64,000 bases of DNA, from the NCBI RefSeq assembly GCF_900187405.1, contig NZ_LT896716.1:1798001-1862000 (forward strand), given 5' to 3'. Positions within the stretch are counted from its first letter, which is position 1; every line of letters starts with the position of its first letter. Below, in pieces: positions 1 to 64,000 of the stretch. This DNA comes from Geobacter sp. DSM 9736. Its GTDB lineage: Bacteria > Desulfobacterota > Desulfuromonadia > Geobacterales > Geobacteraceae. The translations under genes were made by a program, and so were the position numbers. Under the pieces are notes generated by a model, which saw only the letters and a list, made by a program, of their open reading frames with translations, had not been told where the DNA came from and ran no database searches.

Positions 1-212
1 TACCGCGGACTCGGGCGCGGCGCGACGATGAAAAGGGAGAGCGGCTCGAAGACCTGAGGGGCAGCTATACCCACCCCCTGCGCTTGCTCCATCGTTACCT
101 GCATATCGTCTATGAGCCGCTGCAGCACAGGATCGCCAGGGTCCGCAACCCTTCCTGCCACCTCCCGCAAGACCGGCTGCCCCAGTTGCGCTATTTCCCT
201 CGATACCGGCAT
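1..212 (-). CDS. def: Peptide deformylase, N-terminal part (cut by window edge)
   Basis: Reading the minus strand from the ATG at 212 gives about 70 residues beginning MPVSREIAQLGQPVLREVA and containing GVGIAAPQ, which is deformylase motif I (GxGxAAxQ). The family removes the formyl group from the initiator Met of new proteins. An AAGGAG ribosome binding site lies 7 bases before the start. The other two motifs (EGCLS and HExDH) would lie left of the window, so integrity cannot be judged. A strong terminator separates it from the upstream helix-hairpin-helix gene, so it is probably expressed separately. The leading Met-Pro-Val rather than a longer tail is typical of short bacterial deformylases. 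Confidence 0.88.
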   Translation of the reverse strand, partial: MPVSREIAQLGQPVLREVAGRVADPGDPVLQRLIDDMQVTMEQAQGVGIAAPQVFEPLSLFIVAPRPSPR

Positions 213-226
213 ATACCGCTCCTTGT

Positions 227-258
227 AAAAAAAGCCGCTTTCCCCACGGAAAACGGCT
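227..258 (-). terminator. Intrinsic terminator
   Basis: On the minus strand an 11-bp stem (AGCCGTTTTCC pairing with GGAAAGCGGCT, one G-U) closes a GTGG loop and is followed by seven T. It lies downstream of the helix-hairpin-helix gene and before the deformylase start. Confidence 0.85.
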
Positions 259-313
259 CATCGGTATCCTCTCGTTCTTGAAGTATCGTGCCGGAAGTTC
301 CTCCCACAGAGGG

Positions 314-613
314 TCAACCCATCCCCCTTCCTCCGGACTGCTGATATCCTCTCCGCCACTCCCTCTTCTCCAGGCGCCGGGGTTCCTCCTCGTCGCTGAC
401 GGATATCTGAACCGTGTCACGAAGAATCATTACTTCGTCGGCAGAGAGCTGGGGTATCCGCATCAGCTCCTCCATCGACCTTATCCAGGCGTGCCGCTCG
501 CGATACCGGACAATCGCATCCACGGCCTCCCAGCTCAATCCTTCTATAGTCTCCAGCTCCTCACGCGGCGCAGTATTCACATCCATCTTCTCTTCCAGGA
601 CCCGTTCCGCCAT
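314..613 (-). CDS. Small helix-hairpin-helix (ComEA-like) protein
   Basis: A 99-residue protein. Residues about 10-70 match the ComEA/T2SK type helix-hairpin-helix pattern: DVNTAPREELETIEGL, then a second helix and a PQLSADEV hairpin. Such domains bind DNA without sequence specificity in competence proteins. Here there is no signal peptide or membrane anchor, unlike true ComEA, so the product is probably cytoplasmic and its role is unknown. The start at 613 was chosen over a longer reading because GGGAGG lies seven bases upstream. The tail after residue 75 is charged and low-complexity. A terminator follows. Confidence 0.8.
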   Translation of the reverse strand: MAERVLEEKMDVNTAPREELETIEGLSWEAVDAIVRYRERHAWIRSMEELMRIPQLSADEVMILRDTVQISVSDEEEPRRLEKREWRRGYQQSGGRGMG

Positions 614-698
614 ACCAACCTCCCTCACCGGCCATGGCCGTGTCTTATTTATATTAAATTCTACGGTCCGCAGCCGCAAGGTCAACCATGGAGCTTGT

Positions 699-3530
699 TC
701 AGCGCACGGAAACGCTGCTCAAGGCAAGATTCCCGCCCTCAACGGTAATCGTACCAGACACTTCCACATTTTCGATGGCGGTCGAGCCGGCAAGCACTCT
801 GACGCTGCCGGTAATTGCCGTAGTTCCCAGGATTGCGCCGTAGTTTCCGGCGTATCCGCCGCGAATTGTCAGGCTCGTTGTGCGGGAAAAGATTATGCTT
901 TCTGCAAGGGGGGCACTGAGCTTGATGAGGTCTCCCTCCTCGGCAGCGCCGTAAGCGTGCTGCAGAAAGCTGTAGTACACGGGAACGCTTCGCTCCACCA
1001 TGACCGGCCCACCGTTGGAATTATCATACCTGCCTGCGGGGATGTGGGAAAGATTTCCAGCATTGTCCCGCAACCAGAGCGGTCCTCCGGTTCCAGGCCT
1101 GGTGGTGGCCTGCTGCCACTCCGAACCGTCACGCGACATCTCCACAGGGCCGCATATCGAGGGGTAGACGAGAAAACATGTGTGCCCGTTATCGGCTGCA
1201 TTGAGCGTCCACTCCCCGTAATAGAGTGCCAGCGTCCCCTGCGGCGGAGTCCGATCGACACGTATCGTGACGCCCGTTCCCGGTGTTTCTACATGCAGGT
1301 CGGTACTGGCCCTGCTCCTGATCGTGTAGCTTCCCTCCTGATTTGAGAGGGGGATATCTATTGTCCACATGGAGGTTCCCGCAGCTGCGTACCAGGTGGT
1401 ACCGTCGTCCACGGAAACCTCTACCAGGACAACCGTCCCCCCAGCAGGACCGGGACTGGCCGTCCCAGAAACGGAGAGTACGCTGCCGTTCGTAGCAGAG
1501 CCGGTTCCCGGGCTCGTTATGGTGGAGGTAGGAACATCGCTGGTATCGAGTATGATCGTATCGCCGAAGAGGGCGGTATTTCCTGCAAGGTCCCTCAGTT
1601 CCGCGTATATAGTCTTCTCCCCGTCCCCCGTGGAGAGGGTCCAGTTTCTTTCAGGCTGGGCCGGTTCCCAGTCGGACCACACAGTAGCGTCGTTGCTGAA
1701 CCGGATGAACAGCTCGCCGCATATGCGGGGATATATGCCGGAGCAGCTTACTCCGGGGTCCTGGGCGGTGGCGTGAATGGAGATCAGCACCCCGGTCGAT
1801 GAAGTCGTTGCCGCATCGTTGTCGATCCTGACCGTTCCCGCAGGTGGGGCGGTATCGACGGTCAAACGGATGCCCGGGCCGGGTATCTCCTCTGTGCCCG
1901 CAGCGTCGGTTCCCCGCGCCAGAAGGGTGTAGATCCCGTCGGCGGATGCCTGGAAAGTGTAACTCCAGGCGGCAGTCCCCCCTGCACTGTTCCAGGAGAT
2001 GCCGTTATCGGTGGAGACTTCGATGAAGGCCAGCGGCTTGCCGGTATCGGTGTGCGACTCCCCGGTTATGAGGACCGTGGGACTCGACACCACTACACCG
2101 GTAGAGGGAGAAAGGATGAGGGAATGTGGAGCCGGCGCAAGGGCAGCCGCAAAAAGCTTGTAGCGGCCACTGCCGTCATAGGCGCTGAAGAAAAGGGTAT
2201 CCCCGGCCTGCGTGAAGCTGCGTGCCGCGGAGTGGCTACTGCCCGGATTGAGATCGGCCAGAAGGAAGGTGGTCTCAGTGGTGCCGTCCGTTACCCATAC
2301 CTCTTCACCGTGAACCGCGTTGGAAGCTGTGAAGGCAAGAAGAGATCCGGCAACTGTTAGATCGCCTGGATAGGATGAGCCGCTTCCGGGAGATATCTCC
2401 TTAACCATGCTTGTGCCTGTATCGCTGCCGTCGGAGACCCAGAGCTCCGAGCCGGTTCCGGGGCCGGAGGCGCTGAAGAAGACCCTGCCGTTCATCGCCT
2501 TTATTCCCCACGGATAGGAACCCGGCGCACCGGGATTGATATCTTTGACAAGTATGGTTCCGGCACCCGTCCCGTCCGACTTCCAGAGTTCGGTGCCGCT
2601 GGAGGGCTCGCCGGCACTGAAGTAAAGCGTGGAGTCCCCGCAGTGAAGACCGCTCGGGGACGATGAACCTCCGGCATAAATATCCTTGACCATAACCGTG
2701 CCGCTTTCGCTGCCGTCGGTGACCCACAGTTCCTCGCCATAAGGTTCGCTAGAGAGGCTGAAAAAGGTCCTTCCTCCGCACGGTGTCATGTTTTTCGGCT
2801 GCGACAGGAAGCTGGATATCCTGTCTGTTGTGCCGATCACCGGGTCAACGCTCCAGATGGTCCAGGTCCGGGTGATTCCGGAGAGGTAGCTTGCCACAAG
2901 GAGCTTCCCATGGCCGGACGTGAAGGAATCGATGCCGGAAACACCTCCTGTGGGGGTAAATTCCGTGGCAATCCTCGTTCCCGCAGGTGTGCCGTCGGTT
3001 CTGAACAGCTTGTTGCCGGTGGGAGTGGTAGCGCCGAAGTATAGGACATCTCCCACTACGGTAAATCGCACAGGATTGGAACCGGTAGCTCCCGGATTTA
3101 TATCCGCCAGCATGTAGGTCCCCTCAGGTGTCCCATCCGTCACCCACGGCTCCATACCATGCCCCGTATCTGCGGCCCTGAAAACGATCTTTCCGTTGAG
3201 ACGGATCAGTCCGGAGGGATTCGAACCTTCCGGACCTGGGAGGATATCTTTCATAAGGACTGTTCCTTCTGCAGTACCGTCGCTTTTCCAGAGCTCGGTT
3301 CCGGTTGCTCCGTCGCCGGCTGGAAATACGACGGAGCCTTCTATCGCCACCAACTGGTTTACCTTGTAAGGATCGATCGAATTCCCGGCTGAGTTTATCT
3401 CACGGGGCACGTAGGGATGACCGGCTGCTCCCGCATGAACGGGAATAACTAACAGCAAGAACAGGCAGACGCGGATCAACTGGAGCAACTTCGAAGCGAT
3501 GGTGCGGGTGGCGGTGAACGGAATCTCCAT
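699..3530 (-). CDS. Secreted ELWxxDGT-repeat protein with Ig-like domains
   Basis: A 943-residue protein with a signal peptide (hydrophobic residues about 17-34, then HAGAAG). Residues about 50-430 hold seven or eight repeats of the ELWxxDGT type (ELWKSDGT, EPWVTDGT, ELWVTDGS and others), each followed by GTxxxKDI. These are thought to form a beta-propeller-like surface. Two or three Ig-like modules follow, recognisable by VEVSVDDGTTWY and VDTAPPAGTV. The last 100 residues look like a short beta-helix with a YSFLQHAYGAA start. Probably exported or surface-bound; the ligand is unknown. The start at 3530 has GGGAGG 7 bases upstream. It follows ccsB by 145 bp and may have its own promoter. Confidence 0.85.
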   Translation of the reverse strand: MEIPFTATRTIASKLLQLIRVCLFLLLVIPVHAGAAGHPYVPREINSAGNSIDPYKVNQLVAIEGSVVFPAGDGATGTELWKSDGTAEGTVLMKDILPGPEGSNPSGLIRLNGKIVFRAADTGHGMEPWVTDGTPEGTYMLADINPGATGSNPVRFTVVGDVLYFGATTPTGNKLFRTDGTPAGTRIATEFTPTGGVSGIDSFTSGHGKLLVASYLSGITRTWTIWSVDPVIGTTDRISSFLSQPKNMTPCGGRTFFSLSSEPYGEELWVTDGSESGTVMVKDIYAGGSSSPSGLHCGDSTLYFSAGEPSSGTELWKSDGTGAGTILVKDINPGAPGSYPWGIKAMNGRVFFSASGPGTGSELWVSDGSDTGTSMVKEISPGSGSSYPGDLTVAGSLLAFTASNAVHGEEVWVTDGTTETTFLLADLNPGSSHSAARSFTQAGDTLFFSAYDGSGRYKLFAAALAPAPHSLILSPSTGVVVSSPTVLITGESHTDTGKPLAFIEVSTDNGISWNSAGGTAAWSYTFQASADGIYTLLARGTDAAGTEEIPGPGIRLTVDTAPPAGTVRIDNDAATTSSTGVLISIHATAQDPGVSCSGIYPRICGELFIRFSNDATVWSDWEPAQPERNWTLSTGDGEKTIYAELRDLAGNTALFGDTIILDTSDVPTSTITSPGTGSATNGSVLSVSGTASPGPAGGTVVLVEVSVDDGTTWYAAAGTSMWTIDIPLSNQEGSYTIRSRASTDLHVETPGTGVTIRVDRTPPQGTLALYYGEWTLNAADNGHTCFLVYPSICGPVEMSRDGSEWQQATTRPGTGGPLWLRDNAGNLSHIPAGRYDNSNGGPVMVERSVPVYYSFLQHAYGAAEEGDLIKLSAPLAESIIFSRTTSLTIRGGYAGNYGAILGTTAITGSVRVLAGSTAIENVEVSGTITVEGGNLALSSVSVR

Positions 3531-3675
3531 ACATGGTCCTCCCGGATCACAATGCAGAAAAATGAGCTGCACCTATACCATCACTTATTATTAAATTCAA
3601 ATTATTTCATACAAATGCCGCAGCAGGCCGTTCCCGAACACCTGTGCCGGGTGATCATTCGATCCGCATCGTACA

Positions 3676-4521
3676 TCAACTACCTCCGTAACTGTGCAGG
3701 CCCGAGAGAAGCAGGTTCACCCCGAGGTAGCAGAAAATGGTCGCCCCGAAACCAACGATCGAAAGCCACGCGGCCCTTCGCCCGACCCAGCCGCGGGTGA
3801 GCCGGGCATGGAGAAACGCGGCATAGACGAACCAGACAATCAGGGACCAGGTCTCCTTCGGGTCCCAGCTCCAGTATGTACCCCACGCATAATTGGCCCA
3901 GGCTGCACCGGTGATGATCCCCAGGGTAAGGAGCGGGAACCCGATCATGATTGCCTTGTAGTTGATGTCGTCCAAGACCCTGTCGGGAGGAAATGCCGCC
4001 AGCATGCCGGTTCGTCCGCTACCACCGCCAGCAGCGGTGCGGGTTGCAAGGAGATACATGATCGAGACGCCGCAAGCCACTGCGAAGGCAGCATACCCGA
4101 GGAAGCAGGTGATAACGTGGTAGAGGAGCCAGTTGCTCTGCAGCGCCGGAACCAGAGGCTCGATACCGCTGTTCAGCCCCAGCTGCGCCCACGCCATCCC
4201 CAGCATGGCGAATGGGACCACGAAAGCACCGATGATCCTGTATCGATACTTCAGATCCACAATCGCGAAAATGAGGATTATCGTCCACGCGAAGAAAACC
4301 ACCGACTCATACAGGTTCGACAGCGGTGCATGCCCCATTCCCAGATCGTACGACTCCTTCCACCTGAGCAGGATCGCAGTTGTCTGGACCAGCAGCCCCG
4401 CGTAAGCGGCATAACTCCCGAGAGCCCCCGCCTCCCGGTTCCGGGTGGCGAGATGCACGAAAAAGCAGAGCATGGAGATGAGATAGGCAAATGTGGTTAT
4501 GTTGAATAACAGCGAGCTCAT
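3676..4521 (-). CDS. ccsB: Cytochrome c biogenesis protein CcsB/ResC (CcsA-type)
   Basis: A 281-residue polytopic membrane protein with the tryptophan-rich WWD-like signature of haem handling proteins (WGTYWSWDPKETW at about residues 210-222) and conserved histidines in the flanking helices (one in YHVITCFLGY). In System II cytochrome c maturation it works with ResB to move haem across the inner membrane and attach it to apocytochromes. Its start overlaps the resB stop by four bases (ATGA), so translation is probably coupled. Length is normal for the family. This fits an organism that makes many multihaem cytochromes. Confidence 0.93.
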   Translation of the reverse strand: MSSLLFNITTFAYLISMLCFFVHLATRNREAGALGSYAAYAGLLVQTTAILLRWKESYDLGMGHAPLSNLYESVVFFAWTIILIFAIVDLKYRYRIIGAFVVPFAMLGMAWAQLGLNSGIEPLVPALQSNWLLYHVITCFLGYAAFAVACGVSIMYLLATRTAAGGGSGRTGMLAAFPPDRVLDDINYKAIMIGFPLLTLGIITGAAWANYAWGTYWSWDPKETWSLIVWFVYAAFLHARLTRGWVGRRAAWLSIVGFGATIFCYLGVNLLLSGLHSYGGS

Positions 4522-5903
4522 AATTTGTCAGCCTCCCCTGAAAGATGAGTGCGTACGGCATCGGCAAACTGCTCGAATGTCGTCTCGAAAGCCGCCTGGT
4601 TCTTGTTTGCATGACCGGCAACGGTGATCGCGGTATCGGTGATCTTGATCCACATACGGCGGTGGGACATGAGAAACGCCCCATAGATGCCGAGGATCAG
4701 CAGGATGCAGCCGATCCATACCACCCATACCCCCGGATCCTTCGTAACCTGCAGGCCGGTATATTCCCTTTGGCCCGAGACGCCGCTGTATCCGATGACG
4801 GGTCCGCCGCTCCGCAGTGCGTCACGCAGGTTCTCCTCCGGGTGATCGGCGAAGACGACTGTGGTCCTTTTCTCCCCTCCGTCGGCAGAAAGTATGTCGA
4901 TCTGCGCGGCCGCCCCCCGTTTCCCCGGAATATACAGTGAAACATCCGGCGTCGACTCGGCCACGCGAATGATGCTGCCGTCGGGAAGACGGCCGGCTCC
5001 GTGGGAAGGGACCACCACCGTATCTGTTACTTTTCCGTCGGCGCCGGCCACCGTAAACGAATGATCCCCGGTAGTGCCGTAGCTCGACTGATAGAAGGTG
5101 ATGCCTTTGTATGTCAGGGGATCGTTCACGATCACCGGCACCCGCGTGAAGCCAGGAACGGCCTCTCCCTGCTTTCCGACCACCGTCAGTACGCTCTTGA
5201 ACTCCTTCGGCGCGCCGTTGGGGTAATGACTGACATCGAACTCCTCACAGCGAAGCGAGAAGCCCAGGTCCATCTTCCTTCCATCCCTTGTCTCGACGGT
5301 GGAGACGATCCCCCCTTCCGGGATCGACACGTACCCTTTGTACCCGAACAGGGACCCGATGATCGAACCGGCGAAGATGATGACGATGCTCAGGTGTGTT
5401 ACATAGACTGCCAGGCGCGACGTTGAGTTTCTCTCGGAGAAGAGGTGAACGGCACCGTCGGCTTCAGTTACCGTCACGGTGCCTAATGCCTTCCCCATCA
5501 GATCCTGCAGCCTTTCGCAGGAAATGGGCCTCCCCTCCAGGGGGATCACAACCCGGTTCGTCAGTCCGGCGATGAGCGGCTTGTCGAGAATTGCCGATGG
5601 ATGCGTTACGTAACGCCATGCGTACGGGAGCCTTTTCACCGAACAGACGATGAGGTTGATGGTGAACAGCGCCAAAAGCGTTATGAACCACCAGGAGTGG
5701 TACATGTCGAACAGGCCTAGAGCCTGATACATTTTGAATTTCGTCTGACTGATTCCGTGTAGGTATTCCTGGGACAGATCACCCTGAGGAATGACCGTAC
5801 CGATAATCGACACGACGGACATAATGATAAGCAGAACTATGGTAAGGCGGAGCGACGTGAAGAAACGCATCGCCCGCTCCCACGGACTTTCGGGGTGCGG
5901 CAT
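4518..5903 (-). CDS. resB: ResB-like cytochrome c biogenesis protein
   Basis: A 461-residue protein with three N-terminal membrane segments (about residues 15-37, 70-90, 165-190), a long periplasmic domain and a final membrane helix near residue 395, the normal ResB/Ccs1 layout. The motif GTVIPQG after the first helix and LTYKGITFYQSSYG in the periplasmic part are characteristic. It partners CcsB in System II haem delivery to c-type cytochromes. GAAGGAG lies six bases before the ATG. The downstream ccsB overlaps it by four bases. Confidence 0.93.
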   Translation of the reverse strand: MPHPESPWERAMRFFTSLRLTIVLLIIMSVVSIIGTVIPQGDLSQEYLHGISQTKFKMYQALGLFDMYHSWWFITLLALFTINLIVCSVKRLPYAWRYVTHPSAILDKPLIAGLTNRVVIPLEGRPISCERLQDLMGKALGTVTVTEADGAVHLFSERNSTSRLAVYVTHLSIVIIFAGSIIGSLFGYKGYVSIPEGGIVSTVETRDGRKMDLGFSLRCEEFDVSHYPNGAPKEFKSVLTVVGKQGEAVPGFTRVPVIVNDPLTYKGITFYQSSYGTTGDHSFTVAGADGKVTDTVVVPSHGAGRLPDGSIIRVAESTPDVSLYIPGKRGAAAQIDILSADGGEKRTTVVFADHPEENLRDALRSGGPVIGYSGVSGQREYTGLQVTKDPGVWVVWIGCILLILGIYGAFLMSHRRMWIKITDTAITVAGHANKNQAAFETTFEQFADAVRTHLSGEADKL

Positions 5904-5932
5904 GTTCGTCTCCTTCCAGAGTAGAAGTTGGT

Positions 5933-6307
5933 CTACTGCAACGGGGAAAGAAACGGGTTCTCAGGAGGGACGAAAATGGAGAGAAAGACGTCGGAAAGTC
6001 GGTCGGTATGTTCCGGCGGATAGCTTTGCTGCCCGCAGGCGGCTGCTTCGGCATGGGATGCAGTCGGAGGCTCCGCAACCTCGGGAGACTCGGGGCTGTC
6101 GCAGCAGTCTTCCCTGTGATGTTCCGGACCGGAGACGGGTGGACTCCCGGGTTCATGATCGGCGCATGTCGCCGTCATCACCGCGTGAGGAGGTGCGGAC
6201 TTCACTCCACCTGGCGCCGTATCCTCTGCGGACAAGCAGAGCGGCGCCAGGAGCAGTGCGGCAAGAAGGATCAGGCCGGCAAGCTGAAAGCGAAGGAATT
6301 CCGTCAT
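5933..6307 (-). CDS. Small exported protein of unknown function
   Basis: From the ATG at 6307 this is a 124-residue protein with a clear signal peptide (FQLAGLILLAALLLAPLCLS, cleavage near residue 27). The mature part is rich in His, Cys, Pro and Glu (for example CADHEP, HHREDCCDS, AACGQQ), which could suggest metal binding, but I recognise no family. A longer reading to 6358 has no ribosome binding site, and the one before 6307 (ACAAGG) is weak, so the start is uncertain. It lies 30 bp upstream of resB and may be co-transcribed. Confidence 0.55.
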   Translation of the reverse strand: MTEFLRFQLAGLILLAALLLAPLCLSAEDTAPGGVKSAPPHAVMTATCADHEPGSPPVSGPEHHREDCCDSPESPEVAEPPTASHAEAAACGQQSYPPEHTDRLSDVFLSIFVPPENPFLSPLQ

Positions 6308-6374
6308 GAGATATGACGGCCTTGTGTCCGCATGATGTTCATTCTTATGCTCTGCCATGTATCTGGGGGCGAGG

Positions 6375-6653
6375 TTAGTCGAACAGTTCTTCCAGGAAAG
6401 ACTTCTTCCTGTACGGCTTGTGCCCGTGGGGGTACCCGTGTCCGTGCCCCTGGGGTGGCTGTGGTGCGTACTGCGGCGGCGCGTATTGGGGTTGAGGTGG
6501 AGGTGCTGCCTGCTGGGGAACGGCGCGCTCGATGATCTTGTCGAGTTCGCCGCGGTCAAGCCACACGCCGCGGCACTGCGGGCAGTAGTCTATCTCGATT
6601 CCCTGCCGCTCGGACATTACAAGGTCGCTGGTGGTGCAGACGGGACATTTCAT
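6375..6653 (-). CDS. TFIIB-type zinc-ribbon protein
   Basis: A 92-residue protein. Residues 3-30 contain CPVC then CPQC and VWLDRGEL, the zf-TFIIB pattern: a CxxC-x19-CxxC zinc ribbon followed by the W-D-x-G-E-L signature. The middle is a Pro/Gln/Tyr-rich linker. The end is a His-rich stretch (GHGHGYPHGH) and then KKSFLEELFD. The family is widespread and its function is not established. AAAGGAG precedes the ATG. The His-rich tail could bind metal; that is inference. Confidence 0.88.
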   Translation of the reverse strand: MKCPVCTTSDLVMSERQGIEIDYCPQCRGVWLDRGELDKIIERAVPQQAAPPPQPQYAPPQYAPQPPQGHGHGYPHGHKPYRKKSFLEELFD

Positions 6654-6724
6654 ATTGATGCTCCTTTCAAGGAAGAGGTTGTTGATGCAACTCAGCTATA
6701 GTTGTGGGGCGGCTGTTGAAAACC

Positions 6725-6846
6725 CAGGTTGTTCAAAAATAGTTGGATCGTCGCACCCGCAGAAAGCCCCGCGGAGGCGTAGCTGCGCTACGCCGCACAC
6801 GGTGGCTTTCGAGGACGGCGGCGAGATGGCTGTTTTTCAACAACCT
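6725..6846. repeat. Dispersed intergenic repeat, copy 1
   Basis: A 122-bp element bounded by inverted ends (AGGTTGTTCAAAAAT and its near mirror TTTTTCAACAACCT) with an internal hairpin around GGCGTAGCTGCGCTACGCC. The same element occurs at 10989-11151 (reverse orientation, diverged) and 47961-48083. All three are intergenic. Confidence 0.85.
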
Positions 6847-6863
6847 CACCCAGGTTTTTGCTG

Positions 6864-9539
6864 CTACTGCGCCATCCGCTTCAGCACCTGCTCCAGCTTC
6901 CGCAGTTCCTCGCCGTAGGCGGCCCAGTTCCCCTGGCGCTGGAAGTTTATCGCCCGCTGGTAGATGCCCATCGCCTCCCTGGCGAGACCCGACCCGGCGG
7001 GAGCGGTTTCGGCGTCTGCCGCTGCTTCCATGACGGCACCGGTCACTGCTTTCTTTCCTTCGAAAAGCCGTTCCAGGGCAAGCTCCAGGTTTTCCTCCAT
7101 CACCACCTCGTCCCCGAAGGCGACTATGACCCTCTTCAGCTCGGGAAGGCCGGCCTTGTTGGCTGCCAGGAAAAGCGGCTGTACGTAGAGGAGTGACTTT
7201 TCTATCGGGATCACGAGCAGGCTCCCCCGGATGACTTCGGACCCGCGCTGGCTCCAGAGAGTCAGTTGCTGCGAGATGAAAGAATCCTGGTTGATGCGGG
7301 CGTCGATCTGTTTCGGCCCGTAGATCAACCTGTCACGGGGAAAGGTATATGCGCGTATCTTCCCGTAGTTGGGGGCATCACAGCGCGCAGCGAGCCATGC
7401 CGCAAGGTTGTCCCGGTTGGAGGGAGTGAAGGGGAGCAGCAGAACGTATTCCTCAGCCTTTTCCCCTGGCAGCTTCATTATGGTGTAATTGGGCTCCATC
7501 GGCTTTTCTCCCAGCGCCGGCACCTGCCACAGGTTCTCCTTGTTGTAGAAGACCTTCGGATCCATCATGTGGTAGGCGGAGAACATCGCCGCCTGCACCT
7601 GGAGGAACTGGTGCGGGTACCGGACATGCTTCTCCAGGCCGTCGGGCATGGCAGAAAGAGGGCTGAAGAGGCCGGGGAAGATGCGGGAGTAGGCCTGGAT
7701 GAGGACATCCCGGGGGTCGCTGACGTAAAACCCGACCGTACCGTCATAGGCATCGACCACTGCCTTGACGGAGTTCCGCATGTAGTTGGTGCCCCCTTTT
7801 AGAGGCCGTGAGTACGGAAGCCGGTCCGACGAAGTGTAGGCATCGATGATCCACTTGAGCCTCCCCCTGTCGTCCAGCACCATGTAGGGATCGCCGTCGA
7901 AGCGGAGAAACGGCGCCAGCGCCTTCACTCGCTCATTTATGTTGCGATTGTAAAGGATGCGGCTCTCCGGGGTGATGTCGGAGGAGAGGAGGATCTTCTC
8001 AGTCCTGAACCGCGCCGCGAAGAGCGCCTTTTTCAGCATCGAATCGACAGGTACGCCGCCTTTGCCCGCATAGGTCGTATTGATGTTGCCGGTGGCGGTG
8101 GGATAGCTGAACTCGGGAATCTTTGTTTTCACGATGACGTAATCGTTGGACATCTCCCCGTAATAGATCTCGGGCCTTGTCACCTTGATGTCCGCCAGAC
8201 TTACCGCCGGTATGTCCTTCACGAAGAACTCAGGCAGCCCTTCCCTGCTTATCCGGCTGACGGGACCGAAGGTGATGCCGTTGCCGTGAGTGAAGATTAG
8301 GCGCTCGTTGATCCAGTTCCTGCTGGGCAGGTCGGCATAGGAGAGTTCCCGCGGCGAAAGCATGACCTGAGTATAGCGGCCGTTCACCATGTAACGGTCG
8401 TTGTCCACGTCGAAAAACTTGTAGTAGGTCCTGATCTGCTGCAGCTGGCTGTAGGTCTTCAGAAGCGGCGCATGGTCCCAGAGCCGGATGTTTTTTATCG
8501 TCGCGTCGTTTTTGGCGATATCGGCCGCAGTAAGTTTCGCGTCCACATCGAAGGGGACCGTCTCGATCTTGTCCAGATCGTAGCCGAAGCGGGTGAACTT
8601 AAGGTTGTTCTGGATGTAGGGCGTCTCCAGGGCCAGTTCATTGGGGGCGACCTTGAATTTCTGAACGGCGGCGGGATAGGCAACTATGCCAACAACGTAC
8701 ACCACCCCGATGACGGCCGCAGGCAGCGTCATCAGACGCCTGCTCCCCTTCCATATCCCGAACGCCAGCATCGCGCCAGCCAGCGGCGTAAGGAAGGTCA
8801 GTGCCCTGTATGCCGGGAACCGGGCGTGGATATCAACATACCCCCGGCCGGAAAATGCGCCTTGCCCCGAGAGGAGCCTGAAACTCTCCAGATAGAAACC
8901 GGCCGCGACAGCACATCCGAATATCAGGACGAGCACCGCCAGGTGCCGGCGGACTCTCTCATCTATAACCACGCTTCGCTCCGTCAGGATCACACCTCCC
9001 CGGACGAAGTAGACCGCCCCCGCCATGAGAGCAGAGGCTATAAGCGAGAATCGCACGAATCCGTGGAGCATATCCAGGAACGGGAGACTGAAGAAATAGA
9101 ACCCGATATCTTTGCCGATGACCGGATCGCTCATCCCGACTGAGACCCTGTTGGTGAAGAGGAGGACATCCTCCCACCGCATGGATCCCCAGTTGCCGAC
9201 GAAGAAAGCCAGTACTACCGCCGCTGTCATCGAAAGCGGCGCCACCAGCCAAGCCAATTCCTCCATGTTCAATCTCACTCCACCCGGGAGGAAGATGTTG
9301 GCAGCGGGGATTCTGGCTCTCCTTGCAACCTGTATGTTAGCCAAGGCAAAGAGCAGAAACATAATGCCGAAAAACAGACCGGCCCCCAGCTTCGCCGTCA
9401 GAGCAGTCATAAACACGGCAGTGAACCCTGTCTCGGCAAAGAAGAGCCAATCGCTGTACAGCGCGAGCAGCGTTGACCCGAACAGCAGGATGACTACCGC
9501 GACCGCAAGGATGATGCTGAATCTGTTTTTCCGCAACAT
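6864..9539 (-). CDS. UPF0182 family large membrane protein
   Basis: An 891-residue protein of the UPF0182 (COG1615) family. The first 300 residues carry about seven membrane helices; the remaining 590 form a large soluble, probably extracytoplasmic, domain with family-typical segments such as KFKVAPNELALETPYIQNN, RNWINERLIFTHGNG and SAYHMMDPKVFYNKE. Function is unknown. The end (KLEQVLKRMAQ) is a short helix. GGGGGGAG lies three bases from the ATG. The downstream neighbour on the same strand is the zinc-ribbon gene, with repeat copy 1 between. Length is normal for the family. Confidence 0.9.
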   Translation of the reverse strand: MLRKNRFSIILAVAVVILLFGSTLLALYSDWLFFAETGFTAVFMTALTAKLGAGLFFGIMFLLFALANIQVARRARIPAANIFLPGGVRLNMEELAWLVAPLSMTAAVVLAFFVGNWGSMRWEDVLLFTNRVSVGMSDPVIGKDIGFYFFSLPFLDMLHGFVRFSLIASALMAGAVYFVRGGVILTERSVVIDERVRRHLAVLVLIFGCAVAAGFYLESFRLLSGQGAFSGRGYVDIHARFPAYRALTFLTPLAGAMLAFGIWKGSRRLMTLPAAVIGVVYVVGIVAYPAAVQKFKVAPNELALETPYIQNNLKFTRFGYDLDKIETVPFDVDAKLTAADIAKNDATIKNIRLWDHAPLLKTYSQLQQIRTYYKFFDVDNDRYMVNGRYTQVMLSPRELSYADLPSRNWINERLIFTHGNGITFGPVSRISREGLPEFFVKDIPAVSLADIKVTRPEIYYGEMSNDYVIVKTKIPEFSYPTATGNINTTYAGKGGVPVDSMLKKALFAARFRTEKILLSSDITPESRILYNRNINERVKALAPFLRFDGDPYMVLDDRGRLKWIIDAYTSSDRLPYSRPLKGGTNYMRNSVKAVVDAYDGTVGFYVSDPRDVLIQAYSRIFPGLFSPLSAMPDGLEKHVRYPHQFLQVQAAMFSAYHMMDPKVFYNKENLWQVPALGEKPMEPNYTIMKLPGEKAEEYVLLLPFTPSNRDNLAAWLAARCDAPNYGKIRAYTFPRDRLIYGPKQIDARINQDSFISQQLTLWSQRGSEVIRGSLLVIPIEKSLLYVQPLFLAANKAGLPELKRVIVAFGDEVVMEENLELALERLFEGKKAVTGAVMEAAADAETAPAGSGLAREAMGIYQRAINFQRQGNWAAYGEELRKLEQVLKRMAQ

Positions 9540-9549
9540 GAGCTCCCCC

Positions 9550-9960
9550 CTATTCCCGCGCCCGTTTCACGAACCGGTAGATCAGATAGCCTCCCCCTGC
9601 CAGCAGGAGGATCTCGAAGAGTCCTATCCCGCCCCCGCCAGTGCCCGGCCCCATGCCTGCCCCGGCAAAGCTGCTGAAGAGCATGCTCCCGAGCATTCCT
9701 CCCATGATCCCGCCGGCCATGCTCCTCATGAACCCGCCCCCCGCCGACTGATTATACGGGGACGTAGCAGGAGCCATCTGCTGACGCGGCTGGCCTGGCT
9801 GGGAATAGGTCATGGCGGGCCTCGAATAGCTTCGCCCACCGCGGCTTCCGGAAGAGCGGCCTCCTCCGGCACGGGCGTGGGCCGTAAGTTCGAGGACCGT
9901 GATGCTCAGAAACATGACGGCTGCAACAATTGCGAATGCCTTTACCAGATGCTTTTTCAT
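9550..9960 (-). CDS. Glycine-rich membrane protein, Tim44-like N-terminal type
   Basis: A 136-residue protein with an N-terminal hydrophobic segment (residues 7-27, probable signal), a Gly/Ser/Arg region (GGGRSSGSRGG), a Gly/Met-rich stretch and a C-terminal membrane helix ending RFVKRARE. This resembles the front half of bacterial Tim44-like membrane proteins, but the Tim44 domain itself is missing. It may be a short paralogue or a truncated form. AAGGAG precedes the start. It ends 10 bp before the UPF0182 gene and is probably in one transcript with it. Confidence 0.75.
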   Translation of the reverse strand: MKKHLVKAFAIVAAVMFLSITVLELTAHARAGGGRSSGSRGGRSYSRPAMTYSQPGQPRQQMAPATSPYNQSAGGGFMRSMAGGIMGGMLGSMLFSSFAGAGMGPGTGGGGIGLFEILLLAGGGYLIYRFVKRARE

Positions 9961-10032
9961 GTTACTGCTCCTTATAGTAGATTGTATGCAAATCAGAGAG
10001 TGTCACAACTGCAGCATCGTTCCCTCTCTTTA

Positions 10033-10971
10033 TCAAGCACCTTCCGGCACATCCTCCACCTTCCCCCTTCCGAAGGCGACCGAAGCAAGGACGGCGACGG
10101 CCAGCGAAGCGAAAATCACTCCCAGCGACAGGCCGGTCGGGACGTGGAATCCGCCTGCACCCGCCAGCATCTTCACCCCTACGAAGGCGAGGATGAACGA
10201 AATGCCGAACTTGAGGTAGACGAACATCCCCATGACGTTCGCCAGCAGGAAGTAGAGCGCCCTCAGCCCCATGATGGCGAAAATGTTGGACGTGAAGACA
10301 ATGAACGGATCGAGGGTCACTGCGAAGATTGCGGGGATCGAATCGAGAGCGAAAATAAGGTCGCTCCATTCCACCATGAGAAGAGTCACCAGGAGGGGGC
10401 TAGCAACCAGCATTCCGCGCTTTCTTGTAACGAACCAGTCCCCCCATGTGCGCCGCGTTACCGGCAGAAGCTTTCTCGCACCCCTCACCACCAGATTCTT
10501 TTCCGGCTCCACCTTCCCCTCTCCGCTGAAAGCCATCTTGAACGCCGTGACGATTAGCAGGCCGCCGAATACGTAGAAGAGCCAGTGAAAACGCTCCAGC
10601 AGCTCGACCCCCACGAAGATGAATATCGCCCGCATGACTATAGCGCCGATGATCCCCCACTTCAGAATGCGGGCCTGGTGATGGCCGCGGACGCCGAAGT
10701 AGGAGAAGATCATGATGAAGACGAAGAGGTTGTCCACCGAGAGTGACTTCTCGATGACGTACCCGGTGAAAAATTCCAGCGCCTTGCCGCTCCCCAGGGT
10801 CAAATAGATCCCGACGTTGAAGGCGAGGGCAAGCCCGATCCAGACGATGCTCCAGGTGAGAGCCTCACGGAATGAAACTTCATGGCTTTTACGATTGACG
10901 CCCAGGTCGACGGCGAGCATCACTCCGAAGAGAATTGCGAAGACTACCCACATGATTGTGGTTTCGGTCAT
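10033..10971 (-). CDS. TerC/Alx family membrane protein (probable Mn2+ exporter)
   Basis: A 312-residue protein with about nine membrane helices and the TerC signatures EKSLSVDNLFVFIMIF and ALDSIPAIFAVT (acidic residues in membrane segments). The family member Alx in E. coli is linked to manganese export and is controlled by a yybP-ykoY riboswitch. A riboswitch of that type lies upstream of htpX at 12454-12560 here, so control by Mn2+ through readthrough is plausible. Repeat copy 2 lies between this gene and the PGPGW gene. AAGGAA precedes the ATG. Confidence 0.9.
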   Translation of the reverse strand: MTETTIMWVVFAILFGVMLAVDLGVNRKSHEVSFREALTWSIVWIGLALAFNVGIYLTLGSGKALEFFTGYVIEKSLSVDNLFVFIMIFSYFGVRGHHQARILKWGIIGAIVMRAIFIFVGVELLERFHWLFYVFGGLLIVTAFKMAFSGEGKVEPEKNLVVRGARKLLPVTRRTWGDWFVTRKRGMLVASPLLVTLLMVEWSDLIFALDSIPAIFAVTLDPFIVFTSNIFAIMGLRALYFLLANVMGMFVYLKFGISFILAFVGVKMLAGAGGFHVPTGLSLGVIFASLAVAVLASVAFGRGKVEDVPEGA

Positions 10972-10988
10972 AATCTGTGTTCCTTTTA

Positions 10989-11151
10989 GGATGTTGTTGA
11001 AGACGAAGTTTCAGCGGCAGCTACAAACAGTCATTTCGCCGCCTTTCTCGAGCGCCGCCGTGTGCGGCGTAGCAGTCTTCATGCCCCAGAGGTACTACGG
11101 CTCCGTGGGACTTTCTGCGGGTGCGACGAACTGCCTATTTTGAACAACCTG
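10989..11151. repeat. Dispersed intergenic repeat, copy 2 (reverse, diverged)
   Basis: Reverse-complement relative of 6725-6846 and 47961-48083. It keeps CAGTCATTTCGCCGCC, GTGTGCGGCGTAG and CTTTCTGCGGGTGCGACGA and the end TTTTGAACAACCTG. It is longer than the other copies because of extra sequence near 11001-11025. It fills most of the 314-bp gap between the PGPGW and terC genes; the rest (11152-11285) shows no gene. Confidence 0.8.
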
Positions 11152-11285
11152 AGTTCTTCAACAGCCTGCCGGCATTTGCGGCAAGCACTGAAGGCAATGC
11201 CTCTCACCTTTTGGAGAGAGGTATGACGGTGACCACGTCCGGAGCAGGAGCGGTCTTGAGCCACGTGAATATCTCCTCTACCTCG

Positions 11286-11528
11286 CTATGCCTCTGGTTC
11301 ATGCAGCGGTTGCCCCTTATGCGCCCGAAGACTGCAGAGCCTCTCCTTTACGAGCTTCAGCAGACTCTTCGCCCAGACGAATTCGGTAGCGAGGATCCCC
11401 AGCCCCACCGGAATAACAGCTATCGCAGGGCCGGGGAGGACGATCATGGCGACACCTACGCCAAGGACTATAAAACCAGCAGCGGCAACAACTATCCGCT
11501 TAGCCTTGCGCAGCGTCGAGGCTACCAC
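11286..11528 (-). CDS. PGPGW-type small transmembrane protein
   Basis: An 80-residue membrane protein with two helices and the core [18 protein letters not shown] followed by EFVWA, matching the PGPGW-type putative transmembrane family. Function is unknown. It starts with GTG at 11528 inside the end of htpX (7-bp overlap), implying translational coupling. It probably belongs to the riboswitch-led htpX transcript. Confidence 0.8.
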
Positions 11529-12379
11529 CCGCCCCTCGCCATCCCTTCAAGCCTTGCAATACGCTCTTCCATCGGCGGGTGCGTCGAGAAGAGCTTCAGG
11601 AGGGAGCCCCCGGAAAGGGGGTTCACTATGAACATGTGGGCGGACGCCGGCTTGGCTTCTTGCATCGGAATCATGTGCGAAGCTGTGTGAAGTTTCCGAA
11701 GCGCATTGGCAAGGGCCAACGGCCGTCCGCATATCCGTGCGCCGGTCTCGTCTGCCAGATACTCGCGGGAACGGGAAACGGCCATCTGAATTAGCATCGC
11801 GGCAATGGGTGCGATGATGGCCATGACCAGGGAACCCACGATGCCTCCGGCGCCTTCTTCATCATCGTTTCGCCCGGCGCCGAGCATGGCGCCCCACTGG
11901 AGCATGCTGCCCAGCATCGAGATTGCCCCGGCAAAGGTGGCGGCTATGGTGCCCACAAGGATGTCCCGGTTCTGCACGTGGGCAAGCTCATGGGCCATCA
12001 CCCCTTCCAGCTCTTCGGGAGAGAGGATGCGAAGGATTCCCTCGGTGGCAGCTACAGCCGCATTGTCGGGGTTGCGTCCGGTAGCGAACGCGTTGGGACT
12101 TTCAGAAGGGATGATGTAGACGCGCGGCATGGGAAGTCCCGCCTGGATGGCAAGTCGCCGGACCATACCGTAGAATGCGGGATGGTCGTGCTCGCCTATC
12201 TCCTGGGCGCCGTACATCTTCAGGACGATCTTGTCTGAAAACCAGTAGGAAAAGAAGTTCATGGCGGCCGCCATGAAGAAGGCGAAGACCATGCCGGTCT
12301 TGCCCCCGATGGCGCTCCCCATGAGCACCATCAGCACGGTGAGGAGAGAGAGGAGAAAGGTTGTCTTGAGTCTGTTCAT
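11522..12379 (-). CDS. htpX: Zinc metalloprotease HtpX
   Basis: A 285-residue membrane protease of the M48 family. Two helices lie at residues 8-22 and 28-45, the zinc motif HELAH at 130-134, two more helices at about 145-200, and the third zinc ligand in SREYLADE. HtpX degrades misfolded inner-membrane proteins together with FtsH in E. coli. AGGAGGT-like GGAGGT lies before the ATG. The leader carries a promoter, a yybP-ykoY-like aptamer and a terminator, so transcription probably depends on the ligand. Mn2+ control of an htpX-terC unit is unusual. Confidence 0.95.
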
Positions 12380-12421
12380 TGCTGTTACCTCCGACGATTC
12401 TTGGTATCGCCGGGGGGTAAC

Positions 12422-12466
12422 AAAAAAGACCTTTACCCCCGGCGCGGTTGCCTGGATAAAGGTCTT
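12422..12466 (-). terminator. Riboswitch expression-platform terminator
   Basis: On the minus strand AAGACCTTTA and TAAAGGTCTT form a perfect 10-bp stem followed by six T. The left arm includes the CCTTTA that also closes the aptamer P1 helix, so terminator and aptamer folding are mutually exclusive. It lies 43 bp before htpX. Confidence 0.85.
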
Positions 12467-12560
12467 GTCGGCATTATCTGCCCCGGCCCCGGGTCTTTCG
12501 ACCGTATTGACGGAAACCGGGTCGGCCTTTTTGGATGGCCGCTGACTACTCCCCTTTACG
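12454..12560 (-). ncRNA. Probable yybP-ykoY (Mn2+) riboswitch aptamer
   Basis: The transcript starts near CGTAAAGGGGAGTAG and ends GCCGACAAGACCTTTAT. P1 is GTAAAGG pairing with CCTTTAT. The invariant-type loops GGGGAGTAG and CAAGACC, plus an internal GTCAATACGG, agree with the yybP-ykoY family as I remember its consensus. That family senses Mn2+ and commonly precedes terC/alx and mntP. The terC gene lies downstream in the same gene run. Class assignment is by eye; a covariance search would settle it. Confidence 0.75.
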
Positions 12561-12567
12561 TGTAGGA

Positions 12568-12596
12568 AATGTAATTTCTCCCCACGCCGATGTCAA
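12568..12596 (-). promoter_or_regulatory. Sigma-70 promoter for the htpX leader
   Basis: Minus strand TTGACA, 17-base spacer, TACATT. The expected start of transcription falls at about 12560, exactly at the 5' end of the aptamer. Confidence 0.85.
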
Positions 12597-12641
12597 GGCT
12601 TTTTTCTTTCCATGCCGTCATCGGCTCCGCACATTTTAATG

Positions 12642-12671
12642 TTGACACAAAACAACGATACCACCTAGAGT
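12642..12671 (+). promoter_or_regulatory. Candidate sigma-70 promoter
   Basis: TTGACA, 18 bases, TAGAGT. The predicted start is at or next to the GTG at 12678, which has no ribosome binding site, so the first mRNA codon may be leaderless. Confidence 0.5.
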
Positions 12672-12677
12672 TGCACC

Positions 12678-13007
12678 GTGAAGGAAATTTCTCCCCGTAT
12701 AGGCCCCATCATCATGCTGTTGGTGGCGATCCTGGCCCTGAGCGGCATTGCAGCCACTGCTGAAACACTGGCGGATGCAAACGACCGGATCGGATGCTGC
12801 GACACCGGCTCGGATAGCGATGAATCCGGCTCCCGGCCCTGCTCCCTCCCCGATTGTCCCTGCGCCTCCTGCCTCACCGTCGACCACGATCCGCCTCGAA
12901 CCCTTAACGTCACCGCTTCGGCTGTGACCGCTTTCCATCCCCGGCAACAACTCTTTCCCCCGTCAGAGTTCATCTGCTCCATAGATCACCCACCAGAACA
13001 GGTATAG
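12678..13007 (+). CDS. Small exported Cys-rich protein
   Basis: A 109-residue reading from GTG. A hydrophobic segment (PIIMLLVAILALSGIAATA) acts as a signal. The mature part has cysteines in CCDTG and CSLPDCPCASC, a spacing suited to disulfides or metal. I recognise no family. It precedes three plus-strand genes of an ABC exporter and may supply a periplasmic component. No Shine-Dalgarno is seen; an upstream promoter places the transcript start near the GTG. The alternative start at 12714 also lacks one. Confidence 0.5.
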   Translation: MKEISPRIGPIIMLLVAILALSGIAATAETLADANDRIGCCDTGSDSDESGSRPCSLPDCPCASCLTVDHDPPRTLNVTASAVTAFHPRQQLFPPSEFICSIDHPPEQV

Positions 13008-13098
13008 ACAGCCATACGGCTCAAATGTGCAAGCGTTTCGGGGAGCCGTGCGCCTTCCCCGTCCGCCAATTTACATTATTAACCCAAGGAGCATTCAA

Positions 13099-13485
13099 AT
13101 GAAAAAGGTCGTCATCATAGCAGCACTTGCCGTCGGCATCATCGCAGGACTCGTTTTCGTAAAAAGCGGCCCCAAGGCCCTCAACATCAACGAAGTCGGC
13201 GCCGACCCCGCCGCCTACACCGGAACCATCACGGTAACCGGAATCATGGGGGGGAGGTCCCAGCAGAACCCGGACATTATCGGGATAATGGATATAAAGG
13301 AGCTGCAGTGCAAGACCGCCAACTGCAACAAGGTGTTCCTCCCGGTCAAGTTCTCCGGAAAAGCTCCCGTCATCGGTGATGAAGTGCGGATTACCGGCAG
13401 CTTCGTGGATATGGGCCAGGGGCAGGGCTACCTCTTCATGGCCCAGAGCCTGAAGGTGGTGCGGCACCACAAGATCGGAGGGTAA
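13099..13485 (+). CDS. Membrane-anchored periplasmic protein of the ABC operon
   Basis: A 128-residue protein with one N-terminal membrane anchor (KKVVIIAALAVGIIAGLVFV) and a compact beta-rich domain (NEVGADPAAYTGTITVTGIM through VIGDEVRITGSFV) resembling an OB-fold, with CKTANC in the middle. AAGGAG lies seven bases from the ATG at 13099; a longer reading from 13027 has no such site. Its stop is directly followed by the permease ATG. It probably serves the adjacent exporter as a periplasmic partner; this is inference from position. Confidence 0.75.
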   Translation: MKKVVIIAALAVGIIAGLVFVKSGPKALNINEVGADPAAYTGTITVTGIMGGRSQQNPDIIGIMDIKELQCKTANCNKVFLPVKFSGKAPVIGDEVRITGSFVDMGQGQGYLFMAQSLKVVRHHKIGG

Positions 13486-14649
13486 ATGACCCTCTCCAGA
13501 CTTGTGGTAAGGAATATCACCCGACGCCGGGGAAGATTCGTCTTCACCCTTCTCGGCATAACCATCGGCATCGCCTCGTTCGTAACCTTTCTCTCCCTCG
13601 GAGGAAACCTGAAGCAGGAGATCCACCGGGAGACTGCCGCTCTCGGAGCAAACCTGCTCGTCATACCGAAGGGCTCGTGCGGGTTCGAGCAGCTTTCGAT
13701 CCTCACGGGCGACCAGATGCCAACCAACATCACCTCCGAAGAGGTGGCCAGAATCAAGGCTGTACAGGGGATAACAGCTCTCCCTTTTCTGGCTGTGAAG
13801 ACCGCCATAGCCAACAAGCCGGTGGCGGTGAACGGCATCGTTACGGGAGAAACCGCCAGCTTCAAAGGGTGGGAAATGGACCGGGGAAACTATTTCTCGA
13901 CGCCGGACGATCCGGGCGCGGTGATCGGCGCCGCCGCTGCCGATCAGATGAAGCTGGCCCCCGGTTCCGTGGTGACGATACGCGGGCAGCGCCTTTCCGT
14001 GAAGGGAGTGCTCAAGGAAACCGGCGGCAAGGACGACTTCACCATCTTCCTATCGATGCCGGTGGCCCAGCGCCTCTTCAAGGCTGTGGACCGGGTCTCC
14101 TACGTCGCGGTGAAGGTTGACGACCTGGCGCTCACGGATGAGTACGCCGAGAAAATAAAGGAGGCGGTGGGTCTGGGAGTGGTCTCCGACAAGCAGATGC
14201 TCAAGTCGGTGCTCGGCATCGTAGGCTCAGTCAACATCACTCTGCAGATGATAGCGGCGGTTTCCGTACTGGCAGCGGCCTTCGGAATAGTCAACACCAT
14301 GATGACCGCCACATACGAACGGAAGCGGGAGATCGGCGTCCTCCAGGCACTGGGGGCAAGACAGAGCACCATCTTCACGCTGTTCGTGCTGGAATCCGGG
14401 TTCTACGGGACCATCGGCGGCGCTGCGGGGGTGGTGGCCGGAACCCTTACGTCGGTACTGGCCTCCCCCTACATAAGCGAAAACGCCTTCACTGCGATGG
14501 TCAGGGGTTCAGGCAACAACAGCGCACTCGACCTGAAGGTCATCATCGGATCGATTCTATTCTCAGCGGCGGTAGCCGTCGTTGCAGGGCTCTACCCTGC
14601 ATGGCGGGCGGCACGGCTTTCGCCGGTGGAGGCGATCAGCTATGAATGA
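13486..14649 (+). CDS. MacB/FtsX-type ABC transporter permease
   Basis: A 387-residue permease: a helix at about 20-42, a periplasmic MacB-type domain (about 43-255) and three C-terminal helices (FtsX domain) containing FGIVNTMMTATYERKREIG and GVLQALGA. Such type VII ABC systems use mechanotransmission to move lipoproteins, peptides or small molecules in the periplasm rather than across the inner membrane. Start codon follows the previous stop directly. Its 3' end overlaps the ATPase start by eight bases. Substrate is unknown. Confidence 0.9.
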   Translation: MTLSRLVVRNITRRRGRFVFTLLGITIGIASFVTFLSLGGNLKQEIHRETAALGANLLVIPKGSCGFEQLSILTGDQMPTNITSEEVARIKAVQGITALPFLAVKTAIANKPVAVNGIVTGETASFKGWEMDRGNYFSTPDDPGAVIGAAAADQMKLAPGSVVTIRGQRLSVKGVLKETGGKDDFTIFLSMPVAQRLFKAVDRVSYVAVKVDDLALTDEYAEKIKEAVGLGVVSDKQMLKSVLGIVGSVNITLQMIAAVSVLAAAFGIVNTMMTATYERKREIGVLQALGARQSTIFTLFVLESGFYGTIGGAAGVVAGTLTSVLASPYISENAFTAMVRGSGNNSALDLKVIIGSILFSAAVAVVAGLYPAWRAARLSPVEAISYE

Positions 14650-15322
14650 CGCAATTATCCGAACAGAAAATGTCTCCAAAACATATTCCTCCGGCGACGT
14701 CCTCACCTCCGCGTTGCGAGGCGTGACCCTCGAAATAGCAAAGGGCTCCTTCACCTGCATCGTCGGCCCTTCCGGCCATGGCAAGAGCACGCTCATGCAC
14801 CTGATCGGGGGCCTCGACCGCCCCACCGAGGGCGCAGTATATCTGGACGGGGTCGAGATCAGCCGCCTCGACAACAGCTCCCTGGCAAGGCTCCGAGGGA
14901 AGAAGATCGGCTTCGTGTTCCAGTTCTTCAACCTGCTCCCGGGACTCACGGCAGCGGAGAATGTGGAGACAGCCATGATGCTGGCCGGCATACCTGAAAA
15001 GGAGCAGGCGGCCCGGGCGCTGGAGCTTCTTTCGATGGTGGGGCTCTCCGAAAAGGCGGGGGCGAGGCCGTCGCAACTTTCGGGCGGGCAGCAGCAGCGG
15101 GTCGCAATAGCCCGGGCGCTTGCCAATGACCCGGACATCCTGCTCATGGATGAACCCACCGGAAATCTGGACTCGGCGGCAGAAGCGGAAGTCATGGAGA
15201 TCCTGCATGCACTTCACCAACGGGGAAAAACAATCGTCATCGTGACGCACAACAACGAGATCGCCGCCAATGCACAGAATGTGGTCCACGTAAAGGACGG
15301 ACAACTTGCAATGGCGGCGTGA
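14642..15322 (+). CDS. LolD/MacB-type ABC transporter ATPase
   Basis: A 226-residue ATPase: Walker A GPSGHGKST (about residue 40), Q-loop FVFQFFNLLPGLT, signature LSGGQQQR, Walker B ILLMDEPTGNLDS and the switch VTHN. The Q-loop region and NLDS are typical of the MacB/LolD/FtsE group. It energises the permease encoded immediately upstream, with which it overlaps (ATGAATGA). A strong terminator ends the operon 45 bp downstream. The annotated start MNDAII was preferred because longer readings lie inside the permease. Confidence 0.93.
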   Translation: MNDAIIRTENVSKTYSSGDVLTSALRGVTLEIAKGSFTCIVGPSGHGKSTLMHLIGGLDRPTEGAVYLDGVEISRLDNSSLARLRGKKIGFVFQFFNLLPGLTAAENVETAMMLAGIPEKEQAARALELLSMVGLSEKAGARPSQLSGGQQQRVAIARALANDPDILLMDEPTGNLDSAAEAEVMEILHALHQRGKTIVIVTHNNEIAANAQNVVHVKDGQLAMAA

Positions 15323-15366
15323 GCCCATGCGGGCCTGACGGCACGCGCAGACAGATCAAGGCAGGG

Positions 15367-15400
15367 AAGAAGGCGGCCTCTAACGAAGCCGCCTTCTTTT
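15367..15400 (+). terminator. Intrinsic terminator of the ABC operon
   Basis: AAGAAGGCGGC pairs with GCCGCCTTCTT around a 10-base loop, ending in TTTT. It lies between convergent genes. Confidence 0.88.
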
Positions 15401-15452
15401 CGGATCAACTCCGGGATCTTCGAACCTGCTCTATTCGAGGAGACGGGGGGAG

Positions 15453-16388
15453 TTACCGGGTTCCCGATATTTCGACATTTTTCTGCTTGATGAAGGTCCC
15501 CTTGTCCAGCTCCTCGAAAGCGTTCTGCAGTTCTTCCTGCGTGTTCATAACGATGGGGCCGTACCAGGCCACCGGCTCTCCTATCGGTTTTCCGGATATG
15601 AGGAGGAACCGCACCGGAATCCCCCTCGTGCTGACGAAGACTTCATCCCCGTCACCGAACAGGACAAGGTCTTCGGTCGTGCAGACGCACTTCCTCCGCT
15701 CGAAGTCGAAGTAGTTCTTCCCTATCACCTCGTGACCGTAGGCGTTGCGGTCCGGATCGAAATACCCCTCCCCTTCGATCACATAGGCGAATGCGGTATA
15801 ACCCCGGGTGACCGGATGCGTGAATGTACTCTCCGCCGGCACCGAGACGTCCAGGTACTGGGGATCGACGACGACGTCCGATACCGGCCCCCTCACTCCG
15901 TCCACCTCTCCGCAGATTATCCTGATCGCGGCACCCCCCTTCCCGGTGACCTCCGGTATCTCCGCCGCGCCGAACCCCTGGTAGCGTGGATTCATCATCT
16001 TGTGCGAGGCAGGGAGGTTCGCCCAGAGCTGAAAGCCGCCCATCACTCCATCCTGGTCCCCCCGCGGCATCTCCTGATGGATAATGCCGCTGCCGGTGGT
16101 CATCCACTGGATATCCCCCGGGCCGATCACCCCAGTATTTCCCATGCTGTCGCCATGCTCGACACGGCCGGCGACCATGTAAGTGATCGTCTCGATGCCG
16201 CGATGAGGGTGCCAGGGGAATCCCTTCAGGTAATGGGCCGGTGTATCGGACCGGAAATCGTCCAGCATGAGAAACGGATCGAACTCGGGTACCTGGTAGT
16301 AGCCGAATGCCCGCTTCAGATGGACCCCGGCTCCTTCGATTGTCGGCCTGCTTCTGGAGACTTTTCTGATTCTGCGCACGGAACTCAT
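15453..16388 (-). CDS. Pirin family protein
   Basis: A 311-residue bicupin of the pirin family. Metal-binding residues are visible in GFPWHPHRGIETITYM (HxH) and later in IIHQEMP with an H and E. Pirins are iron-containing; some have quercetin dioxygenase activity and others affect transcription or metabolism, so function cannot be stated. AGGAGGGAGG lies seven bases before the ATG at 16388. It stands alone, convergent with the ABC operon. Confidence 0.92.
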   Translation of the reverse strand: MSSVRRIRKVSRSRPTIEGAGVHLKRAFGYYQVPEFDPFLMLDDFRSDTPAHYLKGFPWHPHRGIETITYMVAGRVEHGDSMGNTGVIGPGDIQWMTTGSGIIHQEMPRGDQDGVMGGFQLWANLPASHKMMNPRYQGFGAAEIPEVTGKGGAAIRIICGEVDGVRGPVSDVVVDPQYLDVSVPAESTFTHPVTRGYTAFAYVIEGEGYFDPDRNAYGHEVIGKNYFDFERRKCVCTTEDLVLFGDGDEVFVSTRGIPVRFLLISGKPIGEPVAWYGPIVMNTQEELQNAFEELDKGTFIKQKNVEISGTR

Positions 16389-16539
16389 GGGCTTCCTCCC
16401 TCCTGATGCCGCACTTGCACGGCTTGTCCCTTGATTGTACCACCTCAACTCTGATGCGAAAGCGCGGGCATGCCCGGTTTAGATGAAGTGGAGCTGGTGC
16501 GGTAAAGCAGGAGAGGGGCTAAATAGAGTGTGAGTTGGA

Positions 16540-19242
16540 TCAGGAAGAAGTTCCGGCCGTTAGGATTTCGGTAATCCTTTCCGCCATGACGCTGAGGGCG
16601 AAGGGTTTCTGGATAAAGTTGTATCCCTCCTGCAATTCCACGTGTTCGACGGCGAAGCTGTTGGTATAACCCGACATGAACAGCGCCTTTATGCCGGGAT
16701 GCCGCTCCTGAAGAGCGCGGTACAGCTCGGGCCCGCTCATCCCGGGCATGACGACATCGGTGACCAGAAGCTCGGGGACCGGCCCCTCCGACACCAGCTC
16801 CAACGCACGCAGCGGATTCTCCGCAACGACGGCGTCATGTCCGAGGGCAATCAGGAGCTCGTGAACCATCTCCCTCACCATGTCGTTGTCCTCGACCAGC
16901 AGGATATTCTTCTTTCCCGCGGATGGGAGCGGAGAGGGCACGCCGGAAGATTCGTCCGTTATCACCTCCGCCTCGGCGACCCCTTCGAGAGCTGGAATGT
17001 ACACTTTGAACATGGAGCCGTTCCCCGGTTCGGAATGAGCGACGACGTGCCCCGAATGCTGCTTCACCACTCCGTAAACGGTCGCCAGGCCGAGCCCCGT
17101 GCCTCCGGTGGCGGACCGGGTGGTGAAGAAGGGCTCGAAGATATGATCCAGCACATTCTGATCGATCCCTTTACCGTTGTCGCTCACGGAGAGCATGATG
17201 TACTCCCCCGGCGCCACATCGGCATACAGCGCCGCATACTCGTCATCCAGCCCTACCCGCCTCGTCTCGATCAATATCTCCCCCGTCACATCGATGGCGT
17301 CCTGCGCATTCACGACCAGGTTCATGATCACCATCTCGATCTGGGTCCTGTCGACCCTGATCCAGGCGGGCCTCTCCAGGAGTTCAAGGCGTATCTCGAT
17401 GCTCTCCCTGACGGTCCTGCGCAGGATGCCGACGAAGGAAGAGACGACCGCATTCAGGTCGAGCACCTGCATGTTGAGGGGTTGCTTGCGGCTGAAACTC
17501 AGCAGTTGCCGTGTCAGGTCCCGCGCCTTCATGGCAGCGTTGATAATATGGCCGATCCGGTCCACCCGGCCTCCCAGGGATTCGAGCTCTCCCCGTACCA
17601 GGTCCGCATACCCGAGAATAGGGGTCATCAGGTTGTTGAAGTCATGGGCCACACCGCCGGCCAGCTTCCCCACCGCCTCCATCTTCCGGGCGTGAAGCAG
17701 CTGCTCCTCCATGATGCGCTGCTCGGTGACGTCGATTCCGATGCTGGCAGTTCCCACAACATTACCGTCGCTCCCCCGCAGCAGGGTGTTGTCCCATACA
17801 ATCAAGCGTGATTCACCCCTGCGCGTCTTTATCGGGTTCTCGTGATGCGGCAGGAAAGCGGATTGCCTTACACCCTCATCGAACACAGACTGAACCGATT
17901 GCAGGTCATCCTCCGGAATGAAGAGATCGAACCAGTTTCTCCCCAGCACCTCTTCCCTTGTCCATCCGGTTACCTTGAGCAGGTAGTCGTTGCAGAACGT
18001 GATGTTTTTCTCCCCATCCAGGATCACCGCGACAAGGTGCACGTTTTCAAGAAGTTCACGCAGGCGCCGCTCCGACTCCTGCAGCTCCTGCTGCATCCGG
18101 CGTTGCTCCGCCTCCGCCAGCTCCCTCTCGCGCCGGCGCACCTCAAGTGCTTCCGACATGGAATCGATGGAATGCGCGAGCATTCCTATTTCATCCTCGC
18201 TATAGGAAAGATCGGTGCGGGATGAAAAGTCTCCTTTTTTTGCAGCCTGAGCGACATGAGTTATACGTTCCAGGGGTACGAAGAGGTAGCGGGCGGCAAG
18301 CCTGCGTGAGAGGAAGAGCGCAATCCCCCACGCCAGCAGGAAGAAACTCAGTGACAGGATTATGAAGTTGCGGGTAGCGCTGAAGGCTTCCTCCTCCGGT
18401 ATGGAAACCCTCGCGTAAAGGTAAGGCGCCTCGTCCGAATGGAGGCGCAGCCTCTTGAAAGCCAGCAGCCGCTTTACGTTGTCCCTGCCGAAGTCGTTGA
18501 ACGCACCCTCGTCATGGGCACCAGTCATGTGCGCCTGAAGATCCGGCCTGTCGACTGTGCCTGGCCTGACTACGGGATGGGGAGGATACCTGTGAATCAG
18601 TACGCCGCGGTGGTCGGTGATATTCAGGGCCGAATTCGGCGGGAGTTTCTGCGAGGCGAAGATGGAGTTGAAGGAGTTCAGGTCGTAGGCGGCGTAGATA
18701 ACCACGCTCACCTCCCCCCGCTCGTCCAGCACCGGCTGTGCGAAGTGCAGCGCCGGCTTCCCGACGGCGCGGCTCACGGTATACTCCCCGACGCTGAATC
18801 GCTTGGTGCGAACTGCATCCCTGAAGTACTTGCGATCCCCTATGCTGAATTTGCCGCTCACTGCCGAAGCGATAATACTACCCTGAACATCCGCGATGCC
18901 TATGTTGTAGCTGGTGGGAAGTTGGCGAAGGACCTTCTTGAGGAGGCCGCTGCACGCTGCGGGGTCTTTCTGCTTCACCTCGGGGAATTGCGCGAGCGTG
19001 CCCAGGAGGTTCTGGATACCCTCCACATTTGCCTGGTGCTGATAGGCAATGGCCGCCGCAGTCACTTTGATGGCGTGCTCGGCTTCGTAGTAGTCGGAAC
19101 GATAACTGGCATAGAGCTGAAAAACCGCCACCAGCATGACGGGCAGGCCGCCTACCAGCGTGATCGTCAGAATCTTGCTGCGGATGCTGCTGTGCTCGAT
19201 GAACTTCAACAAGATACCCCGGCCGTGAAAGTGTGGGCGCAC
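16540..19242 (-). CDS. Hybrid sensor histidine kinase (Cache-HAMP-PAS-HisKA-HATPase-REC)
   Basis: Up to 900 residues. Helix 1 at about 22-44, a periplasmic Cache-like sensor (to about 285), helix 2 at about 290-310, HAMP, a short coiled coil, a PAS domain (about 395-510), a HisKA domain with the phospho-His in GGVAHDFNNLMTPILGYA, an ATPase domain (DNGKGID, GTGLGLATVYG), and a receiver domain from about 778 with phospho-Asp near 829 in VTDVVMPGMSG. The NtrB-like H-box and C-terminal receiver suggest phosphotransfer to a separate output. The GTG start at 19242 lacks a good ribosome site; a TTG start 30 bases in is an alternative. No partner regulator is adjacent. Confidence 0.92.
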   Translation of the reverse strand: MRPHFHGRGILLKFIEHSSIRSKILTITLVGGLPVMLVAVFQLYASYRSDYYEAEHAIKVTAAAIAYQHQANVEGIQNLLGTLAQFPEVKQKDPAACSGLLKKVLRQLPTSYNIGIADVQGSIIASAVSGKFSIGDRKYFRDAVRTKRFSVGEYTVSRAVGKPALHFAQPVLDERGEVSVVIYAAYDLNSFNSIFASQKLPPNSALNITDHRGVLIHRYPPHPVVRPGTVDRPDLQAHMTGAHDEGAFNDFGRDNVKRLLAFKRLRLHSDEAPYLYARVSIPEEEAFSATRNFIILSLSFFLLAWGIALFLSRRLAARYLFVPLERITHVAQAAKKGDFSSRTDLSYSEDEIGMLAHSIDSMSEALEVRRRERELAEAEQRRMQQELQESERRLRELLENVHLVAVILDGEKNITFCNDYLLKVTGWTREEVLGRNWFDLFIPEDDLQSVQSVFDEGVRQSAFLPHHENPIKTRRGESRLIVWDNTLLRGSDGNVVGTASIGIDVTEQRIMEEQLLHARKMEAVGKLAGGVAHDFNNLMTPILGYADLVRGELESLGGRVDRIGHIINAAMKARDLTRQLLSFSRKQPLNMQVLDLNAVVSSFVGILRRTVRESIEIRLELLERPAWIRVDRTQIEMVIMNLVVNAQDAIDVTGEILIETRRVGLDDEYAALYADVAPGEYIMLSVSDNGKGIDQNVLDHIFEPFFTTRSATGGTGLGLATVYGVVKQHSGHVVAHSEPGNGSMFKVYIPALEGVAEAEVITDESSGVPSPLPSAGKKNILLVEDNDMVREMVHELLIALGHDAVVAENPLRALELVSEGPVPELLVTDVVMPGMSGPELYRALQERHPGIKALFMSGYTNSFAVEHVELQEGYNFIQKPFALSVMAERITEILTAGTSS

Positions 19243-19314
19243 GCTGCCGCGTCTTTGCCCCTTCTCTCATATCGACAGCGGGTATGGAGCCCTTTACCTC
19301 TTTCGACCACAGAA

Positions 19315-19615
19315 GACGGAGCAACGCCGCCGAGCCGAATGTGGCGCTGCACCCACGATGTGCAGCGTCAGATTCGAGATGATGGCCAGGCAGCGACTGA
19401 AGGGGCTCCGCAGGCGTACCCTGCGGTACGTCGAGGAAGCCCCTGACGGAGCAACGCCGCCAGCGCTCGAATGTGGCGCTGCACCCACAATGTGCAGCGT
19501 CAGATTCGAGATGATGGCCAGGCAGCGACGGATGGGGCTCCGCAGGCGTACCCGCGGTACGTCGAGGAAGCCCCTGACGGAGCAACGCCGCCAGGGCTCG
19601 AATGTGGCGCTGCAC
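19315..19615. repeat. Tandem ~130-bp repeat array (2.3 units)
   Basis: The 373-bp gap between the kinase start and the pfkA stop is filled by a repeat with unit starts at 19315, 19445 and 19576 (GACGGAGCAACGCCGCC). Each full unit carries a large hairpin, GGGGCTCCGCAGGCGTACC opposite GGTACGTCGAGGAAGCCCC. The third unit is cut short at the pfkA stop codon. Confidence 0.9.
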
Positions 19616-20587
19616 CTACTTGGCAAGGACTTGTGCGAGTTCCAGCATTCTCAGATCCACCGGCTTCTTCTTCCCCGCCACTTCCTCCAGCGGCGTCGTT
19701 GCGATCTCCCCCTTGATGAGGCCTACCAGCACGCCATGCTCCCCCCCTTTGAGATGATATGCCGCCGCCGCGCCGAGCCTGGTGCCGAGAAGCCGGTCGA
19801 AGGCGGTGGGATTGCCTCCCCGCTGGGTATGGCCGAGCTTGGTCGCCCGCACCTCGAACCCGAGCCGTGCCCGGTTCGCCCGGAAGTGCTCCGATATCTT
19901 CTCCGCATCGTAATTCGCTCCCTCGGCGACCACCACGATGGCGTGCTTCTTTCCCTTATCGTATGCGGCGCGCAGTTCCGCGGCCACCGCCTCCGGGTCC
20001 ATTTCCTTTTCCGGAAGGACGATGACCTCCGCACCTCCGGCAATCCCGGCCGTAAGAGCCAGATAACCGCATTTCCGCCCCATCACCTCCACGAGGAATG
20101 CCCGGTGGTGGGAGGATGCCGTGACCTTGAGCCGGTCTATGGCCTCCAGCGCCACATCGAGAGCGGTGTTGACACCTATGGTGATATCCGACCCATAGAG
20201 GTCGTTATCGATGGTGGAAGCGACACCCACAACAGGAAAACCCCTGCGCGAGAGGGCGCAGGCGCCGGTCTGGGAGCCGTTACCGCCGATCACCACGAGC
20301 CCTTCGATACCCTTTTGCCGCAACTGTTCCAGCCCCTTCAGCTGCCCTTCCTCCGTTTCGAATTCCCTGCACCTGGCACTGCCGAGAATCGTCCCTGCCA
20401 TCTGGATTATTCCACCGACATCCCGGGCGCCCATGCTGTAACAGTCACCCTCCAGAAGCCCCTTGTAGCCGTTGCGGATGCCCATCACCTCCATCCCCCT
20501 GTCCAGTCCCACCCTCACAACCGCGCGTATCGCCGCGTTCATACCCGGAGCGTCGCCGCCGCTTGTCAACACAGCTATTCTTTTCAT
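19616..20587 (-). CDS. pfkA: 6-phosphofructokinase
   Basis: A 323-residue PfkA-type enzyme that phosphorylates fructose 6-phosphate, the committed glycolytic step. Visible motifs are TSGGDAPGMNAAIRA at the N terminus, GGNGSQTGA, the catalytic TIDNDLYGSD segment, MGRKCGYLAL and GHTQRGGNPTAFDR. The glycine in GGNGS suggests ATP rather than pyrophosphate as donor; the usual Asp of GGDGS is Asn here. GAGGAG lies before the ATG at 20587. It is divergent from lon. The tandem repeat array starts at its stop. Confidence 0.95.
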   Translation of the reverse strand: MKRIAVLTSGGDAPGMNAAIRAVVRVGLDRGMEVMGIRNGYKGLLEGDCYSMGARDVGGIIQMAGTILGSARCREFETEEGQLKGLEQLRQKGIEGLVVIGGNGSQTGACALSRRGFPVVGVASTIDNDLYGSDITIGVNTALDVALEAIDRLKVTASSHHRAFLVEVMGRKCGYLALTAGIAGGAEVIVLPEKEMDPEAVAAELRAAYDKGKKHAIVVVAEGANYDAEKISEHFRANRARLGFEVRATKLGHTQRGGNPTAFDRLLGTRLGAAAAYHLKGGEHGVLVGLIKGEIATTPLEEVAGKKKPVDLRMLELAQVLAK

Positions 20588-20727
20588 GTTTCTCCTCGTG
20601 CTCGTCGGGATAGTCATGCTATATGCCCTAATAGTATAGCAGCCGGATTTTGCGGCGACAGGGACAGGAAGAGTATTGTCAAAAGAGTAACCGCGGCACC
20701 TCCATCAATCATGATGGTCCTTTCGGG

Positions 20728-20756
20728 TTGACATGGGCCCTGGGGATGCTTAGCTT
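20728..20756 (+). promoter_or_regulatory. Sigma-70 promoter for lon
   Basis: TTGACA, 17-base spacer, TAGCTT, 25 bp before the lon ATG. It leaves room for a short leader with AAGGAG. Confidence 0.7.
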
Positions 20757-20780
20757 CTCCTGAAAGACAAAGGAGCCAAC

Positions 20781-23183
20781 ATGAACGAACAGCATGATGA
20801 CATAGTTGATGACGACATGAACGGCAAGCAGAAGGAGGACTCCGGGCTGGTTCTCGCCAGTGAGGTCCTTCCGGCAGGTCTGCCGATACTACCTTTGCGG
20901 CCCCGGCCTGCCTTCCCCAGCGTGATCGTTCCGATGGCCGTAGCCGACCGGCACCAGGTCGAACTGGTCAAGCGTGCCATGGAGAGCCCCTCCCGCGCCA
21001 TCGGGCTGGTCCTGGTAAAGGACCCCGAGGAGACGGACCGGCCGGACAACCTTCATTCGGTGGGGGTGGTAGGGAAGATAGTGAAACTGATCCACTCCGA
21101 CGATGAGAATGCCCATTTCCTCATCAACGCCCTTGAACGATTCAGCATCGAAGAACTGACCGAGACCGGGGAGGGCTTTTTCGCCCGGGTGCGTTACCAC
21201 TACGGGACCGAACTTTCGGTTAACCCCGAGTTGAAGGGTTACTCGATGGCGGTCCTGGCGACCCTCAAGGAGCTGATCCAGATCCATCCCCTGTATTCCG
21301 AGGAGCTGAAGCTCTTTCTCACCCGTTCGAGCCTCGATGATCCGGGAAAACTCGCCGATTTCGCGGCCAACCTCACCTCCGCCGTAGGACAGGAACTGCA
21401 ACAGGTGCTGGAAGCCTTCGATGTGCGGAAGCGCATAGACATGGTCCTCGTCCTCCTCAAGAAGGAGCTGGAAGTATCCCGTCTTCAGTCCAAGATCACC
21501 AAGCAGATTGAGGAGAAGATAAGCCAGCAGCAGCGGGAGTTCTTTCTGCGGGAGCAGCTCAAGGCTATAAAGAAGGAACTTGGGCTGGAAAAGGAAGGCA
21601 AGACGGCGGAGATAGAGAAGTTCGAGGAGCGCCTCAAGGGGCTGAAACTGAATCCCGAAGCGCAGCGGGCGGTGAATGACGAGATCGAGAAGTTCAAGCT
21701 CCTGGAGCCCTCCTCTCCGGAGTACCACGTGACCCGCAGTTACCTGGACTGGCTCACCATCCTCCCCTGGGGGAAGCACAGCAGGGACTCGTACAATCTG
21801 GAGAAGGCACGGCGCGTTCTCGACCGGGACCATCACGGGCTCAAGGACGTAAAGGAGCGAATCCTTGAATTCATCGCGGTAGGGAAGATGAAAGGGGATA
21901 TTTCCGGCTCGATCCTCTGCCTGGTGGGGCCTCCCGGAGTAGGGAAGACCTCGGTGGGGAAAAGCATAGCCGACGCCCTCGGACGCAGCTTCTACCGGTT
22001 TTCGCTGGGCGGGATGCGGGATGAGGCCGAAATAAAGGGGCACCGCCGAACCTACATCGGCGCCATGCCCGGGAAGTTCATCCAGGCGATGAAGAGCGCC
22101 GGCACGGCGAACCCGGTGCTTATGCTCGACGAGATCGACAAGGTGGGGGCATCCTTCCAGGGGGACCCTGCCTCGGCGCTGCTGGAGGTGCTCGACCCGG
22201 AGCAGAACGGGACATTCCGCGATCACTACCTGGACGTCCCCTTCGACCTCTCCAACGTGCTCTTCGTCGCCACGGCGAACCAGCTCGACACCATTCCGGC
22301 GCCGCTCCTCGACCGGATGGAGGTGATCCGCCTCTCGGGGTACATCCTGGAGGAGAAGCTGGAGATCGCCCGGAAATACCTCATACCGAAGGCGCTCAAG
22401 AACCACGGCCTTCAGCCGGGGCAGGTGACCATCCGCAAGGAGGCTCTCGCCGCGCTCATCGACGGATGGGCCAGGGAGGCAGGAGTGCGGAACCTGGAGA
22501 ACCGCATCAAGAAGCTCATGCGGAAGGCTGCCCGGGATTTCGCCTCGGGCCGCACTGACCCGATGGTTATCGGCCGGAAGGAGCTCACCGGCCTCCTGGG
22601 CCAGCCGGTATTCACCACCGAGGAGATCTTCGAGAACGTCCCCGGCGTCGTAACCGGGCTCGCCTGGACGAGCCTCGGCGGCGCCACGCTCCCCATCGAA
22701 GCCACGGCCATGGCGAGCAAAAGCAAAGGGTTCCGGCAGACGGGCCAGCTCGGCAACGTAATGATCGAGAGCTCGGAGATAGCCTATTCCTTCGTGATGG
22801 CCCACCTGAAGGAGTACGGCGCACCGGAGGATTTCTTCGACACCAGGTTCGTCCATCTCCACGTCCCCGCCGGCGCCACCCCCAAGGACGGTCCATCGGC
22901 GGGAGTTACGATGGCGACAGCGCTCATATCGATGATGACGGGAAAACCGGTCAGGGCGAAGCTCGGCATGACGGGCGAACTTACCCTCACCGGCCGGGTC
23001 CTCCCCATCGGCGGCGTCAAGGAGAAGACGATAGCCGCGCGCCGCGCCGGGCTGAAGGTGCTCGTTTTTCCGGAAGCAAACCAGAAGGATTTTGGTGAGC
23101 TCCCCGACTACCTCAAAGAGGGGCTGGAGGTGCACTTCGCGAAGGAGTATCGGGATGTGTACAGGGTGGCTTTTTCGAAGTGA
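20781..23183 (+). CDS. lon: ATP-dependent protease Lon
   Basis: An 800-residue Lon (LonA) protease: N-terminal substrate-binding domain (about 30-230), coiled coil, AAA+ domain with Walker [10 protein letters not shown] and Walker [11 protein letters not shown], and the serine-lysine protease domain with DGPSAGVTM (catalytic Ser) and [12 protein letters not shown] (catalytic Lys). It degrades misfolded and regulatory proteins in the cytoplasm. The N terminus carries about 30 extra acidic residues ([17 protein letters not shown]) before the usual start. AAGGAG lies seven bases upstream. It is monocistronic: a long gene-free tract follows. Confidence 0.97.
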
Positions 23184-23258
23184 GTACAAGAGGACGTGAG
23201 GCCGAGTCCCCGCTGAAGACAGACTTTTCATCCTTCGGGGCGTTGCCCCGTACCCCAC

Positions 23259-23291
23259 GTACTTTCTTTGGCTTGGCTCCAAAGAAAGTAC
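23259..23291. repeat. Perfect 13-bp inverted repeat
   Basis: GTACTTTCTTTGG and CCAAAGAAAGTAC around a 7-base loop (CTTGGCT), about 75 bp after the lon stop. No T-run follows on either strand. Confidence 0.85.
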
Positions 23292-23633
23292 GCAAAGAAA
23301 GATCCGCCCCGGAACATTCCGTCCCTTCGGGATTCCCTCCCTCGTCAGCCGGGCGGGGAATTCTGCAAAGTCGCTCTGCTCCTGGGCAGCCTCCCCCTTC
23401 CCGCCCGGCTTCCTCACTCGGCGGAATGTAATGGGGAGGCCGCGGCAGGCGGCCTAAAGGCTTTAAGGCTAATAGATCTTCGAAACTTTCCCCCTTCGGC
23501 ATGGCCGAGTGAGAACACCGGCGGCGGGTTTTCGACGATCTCCTGAGCGAAGCGAATCTGATCGTCGCGCCGTCGGTGCTCGCAGCGAGGGAACCGCGTA
23601 AGCGGCCAGGTCGCAGGGGTGCCCTTTTCTTTG

Positions 23634-23667
23634 CTTCATTTCTTTTGGGCAAGCAAAAGAAATGAAG
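23634..23667. repeat. Perfect 14-bp inverted repeat
   Basis: CTTCATTTCTTTTG and CAAAAGAAATGAAG around GGCAAG. Its TTTCTTTG-like arms resemble those of the hairpin at 23259. Confidence 0.85.
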
Positions 23668-23912
23668 TGGGGGTGAGGGGGCGAGGCCCCCTCTTCACAT
23701 GATCCCGAACAGTGAATAATCTTTCCTCCGAATGCCTTGCCGGAGCCCCACATTAATTACACCCCTTTCATTACTAACCCCGCAGCATCAATGAATTTTA
23801 CTGAATTTGATTTTCGTTCCAGGAGGTCTGCCATGTGTGCTAACGTGATCTCAGATAGATTGATATGCGCTTTGATCAACAACAGGAGGAGAACAATCAT
23901 GAGAGAGTGACC

Positions 23913-24128
23913 ATGACTATCAAAGTACTTTATCCGAATGGTGTGGGTTACGTCGAGCCCGCCGAACTTGACGAGCTGATCGAAAAAAACGGAATCCTCG
24001 GTTTTTTCCGTTCAAATAAACTCGTGGTAGTAGGCATCCACAAGACGCGTACCCGGAAGACCGAATGGCACGAACCGGAAAGGCGGGGGTGGCATGAACC
24101 TGAAAAACGTTCGGGAACCAACGGGTGA
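23913..24128 (+). CDS. Small conserved-looking protein of unknown function
   Basis: A 71-residue protein from the ATG at 23913 (MTIKVLYPNGVGYVEPAELD). The middle (IEKNGILGFFRSNKLVVVGIHKTR) looks like a folded core; the tail is a charged repeat (WHEPERRGWHEPEKR). I recognise no family. The ribosome site AGGAGGA serves a three-codon cistron (23899-23910) ending two bases before this ATG, suggesting that translation reaches this gene by termination-reinitiation. A 16-residue longer reading lacks its own ribosome site. Confidence 0.65.
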   Translation: MTIKVLYPNGVGYVEPAELDELIEKNGILGFFRSNKLVVVGIHKTRTRKTEWHEPERRGWHEPEKRSGTNG

Positions 24129-24250
24129 CGGCAGTAACGACACGTTAGCCGTCACGACGGATATACCTGCCTTCCCCAGGCAGACTTGACATATCTCCCC
24201 CCGCTGTTTGAATAGACAGACAGGCAGCGCCAAACAGACAGGAGGTTGTC

Positions 24251-24664
24251 ATGGGAATAGTCGACGACATCACCGGCAAACTAGGCATGGGTAAACAGGG
24301 GTCGGAGTCGAAGGAAGGCTCGCTCCTTAGCGGCGTGATGGAAATGTTTTCCGGCAGGGAGTCGGGAGGGCTGCAGGGGCTAATAAGCTCGTTCCAGCAG
24401 AGGGGGCTGGGAGACATCGTTTCATCGTGGGTGAGTCGTGGCGAAAACAGGCCCATCTCCCCCGATCAGGTGAAGGAAGGAATGGGCAGAGATCGCGTCC
24501 AGCAACTGGCAGCCAGAGCGGGAGTTTCGGAAGACGAAGCCGCCGGCGATCTATCCCGTCACCTGCCAGACTTCGTTGACAGAATGACACCCGACGGAAA
24601 TGTGCCCCAGAGCGGCTGGATGGAAAAAGGGATGGAGTTCCTCAAAGGGAGATTCTCTCGCTAA
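24251..24664 (+). CDS. YidB-like DUF937 family protein
   Basis: A 137-residue protein matching the YidB/DUF937 family: N-terminal MGIVDDITGKLG, a Gly/Ser-rich middle (GLQGLISSFQQRGLGDIVSSWV) and a C-terminal helical part with VQQLAARAGVSEDEAAGDLSRHLPDFVDRMTPDG. Function is unknown. AGGAGG lies seven bases before the ATG. Its last four bases overlap the convergent DUF2917 gene. Confidence 0.88.
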   Translation: MGIVDDITGKLGMGKQGSESKEGSLLSGVMEMFSGRESGGLQGLISSFQQRGLGDIVSSWVSRGENRPISPDQVKEGMGRDRVQQLAARAGVSEDEAAGDLSRHLPDFVDRMTPDGNVPQSGWMEKGMEFLKGRFSR

Positions 24665-24891
24665 AGTGCATTCTGCGGTGGAGGATTCCCCCTCAGCACC
24701 TCCACCGCCGAATCCCGCAGGGCTTCCACCACTACCAGCCCTCTCCCCGTCACCAACAGCGTTTCCGGCGCCTTCAGGAAGAAGTCCCGGGGGTCCCCCG
24801 TTTGTGTCACCCAAACAATGCCCCTCCGACAGCTGATAATGCATCCACCCGCATCCCGCAATGTTAAATAGCGGCTCTTTGCAAGCTCCAT
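24661..24891 (-). CDS. DUF2917 family protein
   Basis: A 76-residue protein with the DUF2917 pattern: a short beta-rich core CRRGIVWVTQTGDPRDFFL then LLVTGRGLVVVEALRDSAVEV, resembling a small cupin-like fold. Function is unknown. GGGGGG lies several bases before the ATG. It is transcribed divergently from the MocR regulator at 25045, with an inverted repeat between, which suggests that the MocR protein controls it; that is inference from position. Confidence 0.8.
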   Translation of the reverse strand: MELAKSRYLTLRDAGGCIISCRRGIVWVTQTGDPRDFFLKAPETLLVTGRGLVVVEALRDSAVEVLRGNPPPQNAL

Positions 24892-24973
24892 CCGCCACCC
24901 CCCTTCCGATGTGTTTCATCTTATCCACCCGAAAGGAAACGTACAGACGCAGAAAAAACCTTCTGTACACGTA

Positions 24974-24998
24974 ACAGTTTGTTATATTGCTAAACTGT
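24974..24998. promoter_or_regulatory. Inverted repeat, candidate MocR operator
   Basis: ACAGTTT-N11-AAACTGT, perfect 7-bp arms, in the divergent DUF2917/MocR gap. The spacer contains TATATT, a possible -10 for the MocR gene (with TTCTGT 16 bases upstream), so binding would block transcription. Confidence 0.55.
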
Positions 24999-25044
24999 AC
25001 TGGCCGGGAATCGTCGAAGCTGTCACTGTCGGGAGGGTCGGGAA

Positions 25045-26517
25045 ATGGATAGGATTGCGCCCATGGATGTATGGGGAGGGAATGAAAATGGCCGGAAGCG
25101 TCCGCTCTATGAGCAGGTCGCCGCACGGGTGGCATCGATGGTGGCTCAGGGAACCTTCCGTCCAGGGGATAAAATTCCTTCCGTCCGGGCGCTTTCACGC
25201 CAGTTCAGGGTCAGCATCAGCACGGTCACCGAGGCTTACGGACTGCTGGAGGACAGGGGTCTCATCTCCCCACGGCCCCAGTCTGGCTACTACGTTCGCC
25301 CCCGACTCTCCTCTCCCCCCCGCACACCGGAGATATCTCCGTCCCAGCTGAACCCCACCCCCGTCACCCTGAGCGACGTAGCCTTCGCCGTGATGCAGGA
25401 CGTAATGAACCCCGACTTTCTCCCGCTGGGGGCGGCGATCCCGAACCCCGAGTTTCTGCCGGTGGACACTCTGGCCCGAATGATGGCGATGGAATGCCGA
25501 CGTCATCCGAAACAGAGCATAGCCTACCACATGCCGCCGGGGTACGAGCGGCTGCGCAAGCAGATCGCACGCCGGATGATGGCTGCCGGATGCAGCCTCA
25601 AACCGGACGGGATCATCGTTACCGATGGCTGCACCGAGGCCGTCCACCTTGCGCTTCGGGCAGTCTGCCGTCCCGGCGACACCGTAGCCGTCGACTCACC
25701 AACTTTTTTCAATACGCTTCAGGCCATGGAAAACCTCGGCCTGCGGGTGCTGGAAATCCCTTCAGATCCCGAAACGGGCATGAGCCTTGAAGCGCTTCGC
25801 TACGCCGCTGACAACAACACGATCCGCGCCTGCATGATCGTCGGCAACTTCAACAACCCGCTGGGGAGCCTGATGCCCGAGTCACGCAAGCGGGAGCTGG
25901 CAGGCTTCCTGGCAAGACGTGATATACCCCTCATCGAGGACGACATATACGGAGACCTCTCCCACGACGACCAGCGCCCCACGGTCGTTAAGGCCTACGA
26001 CGAGAAAGGGCTCGTGCTCCTCTGCTCCTCCTTCTCCAAATCGCTTGCTCCCGGATACCGGATAGGCTGGATCGCCCCCGGAAGGTTTTACCGCGAAATT
26101 GCAAGGCTCAAGTCGGTAACTACTCTCGCGGGGGCTGCGCCGACGCAGATGGCGGTGGCGGAGTTCCTTGCCAACGGCGGCTACGACAGACACCTGCGCA
26201 GGCTGCGCCGCATTTACGCCCGGCAGGTGCTTCTGATGGGTGAAGCGGTGGCACGAAGCTTCCCTGAAGGTACAAGGGTTACGAGACCCGCAGGGAGCTT
26301 CAAGCTGTGGGTGGAGATGCCGGAAGGTTTCGACTCCCTAAAGCTGCATGAAATGGCCCGGGCAGACCGGATCAGCATCGCTCCTGGACCTCTGTTTTCG
26401 GCACGGGACCGGTTCCGCAACTGCCTGAGGCTCAATGCCGCCTTCTGGTCCGATGCGGTAGAGCAGGGAATCGACTACCTGGGGAAGCTTGCGAAGGTCT
26501 GCCGTGAAGAACGATAG
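25045..26517 (+). CDS. MocR family transcriptional regulator (GntR-aminotransferase fusion)
   Basis: A 490-residue fusion. Residues about 18-85 are a GntR winged helix (KIPSVRALSRQFRVSISTVT). Residues about 110-480 are a fold-type I PLP aminotransferase domain with the Schiff-base lysine in SSFSKSLAPGYRIGW and the Asp-X-X-Tyr of IEDDIYGDL. MocR proteins sense PLP or an amino-acid derivative and act as regulators. GGGAGG precedes the ATG. The divergent DUF2917 gene is the likely target. Confidence 0.93.
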   Translation: MDRIAPMDVWGGNENGRKRPLYEQVAARVASMVAQGTFRPGDKIPSVRALSRQFRVSISTVTEAYGLLEDRGLISPRPQSGYYVRPRLSSPPRTPEISPSQLNPTPVTLSDVAFAVMQDVMNPDFLPLGAAIPNPEFLPVDTLARMMAMECRRHPKQSIAYHMPPGYERLRKQIARRMMAAGCSLKPDGIIVTDGCTEAVHLALRAVCRPGDTVAVDSPTFFNTLQAMENLGLRVLEIPSDPETGMSLEALRYAADNNTIRACMIVGNFNNPLGSLMPESRKRELAGFLARRDIPLIEDDIYGDLSHDDQRPTVVKAYDEKGLVLLCSSFSKSLAPGYRIGWIAPGRFYREIARLKSVTTLAGAAPTQMAVAEFLANGGYDRHLRRLRRIYARQVLLMGEAVARSFPEGTRVTRPAGSFKLWVEMPEGFDSLKLHEMARADRISIAPGPLFSARDRFRNCLRLNAAFWSDAVEQGIDYLGKLAKVCREER

Positions 26518-26523
26518 GGCAGC

Positions 26524-27372
26524 CTACCGGGGCGACACTACCGGCGCCGAACCGGTAATGAGCACCTTCGGCCCGTAGCTGATGGTGTGGAACGTGCCGG
26601 GATCGCGCCGGTTGCCGACTACCCATTCGTAGAGGTCCCTCGCCCCTTTGAGAAAGGGCTCCTTCAGTTCCCGATAATATTTGCGGTGAGCTTTCCTGTC
26701 ATGCTCGCTGTAATACTCGCGCTGCATCTCCTCGTCGTAGAGGCCCACACAGCCGTGGGAGGCGGGGAAACCTGGGAGGTCCCGGCCGTGTATCCAGTAC
26801 GAAAGCCACCCTTCCCTCTTCTTGTCCACGAAGAACCTCAGCCCGTAATGCATCGGATACGCTCGCTCCAGCTCCTCAAGATCGTAGAGATTGGATTCAT
26901 GCCGGCGGTCTACCGCATCGATCCGGAATTCCCCCGTCGGCACCGGATGTCCGTCGATCCCCGCCGCCACCGGGTATGAGTCCACCAGCTCGCCATACTG
27001 GTAGGCCCCCAGGAACATCTCCGAAAGGTCGACGAGAATGAACTTCTCCTCCTTGGCGGCCTCCGGCAACGTCTCCGGGAGCGGCGAGAAGCCGTCCACA
27101 TCCTCCAGCCTTTTCGGGACCTTTATCGAAAGCCCTCCCACGAAGTGCCTCCGGTCCAGGCGGTTGAACCGGAGCACGTCCTCCCAGTAATCTCCGAACA
27201 GTTTGTTCGGGTCGTCCTTCGGTTCAAGCTCGACACATTCCCACTCGATCCGATCATCACTGGGATAATGGATGTCGCACAGGGAAGAGATGGGGGTCTC
27301 GTCGTCATTGCCCCAGGAGGTACCCAGGCAGGGCGCGAGAAGAAAAAACCAGGCGAGGATGAAGATTTTCAT
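26524..27372 (-). CDS. L,D-transpeptidase (YkuD/ErfK type)
   Basis: A 282-residue protein with a signal peptide (KIFILAWFFLLAPCLG), an N-terminal region of about 100 residues and a YkuD catalytic domain with IHGRDLPG and SHGCVGLYDEE; the Cys is the nucleophile. Such enzymes make 3-3 peptidoglycan crosslinks or attach outer membrane proteins. GGGAGA precedes the ATG at 27372. The gene is convergent with the MocR gene (6 bp between stops). Confidence 0.9.
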   Translation of the reverse strand: MKIFILAWFFLLAPCLGTSWGNDDETPISSLCDIHYPSDDRIEWECVELEPKDDPNKLFGDYWEDVLRFNRLDRRHFVGGLSIKVPKRLEDVDGFSPLPETLPEAAKEEKFILVDLSEMFLGAYQYGELVDSYPVAAGIDGHPVPTGEFRIDAVDRRHESNLYDLEELERAYPMHYGLRFFVDKKREGWLSYWIHGRDLPGFPASHGCVGLYDEEMQREYYSEHDRKAHRKYYRELKEPFLKGARDLYEWVVGNRRDPGTFHTISYGPKVLITGSAPVVSPR

Positions 27373-27509
27373 GGTTCTCCCTGCGGAAGTGACGATCTGG
27401 GGCCGAACCAATTATACCACCGGGACAGGCACCAAAAATAAATCTTGATGTACAAGGGACCTGTCAGCCTGCAGCGGATAGTATGAAATATGCCTGATAC
27501 AATGAAAGC

Positions 27510-28010
27510 ATGAACCTGTTTCCTGAAAATTGGTCCCAGGTATTCGCGCTCCAGACTCCGCTTCTCGAACTTATCGCGCGGGGCGCTGCCATGTATTTCG
27601 GCATCATCGTCCTCATGCGCCTCATGCCCCGTCGCAGCGGTGGGGAGCTGGCCATGATGGACCTGATATTCGCGCTCCTCATCGCAGATGCAGCCGCCCA
27701 CGCGCTGGGCAGCTACACCTCCGTTACCGACGGCATCATACTGGTCATCACTATCATGGCATGTAACTACCTGATCAACACCCTGAGCTATCGGGTTCGG
27801 TTCATTGAGCGCCTGGTTTCTGCGCCCCCTTTGCAGATCATCCGGGACGGGCAGCTTCTGCGGCGCAACATGCGCCGGGAGCTTCTCACCGAAGAGGAAC
27901 TTATGAGTTATCTGCGACAGCAGGGCTTTGATAGAGTCGAAGAGGTAAAAGCCGCTTATGTTGAGGGAGAAGGAAAGATCACTGTTATCAGCCGCAAGAG
28001 CGGCAAATAG
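27510..28010 (+). CDS. DUF421 (YetF-like) membrane protein
   Basis: A 166-residue protein with three N-terminal helices (about 20-40, 45-68, 70-92) and a C-terminal cytoplasmic domain (LVSAPPLQIIRDGQLLRRNMRREL, then LMSYLRQQGFDRVEEVKAAYVEGEGKITVI), the DUF421/YetF layout. The function is not established. The ribosome binding site is weak, so the start is less certain. It faces the hemerythrin gene. Confidence 0.88.
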   Translation: MNLFPENWSQVFALQTPLLELIARGAAMYFGIIVLMRLMPRRSGGELAMMDLIFALLIADAAAHALGSYTSVTDGIILVITIMACNYLINTLSYRVRFIERLVSAPPLQIIRDGQLLRRNMRRELLTEEELMSYLRQQGFDRVEEVKAAYVEGEGKITVISRKSGK

Positions 28011-28036
28011 AGATAGATCGCGGGCGCTGCACCGCC

Positions 28037-28453
28037 TCAACCTGCAGCCTCGGTCTTCATCTTGCTGAACATCATATCCTTCTCCAGGATGTGGTTCAGC
28101 AGCCACCCCACCACGAAGTCCCTGATATCTACAGCGAGGCCGGCATCTGATCCCTGCAGCAGGAACCGTTTCTTGAGCATTGTGAAGTCGCGGATGAATT
28201 CCTCGTGGTGTTTGCGGTGACTTGCCCGGAATGCGAAATTCATCTTCTCCTGCAGCTCTTCTTCGGCCTCGAAGTGCGCGTGAATGTAATCGTCGAGAAA
28301 CTGGAGGATCGTCACCAGTTCCTCCTTTCCCTTGCCGGCGTCGCAGGCTTCGATGAACATGTCGAGCCTTCGGATTAGCTCCTTGTGCTGGCCGTCCACC
28401 ACATCGTTTCCCGTCGCCAGATTATCGTTCCATGTGATTCCCACGACAGTCAT
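28037..28453 (-). CDS. Bacteriohemerythrin
   Basis: A 138-residue O2-binding di-iron protein. Iron ligands can be placed in DGQHKEL, HAHFEAEE, HRKHHEEF and HILEKD (His/Glu/Asp pattern of the family), with the ITWNDNLATG start typical of bacteriohemerythrins. Likely roles are oxygen scavenging, storage or sensing, fitting a largely anaerobic organism. GGGGAG is adjacent to the annotated ATG; a GTG nine bases further in (28444) has better spacing and may be the true start. Confidence 0.92.
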   Translation of the reverse strand: MTVVGITWNDNLATGNDVVDGQHKELIRRLDMFIEACDAGKGKEELVTILQFLDDYIHAHFEAEEELQEKMNFAFRASHRKHHEEFIRDFTMLKKRFLLQGSDAGLAVDIRDFVVGWLLNHILEKDMMFSKMKTEAAG

Positions 28454-28590
28454 CTCCCCTCTTCATGCGCGACCGCTCGAACATACCTAATTCTACCCGC
28501 AGCACGACAGGTTTGAAAGACCTGCTTGCCCGAACGTTCCCGGGACGGGCACTTCCGCCTGAAGTCGTGACTGCGGAAAAGAGTCAGGTA

Positions 28591-29253
28591 TCAGATCAAC
28601 TGGTATATCAGCGATCCGCAGGCCGTCGCGGTAACTGCCATGGCGACGAGGGCCATCAACCCGTCACGCGCTATGAGCGAAAGTCCGAAGGCTGTTACGG
28701 CAACCCCGGCGACATGTGCCGACAGGGGGACGAGCTCCATGAAGGGGAGGACAGAGGCAATGAGAATACAGAGCAGAGCGATGACTGCGAGACCTGCACT
28801 CTGAATCAGTCCCGGAAGACGCGGCCGGACCCGGCGGTCCACGGCACGTGCAGGTTTTCGGAGCCAGGCGATGGATTTGACCAGCCTCTCCCGGCCGATC
28901 GAACGCCTCAACAGCCAGCGCGGCAGCCACAAATGCCGCCTCCGCAACAGCAGCTGTCCCGCCGTCAGCAGCAGTAGGCTTCCCACCGTCGTAGGCATCC
29001 CCGGAATGGCGCTCAGAGGCGAAGCCAGAATAATGCCGGCCACCAGCAGCAGCGGCCCGAAAGACCTACCCCCGACCGCCTCCAGGATCATCCCCAGCGA
29101 CACACGATCCTGATCGGCCGCCGATTGGTCGATCAGATCGAGCACCTGCTCGAAGGTTGAGATCCTCCCTGCGTTCACCGAGGGGCCCCCGGAGCTTCCG
29201 GCGCCCGATGAGGCATTTCCTCTGCGTTTATCCCGGTCGGTAAAGATGCTCAT
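28591..29253 (-). CDS. ExoD family exopolysaccharide synthesis protein
   Basis: A 220-residue membrane protein of the ExoD family: a soluble N-terminal part with DQDRVSLGMILEAVGGRSFGPLLLV and about four helices, including ASPLSAIPGMPT. ExoD is needed for exopolysaccharide synthesis and alkali tolerance in rhizobia; its biochemical role is unknown. AAGGGA precedes the ATG. A decayed copy of its first 60 codons and start region lies about 1.2 kb away at 30271-30456. Confidence 0.88.
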   Translation of the reverse strand: MSIFTDRDKRRGNASSGAGSSGGPSVNAGRISTFEQVLDLIDQSAADQDRVSLGMILEAVGGRSFGPLLLVAGIILASPLSAIPGMPTTVGSLLLLTAGQLLLRRRHLWLPRWLLRRSIGRERLVKSIAWLRKPARAVDRRVRPRLPGLIQSAGLAVIALLCILIASVLPFMELVPLSAHVAGVAVTAFGLSLIARDGLMALVAMAVTATACGSLIYQLI

Positions 29254-29830
29254 GATCCCTTTATTCTACCACGTGGGGAGGAAGGCAAATGGGAGGTACC
29301 TGAGGCGGGGAGAGTGAGTTACTAATCATTAAATAAAGCCTGACCGGAAACGACTGCAAGTGCTAAGTAGAATCTTTTGACGCCACACTTGAAAGGCTAA
29401 TTATACAAAGTAAAATCGTAGCAATATATTTTAATAATAAACTAATTATTATTTGCCTTTCCGGCCGTTGTTCAGGATTCTGAGAATGTGGTAAAGCATC
29501 AACGTTTCAGCCACATGTATATGCAAGGAGGTCAATTATAGAAAAATTACGATGACGACGATGATTGAAGGCAGAACAGCAGTCATGAGGTCTCCCAGGC
29601 ACCTGTTTTTCCGGCGCCACCGACCGCAGCTCCTCCACGCCAGAAGGCCATCCGGTAATTTCCCGGGTGGCCTTTTTCTTCCAATTTGGAGCTGATGGTC
29701 TTAACACATATTCGGCGTCTGGAAGCATTGGACTGCCGTCTGCACTTCGAGCTAAAATATATATGAATAATGCTGGCGGTAGAGGCTGACGCAATGTTCA
29801 GCCGCTGCTTCAGCGGACAGGAGGATAGTC
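29254..29830. other. Intergenic tract with AT-rich block and orphan terminator
   Basis: About 577 bp without a confident gene. An AT-rich segment lies at 29386-29460. A 47-codon reading from ATG 29553 is Arg/His-rich, has its AGGAGG more than 20 bases upstream and resembles no family. A terminator at 29643-29676 lies within that reading, so the region may encode a short regulatory RNA. Confidence 0.5.
29643..29676 (+). terminator. Intrinsic terminator without an obvious gene
   Basis: AAGGCCATCCGG pairs with CCGGGTGGCCTT (one G-U) around TAATTTC, followed by TTTTT. No confident upstream gene is on this strand. Confidence 0.75.
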
Positions 29831-30193
29831 ATGGAAAGATACATTGACGGCTTCTTGATCCCTTTGGCTAAGGAGAGGTTGGAAGAATACAGAGCAATGG
29901 CAGAAAAAGCCGGTAAGGTGTGGATGGAGCATGGCGCACTGGAGTACATCGAGTGCATCGGCGACGATCTGGATCAGAAGGAAATGGTGTCGTTCAGGCA
30001 ATCGGCCGGGGCCTCTGACGGAGAAACCGTGGTGTTCTCCTGGATCGTTTATGAGTCGCGGGAGCACAGGGATAAGGTGAACGCGGCAGTAATGAACGAC
30101 CCGAGGATAAAAGAAATGATGGAGTCAGGCGCCAGTCCCTTCGACTGCAAGCGCATGGCATACGGAGGCTTCAAGACACTCGTCAAGCTGTGA
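29831..30193 (+). CDS. DUF1428 (YbaA-like) protein
   Basis: A 120-residue protein of the DUF1428 family: MERYIDGFLIPLAKERLEEY, then ALEYIECIGDD and FSWIVYESREHRDKVNAAVM with the end MAYGGFKTLV. It is predicted to adopt a ferredoxin-like dimeric alpha/beta-barrel fold. Function is unknown. AGGAGG lies seven bases before the ATG. It appears monocistronic. Confidence 0.92.
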   Translation: MERYIDGFLIPLAKERLEEYRAMAEKAGKVWMEHGALEYIECIGDDLDQKEMVSFRQSAGASDGETVVFSWIVYESREHRDKVNAAVMNDPRIKEMMESGASPFDCKRMAYGGFKTLVKL

Positions 30194-30223
30194 AGTAGAA
30201 GGACCCACGAAGAGTAGTTCCGG

Positions 30224-30262
30224 GGACACCATACCTATTTAGCTATATCAGGTATGGTGTCC
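30224..30262. repeat. Perfect 13-bp inverted repeat
   Basis: GGACACCATACCT and AGGTATGGTGTCC with a 13-base spacer, 30 bp after the DUF1428 stop. No T-run. The motif resembles repeats left by REP-type or Y1 transposase elements; no transposase is present. Confidence 0.8.
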
Positions 30263-30270
30263 ATCTCCGG

Positions 30271-30456
30271 GATCATCCCCAGCGCCCCCCCCTGAGCCCC
30301 ACGCGGTCGGTCGATCTGACCGTACCTGCTAAAGTTCGTTATCCTCCCTGCGTTTACAATGGCCCCTGGAGCTGCCGGCGCCCGATGAAGTATACCCTCT
30401 GCGTTTATGCTCGTCAGTAAAGCTGCTCATGATCCCTATGTCCTACCACGTGGTGA
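30271..30456 (-). pseudogene. Decayed duplicate of the ExoD gene 5' end
   Basis: This segment aligns with 29088-29274, the first 60 codons and upstream region of the ExoD gene, sharing ATCATCCCCAGCG, ATCCTCCCTGCGTT, GCCGGCGCCCGATGA and CTCATGATCCCT. Indels and changes break the reading frame, and nothing of the rest of the gene follows. Confidence 0.8.
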
Positions 30457-30677
30457 TGCGGGAAAAATGAAGTGCATGACCTAACCTCTTAGACCGGCTC
30501 GACAGCTCAACGACTTGATCCGGTCGAACCCCGAACATGAAACGACCGTATCATATGAGCAGAAGGTTATTGCTTTTTCTTATTTAAAATCAGCTTAAAT
30601 TTACTTGACAACCGATCATTAGAGGATGCATAAGGTTTGGCATGTTTTATAATCCATCGAAGTGATTGGGGGGACTT

Positions 30678-32150
30678 ATGGGCAAGAAGAGGAGCTTTGC
30701 GATTGCGACACCTTTATTACTGCTGTCGCTTCCCGTTTCAATACATGCAGCCGAGCTGGTGATAGGGGACACGGTAACTACAGGCGGAAACTGGTCGACA
30801 ACAGGAAACGTAACCGCATTATCGTTCACCGGGAATGGTTCCGGACTGAGTAACGTTTCCGCAGCAAGTCTTTCCTGCGTGAACTGCATCGGACCCGGGC
30901 AATTAAGCTTCAACCCCGGCACAATCATGGGAATCGTCACAGGCACTGGATTGACCGGGGGAGGCAACAATGGCGAAGTAACGCTTTCTGTCGCACCCGG
31001 AGGAATCGGAACCGACCAGATCAACCCTGCCCAGGTCCAGACGAGGGTTTCAGGAACGTGTACGTCGGATCAATATATCCAGGCAATCAACCAGAACGGC
31101 AGCGTGACCTGCGGCAGCGGACTATCGGGAGGGATCAGCCTGGTGAACTCCGGTGCAGGTTTGACAGGAGGCCCGATAACTTCCAGCGGAACTCTGAGCG
31201 TAGACTTCGGAGGTTCCGGTTCAGCAACTACCGTCTCGAGAAGCGATCACAACCATGACAGCATTTACCAGAAAAAATATGCAAGGGTACTCGCCGTTGA
31301 AGGGGATCACTCCAGCCTGGTTTCCGCGATGAATTCAATTACCGACGCTTCGGACACGAAGCGTTACCTGATCAAAATCATGCCGGGAACATACGACCTG
31401 TCCTATGCTGCCGGCAGTACTCTTGAGGTCAAGCGGTATGTGGACATAGAAGGTTCCGGAGAAGGCAACACCAGGGTTATCAGCACCAATCCTCTGTATG
31501 GGGTGTTTATTGCCTACGGCGATCAGGAGATAAGGTCTCTGTCCATAGAATCTAGAAACAACTACAATCAGTGGGGACCATCCCAGGGAGACGGGATCTA
31601 CGCCCTGGGACCAAATGTGGAAGTCAGCAATGTGAAGATTACCCTTACCACTGATGCCTTCAACGGTTATCATTCCGGGATATCCGGCGCAACCACCTTG
31701 AACAATGTCTCTATCAATGCGACTTCGACAAATTACTCCCAAGTCAACGGCATTAGGATCAGACACAGTGGAATTGAAGCGAATAACACCGTCATCAACG
31801 CCTCTTCCTCCGGGACAGGCGAGGCTTACGGGCTGTACCTGGAGGGTGGATCGGGCAGATTTGCGAATCTCACCGTAAATGCAAGTGCAGCCCAGTATGC
31901 GGTATTGGCAACCGGAGGAGCCATGATCGACATACTCTCCTCTTCCGTGACGGGAAACGTTGAAAGCAGCACATCGGGGGGGACCTTGCGGATAGAATCG
32001 TCGTCAGTAACCGGAAACACATCGGCACCCGGAGGTGCCATTAAGTTGGGCAATTCCAGAGTGTCGGGAATAACGGCCTCGGGCGGACGCATCAAAGCCG
32101 TCAACTGCTACAATGGAAGTTTCGACCCCATTGCAAATGGTTCGTACTGA
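30678..32150 (+). CDS. Secreted beta-helix (pectin-lyase-like) protein
   Basis: A 490-residue protein. A signal peptide covers residues 1-27 (ending SIHAAE). Residues about 30-190 are Gly/Ser/Thr-rich repeats (VTALSFTGNGSGLSNVSAAS, GTGLTGGG, GAGLTGG), like phage-tail collar or structural repeats. YQKKYARVLAVEGDHSSL begins a right-handed beta-helix (to the end) with many NxT/SxV rungs. Enzymatic residues are not evident, so it may be structural or adhesive. GGGGGGAC precedes the ATG at 30678. A TATAAT lies 25 bases upstream without a good -35. Confidence 0.8.
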   Translation: MGKKRSFAIATPLLLLSLPVSIHAAELVIGDTVTTGGNWSTTGNVTALSFTGNGSGLSNVSAASLSCVNCIGPGQLSFNPGTIMGIVTGTGLTGGGNNGEVTLSVAPGGIGTDQINPAQVQTRVSGTCTSDQYIQAINQNGSVTCGSGLSGGISLVNSGAGLTGGPITSSGTLSVDFGGSGSATTVSRSDHNHDSIYQKKYARVLAVEGDHSSLVSAMNSITDASDTKRYLIKIMPGTYDLSYAAGSTLEVKRYVDIEGSGEGNTRVISTNPLYGVFIAYGDQEIRSLSIESRNNYNQWGPSQGDGIYALGPNVEVSNVKITLTTDAFNGYHSGISGATTLNNVSINATSTNYSQVNGIRIRHSGIEANNTVINASSSGTGEAYGLYLEGGSGRFANLTVNASAAQYAVLATGGAMIDILSSSVTGNVESSTSGGTLRIESSSVTGNTSAPGGAIKLGNSRVSGITASGGRIKAVNCYNGSFDPIANGSY

Positions 32151-32207
32151 TTCTCCTTTGTAAATGAGGGATAAGCGGGATCGGCAGATGGAGGAATAGT
32201 CGGGAAG

Positions 32208-32345
32208 CAGAGAGGACGCAACGGGTGGAGGTTTGAGTCTCGCATACCTGATCCGAAACAATCGCAGCAGAAGCAGGTGGGGAGTTGAAGGAGTTTCAGG
32301 GAGTGTCGTTGGAGCCGGGGCGGATCAGGGAATCTGCCCCGGCTT
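32208..32345. repeat. Island repeat, copy A (short form, with terminator)
   Basis: About 138 bp matching the first part of the repeat at 33889: CGCAACGGGT, GTCTCGCAT, CCGAAACAATCGCA, GTTTCAGGGAGTGTCGTTGG, then the hairpin GCCGGGGC...GCCCCGGC and TTT (32314-32344). It accounts for most of the 295-bp gap before fic. The remainder contains, at 32355-32374, a near copy (18 of 20 bases) of the fic start region. Confidence 0.85.
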
Positions 32346-32445
32346 TAATTTATGATGGCATTAATGCTGGAAAACATGGTATATAAATCCAGAACTATTG
32401 CGCCTATAAATACAGACAGGGTTGGCGTTTAACACGGAAGAATAG

Positions 32446-33696
32446 ATGGCATTAATGTCGGAAAATGAAGCTAAGGAGCTCGGCCTCTACACCCGGGTCA
32501 GTGAGATGGAGCCGATGCTCGTTGAAAATGGGGAGCTGGAAGACTTGGCAGCTTCGATTCTTGAGGGCTCTGCTGCTCTCAGTGCCATCTTGCCGGACCA
32601 AACGCGGTCAGGGCTGCAAGAGATGCTACGAATCGTCAACTCCTACTACTCCAACTTGATTGAAGGGAACAGCACCCACCCTATAGATATCGAACGTGCA
32701 ACAAGGAAGGACTATTCGGGAGACCCTGCCAAGCGCAACCGCCAGATAGAGAGTGTGGCTCATATCGAGTGCCAACGTGCAATCGAATCGCGCCTTGCCG
32801 CCGAACCGGAGGTACCGATCACATCACCTGATTGGCTATGCTGGGTACATAAGTGTTTCTATGACCAGTTACCGGACGAATTACGCCAGGTAAAGAACGA
32901 AGAGACCAGTGAGACGCTCGAGGTCGTCGGTGGCGAGCCCAGGGAGCGGGATGTTCGCGTGTCTCGTCATGTTGGCCCCGCAAGTGCCTTCATGCCTCGC
33001 TTTCTGGACCGATACCATGAAGTTTACGGGCGCCGGATGCACGGGATTTCCCCCATCATTGCTACCGCGGCGGCACACCACAGGCTGATGTGGATCCACC
33101 CCTTTCTTGATGGGAATGGCCGTGTCGCCAGGCTTTGTACGGATGCTTCTTTCCGCAAATTGCTCAAGGGGTACGGCGTCTGGAACGTTAGCCGCGGCCT
33201 TGCCCGGCGGCGAGATGCCTATTATACGGCTCTCGCCAATGCTGATGCCCCCCGGCAAGGAGATCTTGATGGCCGTGGGAATCTGTCCAAAAAAGGCCTG
33301 GAAGACTTCATAAAGTTCTTCCTGGAAATATGCCTGGACCAGATTGAGTACATGCGAAGCGTGCTGCGTATCGACGGACTGCTTGACCGCTTGAACGGCT
33401 ATGTCACCCTTCGCCAATTAGGAATGGCGCCCTACCCTCCTGATGCGCAGAAGCTCCGCCCACAGGCTGCATATCTGTTACAGGAAGTCCTGATTCGTGG
33501 GGAGGTTTCTCGCGGTGACGTAAGCCGGATTACGGGACTCGGTGATCGCCTTGGGCGCAGCCTGGTTTCATCTCTCGTCAAGGAGCGGCTGTTAGTCTCT
33601 CCCATGCCGCAAGGGGGGCTCCGCCTCGGATTTCCGTCACACGCTGTCGAGTATTACTTCCCGGGCCTGTTCCCACCAACTGGCGGTGTAGCTTGA
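32446..33696 (+). CDS. Fic family protein (putative AMP transferase)
   Basis: A 416-residue Fic protein. The catalytic loop HPFLDGNGRVAR is at about 218-229. An N-terminal inhibitory motif of the [ST]xxxE[GN] type, SNLIEGN, lies at about 70-76, so the enzyme should be autoinhibited. The last 90 residues look like a winged helix (LLQEVLIRGEVSRGDVSRITGLGDRLGRS). Fic domains AMPylate or otherwise modify protein hydroxyls. The ribosome site is weak; an ATG three codons in is an alternative. It is flanked on both sides by direct copies of the island repeat (32208 and 33889). Confidence 0.92.
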   Translation: MALMSENEAKELGLYTRVSEMEPMLVENGELEDLAASILEGSAALSAILPDQTRSGLQEMLRIVNSYYSNLIEGNSTHPIDIERATRKDYSGDPAKRNRQIESVAHIECQRAIESRLAAEPEVPITSPDWLCWVHKCFYDQLPDELRQVKNEETSETLEVVGGEPRERDVRVSRHVGPASAFMPRFLDRYHEVYGRRMHGISPIIATAAAHHRLMWIHPFLDGNGRVARLCTDASFRKLLKGYGVWNVSRGLARRRDAYYTALANADAPRQGDLDGRGNLSKKGLEDFIKFFLEICLDQIEYMRSVLRIDGLLDRLNGYVTLRQLGMAPYPPDAQKLRPQAAYLLQEVLIRGEVSRGDVSRITGLGDRLGRSLVSSLVKERLLVSPMPQGGLRLGFPSHAVEYYFPGLFPPTGGVA

Positions 33697-33888
33697 AGGT
33701 TCATCGACAACCAAATTACAAGAGATGAAACTGCAATTCACAACAATCGCGACGATCGGTTGCGATAAACCCGCGCCCGCCACAGCACTCTCGTACAGGG
33801 AGTCAGGCCGGACACCTTCAGCCTGTTGAATATCTACGACAGGATCGCCGAGCTGGAATCTGATCCGTGGGAGGGGTTCGATGAAGCG

Positions 33889-34420
33889 GGGAGGTCGCAA
33901 CGGGTTGAGGTTTCAGTCTCGCATGCCTGACCCGAAACAATCGCATCTCAAGCCGATATGGAGTTGAAAAAGTTTCAGGGAGTGTCGTTGGAGCCGGGGC
34001 AGATTGAGGAATCTGCCCCGGCTTTTTTTGCTTATTCACAGTGGCTGCTGTTTGCGCCGGTTTATCTTCATTTTTTTAGCTGATCCACTTAGGGCGGAAT
34101 GGGCAGGATACGGAAAGGATCGGCTTTACATTGGTCGGAAGCGGCGTTATAGTGCGGGCTCATTGGCGGGAGTCAAGGGCGGTAATGTTTTTTTACTTCA
34201 TTGGCCGGAATCGCGGCAGAGATGGGAATGGGAGCATTGCGCCTACTGTCATATCATAGAATAAGGCTACACCGTCCGACCCAAAAAGCATCTTGTATAG
34301 GATGCAAAACAGCGACTGTAGGTACCTTGTTTGAGATGCCAAAAGCATCCTGCACTAGATGCCGCATCTTAAAATGAGATGCTTTCTAACTATTCAATAA
34401 TGAGTTATACCAATAAAAAA
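33889..34420. repeat. Island repeat, copy B (long form)
   Basis: The first 140 bp match copy A; from about 33955 it continues as a match to copy C (42018-42470), with CTTATTCACAGTGGCTGCTG, GGAAAGGATCGGCTTTACA and TAGTGCGGGCTCATTGG. It ends in a cluster of GCATC/GATGC hairpins (34288-34382) directly before the gene at 34431. Just upstream, 33770-33927 has a short open stretch (for example IYDRIAELESDPWEGFDEA) that may be a gene remnant. Confidence 0.85.
33993..34029 (+). terminator. Strong terminator inside repeat copy B
   Basis: GCCGGGGCAGAT pairs perfectly with ATCTGCCCCGGC around TGAGGA, followed by seven T. It would end transcription coming from fic and insulate the gene at 34431. Confidence 0.92.
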
Positions 34421-34430
34421 GGAGTCAAAG

Positions 34431-34952
34431 ATGATTTCTGAATTTTCGGCAGCGGTACAAAGCGTAAAAGCACTAAAAGAGGTGCTTACAGCCGCCCACG
34501 AGCTTAAAGATTCGACGGCACTTATCGCCGCGGTCAATGAGGTTCATGGCAAGCTCGTCATCGCCTACGAAAATGTCATCAATTCCCAAGAGCAGCGCCT
34601 TTCGGCGCAGCAGAAAATATCGGAGCTTGAAAAGGAAATAACAGAAATCATGAACTGGAAACAAGAGACTGAACGTTATGCCCTTGCTGAAATAGGAAAG
34701 GGGGTCTTTGCCTTTGTTGTTAAGACAGATCGACAGAATGGAGAACCGTCTCATAAACTTTGCACTGCCTGCTTCGAGAAAAGACAAAAAGGCTATTTGA
34801 ATCTTTCTTGCAAAGACGGAAGAGGGACTTTTTATAAATGCAATGTCTGCGGAAGTGAAATCTGTTGCTTTGCTCAAGACTACCTCCAAGATTTAGGCCC
34901 TTCTGTTCACCGTTATGATTACAATCCGCTCGATCCTGAAGCCGGATATTAA
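34431..34952 (+). CDS. Coiled-coil protein with C-terminal zinc-ribbon, unknown function
   Basis: A 173-residue protein. Residues about 1-85 are helical with a coiled coil (SQEQRLSAQQKISELEKEI). Residues about 100-155 contain CTAC and CNVC, a four-cysteine zinc-ribbon arrangement, followed by CCFAQDY. I do not recognise a named family, but the layout recurs in accessory regions. AAAGGAG lies seven bases before the ATG. Lower GC than the flanking chromosome. The leader is repeat copy B, the same leader that precedes the Mrr-like gene at 42498. The group II intron begins 17 bp after its stop. Confidence 0.75.
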   Translation: MISEFSAAVQSVKALKEVLTAAHELKDSTALIAAVNEVHGKLVIAYENVINSQEQRLSAQQKISELEKEITEIMNWKQETERYALAEIGKGVFAFVVKTDRQNGEPSHKLCTACFEKRQKGYLNLSCKDGRGTFYKCNVCGSEICCFAQDYLQDLGPSVHRYDYNPLDPEAGY

Positions 34953-34969
34953 GGGAAAGACGAGGTATA

Positions 34970-36877
34970 ATCGGGTAGCCGGGGGTCTTAGCCCCCCAGC
35001 CCCCACACCACCCGGCATGCGGGTCCGCACCGGGCGGTTCGAAGAATCTACCGGGCCGTAACCGGGTAATGAGCCTTCACCCACAGTTCTTTGACAGATA
35101 CAAGACCTTGATCCTTCAGCCACTGGTTGGTCATACCGTGCTGCGCGGCAAGCCTGCGGGACATGGCCCACGGGCCGCCACGATTCAGCCCTGCTCTTAT
35201 GGAAGTCCCAAGCTGAACTCCGAGTTTGAGCAGGTTCCGAATCTTGGTGCGGCACCACCGCCACTGTTTCCAGTAGCACAGCCGCACCCTGCGCCGTATC
35301 CAGCTGTCTATTTCCGGGATATAGTGGTACGCCTCAGATATACCGAAGTACCCCATCCAGCCGCGGATGTAGGTTGACAGCTTGTTCAGCCGGTACTCCA
35401 TGGAGACGAACCAGCTTCTTCCGGTGTATTTCCTGACGCGGCGCCGGAACTCCTTGTATACCTTGTCAGACCAGAGGATTTTGGTTCCCTTGAAGACGAA
35501 GCCAAGAAAGCTGATGTCGCCGCTTTTGGCGACCTTGCTCTTGTCTTCGTTGACCGTGAGCTTGAGCTGGTGCGTGAGATAGTGCCTCACGCTCTCCATG
35601 ACCCGTTCGCCTGCGCGCTCGCTCTTCACGAGAATGACGAAGTCGTCGGCGTAGCGGACGAACTTGTGGCCACGTTTCTCAAGCTCCTTGTCCAGGTGGT
35701 CGAGGAGGATGTTGGCAAGAAGCGGAGAAAGAGGACCGCCCTGGGGAACTCCCATGCGGGTCTTTTCCAGCCGCCCGTCAACTTCCACCCCGGCTCTGAG
35801 ATATCTGCCGATCAGGGCGAGAACGCGTTTATCGCGGACCTTCCTCCCCACCATCGTCATGAGGAGGTCGTGATTGACCGTGTCGAAGAACTTGGCAAGG
35901 TCGATGTCCACGGCAATGCGGTAGCCCTGCCGGAGATACTCCCGCAGCTGCCGCACGGCATCGTGCGCCGAGCGGCCGGGGCGGAAACCGAAACTTGACC
36001 CGGAGAAGTCGGGATCAAAGATCGGTGTGAGCACCTGGGCAATGGATTGCTGGATCAGCCGGTCGAGCACGATGGGGATACCCAGCGGACGGGTGCCGCC
36101 CGTCGGTTTCGGTATCTCCACCCGAAGGACCGGCTTAGGGTGGTAACTACCTGCTGCAAGCGATGCACGGATGTCGGCCCAGAAAGGCCGGAAGCGGTCG
36201 GGGAAATCTTCGATGGTGGTACCATCGACGCCGGGTGCGCCCTTGTTGGCTCGTACCCGTTTCCACGCCAGTTCCATGTTCTCTGTGGACAGAATCCGCT
36301 CCAGTAGGTGCTGCTCCGGAGTTTGCGGTTCAACGACGCGCTCCATCGGCACTCCCCCATTCGGGTTCACTGTGTCGTGAAAGCTCATTGGTGCTACCTC
36401 CTCTTCATCGTTCGGCCCTTCAGCGGGGTAAGGCTTCCCGGCTGTCTGTTACGACGCCGGGCTTGTTTCCAGTCATTGCATCGCTTGGCAACGACGTCCT
36501 GCGCCTACTATGGCTTCTGCTGACTCCTGCCCCATCACGGCAGCTGTTGCCAGAGGCCGCGCCATTGGGAAACAATGGCATGTGGGACAGGTCTCCCCGG
36601 ATAAGAACGTGAACTGTCGCTACACAACCGCAGCATTTACCGTTTCTCCTGAATCCGCGGGACTTCGTCATGTTGTGCTGACTTGCCCGGATGACGGCCT
36701 TGTATGCTGTTTCTGTTCGTCGGCTCATAGCTTTGCGCTCCGGCTTCCTCCAGACCCCTCCTCGCGGAGACGCCCTTGCCTTCGGCTAGTACTTTGTTAC
36801 CCCGTCTCACGACGGTGATTGGATTCTACGTACAGGGGACTTGCACCCATAAGTTCACGCCCATGCCGGGCGTACAC
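34970..36877 (-). mobile_element. Complete group II intron (about 1.9 kb)
   Basis: The minus strand begins GTGTACGCCCGGCATGGGCG and TGGGTGCAAGTCC (5' domain I signature). It encodes a reverse transcriptase, and ends with a domain V hairpin (GAACCGCCCGGTGCGGACC to GCATGCCGGGTGGT), a domain VI hairpin and CTACCCGAT. The 3' boundary was set by comparison with the remnant at 38573, where homology also stops at ATCGGGTAG (plus strand). The 5' boundary is less certain. The 490 bp upstream of the reading frame are ribozyme domains I-IV. Confidence 0.85.
35048..36388 (-). CDS. ltrA: Group II intron reverse transcriptase/maturase
   Basis: A 446-residue intron-encoded protein. Reverse transcriptase motifs include RPLGIPIVLDRLIQQ, FGFRPGRSAHDAV, the VDIDLAKFFDTVNHD motif, GVPQGGPLSPLLANI and the catalytic YADD at about 246. 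A maturase (X) domain occupies about 320-420. No HNH endonuclease domain follows, as is common in bacterial lineages that insert by other routes. It supports splicing and retrohoming of the intron that carries it. AGGAGGT precedes the ATG. Confidence 0.95.
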   Translation of the reverse strand: MSFHDTVNPNGGVPMERVVEPQTPEQHLLERILSTENMELAWKRVRANKGAPGVDGTTIEDFPDRFRPFWADIRASLAAGSYHPKPVLRVEIPKPTGGTRPLGIPIVLDRLIQQSIAQVLTPIFDPDFSGSSFGFRPGRSAHDAVRQLREYLRQGYRIAVDIDLAKFFDTVNHDLLMTMVGRKVRDKRVLALIGRYLRAGVEVDGRLEKTRMGVPQGGPLSPLLANILLDHLDKELEKRGHKFVRYADDFVILVKSERAGERVMESVRHYLTHQLKLTVNEDKSKVAKSGDISFLGFVFKGTKILWSDKVYKEFRRRVRKYTGRSWFVSMEYRLNKLSTYIRGWMGYFGISEAYHYIPEIDSWIRRRVRLCYWKQWRWCRTKIRNLLKLGVQLGTSIRAGLNRGGPWAMSRRLAAQHGMTNQWLKDQGLVSVKELWVKAHYPVTAR

Positions 36878-37024
36878 CACGTCCATAGACGCGGACGCTG
36901 ACGCGCCGGTCATGGCCGTCCCCGTTGAACAATTGAGTGAAAGCAGATTGTATAAAAATAGAACATATGAGTAATTAAATCTAAAAACTACAATTGCATC
37001 AAAATAAACCGTAAAGGAGCAATT

Positions 37025-38332
37025 ATGACTACATCTTACCACAAGGAAATGTCTCTTAAAAATTGGCAGAATATGTTCAAAGACATTTACTATCCTGCAC
37101 AGAATTATGGGCGTTCTAAATTTGAAATTTTAGCTTATCTATTTAAAACTGTTGGCACATGCTCATACTATCTATTTCGTGTACAGGATTCACAAAAAAC
37201 TCAGGAATATGTATCTAAAATTTTTTCTTGGTATTGTGCATTAGCAACACGTATGGAAGTTGACTTGGAGGATGCTATCTGGCAGAAGTATCCTCTTGTC
37301 TGTCCACGTTGTTTACTTAGAAAGTGTGAATGTTCAAGCAGTCCTGTTCCGGTTGACCCTGTGAAACTTTCAATGATATCACTTGAAAATTCACATAATC
37401 GACCAGAAAGCCTAAGAGATTGGCAAACCATGTTCGGCCAACTTTATAGGGGACCAAATGGAGTTGCGAACATACCTCATTCTAGAGAGAGACTAGCATT
37501 AATATATACTAGGATTGTTGAGGAGATCGGTGAGGTTTCTGAATCCATGCGACTTGATCCAGTTGTTGATGCTGATGCACGCCTAATATTGAAAAACGAA
37601 ATTGCGGATTTAGGAGCCTGGATATTTTCTTTGGCTAACAACCTTCATTGCATGGATTCAACAGCAAACGGTGCCAATTTAGCGGATTTATTATGGAGAT
37701 TATATCCAGGGAAGTGCAATAGATGCAATGAACCCAAATGTGCCTGTATTCGTGGAGCCTATTCTATCGAGTTAGCAGAAAAGGGGGCCATGTCACCATC
37801 ACATTGGGATGATTTGACAGGACTTGCGAATAAAAAAGCGTTGAAGACCTATGTCAACTATGCTTCCAGGGAATTTGCAAACGGTGACTATTCATGGTCA
37901 ATTATTTTCCTGGACTTAGATGATTTTGGGGAAATAAACAAGACTCATAGTCACCAAATAGGAGATGAAATATTAAGAGAAGCAGCTAAACGTATGGAGC
38001 GAATAGTAGATAAGAGCGGTATAGTATTTCGAAGAGGCGGAGAAGAGTTTGTTATAGTTTTACGGCAGAGAAATGATCAAGCATTAATCACTGCAGAGTT
38101 AGTAAGGAGAAAACTTGAATATAAGTCTTTCAAAACAGAATCTGTATCTGATGGTGTTATTATTAATGTCACAGCTTCGTTAGGTGTAGCATCATGTACA
38201 ACTGATGCTACAGCGCCTGAACACCTTGAAAATATAGCTGAATCAAGATCAAGAGAGGCAAAAAAAGCTGGGAAAAATTGCGTGGTTCCAGCACCATCCC
38301 AAGAGAGTTTGAGGCTAGCTCGTTTAGCCTAG
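37025..38332 (+). CDS. Tandem MazG-like / GGDEF fusion protein
   Basis: A 435-residue AT-rich gene product. Two similar units occur at about 10-102 and 125-237. Each starts NWQNMF/DWQTMF and ends in CxxC-x4-CxC (CPRCLLRKCEC; CNRCNEPKCAC). Unit 2 has MazG-type acidic residues (EEIGEVSE, NEIADLGAW); unit 1 has lost them. A GGDEF domain follows from about 255: LTGLANKKAL, FLDLDDFGEIN and an intact RGGEEF near 336, so nucleotide cyclase activity is likely. No membrane segment is seen. AAAGGAG precedes the ATG. It lies between a complete group II intron and a remnant of the same family, suggesting acquisition. A role linking NTP pyrophosphatase activity to cyclic dinucleotide synthesis is inference. 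Confidence 0.85.
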   Translation: MTTSYHKEMSLKNWQNMFKDIYYPAQNYGRSKFEILAYLFKTVGTCSYYLFRVQDSQKTQEYVSKIFSWYCALATRMEVDLEDAIWQKYPLVCPRCLLRKCECSSSPVPVDPVKLSMISLENSHNRPESLRDWQTMFGQLYRGPNGVANIPHSRERLALIYTRIVEEIGEVSESMRLDPVVDADARLILKNEIADLGAWIFSLANNLHCMDSTANGANLADLLWRLYPGKCNRCNEPKCACIRGAYSIELAEKGAMSPSHWDDLTGLANKKALKTYVNYASREFANGDYSWSIIFLDLDDFGEINKTHSHQIGDEILREAAKRMERIVDKSGIVFRRGGEEFVIVLRQRNDQALITAELVRRKLEYKSFKTESVSDGVIINVTASLGVASCTTDATAPEHLENIAESRSREAKKAGKNCVVPAPSQESLRLARLA

Positions 38333-38572
38333 GGGGGACATAATATAATTAACCTGTCAAGCAGAAATAGCGTTGTTTGAACAACTTGCGGCTAGTTGGT
38401 GATTCAGGCAAGACATAGGGCAAGATATAGGTGACAGGCCGCCACTCACTAAATATTGTCACGTGGAGGTCTGACACCATCGCTTGAATTTGTAACTACC
38501 ACAACTACCTGCTGCCGGAAAACTGCCGCCGAAAGAAATTGCTCTGCCGACGCGATAAATAAAGAAATTTCA

Positions 38573-38920
38573 ATCGGGTAGCCGGGGGTCTTTAACCCCC
38601 CGCCCCCACACCACCCGGCATGCGGGTCCGCACCGGGCGGTTCGTTGAACTTACCGGGCCGTAGCCGGGTAATGGATCTTCACCCACAGTTCTTTGACAG
38701 ATACGAGACCTCGATCCTGCATGCACTTCTTGGTCAAACCAGTATGAGTGGCAAGCTTTCTGGACATTGCCCACGGACCTTTTCTGCGTAAGCCCGCGCG
38801 GATGGCGGTGTAGAGTTCGGTGCCAAGCTTCAGCAACTCCCGAATCTTGGTGCGGCACCCGCCACTGTTTCGCTTGTGCATGTAGGGTCGGACCAAGCTA
38901 TCTATCCGAAAAAAGGACAT
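38573..38920 (-). mobile_element. 3' remnant of a group II intron
   Basis: This holds the last 80 codons of a maturase closely related to that at 35048 (shared GPWAMSR, GLVSVKELWVK, HYP.TAR) plus domains V-VI with nearly identical hairpins, ending at the same ATCGGGTAG boundary. The reverse transcriptase domain and 5' end are missing. Same orientation as the full intron, which is 1.7 kb away. Confidence 0.88.
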
Positions 38921-39009
38921 CTAAGAGTGACAAAAGCGAACTGGGCCTATAAACAACACTCCTCACATTTTGTTGACTATTGCCCCGTGTAGCAATGGCC
39001 CGGGAATCC

Positions 39010-39230
39010 TCCCTCTACTCTTCCACCCCCCTGAGCAGGTCAGCAAACCTTATCAAAATCCCCCACCTCCTGTCTTGAGTACACTGAGTACTCCCAGACC
39101 GCCTCCACCGGTCATTCAATATCCGTGGAGAGCACATCTCAAGTGAAACTAGGCTGCGGCCGAAGTGGCCGGGAAGGGGGAACTGGCAGGACGTGTCCTC
39201 GTACAGATCGTAGCTCCTTCCCTTTTTTAT
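39010..39230 (-). pseudogene. Barstar-like immunity gene remnant
   Basis: The nucleotide sequence aligns along its length with the intact barstar gene at 46635-46916 (shared CTGAGCAG.TCAGCAA, CCTTATCAAAATCCCCC, GAGAGCACATC). Small indels shift the frame, and the N-terminal 20 codons are absent. No barnase-like gene accompanies it, so it is probably an old duplicate that lost its partner. Confidence 0.8.
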
Positions 39231-39274
39231 CATAGACCACTCGAAAAACTGCGCGACTGGGATAAGCTGGAAGT

Positions 39275-40015
39275 ATGAAAACCCTCATCCTCCTCGCACA
39301 GTCTCTCCTCTTTGTTACGATGATGTGCGCTCCCGCATGGGCACTCGAAATCCCGGAACATCTTGTCTTCGATGTCAAATGGAAGGGCATCAAGGCCGGC
39401 ACCGCTGAGCAGACGGTTACGGTACAAGGCGATCAAATCGCCATCGTCAACACCCTCCGTTCATCCGGGCTGGTTTCCGCCTTCTTTTCCATCGACGACA
39501 GGACCGAGTCGGTGATCCACCGAACGGGGCGGCGGAAGGGATTGCCCGTCGTGTACCGGGAGAATATCAAGGAGGGAAAGCGCCGCAAGCAGCGGGAGGC
39601 CCGCTTCAATTTCTCGAACCTCACCGTGGACAGCACCAATTTCATCGAGAATACATCGAAAAAAGAAGCCATCGACGCCAGGACCTACGACAGGCTTTCC
39701 AGTATCTATTTCATTCGCTCCACCAATCTGGTGCCGGGTCAGTCCATATTCTTCCACATCTATGACTTCAAGCGGGTCTGGAAAGCGGATGTGAGGGTGG
39801 TAAAACGGGAGGAGATCCGCACGCCCCTCGGCAAGTTCAAGACCGTCGTGGTGACTTCGCAGCTCGCCCACGATGGGGTACCGGCCAAGGTCGGCAACGG
39901 CACGTTCTGGTTGACCGATGACACTCGACGGATTCCGGTCCGGATACGGACCACCATAAGTGCGGGAGAGATCACTCTTAACCTGGTGGGGGGAAGTTAT
40001 TGGCCCGATAGATAG
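39275..40015 (+). CDS. DUF3108 family exported protein
   Basis: A 246-residue protein with a signal peptide (ILLAQSLLFVTMMCAPAWA) and a DUF3108 domain: VFDVKWKGIKAGTAEQTV, then SSIYFIRSTNLVPGQS and VRVVKREEIRTPLGKFKTVVV, ending TLNLVGGSYWP. The family is periplasmic and of unknown role, often near cell envelope genes. A GGAAGT-like site precedes the ATG. The stop faces the PAS kinase stop 11 bp away. Confidence 0.88.
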   Translation: MKTLILLAQSLLFVTMMCAPAWALEIPEHLVFDVKWKGIKAGTAEQTVTVQGDQIAIVNTLRSSGLVSAFFSIDDRTESVIHRTGRRKGLPVVYRENIKEGKRRKQREARFNFSNLTVDSTNFIENTSKKEAIDARTYDRLSSIYFIRSTNLVPGQSIFFHIYDFKRVWKADVRVVKREEIRTPLGKFKTVVVTSQLAHDGVPAKVGNGTFWLTDDTRRIPVRIRTTISAGEITLNLVGGSYWPDR

Positions 40016-40026
40016 AGGCATACTGC

Positions 40027-41886
40027 TCATTTGCCGATGGTGAAATAGAAGGTCGCTCCTTTCCCGGGCTCGCCTTCGGCCCATATCCTTCCGCCGTGCC
40101 TGCTTATAATTCTCTCTACAGTTGCCAAACCGATCCCGAGTCCTCCGACACCTCCCTCGAGCCTGTAGAAGGGATCGAAGAGCCTCTCGGCCTCCGACTG
40201 ATCGAAACCGACCCCGTTATCCCGCACGAAATAAGCTGTCGTTCCGTCCATGTCACTTGTGCCTACCTCGATGACAGCTTCAGCCTCTTTGCCCGTAAAT
40301 TTCCAGGCGTTCCCGATAATGTTGCCCAGGACTACGCGCATCAGATCGGGGTCTATTTCAGCCTTCATTCCCGGCTGGATGGTGATGCTGACACGTCGGT
40401 CAGGTTCGGCGAATGCCAACTCCGCAGCTACCTCTTTTGCCAGAGCCGAGAGGTCGGTCGTCCTGCGATGGATTTGGAAACGGGTCGCATTGGCGAAATT
40501 GAGGAGTGCATCGATGATCCTGTTCATATTCAGGGTACTGTCATAAATGCTCTGAAGATAGGTGCTGCATTTCTCCTGGAGCCGGTCACCGCAAGCCTGT
40601 TTCATTATTTGAGCGTAGCCGCTGATTACCGCCAACGGCTTGCGCAGGTCGTGAGCCACGCTGTAATTGAACGCCTCCAGCTCCTGGTTGGCCTGCTCCG
40701 TCATCTTGCGCTGCGTAACGTCCCGGCTGATCCCGAAAACGCCGATGACTCGGCTTCTGTCGCTGTTAAAGATCGGCCACTTGTTTGTGTTCACCCATCT
40801 GACGTTCCCGTCCAGATCCAGATACGGAGCGGTCTTGTCCAGGACTGCCTGCCCCTGCCCGAAAATCACCGTCTCCTCTTCCATGTAGATTTTAGCCAGT
40901 TCTGCAGGGAAGACATCCCTGTCATGTTTCCCGATCATGTCACGCCAGTCTTTGTGGCCGGTGAGTTCCGCGAGGCTTTGGCTGCAGAAGCGAAAACGGC
41001 TGTTCTGGTCCTTGAGGTATATGAAATCGGTGGTGTTGTTCAGCAAAATGGTGAAGTCCTCATTCAGCTCCTGGAGAGCGGCCTCTGCACGTTTGCGCTG
41101 GGTGATGTCCCGGGCGATTCCGATAGTGCCTATGACCTCCCCCTTGTCATTGTATGCCGGGGTCTTTATGGTTTCTATCCATGTCTCTTCCCCGTTCGCG
41201 CTGACAAGCGGCTCTTCGACCGTCTTGCGCTTCCGGCTGCGAATGACCTCCTCATCGTCAGCCATGTATCGTGCCGCCAGCTCAGGGGGCCAGGCATCCA
41301 TGTCTGTTTTTCCGATCAGGTCTTCGACATCCCTGCCGCACGCCTCGGCAAAAGGCTTGTTGACCCAGATGAACTTCTCTTCTCCATCCTTCATCCACGC
41401 TATGTCGGGGATGCCGTCCAGTATCCTCCTCAGGTCCGCCTGTGCGTCTGTTTTTTGTCGTATTGTCTGCGTCACGTCCTTGGTGAAGAGGATTATATGG
41501 GTGATTTCGTTGTCTGGGCCGAAGACCGGCACATTCACCGGCGTCCAGAATCGCGTCTCGAACATATTCTTTTCAGGGGTTATCGGAAGGTCGTATCTGA
41601 CCATGCCCACCGAGTCTGCGCGCCTCTCTTGCAGGACTCTGGCCAGTGAAGCCTTGAATTTACGGACACCGGCAGCATTCGGGTCATAGGGATTGTCGGG
41701 AAAAACCTCGAACAGGTTTCTTTTCAGACTTTCCGCCGGTGTCATCATCGTAACTTCAAAAAAAGAGGGGTTTGCCCACAGTATGTTGAAATCGGGGTCG
41801 AGTATGAGGCAAGGGTCCGGTACGCTCTCGAAGAACATGCGGAAATCGATATCCGGGATGACATCATCTCGTACACGTTCCTTCAT
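40027..41886 (-). CDS. Cytoplasmic sensor histidine kinase with three PAS domains
   Basis: A 619-residue soluble kinase. PAS domains lie at about 12-140, 145-265 and 275-390 (MKDGEEKFIWVNKPFAEACG; LKDQNSRFRFCSQSLAELTG). The HisKA domain has the phospho-His in YSVAHDLRKPLAVISGYA near 410, followed by an ATPase domain (NIIGNAWKF, DNGVGFD, GLGIGLATVERII). The H-box AHDLRKPL is of the phytochrome-like HisKA type. No membrane segments and no partner regulator next door. GGAGAGG precedes the ATG. Confidence 0.92.
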   Translation of the reverse strand: MKERVRDDVIPDIDFRMFFESVPDPCLILDPDFNILWANPSFFEVTMMTPAESLKRNLFEVFPDNPYDPNAAGVRKFKASLARVLQERRADSVGMVRYDLPITPEKNMFETRFWTPVNVPVFGPDNEITHIILFTKDVTQTIRQKTDAQADLRRILDGIPDIAWMKDGEEKFIWVNKPFAEACGRDVEDLIGKTDMDAWPPELAARYMADDEEVIRSRKRKTVEEPLVSANGEETWIETIKTPAYNDKGEVIGTIGIARDITQRKRAEAALQELNEDFTILLNNTTDFIYLKDQNSRFRFCSQSLAELTGHKDWRDMIGKHDRDVFPAELAKIYMEEETVIFGQGQAVLDKTAPYLDLDGNVRWVNTNKWPIFNSDRSRVIGVFGISRDVTQRKMTEQANQELEAFNYSVAHDLRKPLAVISGYAQIMKQACGDRLQEKCSTYLQSIYDSTLNMNRIIDALLNFANATRFQIHRRTTDLSALAKEVAAELAFAEPDRRVSITIQPGMKAEIDPDLMRVVLGNIIGNAWKFTGKEAEAVIEVGTSDMDGTTAYFVRDNGVGFDQSEAERLFDPFYRLEGGVGGLGIGLATVERIISRHGGRIWAEGEPGKGATFYFTIGK

Positions 41887-42017
41887 TCGGCCTCTCCGTC
41901 AGCGAAATTCAAGCCATTAAAAGTATAAAAAATTATATCACCGCTATCGCCGCCTGCTCTGGTTGCTTTAAAACATGGAGATGGGAGGATCTTCTTGAAA
42001 AACCAATTGGGTGGTTA
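41887..42017. other. AT-rich gap before repeat copy C
   Basis: No convincing gene. With repeat copy C it makes up a 611-bp tract without a recognised coding region between the divergent PAS kinase and Mrr-like genes. An AT-rich block (AAAAGTATAAAAAATTATATC) at about 41918-41938 is probably promoter DNA for the kinase. Confidence 0.5.
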
Positions 42018-42470
42018 TGCAGCATCTTGAGCCGATGGGGAGTTGAAGGAGTTTCATGGAGTGTCGTTGGAGCCGGGGCAGATTGAGGAATCTGCTCCGG
42101 GTTTTTTCTGCTTATTCACAGTGGCTGCTGTTCTGCGCCTGTTTATCTTCTTTTATTCAGCTGATCCACTGGGGGCGGGATGGCAGGATACGGGAAGGAT
42201 CGGCTTTACATTGGTAAGCAGCAACGCTATAGTGCGGGCTCATTGGAGGGAGTCAAGGACAGTGGTGGTTTTTACTCCATTGGCCGGAGCCGCTGCGATG
42301 AGCTGGGAGGAAGCATTTCATCCGCTATCGGCAGAAGTATCAATTCTGACGGGGAAGGTATCTCGTATAGGATGCAAAACAGCGCTTATCGGTATCCTAT
42401 TTAAGATGCTAAAAGCATCCTGTAATAGATGCCGCATCTTAATGAGGTGTTTTCTAATTGCTCAATAATG
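42018..42470. repeat. Island repeat, copy C (long form)
   Basis: Matches 33955-34400 with substitutions and small indels, including the terminator hairpin, CTTATTCACAGTGGCTGCTG, GGCTTTACATTGGT, TAGTGCGGGCTCATTGG and the terminal GATGC/GCATC hairpins (42371-42440). It ends about 20 bp before the Mrr-like gene. Readings within it (for example from 42180) are not conserved in frame in copy B. Confidence 0.88.
42072..42107 (+). terminator. Terminator inside repeat copy C
   Basis: GCCGGGGCAGAT pairs with ATCTGCTCCGGG (two weaker positions) around TGAGGA, followed by six T. Same position in the repeat as 33993-34029. Confidence 0.8.
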
Positions 42471-42497
42471 AAAGAATAAAAAACATAAGGAAGAATC

Positions 42498-43439
42498 ATG
42501 GCCATTCCAGATTATCAAGCCTGCATGTTGCCCCTCCTTCGTTTGGCATCCGACGGGAATGAACACCAGCTTAAAGATGCTACTGGCCCTTTGGCGAAAG
42601 AATTTGATTTGACGGAGGATGAACTTCGTAAATTCCTTCCGAGCGGCTTGCAACCTGTTTTTATTAATCGAGTTGCGTGGGCTCGTACGTACTTGGGTAA
42701 GGCTGGTTTGCTTTGTTCAACAAGAAGAGGATTTTTCAAAATTACACCAAAAGGCCTTGAACTCGTTAACGGCGGAATAAGCGAGCTTAATACCAAGTTT
42801 TTAGAACAATATCCTGAGTTTCAAGAATTTAAAGCGGGACGAGGAGAGGTACGCAGTCAAGATCGAATCGTTACAGTAACTGTCCCTGAAGACACAGAGA
42901 CTGCGGTAAACGATGAAACAGAAATAAGAAAATCCTATCATATACAAGCTCTATTGGCGCGTATCGGCGAAAAAATGGGATTCAGTATTTGGCTTCCTAG
43001 AAGTGATCGCGGAAATGTAACGAGAGAATGGACTCCTGCAGGTTCGACTTTACTCGATGTACTTCCACTCAATTACGATGACACGACAATCAGAACAATT
43101 GAACAAATAGATGTTATTTGGCTCAAGAAGCGATCTATTGTCAGAGCATTTGAAGTTGAACATACTACATCAGTCTATTCTGGACTATTACGAATGGCTG
43201 ATTTGCTGGCGCTTCAACCCAACATGGACATACATCTTCACATTGTTGCCCCATCTACACGCCGAGACAAGGTCTTTCAGGAAATTCAAAGGCCAGTATT
43301 CTCATTGCTTGATCGCGCGCCATTATATGAGTGTTGCAGCTACATATCCTACGACAGTATGGAGCAACTAGCCCAAGAAAGGCACCTGGAACATCTGTCT
43401 GACTCAGTACTTGATGAATACAGCGAGTGGGCGGAATAG
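42498..43439 (+). CDS. Mrr_N-type restriction-like protein with PD-(D/E)xK-like C terminus
   Basis: A 313-residue protein. Residues 1-95 match the Mrr N-terminal winged helix (IPDYQACMLPLLRLASDG, FINRVAWARTYLGKAGLL, GFFKITPKGLEL). Residues about 150-290 contain IDVIWLKKRSIVRAFEVEHTTS, a hydrophobic strand-Asp then Glu-x-Glu pattern suggesting a PD-(D/E)xK nuclease core, although the usual Lys is not obvious. Mrr-like proteins cut modified foreign DNA. GC content is low. AAGGAA precedes the ATG. The leader is repeat copy C, shared with the unrelated gene at 34431. No methylase or partner gene is nearby. Confidence 0.78.
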   Translation: MAIPDYQACMLPLLRLASDGNEHQLKDATGPLAKEFDLTEDELRKFLPSGLQPVFINRVAWARTYLGKAGLLCSTRRGFFKITPKGLELVNGGISELNTKFLEQYPEFQEFKAGRGEVRSQDRIVTVTVPEDTETAVNDETEIRKSYHIQALLARIGEKMGFSIWLPRSDRGNVTREWTPAGSTLLDVLPLNYDDTTIRTIEQIDVIWLKKRSIVRAFEVEHTTSVYSGLLRMADLLALQPNMDIHLHIVAPSTRRDKVFQEIQRPVFSLLDRAPLYECCSYISYDSMEQLAQERHLEHLSDSVLDEYSEWAE

Positions 43440-43549
43440 CTTCAAGAGGAGGTCTCAAGACATTCAACCAGCCGGTTGCAGGCCGCCCCGCCCGGAAAAC
43501 CGACCGGGCGAAGCGGGTGAACCGGGCACGCCGTTGTGCAAAAATAAAC

Positions 43550-43736
43550 ATGGAATTTACAAAAAAATTTCTAATTCTCTTTGGTTTTATCGGATTGGGT
43601 TTTGCGGCATTCACCCTGCGAACTGGGGTTTTAGGCAATCAGGAGAATTCATTCAGGAAAGAACTCAGAAGCAACTTGCTGTTCCTTCTGGCAATTTGCG
43701 GTAATCGCAGGCGTCATCATTTATTTCAATAATTGA
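43550..43736 (+). pseudogene. Small two-helix membrane protein, apparently frameshifted
   Basis: From ATG 43550 the frame reads MEFTKKFLILFGFIGLGFAA, a membrane helix, then a hydrophilic part. It then turns into an unlikely basic tail. Removing one base near 43685 (TTCCTTCTGG) gives FWQFAVIAGVIIYFNN and a stop at 43734, a convincing second helix. A one-base insertion or a sequencing error is likely. There is no good ribosome binding site. AT-rich like the neighbouring Mrr-like gene. Confidence 0.5.
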
Positions 43737-43747
43737 GGGATAAGCAT

Positions 43748-44041
43748 TTATCGAGCTTCGGCGTGAAGTTTGAGCCCCAGAGCCGAAACAATTTTTAAAA
43801 TCGTATCGAAACCCGGAACTCGTTCACCAGAAAGTGCCTTGTAAAGGCTTTCTCGAGAAAGGCCCGCATCTCGCGCCACCTGAGACATGCCTTTGGCACG
43901 GGCTATATCGCCGAGGGCCTTGGCAATGAAAGCTGCATCGCCATTAGCCTCTTCGAGGGACGCTTCAAGGTAGGCCGCCATTTCTTCCGGAGTACGGAGA
44001 TGTTCGGCAACATCATATCGACTGGTGGCTGTTTTAGGCAT
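43748..44041 (-). CDS. HigA-like antitoxin (HI1420-type)
   Basis: A 97-residue helix-turn-helix protein. Residues about 40-90 form the motif AKGMSQVARDAGLSRESLYKAL and end ILKIVSALGLKL, as in the HI1420 family of addiction-module antidotes. It should bind both its toxin and the module promoter. It follows the toxin gene by nine bases, the toxin-first order of HigBA-type modules. Confidence 0.9.
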   Translation of the reverse strand: MPKTATSRYDVAEHLRTPEEMAAYLEASLEEANGDAAFIAKALGDIARAKGMSQVARDAGLSRESLYKALSGERVPGFDTILKIVSALGLKLHAEAR

Positions 44042-44050
44042 TTTCGACTC

Positions 44051-44341
44051 CTATAAGTTCTGTGCAAGCCTGATAGCGGCCTTGATATCCCGAGACTGGC
44101 TGCTCTTATCGCCACCGGCCAACAGGATGATCAATTCGCTTCCGCGCTGGATGAAGTAGACACGATAACCGGGTCCGTAGTTGATCCGCATCTCCGAAAG
44201 GCCTTCACCAACAGGCTTAACGTCTCCTGCATTTCCTGAGGCAAGGCGTTCGATTCTGACGAGGACGCGAGCCTTGGCCTGAATGTCGCGCAAGTTGTCA
44301 AGCCAGCTAGCAAAAACTTCGGTCTTGCGAATTTCAACCAT
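44051..44341 (-). CDS. HigB/RelE-like toxin (HI1419-type)
   Basis: A 96-residue RelE-superfamily toxin with KTEVFASWLDNLRD, ARVLVRIERLASGNAGDVKPVGEGLSEMRI and GPGYRVYF, the conserved pattern of HI1419-type killers, which cleave mRNA. The 3' neighbour is its antitoxin. A sigma-70 promoter ends six bases before the ATG, so the mRNA is predicted to be leaderless; the AGGAGG upstream lies inside the promoter spacer. Confidence 0.92.
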   Translation of the reverse strand: MVEIRKTEVFASWLDNLRDIQAKARVLVRIERLASGNAGDVKPVGEGLSEMRINYGPGYRVYFIQRGSELIILLAGGDKSSQSRDIKAAIRLAQNL

Positions 44342-44347
44342 GGGCTA

Positions 44348-44376
44348 AATGTATCCTCCTGGCTACAGATTGTCAA
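44348..44376 (-). promoter_or_regulatory. Sigma-70 promoter of the toxin-antitoxin pair
   Basis: Minus strand TTGACA, 17-base spacer, TACATT. The toxin ATG starts seven bases beyond the -10 element. Confidence 0.85.
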
Positions 44377-44454
44377 ACAGTAAGTAGCCGATGCCACCCT
44401 CGGCAAGACCCGCCGAGGGCGGGTCAGCCTCAATCCGTTATGCGAAGGGAATTT

Positions 44455-44802
44455 ATGACCATTAGTGAATTTGAAATAAAGCGTTACGAAAAAATTGTAG
44501 GGCAATTTATTGAAAAGCGTCGTCCCACTCCGAACATACGAAACCAAGTTGATCTAGCCTTTAGAATCGAAAAACAAAGTGTCATCATATTTGAAATCAG
44601 AGAGTTGTGGAATCAACCAGGTAAAAAAATAGAATCTCCCATCGCAAAGGCAACATACGTCAAAAAGACAAATTCGTGGAAACTCTACTGGCAACGTGCT
44701 GATTTGAAGTGGCATGGGTATGAACCAACATCAGAAACAAAAACAATCGAAGAGTTTTTGGCTGTTGTTGAAAAAGACGAGTATGGCTGCTTCTGGGGCT
44801 GA
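44455..44802 (+). CDS. DUF3024 family protein
   Basis: A 115-residue protein of the DUF3024 family with VDLAFRIEKQSVIIFEIRELW, PIAKATYVKKTNSWKLYWQR and the end DEYGCFWG. Function is unknown; members often occur near mobile or defence genes. AAGGGAA lies five bases before the ATG at 44455, preferred over an ATG five codons earlier. Low GC. Confidence 0.87.
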   Translation: MTISEFEIKRYEKIVGQFIEKRRPTPNIRNQVDLAFRIEKQSVIIFEIRELWNQPGKKIESPIAKATYVKKTNSWKLYWQRADLKWHGYEPTSETKTIEEFLAVVEKDEYGCFWG

Positions 44803-44847
44803 AACAGCCAATAACCCGAACCCTTAAGCGAGAACAATGTAGCAACA

Positions 44848-44907
44848 GTGTCAGGTCTACACATTGACAAAACATGTGTGCAGAATGTCAAGGTGTAGAC
44901 CTGACAC
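44848..44907. repeat. Perfect 15-bp inverted repeat
   Basis: GTGTCAGGTCTACAC and GTGTAGACCTGACAC, separated by 30 bases, 35 bp before the hydrolase gene. It could be a large hairpin, an operator or a REP-like insertion. Confidence 0.88.
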
Positions 44908-44941
44908 CCAATTTTCTGTTGTAAGCAGAGGAGACAGCAAA

Positions 44942-45826
44942 ATGAAAAAAGCCGCTTTAAGAATGTGCACCATCAGCTTCCTGATCTTGTGTCTGGTTTC
45001 TGGAAGGGCGCTTGCACAAGCAGATTTACCACATATTGTCACTTCGAAAGATGGGACCCCCATCTCTTACGAGAGCTATGGCTCAGGCGAGCCGACGTTG
45101 GTATTCGTGCACGGTTGGAGCTGCGATGCGCGTTACTGGCGTGCCCAGGTCCCGTATTTTTCGAAGAAAAACCGCGTTGTCACCCTGGACCTTGCCGGCC
45201 ACGGCCATTCAGGAGCTACACGCTCACAATACAGCATGAAAGCGTTCGGAGAGGACGTTCAAGCAGTAACCGAAGCAACCGGCAGCAGGAGTGTGATCCT
45301 GATCGGTCACTCGATGGGCGGTTCGGTCATCGCCGAAGCTGCCCGACTGATGCCCAAAAAGGTTCTTGGGATTATCGGCGTAGATACTCTTGAAAACATC
45401 GAATATCCAATGACCCGTGAAGAACTCAATCAAATGATTGCGCCGCTTGAAAAGGACTTTCAGACGGGTAGCAGACAATTCGTCAAAGAAATGATTTCAC
45501 CCCGGACGGATCCTTCGATCCGGGACTGGATACTCTCTGACATTTCTGCTGCGTCTCCTGCCGTTTCGTTAAGTGCCATGAGGGAGATGATGTCTCAGTA
45601 TGTTACCGGTGAGGCAGCCAAAGTATTTGACGAGGTCCGTGTTCCAGTCATGACAGTAAAAGGCGATCTCTGGCCGGTTAACTATGAAGCCAACAGGAGG
45701 CATATGCTTTCTTTCGACACGATCGTATTGAAGGACACCGATCATTTCTTAATGCTGACCAGGCCTGAACAATTCAACAAAGCATTGCAACAAGCCATCG
45801 ACAGAATCGCACGGAAAGTAAAATAG
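44942..45826 (+). CDS. Exported alpha/beta hydrolase
   Basis: A 294-residue hydrolase with a signal peptide (FLILCLVSGRALAQA). Oxyanion-loop region VHGWSCDARYW, nucleophile Ser124 in IGHSMGGS and a catalytic His near 270 in KDTDHFLM define the fold. The substrate is unknown. GAGGAG lies eight bases before the ATG at 44942. A 15-bp inverted repeat precedes it, which may regulate or insulate it. Confidence 0.9.
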   Translation: MKKAALRMCTISFLILCLVSGRALAQADLPHIVTSKDGTPISYESYGSGEPTLVFVHGWSCDARYWRAQVPYFSKKNRVVTLDLAGHGHSGATRSQYSMKAFGEDVQAVTEATGSRSVILIGHSMGGSVIAEAARLMPKKVLGIIGVDTLENIEYPMTREELNQMIAPLEKDFQTGSRQFVKEMISPRTDPSIRDWILSDISAASPAVSLSAMREMMSQYVTGEAAKVFDEVRVPVMTVKGDLWPVNYEANRRHMLSFDTIVLKDTDHFLMLTRPEQFNKALQQAIDRIARKVK

Positions 45827-45837
45827 ATTCCTGTGAT

Positions 45838-46524
45838 TCAGTGCTTGATCGCTTCCGTCAGTTTCAGTCCGGCAAGCTCGTGAATACTACGCGACAGATA
45901 GTAGAACACAGCTATCATAATCAACATTGAAGGCAGCGCGATCACAGGATAGCTCAGCAGGTTCATGCGCCCCAGTTCCTCGTTGAAGGCGGGAGTGCCG
46001 GCCGGGCTGTTGACGATCCAGGTGGCCAGAAAGTAGTTCATTGCAGAGGAGAATAAAAACGAGCCTCCCAACATCCAGGTGGTGACCTTCAGACGTGCCT
46101 CGAAGATTGCTGCGTTCCCCCGCTGATGGAGGTTCTCCTGGATCAGCTCGACATTCATCAGCGCAGGGCTGAACAATAGTACACGCACCAGCGGCCTGTT
46201 GGTGAAGGCGGAGATGACCACAACCAGGCCGATCAGGCCGGGTATCGCCGCTTCTTTAACGGCCAGCCAATATGTATCCAGTTGCAGCAGTCCGATGCCG
46301 CCGGTAAGAAGGATGCTGACAAGGCCCAGCACTGCAGGCACATTGACCTTGCGCTCACGCAATAGCGACCGTCCGCCCCATAAAAGCGGGAAACTCAGCG
46401 CCAGCAGCAGTGCGTTTACCGTGCCCAGGTCCTCCGAACCGGAGAATTTCATCAGTATGATCGAGGGAATGATCAGGGTTATCGAGAGTTCGATCAACGG
46501 CTTAGGCTTAGATGCGTTATCCAT
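45838..46524 (-). CDS. VC0807-like integral membrane protein
   Basis: A 228-residue protein with about six membrane helices and a pattern resembling the VC0807 family: IELSITLIIPSIIL near the N terminus, LLALSFPLLWGGRSLL, and FEARLKVTTWMLGGSFLFSSAMNYFLA. Function is unknown. The ribosome site is weak. It faces the hydrolase gene. Confidence 0.65.
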   Translation of the reverse strand: MDNASKPKPLIELSITLIIPSIILMKFSGSEDLGTVNALLLALSFPLLWGGRSLLRERKVNVPAVLGLVSILLTGGIGLLQLDTYWLAVKEAAIPGLIGLVVVISAFTNRPLVRVLLFSPALMNVELIQENLHQRGNAAIFEARLKVTTWMLGGSFLFSSAMNYFLATWIVNSPAGTPAFNEELGRMNLLSYPVIALPSMLIMIAVFYYLSRSIHELAGLKLTEAIKH

Positions 46525-46634
46525 GCAAGGTCTTTCTTTATACCGCGGGTACAGGTTCGAAGTGCTAACAGCTAGTGGTGATCCAGTGTAACATTTCCAT
46601 CCGAATGAGACAACGCGCCGGGGGATTAAATGGC

Positions 46635-46916
46635 CTACTTTCCAAATATAACCCGGAAATCTCCCCGCTCCTCTTCCACCTCCCTGAGCAGATCAGCAAC
46701 CTTATCAAAATCCCCCCTCATCGCCTGACGGGAGGCCCCAGAGTCCTCCCAGACCACCTCCATCGGGCCTTCGATATCGCTTGAGAGCACATCCCACAGG
46801 GCATCCAGGTTGCGCCCGAAATGGTCGGGGAACGGGAGCTGGCGGGCCAGCTCGTCGTAGAGGTCGTCCAGCGACCTGATCTTCCTGCCGTCGAGTACGC
46901 AGCGAGTCACCGGCAT
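46635..46916 (-). CDS. Barstar family ribonuclease inhibitor
   Basis: A 93-residue inhibitor with the barstar core LPFPDHFGRNLDALWDVLSSD and an acidic helix. It should bind and block the ribonuclease encoded immediately upstream. Its ATG lies inside the end of that gene (10-bp overlap), giving coupled translation that keeps inhibitor with toxin. A decayed copy lies at 39010-39230. Confidence 0.92.
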   Translation of the reverse strand: MPVTRCVLDGRKIRSLDDLYDELARQLPFPDHFGRNLDALWDVLSSDIEGPMEVVWEDSGASRQAMRGDFDKVADLLREVEEERGDFRVIFGK

Positions 46917-47419
46917 GCCGGCACCTCGGTGAAGGTGTTGTAGTGATCGACGGTGACCATCCGCAGACCGTCGTTGGAGAAGACCAGCCGCTTGGGGCCG
47001 CGGCGCCCTCCCTTGTAGTCCAGGTCGGCCTCGCGCCATCTCCTGCCGCCGTCAGGGAGCCTCCCCTCGCGGTTTCTGAAGGCGTCGCCGCCGATGCTTT
47101 TGCCTTCGAGCTGCGCGTTGCTCCAGAGGTCCTTCCCCGGCCGCCATCCCATCTTCTTCGCCTTCCCCTTGGTCACGAACTTCAAAGGAAGCTTCTTGTT
47201 GCCGCTCTCGTTGAGAGTGCGGAGCGCGGCCACCAGCTCCTGCTCGTCGATCTTCGGCGCGATCTTCCTGTTCAGCTGCTGAACGACCTGCTCGCATGTC
47301 TCTGCCGACAGGGCCTCGGGAATGTTGCCTGCGAGGCATGGGCCGGCGATGAGCATCCACATCCACATCACCCTGCCCAAGGCGCTTCGATTCATATTTA
47401 TCCGCCGAACCCGGTCCAT
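46907..47419 (-). CDS. Barnase family secreted ribonuclease
   Basis: A 170-residue protein with a signal peptide (RVMWMWMLIAGPCLAG) and a barnase-type ribonuclease domain from about 78. By alignment from memory with barnase, the catalytic residues are E130 (WREADLDY), R144 (PKRLVF) and H159 (VDHYNTFTEV); SIGGDAFRNREGRLP is also conserved. All three are present, so it should be active. An additional 40 residues lie between the signal and the domain. GGAGG precedes the ATG at 47419. The barstar gene overlaps its 3' end. Confidence 0.93.
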   Translation of the reverse strand: MDRVRRINMNRSALGRVMWMWMLIAGPCLAGNIPEALSAETCEQVVQQLNRKIAPKIDEQELVAALRTLNESGNKKLPLKFVTKGKAKKMGWRPGKDLWSNAQLEGKSIGGDAFRNREGRLPDGGRRWREADLDYKGGRRGPKRLVFSNDGLRMVTVDHYNTFTEVPACR

Positions 47420-47454
47420 CCTTCCCTCCTCCAATCATACCGTCAGGGTCTGCA

Positions 47455-47844
47455 TTACTGACCGCACTTCTGCACATTCCGTCGATACGCTTCCAGCTCC
47501 CCCCTGCTTTCTTGCAGATGACGGTCTCTTTCCGCATTGTCATTCTTGATGAAGCTCAACAGCGCCTCGATGGTTAGGCCCATATGCCTGTCCAGGCTCT
47601 GCTTCGCATCCTTGAGGCAGTCGCTCGTCGCTACTCTACCTAGCTCCTGTTGTATTAGTTGCAGATGCTGCACATGCGCAACGAGCGTGGCACGTGGCGT
47701 TACTTCCGCGACTTTGACCGCACCGGTGAACTTCCTCTCCATCGATTCCAGCTCTTGAAGCCCCATGGTCGGGTCGATGCGGTCGGTACAGCCGCCGGCG
47801 ACGGCAAGGGCCAGGACGGTAACCGATGCAACCATTCTTCTCAT
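47455..47844 (-). CDS. Small lipoprotein of unknown function
   Basis: A 129-residue protein with a lipobox (LALAVAGGC, lipidated Cys19) and a helical mature part (LQELESMERKF, LVAHVQHLQLIQQELGRVA, LSFIKNDNAERDRHLQESRGELEAYRRNVQKCG). No family is recognised. GGGAGGT lies six bases before the ATG at 47844. It ends 35 bp before the barnase gene; there is no evidence of shared function. Confidence 0.78.
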   Translation of the reverse strand: MRRMVASVTVLALAVAGGCTDRIDPTMGLQELESMERKFTGAVKVAEVTPRATLVAHVQHLQLIQQELGRVATSDCLKDAKQSLDRHMGLTIEALLSFIKNDNAERDRHLQESRGELEAYRRNVQKCGQ

Positions 47845-47960
47845 AGTCACCTCCCCAAGGTTCTGCGAGTGGATGATTCTGGAGTCGGCGGGAGAACGGC
47901 CATGGTGAGAGTGTATCAGACAGCAGAGGATGCGGCAGTACCATGAGGTAGTTACAAACT

Positions 47961-48083
47961 CAGGTTGTTCAAAAATAGGCAGATCGTCGCACCCGCAGAA
48001 AGACCCGCGGAGGCGTAGCCTGGCTACGCCGCACAAGGGGGATTTCGAGGACGGCGGCGAAATGACTGTTTTTCAACAACCTG
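47961..48083. repeat. Dispersed intergenic repeat, copy 3
   Basis: 123 bp bounded by CAGGTTGTTCAAAAAT and TTTTTCAACAACCTG with the central hairpin GGCGTAGCCTGGCTACGCC. It ends exactly one base before the stop of the methyltransferase gene at 48084, and is very close to copy 1 at 6725. Confidence 0.9.
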
Positions 48084-48566
48084 TCAGTAAAGGTATGGAA
48101 AGAACCGGCGCACTCTCCTTTTATACGCCGGGTAGCCGGGAAACTGCTTCTCCAGCCATTTCTCCTCCCGCCGCGCCTTCATGTCGAGCAGGATGAGGAG
48201 AAGAACCGTGTAGCCCAGCGTGAGCCACCCGTGCACCCAGAGTCCCCAACCAAACCCCATGAACAGCAGGCCGCTGTAGATCGGGTGCCGTACAAGGCGG
48301 TATGCTCCCCGATCCAGAAGGACGCTCCCCTCCCTGGGGCGCACGAACGGCGTGAAGAACTTTCCGTGCTGCAGCGTCGCGACCAGAGCGAGAAGCCCTC
48401 CGGCGGCAAAGAGGACTCCTCCCGCTACCGAACCGATGTTCCACCAGAGCGGGCTCCAAGGTGGAAGTGCGTCGGTTGTACTCGGGCCGAATGCAATGAG
48501 GGCAAAGAGAGAGAATTGGCCGACTATGAACCAGCCGCCACGGGAGGTTTTACTGGAGGAAGTCAT
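48084..48566 (-). CDS. Isoprenylcysteine carboxyl methyltransferase-like membrane protein
   Basis: A 160-residue membrane protein with four helices and the ICMT/PEMT-type signature [20 protein letters not shown] and [20 protein letters not shown] near the C terminus, where SAM-dependent methyltransfer occurs. The natural substrate is unknown. It overlaps the mgsA stop by four bases (ATGA), so the two are translated together. Confidence 0.88.
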
Positions 48567-49042
48567 CCCGCCTGCCCGGTTTCGGGCACAGGCTGATTTA
48601 CAAGCCGCTGCCGGTACGTGGTGAAATCGGGGATATGCCTTTGATAGTCGGAGGACATTAATGGGGATGAGATGAGGAAATCGGCGGTGGCAAGATTGCA
48701 CGCGACGGGGACGTTCCAGAGGACGGCCAGCCGCAGGAGCGCCTTCACGTCCGGGTCGTGGGGCTGGGGCTCCAGGGGGTCCCAGAAGAATATGATGAAG
48801 TCGATCTCCCCTTCGGCAATCTTTGCGCCGATCTGCTGGTCCCCACCCAGCGGTCCGCTCTGCATCTTCGTCACCGGCAACTCCAGGATTTCCTCCAGAA
48901 GGGTTCCGGTGGTGCCGGTAGCGTACAGATGATGAACACTTATCGATTCCCTGTGAGAGGCGACCCACTTCAGCAGGTCATCCTTCTTGTTGTCATGGGC
49001 TACAAGCGCGATGCTCTTGCGCGGCATGGAATCCTCTTCCAT
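48563..49042 (-). CDS. mgsA: Methylglyoxal synthase
   Basis: A 159-residue enzyme that turns dihydroxyacetone phosphate into methylglyoxal and phosphate, a bypass that relieves sugar phosphate stress. Conserved segments are [20 protein letters not shown], the catalytic [11 protein letters not shown] and [21 protein letters not shown], with [10 protein letters not shown] near the end. AGGAGG lies eight bases before the ATG. The downstream ICMT-like gene is coupled to it by a four-base overlap, for a reason that is not apparent. Confidence 0.95.
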
Positions 49043-49152
49043 AGCTGGACCTCCTGCGTTTCAGCGAGATGATTCACTTATATCCGACAACAAGCCGGGC
49101 CTCAAACAAATTGTGACCTCGAAGCATTGAGGACAAATCCGGCAGCGACGCT

Positions 49153-52134
49153 TCAGTTTGAACCCAGGTCCCCCTCCAGCTGGATTACCTGATCGGTGAT
49201 CTCGGTGAAGGACACGTCGTGGCTTATGAGGAAGAGCTGGTCGTACCAGTGCTCCGACACCTCTTCCTTGCCGTGGTCTATCGCTCGGAATGCCTGAGCA
49301 AGGTTTCCGCGCCGGGAAGCGTCCAGGTTCGACGTCGGCTCGTCGAAAAAGGCCACCCGGGCGCCCGTCGTCTGCAGCAGTGCAAGACGCAGCGCCACCA
49401 CTGCGCTCATGAGCTGCCCTCCGGAAAGCTGGTCGTCCGTTCGCTCCCGTATCGTTCCATCCACCATGTCCCTCAGGACGATCTGGTAGTTCTCCCCCCA
49501 GTGTAGCTCCTCGTCCGACTCGGCAATGGTTCGGTAGATCGTGTCGGCGCGGGTGCCGATCTCCTCCCGGAATCGCTCGGAAAGCTGTGCGGAGACTTTA
49601 TTGAAGACCCTGTTTCGCAGGTATTTTACCAGTTCCTCTTTTTTCCTCAGTTCCCGGAGCTCCTCCTGCTTCCTGCCTATCTCCTCCTGTACCTTCTGAA
49701 GCTCTGCAACCTCCCCGGCAACTCGCTTCAGGTTCTGGTCAAGATGGTTCAGGGCTTCCCGCAACGCAGCCGTGGAAGCATTCAATGCCTCCTTCCTTCC
49801 CTGGGCCGCTGCATGTGTTTCTGCGGAATATCCGGTCGAAAGCTCGCTAAATTTCCCCTGCTTCGCTGACTTCTCCTGTTCCAGCTCCTCCAGGCGCTTT
49901 ACATATCTGGCAAGTGTCTCCTGCCGCCGGGGGAGCTCCAGTGCCGTCGGTTCAGCCTGCAGGAACCGCTCGTGGTCCTGCAGGGTCTGCATCTTCACCT
50001 CTTCGCAGCTCCTGATCGACTCTTCGACGTCAGCGAACATAGCCAACCGGCTTTCCGTGGCCTGCTTCTCCAAAACCGCTGCATTAGCCGCTTCACGATG
50101 GATTCCCGCGGATTTCCTTCTCTCCCGGATACGCTGCTCTGCCTCGGCCTGGTCCCGTTTGCGTCTCGTCACTTCCTCAGACAAGGCGTCGATCCGCCCC
50201 TTTTCGGCCCGCAGAGCAGCCAGAGGCTCTTCGACATCCGTCAGCATCCTCCCCAGAATGAGCCGCACCGACTCGGCGGCGTCATGGCACCCCTGCTCCC
50301 ACCGTTCGAGAGCGGAGAGCTGATCGGCCGGAGCACCCGAAAACTCGGCCGCAACAAGCTTCTCCCCTTCGTTACGGCAATGCTCCAGCCGGTACTTCTC
50401 CAGCCACTGCGCCATCGTGTCGGCTACCGAAGCCTGATCCAGCAGCTTAACATGATCCAGGCGCTGCTTTTCACGCTCGCGCCGCTCCTGCTCCAGGTTT
50501 TCGACCTCGTTTCGAAGCAGTCGAAACTTCTCCATCTCCCTGGATGCCGTTTCCGCTTCTTCGATCTTCCTGTCCAGCGCGGAGATGGCATGTACTTGCA
50601 GTTCGATCTGAGACTCAAGGTGCCTCTTCTTCCCGGCAAACACATCCAGAGACGCCTTTCCCTCCAGGTTTCCGCACTCCTCCTGAAAGAAGGGGCAGAG
50701 GCCCTGCCCCAGCTTCTCCTCACCTTCGAGGATGCCGGTCCTCCTCCCCTCCAGCCTCGCCCGCTCCCCGTGCAGCTCGTCCCGCTCCCTGCGAAGCCGC
50801 TCCAGGATCTCGGCCTTTGCTTTCCACTCCTGCTCGGCAATGAGAAGGGCCTTCTTCTCGTGGACCTGGCCGTCGATCTCCGCGAGCCTTGCCAGCGTCA
50901 CCTTCAGATAAGGCGTGACCGTGTGAAGCTGATGAACCGGGAGAACGGCGAATGCGGTCTCCATCTCCCGGTGCCTATCAATTGCAAGCTGCAGCGTTTT
51001 CTCCCGCTCCGACAGCTCAAGAGCTGAGCGGTTCACCTCATGTTCCTGCTCCTTGAGCTTCTCGACCTCATCTTTCAGCGTCTTTTCCAGATCCGCGGCT
51101 TCTTTCTCCTCATGCTCAGCGGCCTGAAGTGCCGAAGCCGCCTTGTTAGCAAGATCGGCAATCTCCTTTTCCAGAGACTGCTTCGCCTTCTCCCGCTCCC
51201 GAAGCTCCAGCAGCATCTTTTCTGCCGACCCGTACCGCTCCCGCCCCGGCCTCGCCTCCTCCACTGCCCGCGCCGCCGCCTCCGCCTGCTCCACCGAGGT
51301 TTTCTGCGTCACAATATATTCGTTGCCGCTGAGTATACTCTGCTCGACCTGAGCGATCTCGTTTCGCAGTGACTCGAGCGCGACTTTCCGCTCCTCCATC
51401 TCCCGCAACTGCTCTGCAACGGATGCCAGTACAGAGACACATTCCTCCAGTTCCTTCTTCCTGCTCTCCTGCTGGGCTCCGAGGTTTTCAAGTTCCTTCC
51501 TGCGCTCCGGCAGGCAGGCAACCCTCTCTTCCTTACCCGAGATGTCGGCTTCGAGAGCGCCGATCATCCCCTTTATCGTGCTCCCCAGCTCCTTGGTTTC
51601 CTCGAAGGTCTTTCGCCACGAATCTATTCCGAGAATCTCGTCGAATGCTTCTTTCCGCTTCGTCTGCTGCTTCAGGACGAACGGCCCGAGAAAATCGTTC
51701 TGAAAGGGGCCTATAACCAGCTTGAACTGGTCCGCCAGCGACCTGCCTGCCGATAACCTCAGCAGCTCCCTTATCCTCGACTCGGTCTCCTCCGCGCCCG
51801 CATGGTCCTCGAACTCGAACCCGTCTCCGACCTCCTTTGCCAGCCTCCAGTTGGCAGGAGTGCCCACCGTGCGGCTGACCTGATAGGTATCGCCATCGTC
51901 GGCAGTGAAGGTAACCGTTATCATGCCCCGTTTCTCGCCGATGGTAAGAAAACGATCCACATTCGACACGAAGTCGCGCGCATCCACACCGAACATGGCG
52001 TATCCGACAGCTTCGAAGACGGTGCTCTTGCCGACGCCGTTGGGGCCGGAGAGGACGTTGATACCGGGGGAGAAGCTTATTTTGCTGTCCCTGTGGGATT
52101 TGATGTTTTTCAGGTGAATGGAAATTATCTGCAT
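49153..52134 (-). CDS. sbcC: SbcC/Rad50-like SMC-type ATPase
   Basis: A 993-residue protein: N-terminal Walker A SGPNGVGKST (about 31-40), a coiled coil broken near 475-485 by CPFFQEEC (a possible variant of the CxxC zinc hook), and a C-terminal ABC signature LSGGQLMSAVVALRLALLQ with Walker B VAFFDEPTSNLD. It forms the ATP-dependent nuclease complex with SbcD that processes double-strand breaks and hairpins. It follows sbcD with one base between. Shape and length are normal for the family, apart from the hook. Confidence 0.92.
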   Translation of the reverse strand: MQIISIHLKNIKSHRDSKISFSPGINVLSGPNGVGKSTVFEAVGYAMFGVDARDFVSNVDRFLTIGEKRGMITVTFTADDGDTYQVSRTVGTPANWRLAKEVGDGFEFEDHAGAEETESRIRELLRLSAGRSLADQFKLVIGPFQNDFLGPFVLKQQTKRKEAFDEILGIDSWRKTFEETKELGSTIKGMIGALEADISGKEERVACLPERRKELENLGAQQESRKKELEECVSVLASVAEQLREMEERKVALESLRNEIAQVEQSILSGNEYIVTQKTSVEQAEAAARAVEEARPGRERYGSAEKMLLELREREKAKQSLEKEIADLANKAASALQAAEHEEKEAADLEKTLKDEVEKLKEQEHEVNRSALELSEREKTLQLAIDRHREMETAFAVLPVHQLHTVTPYLKVTLARLAEIDGQVHEKKALLIAEQEWKAKAEILERLRRERDELHGERARLEGRRTGILEGEEKLGQGLCPFFQEECGNLEGKASLDVFAGKKRHLESQIELQVHAISALDRKIEEAETASREMEKFRLLRNEVENLEQERREREKQRLDHVKLLDQASVADTMAQWLEKYRLEHCRNEGEKLVAAEFSGAPADQLSALERWEQGCHDAAESVRLILGRMLTDVEEPLAALRAEKGRIDALSEEVTRRKRDQAEAEQRIRERRKSAGIHREAANAAVLEKQATESRLAMFADVEESIRSCEEVKMQTLQDHERFLQAEPTALELPRRQETLARYVKRLEELEQEKSAKQGKFSELSTGYSAETHAAAQGRKEALNASTAALREALNHLDQNLKRVAGEVAELQKVQEEIGRKQEELRELRKKEELVKYLRNRVFNKVSAQLSERFREEIGTRADTIYRTIAESDEELHWGENYQIVLRDMVDGTIRERTDDQLSGGQLMSAVVALRLALLQTTGARVAFFDEPTSNLDASRRGNLAQAFRAIDHGKEEVSEHWYDQLFLISHDVSFTEITDQVIQLEGDLGSN

Positions 52135-52135
52135 G

Positions 52136-53371
52136 TCATTTCAGCAGAGCCAGAAGCTCTTCCCCCTCTGCATCACCCTTCAGCACCTGATTCCTTATTG
52201 CCAGCGCAAGGCTTACAAGTTCCTCCTCCTTCCCCTTCCATTCGCTGTTCGCCCCGACCAGTTCCCGCAGCACGTCCCGCTCGATATCGTGCAGGCTCCG
52301 GTGCTCTTTTTCCTCGAATCCGCTCCCCGTGACGAGGGAAAGGTGGTTCTTGATCTCGCAGTGCAACGGGTCGGCCAGTTCCTCCAGCAGCAGCCGCAGC
52401 CGTTCCCGGCCAAGTTCGAAGGGATGAAACCTGACACGCCCCGTCACCTTCAGCTCTATCAGCGGCTTCCCCCCCACATCCTTAAGCTTCTCCCCCAGTT
52501 CCCGCTTCAGGTGCTCCAGGGCATGCTCAACGTTGTCAGCTCCGTCAATGCTCACTGACACCGACTTCATGGGCCGCGGCGTGGTGGTACGGAACTCCGG
52601 GGTGTATTTACCATCCTCGATGGTGACGAACCAGTACCCCTTGTCGTAGCCCTCCTCCCCGAAATTCACCCGCTCGGGAGAACCGGGGTTGCAGGCGTAA
52701 GCGCGGCCGTCAGGGGTCGATACGGTGTAGGGTTTATGGCCGTGTCCCAGGGCGACGTAGTCGAACACCTCCGAGAGGGGCAGCGCCTCTTCCGGCTTTA
52801 TGTTTCCGATCTCAACGGGAGAAAAGGTCCAGATGCCGACATGAAAGAGAAGAATGTTGTCCCGGGTCGTAACCCCTTCGCAGATGCGCGGCACATGCGC
52901 GCCCGCCTGGGCGCCGATGTACCCGAGGCCGTAGATGTTTACGCCGCCGACCTCGACCCGCCCGCCGCTGCCGGTTTCGTCATCGAAAGGGTCGAACCGG
53001 TAGCCGCCGCTTTCCGTGCGGGCCGGCCGGAGGAGCTTTATGTAGCCCATGTGGGAAAGCGCCTCCATCCACGATATGCTGTCGCGGCGGTGAATCCAGT
53101 CATGATTGCCTTCGACGGCTATGCAGGGGATACCTGCGTCCTTCAGGGGTTGCAGGACCTCTATCGTGCGGGCGAAGGTTTTGGGGAGGATCTGGCCGGT
53201 GTGGAAGAGGTCGCCGGAAATGAGTACGAAATCCGCCTCCCCCGCAATGGCGTCATGAACAATGCCCCCGAGAGTGCGGAAGAAGTCACCGTAACGCTCC
53301 ATATGGCCGGCGGAGGTTCGGTAGGTCTTGCCGAGGTGTATATCGGCGGTATGGAGGAACTTTATCGGCAT
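52136..53371 (-). CDS. sbcD: SbcD/Mre11-like DNA exonuclease
   Basis: A 411-residue metallophosphoesterase with FLHTADIHLGK, LISGDLFH, the VEGNHDW motif and later YVALGHGHKPY, the metal-binding residues of Mre11/SbcD. It pairs with the SbcC ATPase in one operon. The ATG at 53371 was chosen because earlier readings have no homology; the ribosome site (CGGAG) is distant. An extended C-terminal region (residues 260-411) is larger than in E. coli SbcD. Confidence 0.92.
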   Translation of the reverse strand: MPIKFLHTADIHLGKTYRTSAGHMERYGDFFRTLGGIVHDAIAGEADFVLISGDLFHTGQILPKTFARTIEVLQPLKDAGIPCIAVEGNHDWIHRRDSISWMEALSHMGYIKLLRPARTESGGYRFDPFDDETGSGGRVEVGGVNIYGLGYIGAQAGAHVPRICEGVTTRDNILLFHVGIWTFSPVEIGNIKPEEALPLSEVFDYVALGHGHKPYTVSTPDGRAYACNPGSPERVNFGEEGYDKGYWFVTIEDGKYTPEFRTTTPRPMKSVSVSIDGADNVEHALEHLKRELGEKLKDVGGKPLIELKVTGRVRFHPFELGRERLRLLLEELADPLHCEIKNHLSLVTGSGFEEKEHRSLHDIERDVLRELVGANSEWKGKEEELVSLALAIRNQVLKGDAEGEELLALLK

Positions 53372-53583
53372 ATTTCGTTGGAACTCCGGGAAAGATAGCC
53401 TGCCACGATGGTGAGACAAAGGGCGCGGGCGTGGGCCTTCGCGAGACACTATTAGATTGATGCACCTATCGTCAAGCTGGAAATCACCGCTTGAGCGGTT
53501 TCCGCACCGCATGCCGCAGCTCCTTTGTCATTCATATCTTCAATAGAACAGGCTAATTTGCGAAAAATAATTCCAAGCTCTTC

Positions 53584-53611
53584 TTGCATTGATTTTAGTC
53601 TGCCGTACACT
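53584..53611 (+). promoter_or_regulatory. Sigma-70 promoter of the copper oxidase operon
   Basis: TTGCAT, 16-base spacer, TACACT. It would start a leader of about 190 nt before the first gene. Confidence 0.65.
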
Positions 53612-53617
53612 CCTCAT

Positions 53618-53748
53618 TAACAACATGAGTGCCCCAAACTACCGAAAAACCTGACCTTCCGACAGGAAGGACGAGTGCCCACTATTGACTAGACGGCCGG
53701 GCTGCTCAGGGGGAACTGTTACCTGAAGCTGCCCGGCCGTTCTTTATT
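53618..53748 (+). promoter_or_regulatory. Structured leader, GEMM-like riboswitch candidate with terminator
   Basis: The leader contains CCTTCC-GACA-GGAAGG, then GGACGAGTGCCC and GACGGCCGGGCTGC, in the order seen in GEMM-I aptamers (hairpin, GGACGCAAAGCC-like, AGCCGGGUUGCC-like). The last element also forms the left arm of a terminator: ACGGCCGGGC with GCCCGGCCGT (53693-53740) followed by TCTTTATT. This is the layout of a transcription switch. The 5' conserved block is poor, so class is uncertain. In Geobacter, such elements respond to c-di-GMP or cGAMP. Confidence 0.45.
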
Positions 53749-53807
53749 CAATGCATGCCTGAGCAACCTGCACACAGGCAACGCCAAGAGAAAGGAGGAA
53801 GTGCTTT

Positions 53808-54029
53808 ATGAACCGATACGGCGCACCGGCAGTAGGGATAGTTCTTTCCATCTTCGTTGCTGCATCTGCGAATGCCGCCCCGGAGGGCGCTTCAGAAGTT
53901 CCGAAGCAAGAGCAGCGGGTGACGAACGCGAAGAAGGCAGTGAAGGCGAAGCTCGAGTGGACCATGAACGTGCAGGAGCTCAAGGAAAAAGGATACGCAA
54001 AGAAGAAGCAGGCCCGGGACGGGAAGTAA
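53808..54029 (+). CDS. Small exported basic protein
   Basis: A 73-residue protein with a signal peptide (VGIVLSIFVAASANAA) and a Lys-rich mature part (TNAKKAVKAKLEWTMNVQELKEKGYAKKKQA). No family is recognised. AAGGAGG lies before the ATG. It is the first gene of the multicopper oxidase operon (50 bp before the oxidase), so it may assist that enzyme or its localisation; this is inference. Confidence 0.75.
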   Translation: MNRYGAPAVGIVLSIFVAASANAAPEGASEVPKQEQRVTNAKKAVKAKLEWTMNVQELKEKGYAKKKQARDGK

Positions 54030-54078
54030 CCGAATTGCTCCTTGGCCGGACCAGTTGACATGAAGGGAGGGAAGAATT

Positions 54079-57000
54079 ATGAACACACGGACATCGAGGA
54101 TCATTACATGCCTCGCAATGCTGGCGGTCTTTTTCCTGGGAGTACGGCCACCCGCAGCCCAGGCGATAGACGGGACGAAGGTCCCGCACTACTTCGGGCC
54201 TTATCCGAACTGGGCACTTAGCCCGCTGCCGGTCGTGAACCCGGACGGCAGCATATCCGGCGGTATCCGCAAATTCGTGGACCGGCTGCCGAAGCTGGGG
54301 CCCGCCGGCGCCAATAACCTGGGCCAGTACCTTCCGGTTGCGGTTCCGGACACGGAGACCTATCCCGGCTCCGACTACTACGAGATCGGCCTGGTGCAGT
54401 ACCGGGAGAAGATGCACTCGGATCTGCCCCCGACGCTTCTGCGCGGCTATGTTCAGCTCTCCACCAGCGTCGTACCGGGAGGGCAGGTCGCCCTGTCCAA
54501 CGAGCTCCTCGACGGCACGTCGGCTCCGATTGCAGTTTATAAGGGAGTGACCCCGCCCCATTATCTCGGGCCGGTCATCGTGGCAGCCAAAGACAGACCG
54601 GTCCGGATTCTCTTCCGCAACCTGCTGCCCACCGGCTCGGGGGGCGACCTCTTCCTTCCCGTCGATTCGACAATGATGGGGTCAGGCATGGGCCCGATGG
54701 CGATGATGGACCCCCAGAACCTTGGCAGCATCTCCGATGAGGTCCGGGAGCAGATGTGCAGCCAGTACCCCAAGTCGGACATGTGCTTCAAGGACAACCG
54801 TGCGACCCTGCACCTGCACGGCGGGATCACCCCCTGGATCAGTGACGGCACGCCCCACCAGTGGATAACCCCGGCAGGCGAGGATACGCCCTGGCCCAAG
54901 GGAGTCAGCGTAGTCAACGTCCCGGATATGCCCGATCCCGGACCGGGAGCGATGACCTTCTTCTACACTAACCAGCAGAGTGCGCGGCTGATGTTCTACC
55001 ATGACCACTCCTGGGGCATTACGCGCCTCAACGTCTATGCGGGCCAGGCTGCAGGCTACGTCATCACCGACAACACAGAGACCGCTCTCGTCAATGCCGG
55101 GCTCATCCCCGGAGCCAATGACACCATCCCACTCATCATTCAGGACCGCACCTTCGTGCCCGAAGGTGACATGACGGCCCGCACAGGACAACTCTACGAA
55201 CAGGACCCGACCTGGGACGAAAGCCGCTGGGGGGGCTTCGGCAACCTCTGGTACCACCATGTCTACATGCCGGCGCAGAACCCTGGAGACCCGAGCGGTA
55301 TGAGCGCCTACGGCCGCTGGATGTACGGGCCCTGGTTCTGGCCCCCCGCCAAGGACGCCAAGTACGGCCCGATCGCGAACCCGCGCTACAACATGGACCC
55401 GGCCACCAGTTTTACTACGCCCCTGGCGACCCCGTGCAACCTGGATGACCCGGCCACCTGGCAGTACCAGACCGACCCGTTCTGCGAGCCGGAGCTGATA
55501 CCGGGCACCCCCAACATATCGGTCGGGATGGAACAGTTCAACGACACCCCGGTCGTCAACGGGACGGTCTATCCTACGACCACGGTGGACCCCAAACCGT
55601 ATCGGCTGAGGATTCTGAATGCAGCCAACGACCGCTTCTTCAACCTCCAGATGTACGTCGCCGACTCGACCGGAACCGAGGTTGCCCTTAACGCCGCCGA
55701 GCTTGCCGCAGCCCAGCTCGACCCGGTGGTCTTCCCGACACCCGACACGACCGTAAGCCCCGCCGGACCTGACTGGATCCAGATCGGGACCGAGGGTGGC
55801 TTCCTCCCCGCGCCGGTGGTCATCCCCAACCAGCACATCACCTGGATTACCGACCCCACCAGATTCGACGTCGGAAACGTGGACAAGCACTCCCTGCTCC
55901 TCGCCCCCGCCGAAAGGGCTGACGTCATTGTCGACTTCTCCCAGTTCCGGGGCAAGACGCTGATCCTCTACAATGACGCCCCTGCTGCCTTCCCCGCCCG
56001 GGTCCCCAGCTACGATTACTACACGGGTGCTCCCGACCTGAGCCCCAACGGCGCCCCAGGCGTGCTCCCCGGGTACGGACCCAACACCAGGACGGTAATG
56101 CAGATAAAGGTTGCCGACGTCGCACCCGCCGGCGCATTCAACCTGGCGGCGCTTCAGACCGCTTTCGCCCACAAGGCAGACGGGACCGGAGTATTCGAGT
56201 CGGGTCAGCACCCGGTAATCGTCGGGCAGTCTGCATACAACTCCGCCTACGGCACCACCTTCGCATCGAGCAGCTGGTGCAACTCCCCCGGCAGCGCCAA
56301 ATCGAAATGCGACGGTTTTGCCCGCATCTCGGAGCAGGGTGGCGACCTCTTCGGATTCAACACCTTGTCCGCTCCTGACGCAAAGCTCCAGATACCGATT
56401 GAACCGAAGGCGATCCATGACGAGATGAACGCAGTCGCCTTCGACGAATTCGGCAGGATGATGGGGAACCTGGGCCTCGAAGCCGTCCCCGCTACCCCCG
56501 GCCTCCAGAACGTCATCCTCTACCCCTACACGAACCCGGTTACGGAGCTGATCGATGCAACCAATCTGCCGAGCACCCTCAATGTTACCCCCATCGCCAC
56601 CCAGGACGGCACGCAGATATGGAAGATCACTCACAACGGCGTCGACACCCATCCGATCCACTTCCACCTGTACGACGTGCAGGTACTCAACCGGGTCACC
56701 TGGGACAATATCGTCATTCCACCCGACGCCAACGAACTGGGCTGGAAGGACACCGTACGCGTCAGTCCGCTACAGGACACCATCGTCGCACTCAGGCCCA
56801 TCATTCCGACCTTGCCGTTCGATCTTCCCAACAGCATCCGTCCGCTGAGCCCGATGATGCCCATCGGTTCGACAGCCGGCTTCAACAACATCGACATCCA
56901 GGGGAATCCGACGACGTCGATCATCAACAAGCTCGTCAACTTCGGATGGGAATATGTGTATCACTGTCACATCCTGAGCCACGAGGAGATGGACATGATG

Positions 57001-58173
57001 CGTCCCGTGTCGGTCGCCATGCCGCCGAGACAGCCGGATGGCCTCTCCTACTCGATCATGGGGGACGGCACCAACCAGCTGGTATCGTTGACCTGGAACG
57101 ACAACTCCATCAGCGAAACCGCCTTTGTCGTACAGAAGACGACCGACGGCATTAACTGGACGAATATCGGAACCAGCGATTCTCCCCTGGAGGAGCCCAA
57201 TACCACGGGAACCCGCACCTTCACCGATCCTGCTCCTTACAACCCCGACTCCATACTCAACTATCGGATCGTAGCAGAGAACACCGTCGGCTATGGTGGG
57301 GCATATCCGAGCATGACGGTCAAATCGGTGTCGGCTCCTCTGATCGCGGGCGCACCTGCAATACCTCTGGGAGTGGCGCCGTTTCCTGCCGTTGCAATGA
57401 CGGCTACCGTGGGAACCCCGGCGTTTCAGACGGTGACGGTGACCAACACCACCGGCAGCCCTGTCTCCTTCACCAAACCGAACGCCCTCTCCCTCACCGG
57501 ATCGGCCGACTTCACCATCGTCGCCGGGGCGACCAATACCTGCTCCGGGCAAACGCTCCAGGTGGCTCCTGCGGCACAGTCCACCTGCTCCTTCAAGGTC
57601 GCCTTCAACCCCGCAGCGTCCACCGTCGCAGCAAGGAGTGCAACCCTCACCATCACTCCGGACAGTCTTGCTACCGCAGCTCCTGTTTCCGTAGCGGTGT
57701 CGGGCACCGCCCAATACTCATTCACCATAACCGCCGCCACCAGCGTAACCCCCACCGGCAGCCGCGTCACAGGTACCATTTCCCCATCCGGGACAGTGTA
57801 CATGAACGCGGGGGGAACAAAGGTATTCACGTTAACCCCGGAAGCGGGTTACACGCCGCGTGTCCTGGTGGACGGGGTTTATCAGGCAGTGACCGGCAAT
57901 ACCCTGTCCTTCAGCAACCTGGGAGCCAACCACGTCATCAACGTCAAGTTCGTACGCAACGGCGACGTGGTGGAAGACGGAACGATCTCCGCGAACGATG
58001 CCCTGAAGACCCTGCGGATCGCCCTCGGGCTCGATACACCTACAGTCGAACAGAGGATTGCCGCAGACGTCGGGCCACTGGTGGCAGGCAAACCGAAAGC
58101 CGACGGAACCATCGACGTGACCGACGTACTTCTGATTCTGCGGCGGGTGGTCAATCTCGATCCGAACTGGTAA
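54079..58173 (+). CDS. Multicopper oxidase with C-terminal dockerin
   Basis: A 1364-residue exported protein (signal ending PPAAQA). All four copper-binding regions are visible: HLHGG near 249, YHDHSW near 307, THPIHFHL near 856 and YHCHILSHEEMDMM near 960, so the oxidase should be active. A fibronectin-like region follows (about 1000-1090), an ASH-type Ig-like region (about 1110-1230, with CSFKVAFNPAAS), a repeat-like linker and a type I dockerin at about 1296-1364 (two DG.I..NDALKTLRIALGL / DGTIDVTDVLLILRRVV units). Geobacter OmpB-like copper oxidases are tied to metal reduction. GGGAGGG precedes the ATG. The next gene is a cohesin-like lipoprotein. Confidence 0.92.
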   Translation: MNTRTSRIITCLAMLAVFFLGVRPPAAQAIDGTKVPHYFGPYPNWALSPLPVVNPDGSISGGIRKFVDRLPKLGPAGANNLGQYLPVAVPDTETYPGSDYYEIGLVQYREKMHSDLPPTLLRGYVQLSTSVVPGGQVALSNELLDGTSAPIAVYKGVTPPHYLGPVIVAAKDRPVRILFRNLLPTGSGGDLFLPVDSTMMGSGMGPMAMMDPQNLGSISDEVREQMCSQYPKSDMCFKDNRATLHLHGGITPWISDGTPHQWITPAGEDTPWPKGVSVVNVPDMPDPGPGAMTFFYTNQQSARLMFYHDHSWGITRLNVYAGQAAGYVITDNTETALVNAGLIPGANDTIPLIIQDRTFVPEGDMTARTGQLYEQDPTWDESRWGGFGNLWYHHVYMPAQNPGDPSGMSAYGRWMYGPWFWPPAKDAKYGPIANPRYNMDPATSFTTPLATPCNLDDPATWQYQTDPFCEPELIPGTPNISVGMEQFNDTPVVNGTVYPTTTVDPKPYRLRILNAANDRFFNLQMYVADSTGTEVALNAAELAAAQLDPVVFPTPDTTVSPAGPDWIQIGTEGGFLPAPVVIPNQHITWITDPTRFDVGNVDKHSLLLAPAERADVIVDFSQFRGKTLILYNDAPAAFPARVPSYDYYTGAPDLSPNGAPGVLPGYGPNTRTVMQIKVADVAPAGAFNLAALQTAFAHKADGTGVFESGQHPVIVGQSAYNSAYGTTFASSSWCNSPGSAKSKCDGFARISEQGGDLFGFNTLSAPDAKLQIPIEPKAIHDEMNAVAFDEFGRMMGNLGLEAVPATPGLQNVILYPYTNPVTELIDATNLPSTLNVTPIATQDGTQIWKITHNGVDTHPIHFHLYDVQVLNRVTWDNIVIPPDANELGWKDTVRVSPLQDTIVALRPIIPTLPFDLPNSIRPLSPMMPIGSTAGFNNIDIQGNPTTSIINKLVNFGWEYVYHCHILSHEEMDMMRPVSVAMPPRQPDGLSYSIMGDGTNQLVSLTWNDNSISETAFVVQKTTDGINWTNIGTSDSPLEEPNTTGTRTFTDPAPYNPDSILNYRIVAENTVGYGGAYPSMTVKSVSAPLIAGAPAIPLGVAPFPAVAMTATVGTPAFQTVTVTNTTGSPVSFTKPNALSLTGSADFTIVAGATNTCSGQTLQVAPAAQSTCSFKVAFNPAASTVAARSATLTITPDSLATAAPVSVAVSGTAQYSFTITAATSVTPTGSRVTGTISPSGTVYMNAGGTKVFTLTPEAGYTPRVLVDGVYQAVTGNTLSFSNLGANHVINVKFVRNGDVVEDGTISANDALKTLRIALGLDTPTVEQRIAADVGPLVAGKPKADGTIDVTDVLLILRRVVNLDPNW

Positions 58174-58200
58174 TTTCAAAATCTTCGTGAGAGGTGACAT

Positions 58201-59400
58201 ATGAACATGCGATTGATTCTAAACATTCTGGTATGCCTGTCGCTGGCGACACTATTCGGCTGCGGCGGTGGCGGGGGGGCTGCGTCATCAGGCTCACCGT
58301 CACCAGAGGCGTCGACGGTCGTAGCAGGCAAGGCGGTGAAAGGCCCGATAGGCGGCGGTACGGTGAGTATCTATGCCGTCAGCAACGGCACAGTAGATCG
58401 CTCGGCTCCCCTGGGCACCTTCGGCCCGACACCGGCAAGCGGAGCTTACTCCATCGACATCGGCTCCTACACAGGGCCCGTCCTCGTCGAGATCGTGGGG
58501 GGGAACTACATTGACGAGGCGACCGGTGCCCAGATCGACATCACCGGCGTGCCGCTCCGGGCTATGGTCGGCAACGCTTCGGGCGACGTCAGTGCTGCCG
58601 TAACGGCCCTCACCGAGATCGCCGCCAAGCGCGTCGTGGATTCGGGTGCCCCCATCACCGCCGAGGCCATTTCAGCGGCCAATACCGATGTGGGAAGCAC
58701 ATTCGGCGTAGCCGACATTATCGGAACCATACCGGTGAACGCCGCCGTGGCGGGGGCAGATACCGCCCCCCTGGCACAGCAGCAGTACGGCGTCGCCCTT
58801 GCCGCCGTTTCCAAGTACATGCAGCTGAATTCCCGCACTCTCGGGCAATCGATCACCGATTATACCCCTCCCCCCACGGCAGATCTCCTGCTCAAGCTGG
58901 ACACTGCGCGCACCGCTTTCCTCGCCGATCCGGAGCGGAACCAGACCAGCATAACGGTCAACACTCCTGCCACCAAGGCCGTTCTCAAGCTGAGCACGGC
59001 CGGCACCCTGACGGCACCGGCCACCATCGGCGGGATCGAGGTCCTGATCAGCCTTCCGACGGGGGTATCGGTACCATTGGCCGACCAGGTGACCGGTGAG
59101 GTGGATGCCGCGGCGTTCACGGTCTCCGGAGTGGCCCCCGCGGGCACGTCGGCCAGCGGGAAGTTTACAGCCGCCGCCGGTACATCGCCGGCGACGATAA
59201 AATTGATCGTCACAAGTACTGCCGGATTCGGTACCGGTGAGTTCGTCACCATAACCTGCAACCTGGCTTCCGGCACCGTCGTCACCCAATCCGACTTCAG
59301 CCTGACAGGCTTCAAGGCGGTTAACAATGTCCTGACAGGCGGGAGCGTCGGGGCCCCCATCAGCGGCATTACCCCTGCCCTTACCGCCACGTTGCAGTAA
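58201..59400 (+). CDS. Lipoprotein with cohesin-like C-terminal domain
   Basis: A 399-residue lipoprotein (lipobox LATLFGC, Cys21, then a glycine-rich linker). Residues about 40-130 resemble a carboxypeptidase-regulatory-like beta domain (VVAGKAVKGPIGGGTVSIY). The middle is helical. Residues about 270-399 (LISLPTGVSVPL, ATIKLIVTSTAGFGTGEFVTITCNL, DFSLTGFKAV) have the jelly-roll pattern of cohesins. It follows the dockerin-bearing oxidase by 27 bp, so it could hold that enzyme at the membrane. Cohesin identity is by pattern only. GAGAGGT lies before the ATG. Confidence 0.8.
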   Translation: MNMRLILNILVCLSLATLFGCGGGGGAASSGSPSPEASTVVAGKAVKGPIGGGTVSIYAVSNGTVDRSAPLGTFGPTPASGAYSIDIGSYTGPVLVEIVGGNYIDEATGAQIDITGVPLRAMVGNASGDVSAAVTALTEIAAKRVVDSGAPITAEAISAANTDVGSTFGVADIIGTIPVNAAVAGADTAPLAQQQYGVALAAVSKYMQLNSRTLGQSITDYTPPPTADLLLKLDTARTAFLADPERNQTSITVNTPATKAVLKLSTAGTLTAPATIGGIEVLISLPTGVSVPLADQVTGEVDAAAFTVSGVAPAGTSASGKFTAAAGTSPATIKLIVTSTAGFGTGEFVTITCNLASGTVVTQSDFSLTGFKAVNNVLTGGSVGAPISGITPALTATLQ

Positions 59401-59427
59401 AGCAGCAGGCAGCATGGAAGGAACATC

Positions 59428-59473
59428 GATGCCTTGCGGGAAGAAGCCTCTCCCGCAAGGCATCTTCGTTTTT
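59428..59473 (+). terminator. Strong terminator of the copper oxidase operon
   Basis: GATGCCTTGCGGGA and TCCCGCAAGGCATC form a perfect 14-bp stem followed by TTCGTTTTT. Confidence 0.92.
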
Positions 59474-59592
59474 CGGCAAGGGAACGAATGCGCTCAGGCT
59501 CAATCCCGCTCTTTCAGGATGGAAGGACACTCCCCGTGGCGGCTACACAGCGGCCGAAACTCCGATATACTTGAACAGTCGCGGAGGGGCGC

Positions 59593-60168
59593 ATGTCGAT
59601 GCAAGATTTCGTCACCACGTTCGGGTACCCGGCCCTCTTCGCCGGTGCATTCCTGGAAGGAGAGACCTTTCTGTTCCTTGCCGGATTCATGGCCCATCGC
59701 GGCTACCTGGACCTGTCGCTGGTCATGCTGACCGGGTTCATGGCGGCATTTGCCTCGGATGAGCTTTTCTTCTTCATCGGGAAAACCAAGGGGAGCCGGT
59801 TTATCGACAAGAGGCCGCAGTGGCGGGCCAGGGTCGAAAAGGTGCGAAGCCTGCTCGACCGGTACAAGAAGAGGATGGTCCTGAGCTTCCGGTTTCTATA
59901 CGGATTGCGCACCGTCAGCCCCTTCGTCATCGGGATGAGCGGCTTCGACACCCGTGAGTTCCTGGGCCTGAACGCCATCGGTGCGGCCATATGGGCACTG
60001 ATCATGGCAACGGCAGGGTACTTCTTCGGGCAGGCCCTTGAGACGGTGATGGATGACGTAAAGCATCACGAGTGGCAGATTGTCGCCGCATTGGCAGCGG
60101 TCGGGGTTACGATCTGGCTGGTCAGGTACCGGCTGCTGCTGCGGCGCGACAGCCGGAGAGCCCCTTAG
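59593..60168 (+). CDS. DedA family membrane protein
   Basis: A 191-residue DedA/SNARE-associated protein: FLEGETFLFLAGFMAHRGYL, an acidic and arginine-rich re-entrant region (RFLYGLRTVSPFVIGMSGFD) and about five membrane segments. DedA proteins are lipid scramblase/flippase-like proteins needed for envelope integrity. GGAGGGG lies six bases from the ATG. The stop is one base from that of the convergent 60170 gene. Confidence 0.9.
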   Translation: MSMQDFVTTFGYPALFAGAFLEGETFLFLAGFMAHRGYLDLSLVMLTGFMAAFASDELFFFIGKTKGSRFIDKRPQWRARVEKVRSLLDRYKKRMVLSFRFLYGLRTVSPFVIGMSGFDTREFLGLNAIGAAIWALIMATAGYFFGQALETVMDDVKHHEWQIVAALAAVGVTIWLVRYRLLLRRDSRRAP

Positions 60169-60169
60169 C

Positions 60170-60451
60170 TCAGGCCGCAGCTCTCTCGTTCTCCAGCACC
60201 AGCTCCTGCACCATCTCTCCCAGCATCCGCCGGATGGTCCGCTCCTCAACGAAGCTGAAGAGTTCTCCGCTGCCGAACTCGATGTCCACGCAGTCGCGCC
60301 AGCGCGTCACCGTCACCGGCACCTCGCTCACCCCGTTACCCAGCAGGCCGTGGCACAGCAGTTCAGTCCCGCCGTTCCTCCGTCGAGGCCGGCTGGTCCG
60401 CAGATCGAAATAAACTCCCTGGTCAAATATGTCGTTGGTAAGGTATGTCAT
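60170..60451 (-). CDS. Small protein of unknown function
   Basis: A 93-residue protein from ATG 60451, chosen because AAGGAGG lies eight bases upstream. It has a basic patch (RTSRPRRRNGG), a beta-rich middle (VSEVPVTVTRWRDCVDIEFGSG) and a C-terminal helix (RTIRRMLGEMVQELVLE). No signal peptide. No family is recognised; a short PilZ-like barrel is conceivable but the RxxxR motif is not clear. Confidence 0.72.
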   Translation of the reverse strand: MTYLTNDIFDQGVYFDLRTSRPRRRNGGTELLCHGLLGNGVSEVPVTVTRWRDCVDIEFGSGELFSFVEERTIRRMLGEMVQELVLENERAAA

Positions 60452-60532
60452 GGTCGCACCTCCTTGTTTGCCATTAAACAAGGAGTGTGCGACAGGATAT
60501 GTCTCAGGTGGGTAACCGGATGGAGTGGGACT

Positions 60533-62242
60533 TTACTTTCTCACCCCTAGCGCCACGGCGGTGGCCGAACCATCATGTTCACCATAGAACCGGGCATCGC
60601 CGTAGTAGCTGATCTTTCCGTTTTGCGAGAGGATCCAGTAACCCTGGCCCGAGGGTGTCACCCCAATCGAGACCGCCTGGCCGTTACCGCCGACCCCGTG
60701 TCCATGGTACCGGGCATCTCCGTAGGTATGGATGCCGCCGTTTCTCGAGAGTATCCAGTAGCCGTTGCCGGAGGGGGTAACTCCCAGGTCCACCGCCTCG
60801 TTATCGCCGCCGACCCCGTGCCCATGGTAACCGGCATCGCCATAGGTATGAATACCGCCGTTCCTCGATAGGATCCAGTAGCCCTTGCCGCTTGGCGTCA
60901 CCCCAAGAGCGACCGCATCGCCATCATGTCCGACACCGTGGCCATGGTATTTGGCATCTCCGTAGGTGTGGATGCCGCCGTTTCTGGAAAGAATCCAGTA
61001 GCCGTTGCCGGAGGGTGTTACGCCGAGGGAGACGGCTGCATTGTCATGGCCGACACCGTGGCCATGGTAGCCGGCGTCTCCGTAGGTGTGGATGCCGCCG
61101 TTTCTGGAAAGAATCCAGTAGCCGTGGCCGGAAGGCTTGATCCCAAGATCTACAGCCTCGTTATCCCCGCCGACACCATGGCCGTGATAGCCTGCGTCTC
61201 CGTACGTATTGATACCCCCCTCCTGGTTTACGATCCAGTAGCCCCCGCTGTTTCTGAAATTGCTGTTGATCAGAAAGAAGATCAGCTTTTCGTGGACGAA
61301 ATCCATGGGCACTATGCCCATGGGGCCGTGATTGGTTACCAGCGTATTCATGAGCCACGGGTTTATCTTGTTTGCGAAATCGAGGGGCGAGGAGAGGGAT
61401 TTCCATTGGGTCGCGCTGGTAAAGGAAAGGTACAGGCTGTCCGGCGAACTGTCCCTCTGAGCTGCGGTGATGTTGTTTCTGATGGCCCTTTTCTTCTCGT
61501 CGACCCCTTGGTCGAAATAGCCTCCCGGGGAGTAGAGATCTTCCGTGTACAGCGTCTGCCGCGGGTCACGATTGAAAACCTGCGGGGTGTCGCTCATGTG
61601 GAGCCATATCCCGATAAACCCTTCGCCGTTGGGGTCCAGGCCGAATCTTCGAAGCAACACTATTTTCCCCCGTACATCTCCCAGCAGGGGAATCGAATTG
61701 CCCAGATACCAGAGGTCCGGATCGCGATCGTGGTATCGAAGAAAGGCGTGGTAATAGGTCAAGGAGGGAAGATAATGATCGTACTCGTCCTTGAGGCTCA
61801 TAAGTATGGTTTCAGAGGGGTGGTCTTTCAGGAAGGCACGGCAATCGTTTATTACATCGGTGAGATTCAGATGCAGATAAAAATCCTCGTGATGGATGAC
61901 GATGCTGTCCCTGTAGAGCCTGCCGCGAATGTCGAGGAAGCGGACTCCGGCTTTGAGCTGTTCGGAGATGCTCATGTTCTGCGTCTTCACGAATCCGGCC
62001 CCGTCGATGGCGTGTGAAGTGTAGGTGCCTGTGTCATGTGTTCCGGGGATGGTCAATCGACTGATAGGGGTATCGTCACTGATCAGGCCCATCCAGTCGG
62101 ATGGAACGATTTTGAAGTAGGTTTCCCGGAGGGCCGGCAACCCGTCGGAAGAAGACGTTCTTTCGGAACAGGCAGAAAGCAACACCAGGGGCAGCAGAAG
62201 CGCCGCTGCGGTTCGGACCAGCCTGAAAAGCATTTTTCTCAT
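60533..62242 (-). CDS. PI-PLC X-domain lipoprotein with six 40-residue repeats
   Basis: A 569-residue lipoprotein (LLLPLVLLSAC, Cys25). Residues about 50-330 are a PI-specific phospholipase C X domain, with the two catalytic His in TIPGTHDTGTY and VIHHEDFYLHL. The rest is six repeats of about 40 residues (GYWILSRNGGIHTYGDAGYH). Bacterial PI-PLCs cleave phosphatidylinositol or GPI anchors of other cells, so a surface role is possible. The start at 62242 has a weak ribosome site. The repeats are almost identical in DNA. Confidence 0.88.
   Translation of the reverse strand: MRKMLFRLVRTAAALLLPLVLLSACSERTSSSDGLPALRETYFKIVPSDWMGLISDDTPISRLTIPGTHDTGTYTSHAIDGAGFVKTQNMSISEQLKAGVRFLDIRGRLYRDSIVIHHEDFYLHLNLTDVINDCRAFLKDHPSETILMSLKDEYDHYLPSLTYYHAFLRYHDRDPDLWYLGNSIPLLGDVRGKIVLLRRFGLDPNGEGFIGIWLHMSDTPQVFNRDPRQTLYTEDLYSPGGYFDQGVDEKKRAIRNNITAAQRDSSPDSLYLSFTSATQWKSLSSPLDFANKINPWLMNTLVTNHGPMGIVPMDFVHEKLIFFLINSNFRNSGGYWIVNQEGGINTYGDAGYHGHGVGGDNEAVDLGIKPSGHGYWILSRNGGIHTYGDAGYHGHGVGHDNAAVSLGVTPSGNGYWILSRNGGIHTYGDAKYHGHGVGHDGDAVALGVTPSGKGYWILSRNGGIHTYGDAGYHGHGVGGDNEAVDLGVTPSGNGYWILSRNGGIHTYGDARYHGHGVGGNGQAVSIGVTPSGQGYWILSQNGKISYYGDARFYGEHDGSATAVALGVRK
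60545..61264. repeat. In-frame 120-bp tandem repeats, six units
   Basis: CCATGGTA-type markers occur at about 60702, 60822, 60942, 61062 and 61182, a constant 120-bp period, within the PI-PLC gene. The first unit (C-terminal end of the protein) is the most diverged. Confidence 0.9.
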
Positions 62243-62363
62243 GATATCACCATGCCTTACGTGGAGTGGCAACCATATCCTCATCGGTTAAAGCCGATGT
62301 TGCTTAATGATTATTCATCCTGTCAACAGACTAAGGTATGAGTCGAAGAGGTTGAACATCGGA

Positions 62364-62392
62364 TTGACTCGTATCGGCCAAACTGCTAGACT
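62364..62392 (+). promoter_or_regulatory. Sigma-70 promoter
   Basis: TTGACT, 17-base spacer, TAGACT. It precedes a 29-codon open reading frame and a terminator. Confidence 0.75.
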
Positions 62393-62423
62393 TGCGGCCA
62401 GGTAACCCAAAGGAGACTGAATC

Positions 62424-62513
62424 TTGAAATCTTTCACCGCACAGAACAAGTACATGCTCAAGATAGCGCCTGTTCGTTCTTATGCGCAGCATGAATCTGT
62501 GCCGGAGGGTTAG
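62424..62513 (+). CDS. Small ORF (29 codons) in its own transcription unit
   Basis: TTG start, AAAGGAG seven bases upstream, stop TAG at 62511. The peptide begins MKSFTAQNKYMLKIAPVRSY. It lies between a sigma-70 promoter and an intrinsic terminator, and TTAGCTTTAGCTAA (a small hairpin) follows the stop. No run of one amino acid suggests attenuation. It could be a small protein or a leader of the MreB-like gene. Confidence 0.5.
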   Translation: MKSFTAQNKYMLKIAPVRSYAQHESVPEG

Positions 62514-62542
62514 CTTTAGCTAAGGAAACCAGATCAACCAAG

Positions 62543-62575
62543 ACCCCCGCCGGCACTGCTGGTGGGGGTTTTTTT
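62543..62575 (+). terminator. Strong intrinsic terminator
   Basis: ACCCCCGCCGGC pairs with GCTGGTGGGGGT around ACT, followed by seven T. It ends the small-ORF unit 46 bp before the MreB-like gene. Confidence 0.92.
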
Positions 62576-62621
62576 ATTGTCTAAGCCCCCCGCGAGACCT
62601 CTTCGTGAAAGGACAGGACCG

Positions 62622-63515
62622 ATGCCGAGATTCGATCTTCACTGGCGACAACATGTCGCCCTGGATGTTGGGACCGCAACGACACGGATTGCCACCGGCA
62701 CAAAATCTTTCCTGGTGAAGCCCTCCGTTGCGGAGGGGAAACCGGCCTTGGCCAACGGCGTTGTCGTTGATCCCGAAGGGGTGTTACAGCTCCTCAAGCC
62801 CCTTCTGGATCGGGCTAAACTTTTCGGCATGCTGAAACCATGCGTTCTGGCATGCGCGCCTAGTGATGCCCGGCCCGAGGAGCGAGCATTGCTCAGACAT
62901 TCAATCATGAAAGCCGGGGCCGCATCGGTGTCCATGATACCTGAGCCCCTTGCTGCGGCAATCGGTAGCGGACTCGATGTCACCTCACCATATGCGCAGA
63001 TGGTCATCGATATCGGGGAGGGGGTTACCGATTGCGCCGTCATCGTATCGGGCAAGATCCTGGCCACCTGTGCAGTCCGAAAGGGATGCTCCCATATGCG
63101 AAGCGCAATAATTCAAACCGCGCGGGAGAATGGCTGGACCATCTCCGATGAAAATTACGCAGAGCTGCTGATGCGCACTCGCGGGATAAAGCGCGAGCCG
63201 GCTGAGAGGGGTAGCACCCTGGCTGCCGTCGGACTGCAATCTGTTGTAGAGAATATCGCTATGACAGCGCAATGTTTTTTTAAGGATCTGCCGGACAGCT
63301 TGGGATGCGATATCATCGACAGCGGCATCTGCCTCACAGGAGGCGGATCACTTATACCTGGTGTAAGGGAATACATTGAACGGCATCTCGGAATCAGCAT
63401 AAAACCTGCCGGCAACCCCCTTACGTCGGTGGCAGAAGGAGCACGTGCAATTCTACCCGTCATCTTTTCACCCAACAACCGGCTCTCTTCCCCGCTTGGC
63501 GGCAACTACCATTAG
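62622..63515 (+). CDS. MreB-like actin-fold ATPase
   Basis: A 297-residue protein. Phosphate-1 (VALDVGTATTRIATG), phosphate-2 (MVIDIGEGVTDCAVI) and adenosine (GICLTGGGSLIPGVREYI) motifs of the actin/Hsp70 fold are present, with MIPEPLAAAIGSGLDV typical of MreB/Mbl. It is shorter than MreB (about 345), so it may be a divergent paralogue with a special function. An AAGGACAGGA-like site precedes the ATG at 62622. It is 11 bp from the next gene, probably co-transcribed. Confidence 0.85.
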   Translation: MPRFDLHWRQHVALDVGTATTRIATGTKSFLVKPSVAEGKPALANGVVVDPEGVLQLLKPLLDRAKLFGMLKPCVLACAPSDARPEERALLRHSIMKAGAASVSMIPEPLAAAIGSGLDVTSPYAQMVIDIGEGVTDCAVIVSGKILATCAVRKGCSHMRSAIIQTARENGWTISDENYAELLMRTRGIKREPAERGSTLAAVGLQSVVENIAMTAQCFFKDLPDSLGCDIIDSGICLTGGGSLIPGVREYIERHLGISIKPAGNPLTSVAEGARAILPVIFSPNNRLSSPLGGNYH

Positions 63516-63526
63516 GAGGTTACACC

Positions 63527-63952
63527 GTGACGAACCATAAACGCAGACAGATTTACATCACCGAATTCGATCTGGATCGCCTGGAGGATCTCATAGAGAA
63601 GCATCGAGCAAAGACATCCCGAGACACGAGAAACCTGGACGAGCTCGAACAGGAGCTGGGAAAAGCCGAGGTAGTGTCGCCGGAAAGCATACCGCCGGAC
63701 GTCATCACCATGAACTCCCGGGTACGCCTTGAAGATGCGGACTCAGGACACGCTACGGTTTACACGCTCGTATTCCCGGCGGACGCTGATGTCGAGAAGG
63801 GGAAGATATCGATCCTAGCCCCGATAGGAACTGCCATGATCGGGTATAGGGTCGGAGATAAAATTACCTGGGATGTACCGGGCGGACAGAAAAACCTGGC
63901 CGTAAAGGAAATACTGTATCAACCGGAATCGGCCGGCGATTATCACCTGTAA
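63527..63952 (+). CDS. rnk: Rnk/GreA-like nucleoside diphosphate kinase regulator
   Basis: A 141-residue protein: an N-terminal helical region (RQIYITEFDLDRLEDLIEKH) and a GreA/GreB C-terminal type domain (ITMNSRVRLEDADSG, LAPIGTAMIGYRVGDKITWDVPGG). Rnk-type proteins bind RNA polymerase and can compete with DksA/GreA factors. The N-terminal coiled coil is too short for GreA activity. GTG start with AGGAGG seven bases upstream. Confidence 0.9.
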   Translation: MTNHKRRQIYITEFDLDRLEDLIEKHRAKTSRDTRNLDELEQELGKAEVVSPESIPPDVITMNSRVRLEDADSGHATVYTLVFPADADVEKGKISILAPIGTAMIGYRVGDKITWDVPGGQKNLAVKEILYQPESAGDYHL

Positions 63953-63978
63953 CCAAACTTTATCATCCGACTATAAGA

Positions 63979-64000
63979 GGGACAGGCTGTAGCCTGTCCC
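63979..64000 (+). terminator. Terminator hairpin cut by the window edge
   Basis: GGGACAGGCT and AGCCTGTCCC form a perfect stem 26 bp after the Rnk-like stop. A following T-run would be outside the window. Confidence 0.65.

Follow-up and report, generated by a model that had tools for sequence, protein, structure and literature searches.

MazG proteins and other all-alpha NTP pyrophosphatases convert NTPs to NMPs and pyrophosphate. A gene in the window, i.e., the whole stretch of 64,000 nucleotides of Geobacter sp. DSM 9736 that was analysed here, encodes two MazG-like units in tandem followed by a GGDEF domain. Single-domain MazG pyrophosphohydrolases with a CPxC-x4-CxC tail, as well as the structure 1VMG (SSO3215), share the fold of these units and the metal quartet of the second unit, and the zinc-type tail is shared with the single-domain relatives; they differ in that each chain has a single unit and lacks an output domain, and in their housekeeping-like neighbourhood. 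Dimeric dUTPases are thought to go back to the duplication of a MazG-like ancestor and have the four-helix bundle in one chain (PMC2954211). The window protein has two MazG repeats in one chain, but no sequence match to the dUTPases is detectable, and it adds zinc tails and the GGDEF domain.

On the output side, PleD and the GacA-type Hypr enzymes share with the window protein the catalytic domain with the metal and guanine residues of PleD, from which it differs in its MazG-pair input, the absence of an I-site, and an Asp in place of the Hypr Ser. Panoptes OptS (mCpol, a minimal CRISPR polymerase) and CBASS likewise use an enzyme for cyclic nucleotides that belongs to the broader palm-fold group, and a phage-nucleotide theme would be common to both if the window protein served in defence (PMC12657218). 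Unlike these systems, the window protein is a true GGDEF enzyme in one gene, with a MazG input and no dedicated neighbouring effector seen. An mCpol OptS with an adjacent OptE, which defines Panoptes, was not found at this locus; the GGDEF motif is canonical, and the neighbours are the intron, a DUF3108 gene, and a histidine kinase gene.

The MazG pair itself was detected by tblastn in 17 plasmid records, all from E. coli, and in one Vibrio filamentous phage. The proteins concerned, WP_000944483 of an E. coli IncY P1-like element (annotated as 'MazG-like family protein') and XLL20512 of Vibrio phage 10N.286.54.E11_PE002A, share the apparently dead unit 1, the apparently live unit 2, and the Cys4 tails, and match the pair at full length (E = 1e-9 and 5e-11). 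Both have 330 aa, with 29% mutual identity and about 28% identity to the window protein, and differ from it in that about 90 mostly helical residues replace the GGDEF domain. In the literature searched, we found no description of MazG and GGDEF in one chain and no published account of a family in which a dead/live MazG-Zn pair carries exchangeable C-termini. The single domains are familiar; what seems new is the MazG-GGDEF chain and the dead/live MazG-Zn pair as a family.

The fusion gene and its locus

The frame starts with ATG, is uninterrupted, and is preceded by the Shine-Dalgarno sequence AAAGGAG 5 bases 5' of the start (Table 1). In the protein, unit 1 covers about residues 10-103 and unit 2 about 129-241, and each is closed by CxxC-x4-CxC (C93-C96-C101-C103 and C231-C234-C239-C241). 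The two units align with each other (E = 4.9e-8, 23.9% identity, pairwise BLAST), and an independent single-domain MazG-Zn protein aligns with unit 1 and unit 2 (E = 2e-13 and 7e-9), which together place the repeat beyond chance. The first-pass annotation had described two such repeats with terminal cysteine motifs, followed by GGDEF in one gene, and the mapped cysteines, the pairwise alignment, and the intact frame agree with it in each respect. The Cys4 motifs of both units probably bind structural zinc.

Table 1. Features of the fusion gene and of the flanking group II intron elements in the window.
Feature	Position	Strand	Basis
Tandem MazG-Zn / GGDEF fusion gene	37025..38332	+	One open frame, Shine-Dalgarno sequence, 435 aa
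Unit 1: MazG fold, all four metal ligands lost, tail CPRCLLRKCEC	37052..37333	+	1VMG match, alignment with single-domain MazG-Zn proteins
Unit 2: MazG fold, metal quartet kept, tail CNRCNEPKCAC	37409..37747	+	Tandem profile against 1VMG, model helices
GGDEF domain (aa 260-418) without I-site, retaining the metal and guanine residues; Asp at the Hypr selectivity position	37802..38278	+	PF00990, PleD and GacA-type alignments
Group II intron protein, reverse transcriptase and maturase domain	35048..36388	-	Pfam RVT_1, GIIM
Intron RNA domains; 5' end near 36877 (read from sequence)	36496-36771	-	Rfam RF02001, RF01998
Remnant of 3' part of same kind of intron, same orientation	38572..38871	-	86% identity over 207 columns, plus second short piece

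Both halves of the N-terminal pair have the MazG fold. Since the Pfam MazG family PF03819 by itself stays below its curated cut-off in the window protein (unit 2, 13.7 bits against 22), this assignment is based on the PDB match, the profiles, the relatives, and the predicted model. Sequence comparison links unit 1 to 1VMG (E = 1.2e-4), a profile of five tandem sequences matches this structure over unit 2 (E = 4.2e-5), and PF03819 exceeds its cut-off in the Vibrio relative (26.7) and in one single-domain relative (34.6). The structure prediction, which covered residues 1-252 (mean pLDDT 75, pTM 0.79), has helices at 11-22, 32-53, 56-76, and 81-88 in repeat 1 and at 130-140, 154-176, 183-210, and 219-226 in repeat 2, the latter four falling within residues 125-237, where a missing MazG fold would have weighed against the original reading. 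1VMG superposed on this model at 1.2 A over 84 columns (probability 0.99, target-normalised TM 0.92; repeat concerned unspecified), and predicted phage NTP-PPase-like proteins matched it moderately (TM 0.3-0.5) over about 200 columns or more. Foldseek matches of the model to dUTPases had a TM of about 0.23, too low to count as evidence. Weak matches of the window protein to Cys_rich_KTR and S10_plectin were dropped, as was a Cas10/Cmr2 palm match (E = 0.011), which is explained by GGDEF kinship.

According to a previous study, the metal residues in 1VMG are Glu35, Glu38, Glu54, and Asp57 (PMC2954211). In the alignment, all four are kept in unit 2 as E167, E170, E192, and D195, within the motifs EEIGE (166-170) and EIAD (192-195), whereas unit 1 has T42, T45, Y62, and K65 at the same places, within KTVGT (41-45) and YVSK (62-65), and no metal ligand is left. 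The contrast between a first unit that had lost its acidic residues and a second that had kept them was already noted in the first-pass annotation and is now located in these four positions. Unit 1 is apparently dead and unit 2 apparently live.

The GGDEF domain is recognised far above cut-off (PF00990, E = 3.8e-32; TIGR00254, E = 2.2e-33), with RGGEEF at 337-342. In the alignment with PleD, with residue roles as generally assigned in GGDEF proteins, the metal Asp corresponds to D297 and the guanine Asn/Asp to N305 and D314, and E340 is also kept. Thus, by sequence, the catalytic and guanine residues of the domain, earlier called intact, are retained. The RxxD of the I-site, which is common but non-essential in GGDEF diguanylate cyclases, is missing, with D329 and G332 there instead. 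The ALY of the last helix is lost, and Arg446 of PleD is replaced by Lys, likewise found in the GacA-type structure 6D9M. The Hypr cGAMP synthase GacA has a Ser at selectivity position 347 (PMC6456294). In the alignment with 6D9M, this position is occupied by D314 in the window protein, on which ground its predicted product is c-di-GMP and not cGAMP; of the earlier wording 'c-di-GMP or related dinucleotides', the first part is retained as the prediction and cGAMP is disfavoured. The host genome has 18 other GGDEF hits. One host GGDEF domain (L004 1501-1980; G000:C1:761957-762436) is very close to the Hypr structure 6D9M and has Ser at the selectivity position, which makes cGAMP signalling likely in this organism.

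The fusion gene has a GC content of 0.391 and a GC3 of 0.29, against a window GC of 0.568. GC3 is 0.54-0.79 in seven of the nine neighbours tested, while 34431-34952 and 42498-43439 are AT-rich too. The low GC spans the whole fusion gene, and this foreign composition suggests horizontal acquisition. Both the AT-richness relative to the flanks and the placement with a group II intron on one side and a remnant of that family on the other, as first described, were reproduced (Table 1). A plasmid DNA search gave just short matches to the conserved intron end, and promoter and terminator scans gave no more hits than shuffled sequences. Elsewhere in the window lie an AT-rich Mrr_N restriction-like gene (42498-43439, +) and, after it, a pair made up of a RelE/ParE-family toxin and an HI1420-type antitoxin (43748-44341, -). 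A Fic/DOC-family protein (32446-33696) has SoFic as its best PADLOC match (E = 4.7e-22), far below the NCBIfam SoFic cut-off. The AT-rich gene at 34431-34952 encodes an orphan protein of 173 aa, which has paired cysteine motifs and for which Pfam, NCBIfam, and PADLOC gave no family.

A tandem pair with exchanged C-termini

The dead/live MazG-Zn pair is a family with exchanged C-termini; these termini, like the domain order, the MazG fold, and the residues kept or lost, are computed results. A comparison of five tandem proteins showed no variation at any of the eight cysteines or in the quartet of unit 2, and unit 1 is without the acidic motif in every one. More tandem variants occur among viral contigs. 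The predicted model of the E. coli relative is weak (mean pLDDT 65, pTM 0.57). Two chromosomal tandems (L062 1129-2313, +; L063 1165-2313, -) of 374 and 372 aa have no output domain, adjoin pheS, and show, by sequence, a degenerate first and a live second unit. Their hosts are two genera of one family within the phylum of the window, a family other than the one to which most single-domain MazG-Zn genes of this phylum belong. The single-domain proteins (L066 6233-6544, -; L028, L030-L034) are about 100 aa long with a CPxC-x4-CxC tail, and in the two genomes examined their genes lie beside what we take, from the sequences, to be plsX/fabH-type genes of fatty-acid synthesis. A constant pair joined to a variable C-terminus is how a sensor with exchangeable outputs would be built.

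In one further genome (G394), a degenerate MazG-Zn unit lies at a contig edge (L035 122-499, -), and a DNA-methyltransferase-like gene with an SPPYN motif and a further ORF are found about 4 kb from it (L064 4337-5847).

No second copy of the GGDEF fusion was found in 277 genomes of its class, 395 of its phylum, and 398 of another phylum, or in the plasmids, phages, and viral contigs searched; since this survey left out Pseudomonadota genomes and the one genome-contig scan used single-sequence peptide patterns, the fusion may occur elsewhere. The same searches gave no set of GGDEF-fused homologues in non-mobile contexts; a wide set of this kind would have weighed against the original reading. 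Two genome-contig matches aligned with the GGDEF part alone and came from genomes without the tandem, two IMG/VR matches (L012, L013) were false positives, and matches in the other phylum and in genome G204 covered only a generic MazG stretch.

In P1-like phage-plasmids, the tandem gene occupies one accessory slot. It was present in 19 of 5,426 E. coli genomes, plasmid-borne every time, while most of its left flank was present in 679 of them. In five other P1-like plasmids, the same slot is empty or holds IS421 or another small ORF. One such ORF, filling the slot of a P1-like plasmid, is the uncharacterised WP_000268409.1 (L051 7126-7722). In the Vibrio phage, the tandem gene has a gene-1-like protein on one side and a putative transcription regulator on the other. 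Previous work described, in Vibrio filamentous and tailless prophages, a locus for accessory genes that often has a regulator gene next to it and is enriched in defence functions (PMC11630473). The position of the Vibrio tandem fits this locus, as judged from the described layout.

Proposed mechanism and alternatives

We give about an even chance to the reading that the fusion gene is a horizontally acquired single-gene enzyme, in which the nucleotide state of the MazG pair switches c-di-GMP synthesis by the GGDEF domain. Unit 1 would serve as a non-catalytic scaffold, and unit 2 would provide the sole metal/NTP site of the pair. The pair may bind, or cleave pyrophosphate from, a particular NTP, dNTP, or modified nucleotide; its nucleotide state would then set the geometry of the dimer that the C-terminal GGDEF domains form and thereby switch c-di-GMP synthesis, which would proceed without I-site feedback. 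Phage attack is one candidate trigger. In this scheme, we infer the coupling and the ligand, as well as the zinc and the product. The occurrence in relatives of the same pair with a different C-terminus or none is what one would predict for a sensor whose outputs are exchangeable, the foreign composition agrees with horizontal acquisition, and the dimeric dUTPases, as presumed products of MazG-like duplication, offer a precedent for the fused pair. However, the GGDEF fusion is known from one copy in these searches, which counts against this reading, as do the PF03819 score below cut-off, the lost ALY of the last GGDEF helix, and the Lys in place of Arg446 of PleD.

Somewhat short of even, yet a serious possibility, is that the protein regulates lifestyle (attachment, metal respiration) as other c-di-GMP enzymes do; it would then respond to the normal nucleotide pool or to stress and have no link to phages. 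The 18 other GGDEF hits, one of them close to 6D9M, indicate that c-di-GMP signalling is in place in this genome, and the relatives with a single domain, like the tandems without an output, are housekeeping-like and lie on chromosomes. However, one would not usually expect a foreign composition or a singleton distribution in a core regulator, and the nearest relatives are phage-borne.

Rather doubtful is the anti-phage system, a special case of the switched-cyclase scheme with the trigger named, in which the pair would sense a nucleotide pool altered by phage (dNTP depletion, modified dNTPs, or a phage nucleotide enzyme) and the GGDEF output would lead to a protective response. Consistent with it are the accessory slot of the P1-like relatives, the Vibrio relative beside a regulator gene, as in the locus of PMC11630473, the Mrr_N restriction-like gene, Fic gene, and toxin-antitoxin pair around the fusion gene, and the listing of MazG domains among predicted defence domains (PMC13092281). 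However, the window protein matched nothing in PADLOC 2.0.0 and its relatives had only weak matches of the coiled-coil type, accessory slots carry non-defence cargo too, the two chromosomal tandems beside pheS look like resident genes, and a GGDEF output in phage defence was not described in the literature found. Phage cargo slots favour defence, and resident chromosomal relatives favour metabolic signalling. The phage defence proposed in the first-pass annotation is thus suggested solely by the location of the relatives in phage accessory slots and is opposed by the tandems at pheS and the single-domain genes at plsX/fabH-type genes; ordinary nucleotide-pool signalling is about as likely. It is improbable, in our estimation, that the family as a whole is a phage-carried immune family, whose dead/live pair would detect phage-altered nucleotides and drive exchangeable outputs, here canonical c-di-GMP.

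Least probable is that a mobile MazG-Zn gene and a GGDEF gene were recently fused by chance and that their uncoupled halves are now drifting. The single copy found, its place between an intron and an intron remnant of that kind, and the eroded late GGDEF helix speak for this reading. Against it, the frame is uninterrupted with a good ribosome-binding site, the protein retains its eight cysteines, the quartet of unit 2, and the metal and guanine residues of the GGDEF domain, and the halves seem to have arrived together because GC is low over the whole gene.

If the coupling of the MazG pair to the GGDEF domain is true, one polypeptide would tie the nucleotide pool to c-di-GMP. To our knowledge, the nucleotide pool is not usually listed among the inputs of diguanylate cyclases. 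Were the immune-family reading true, the fusion would put c-di-GMP signalling to an unusual use, in defence against phages. The MazG-Zn pair shared by P1-like phage-plasmids and a filamentous phage could reveal a family for defence or lysogen fitness that PADLOC has missed.
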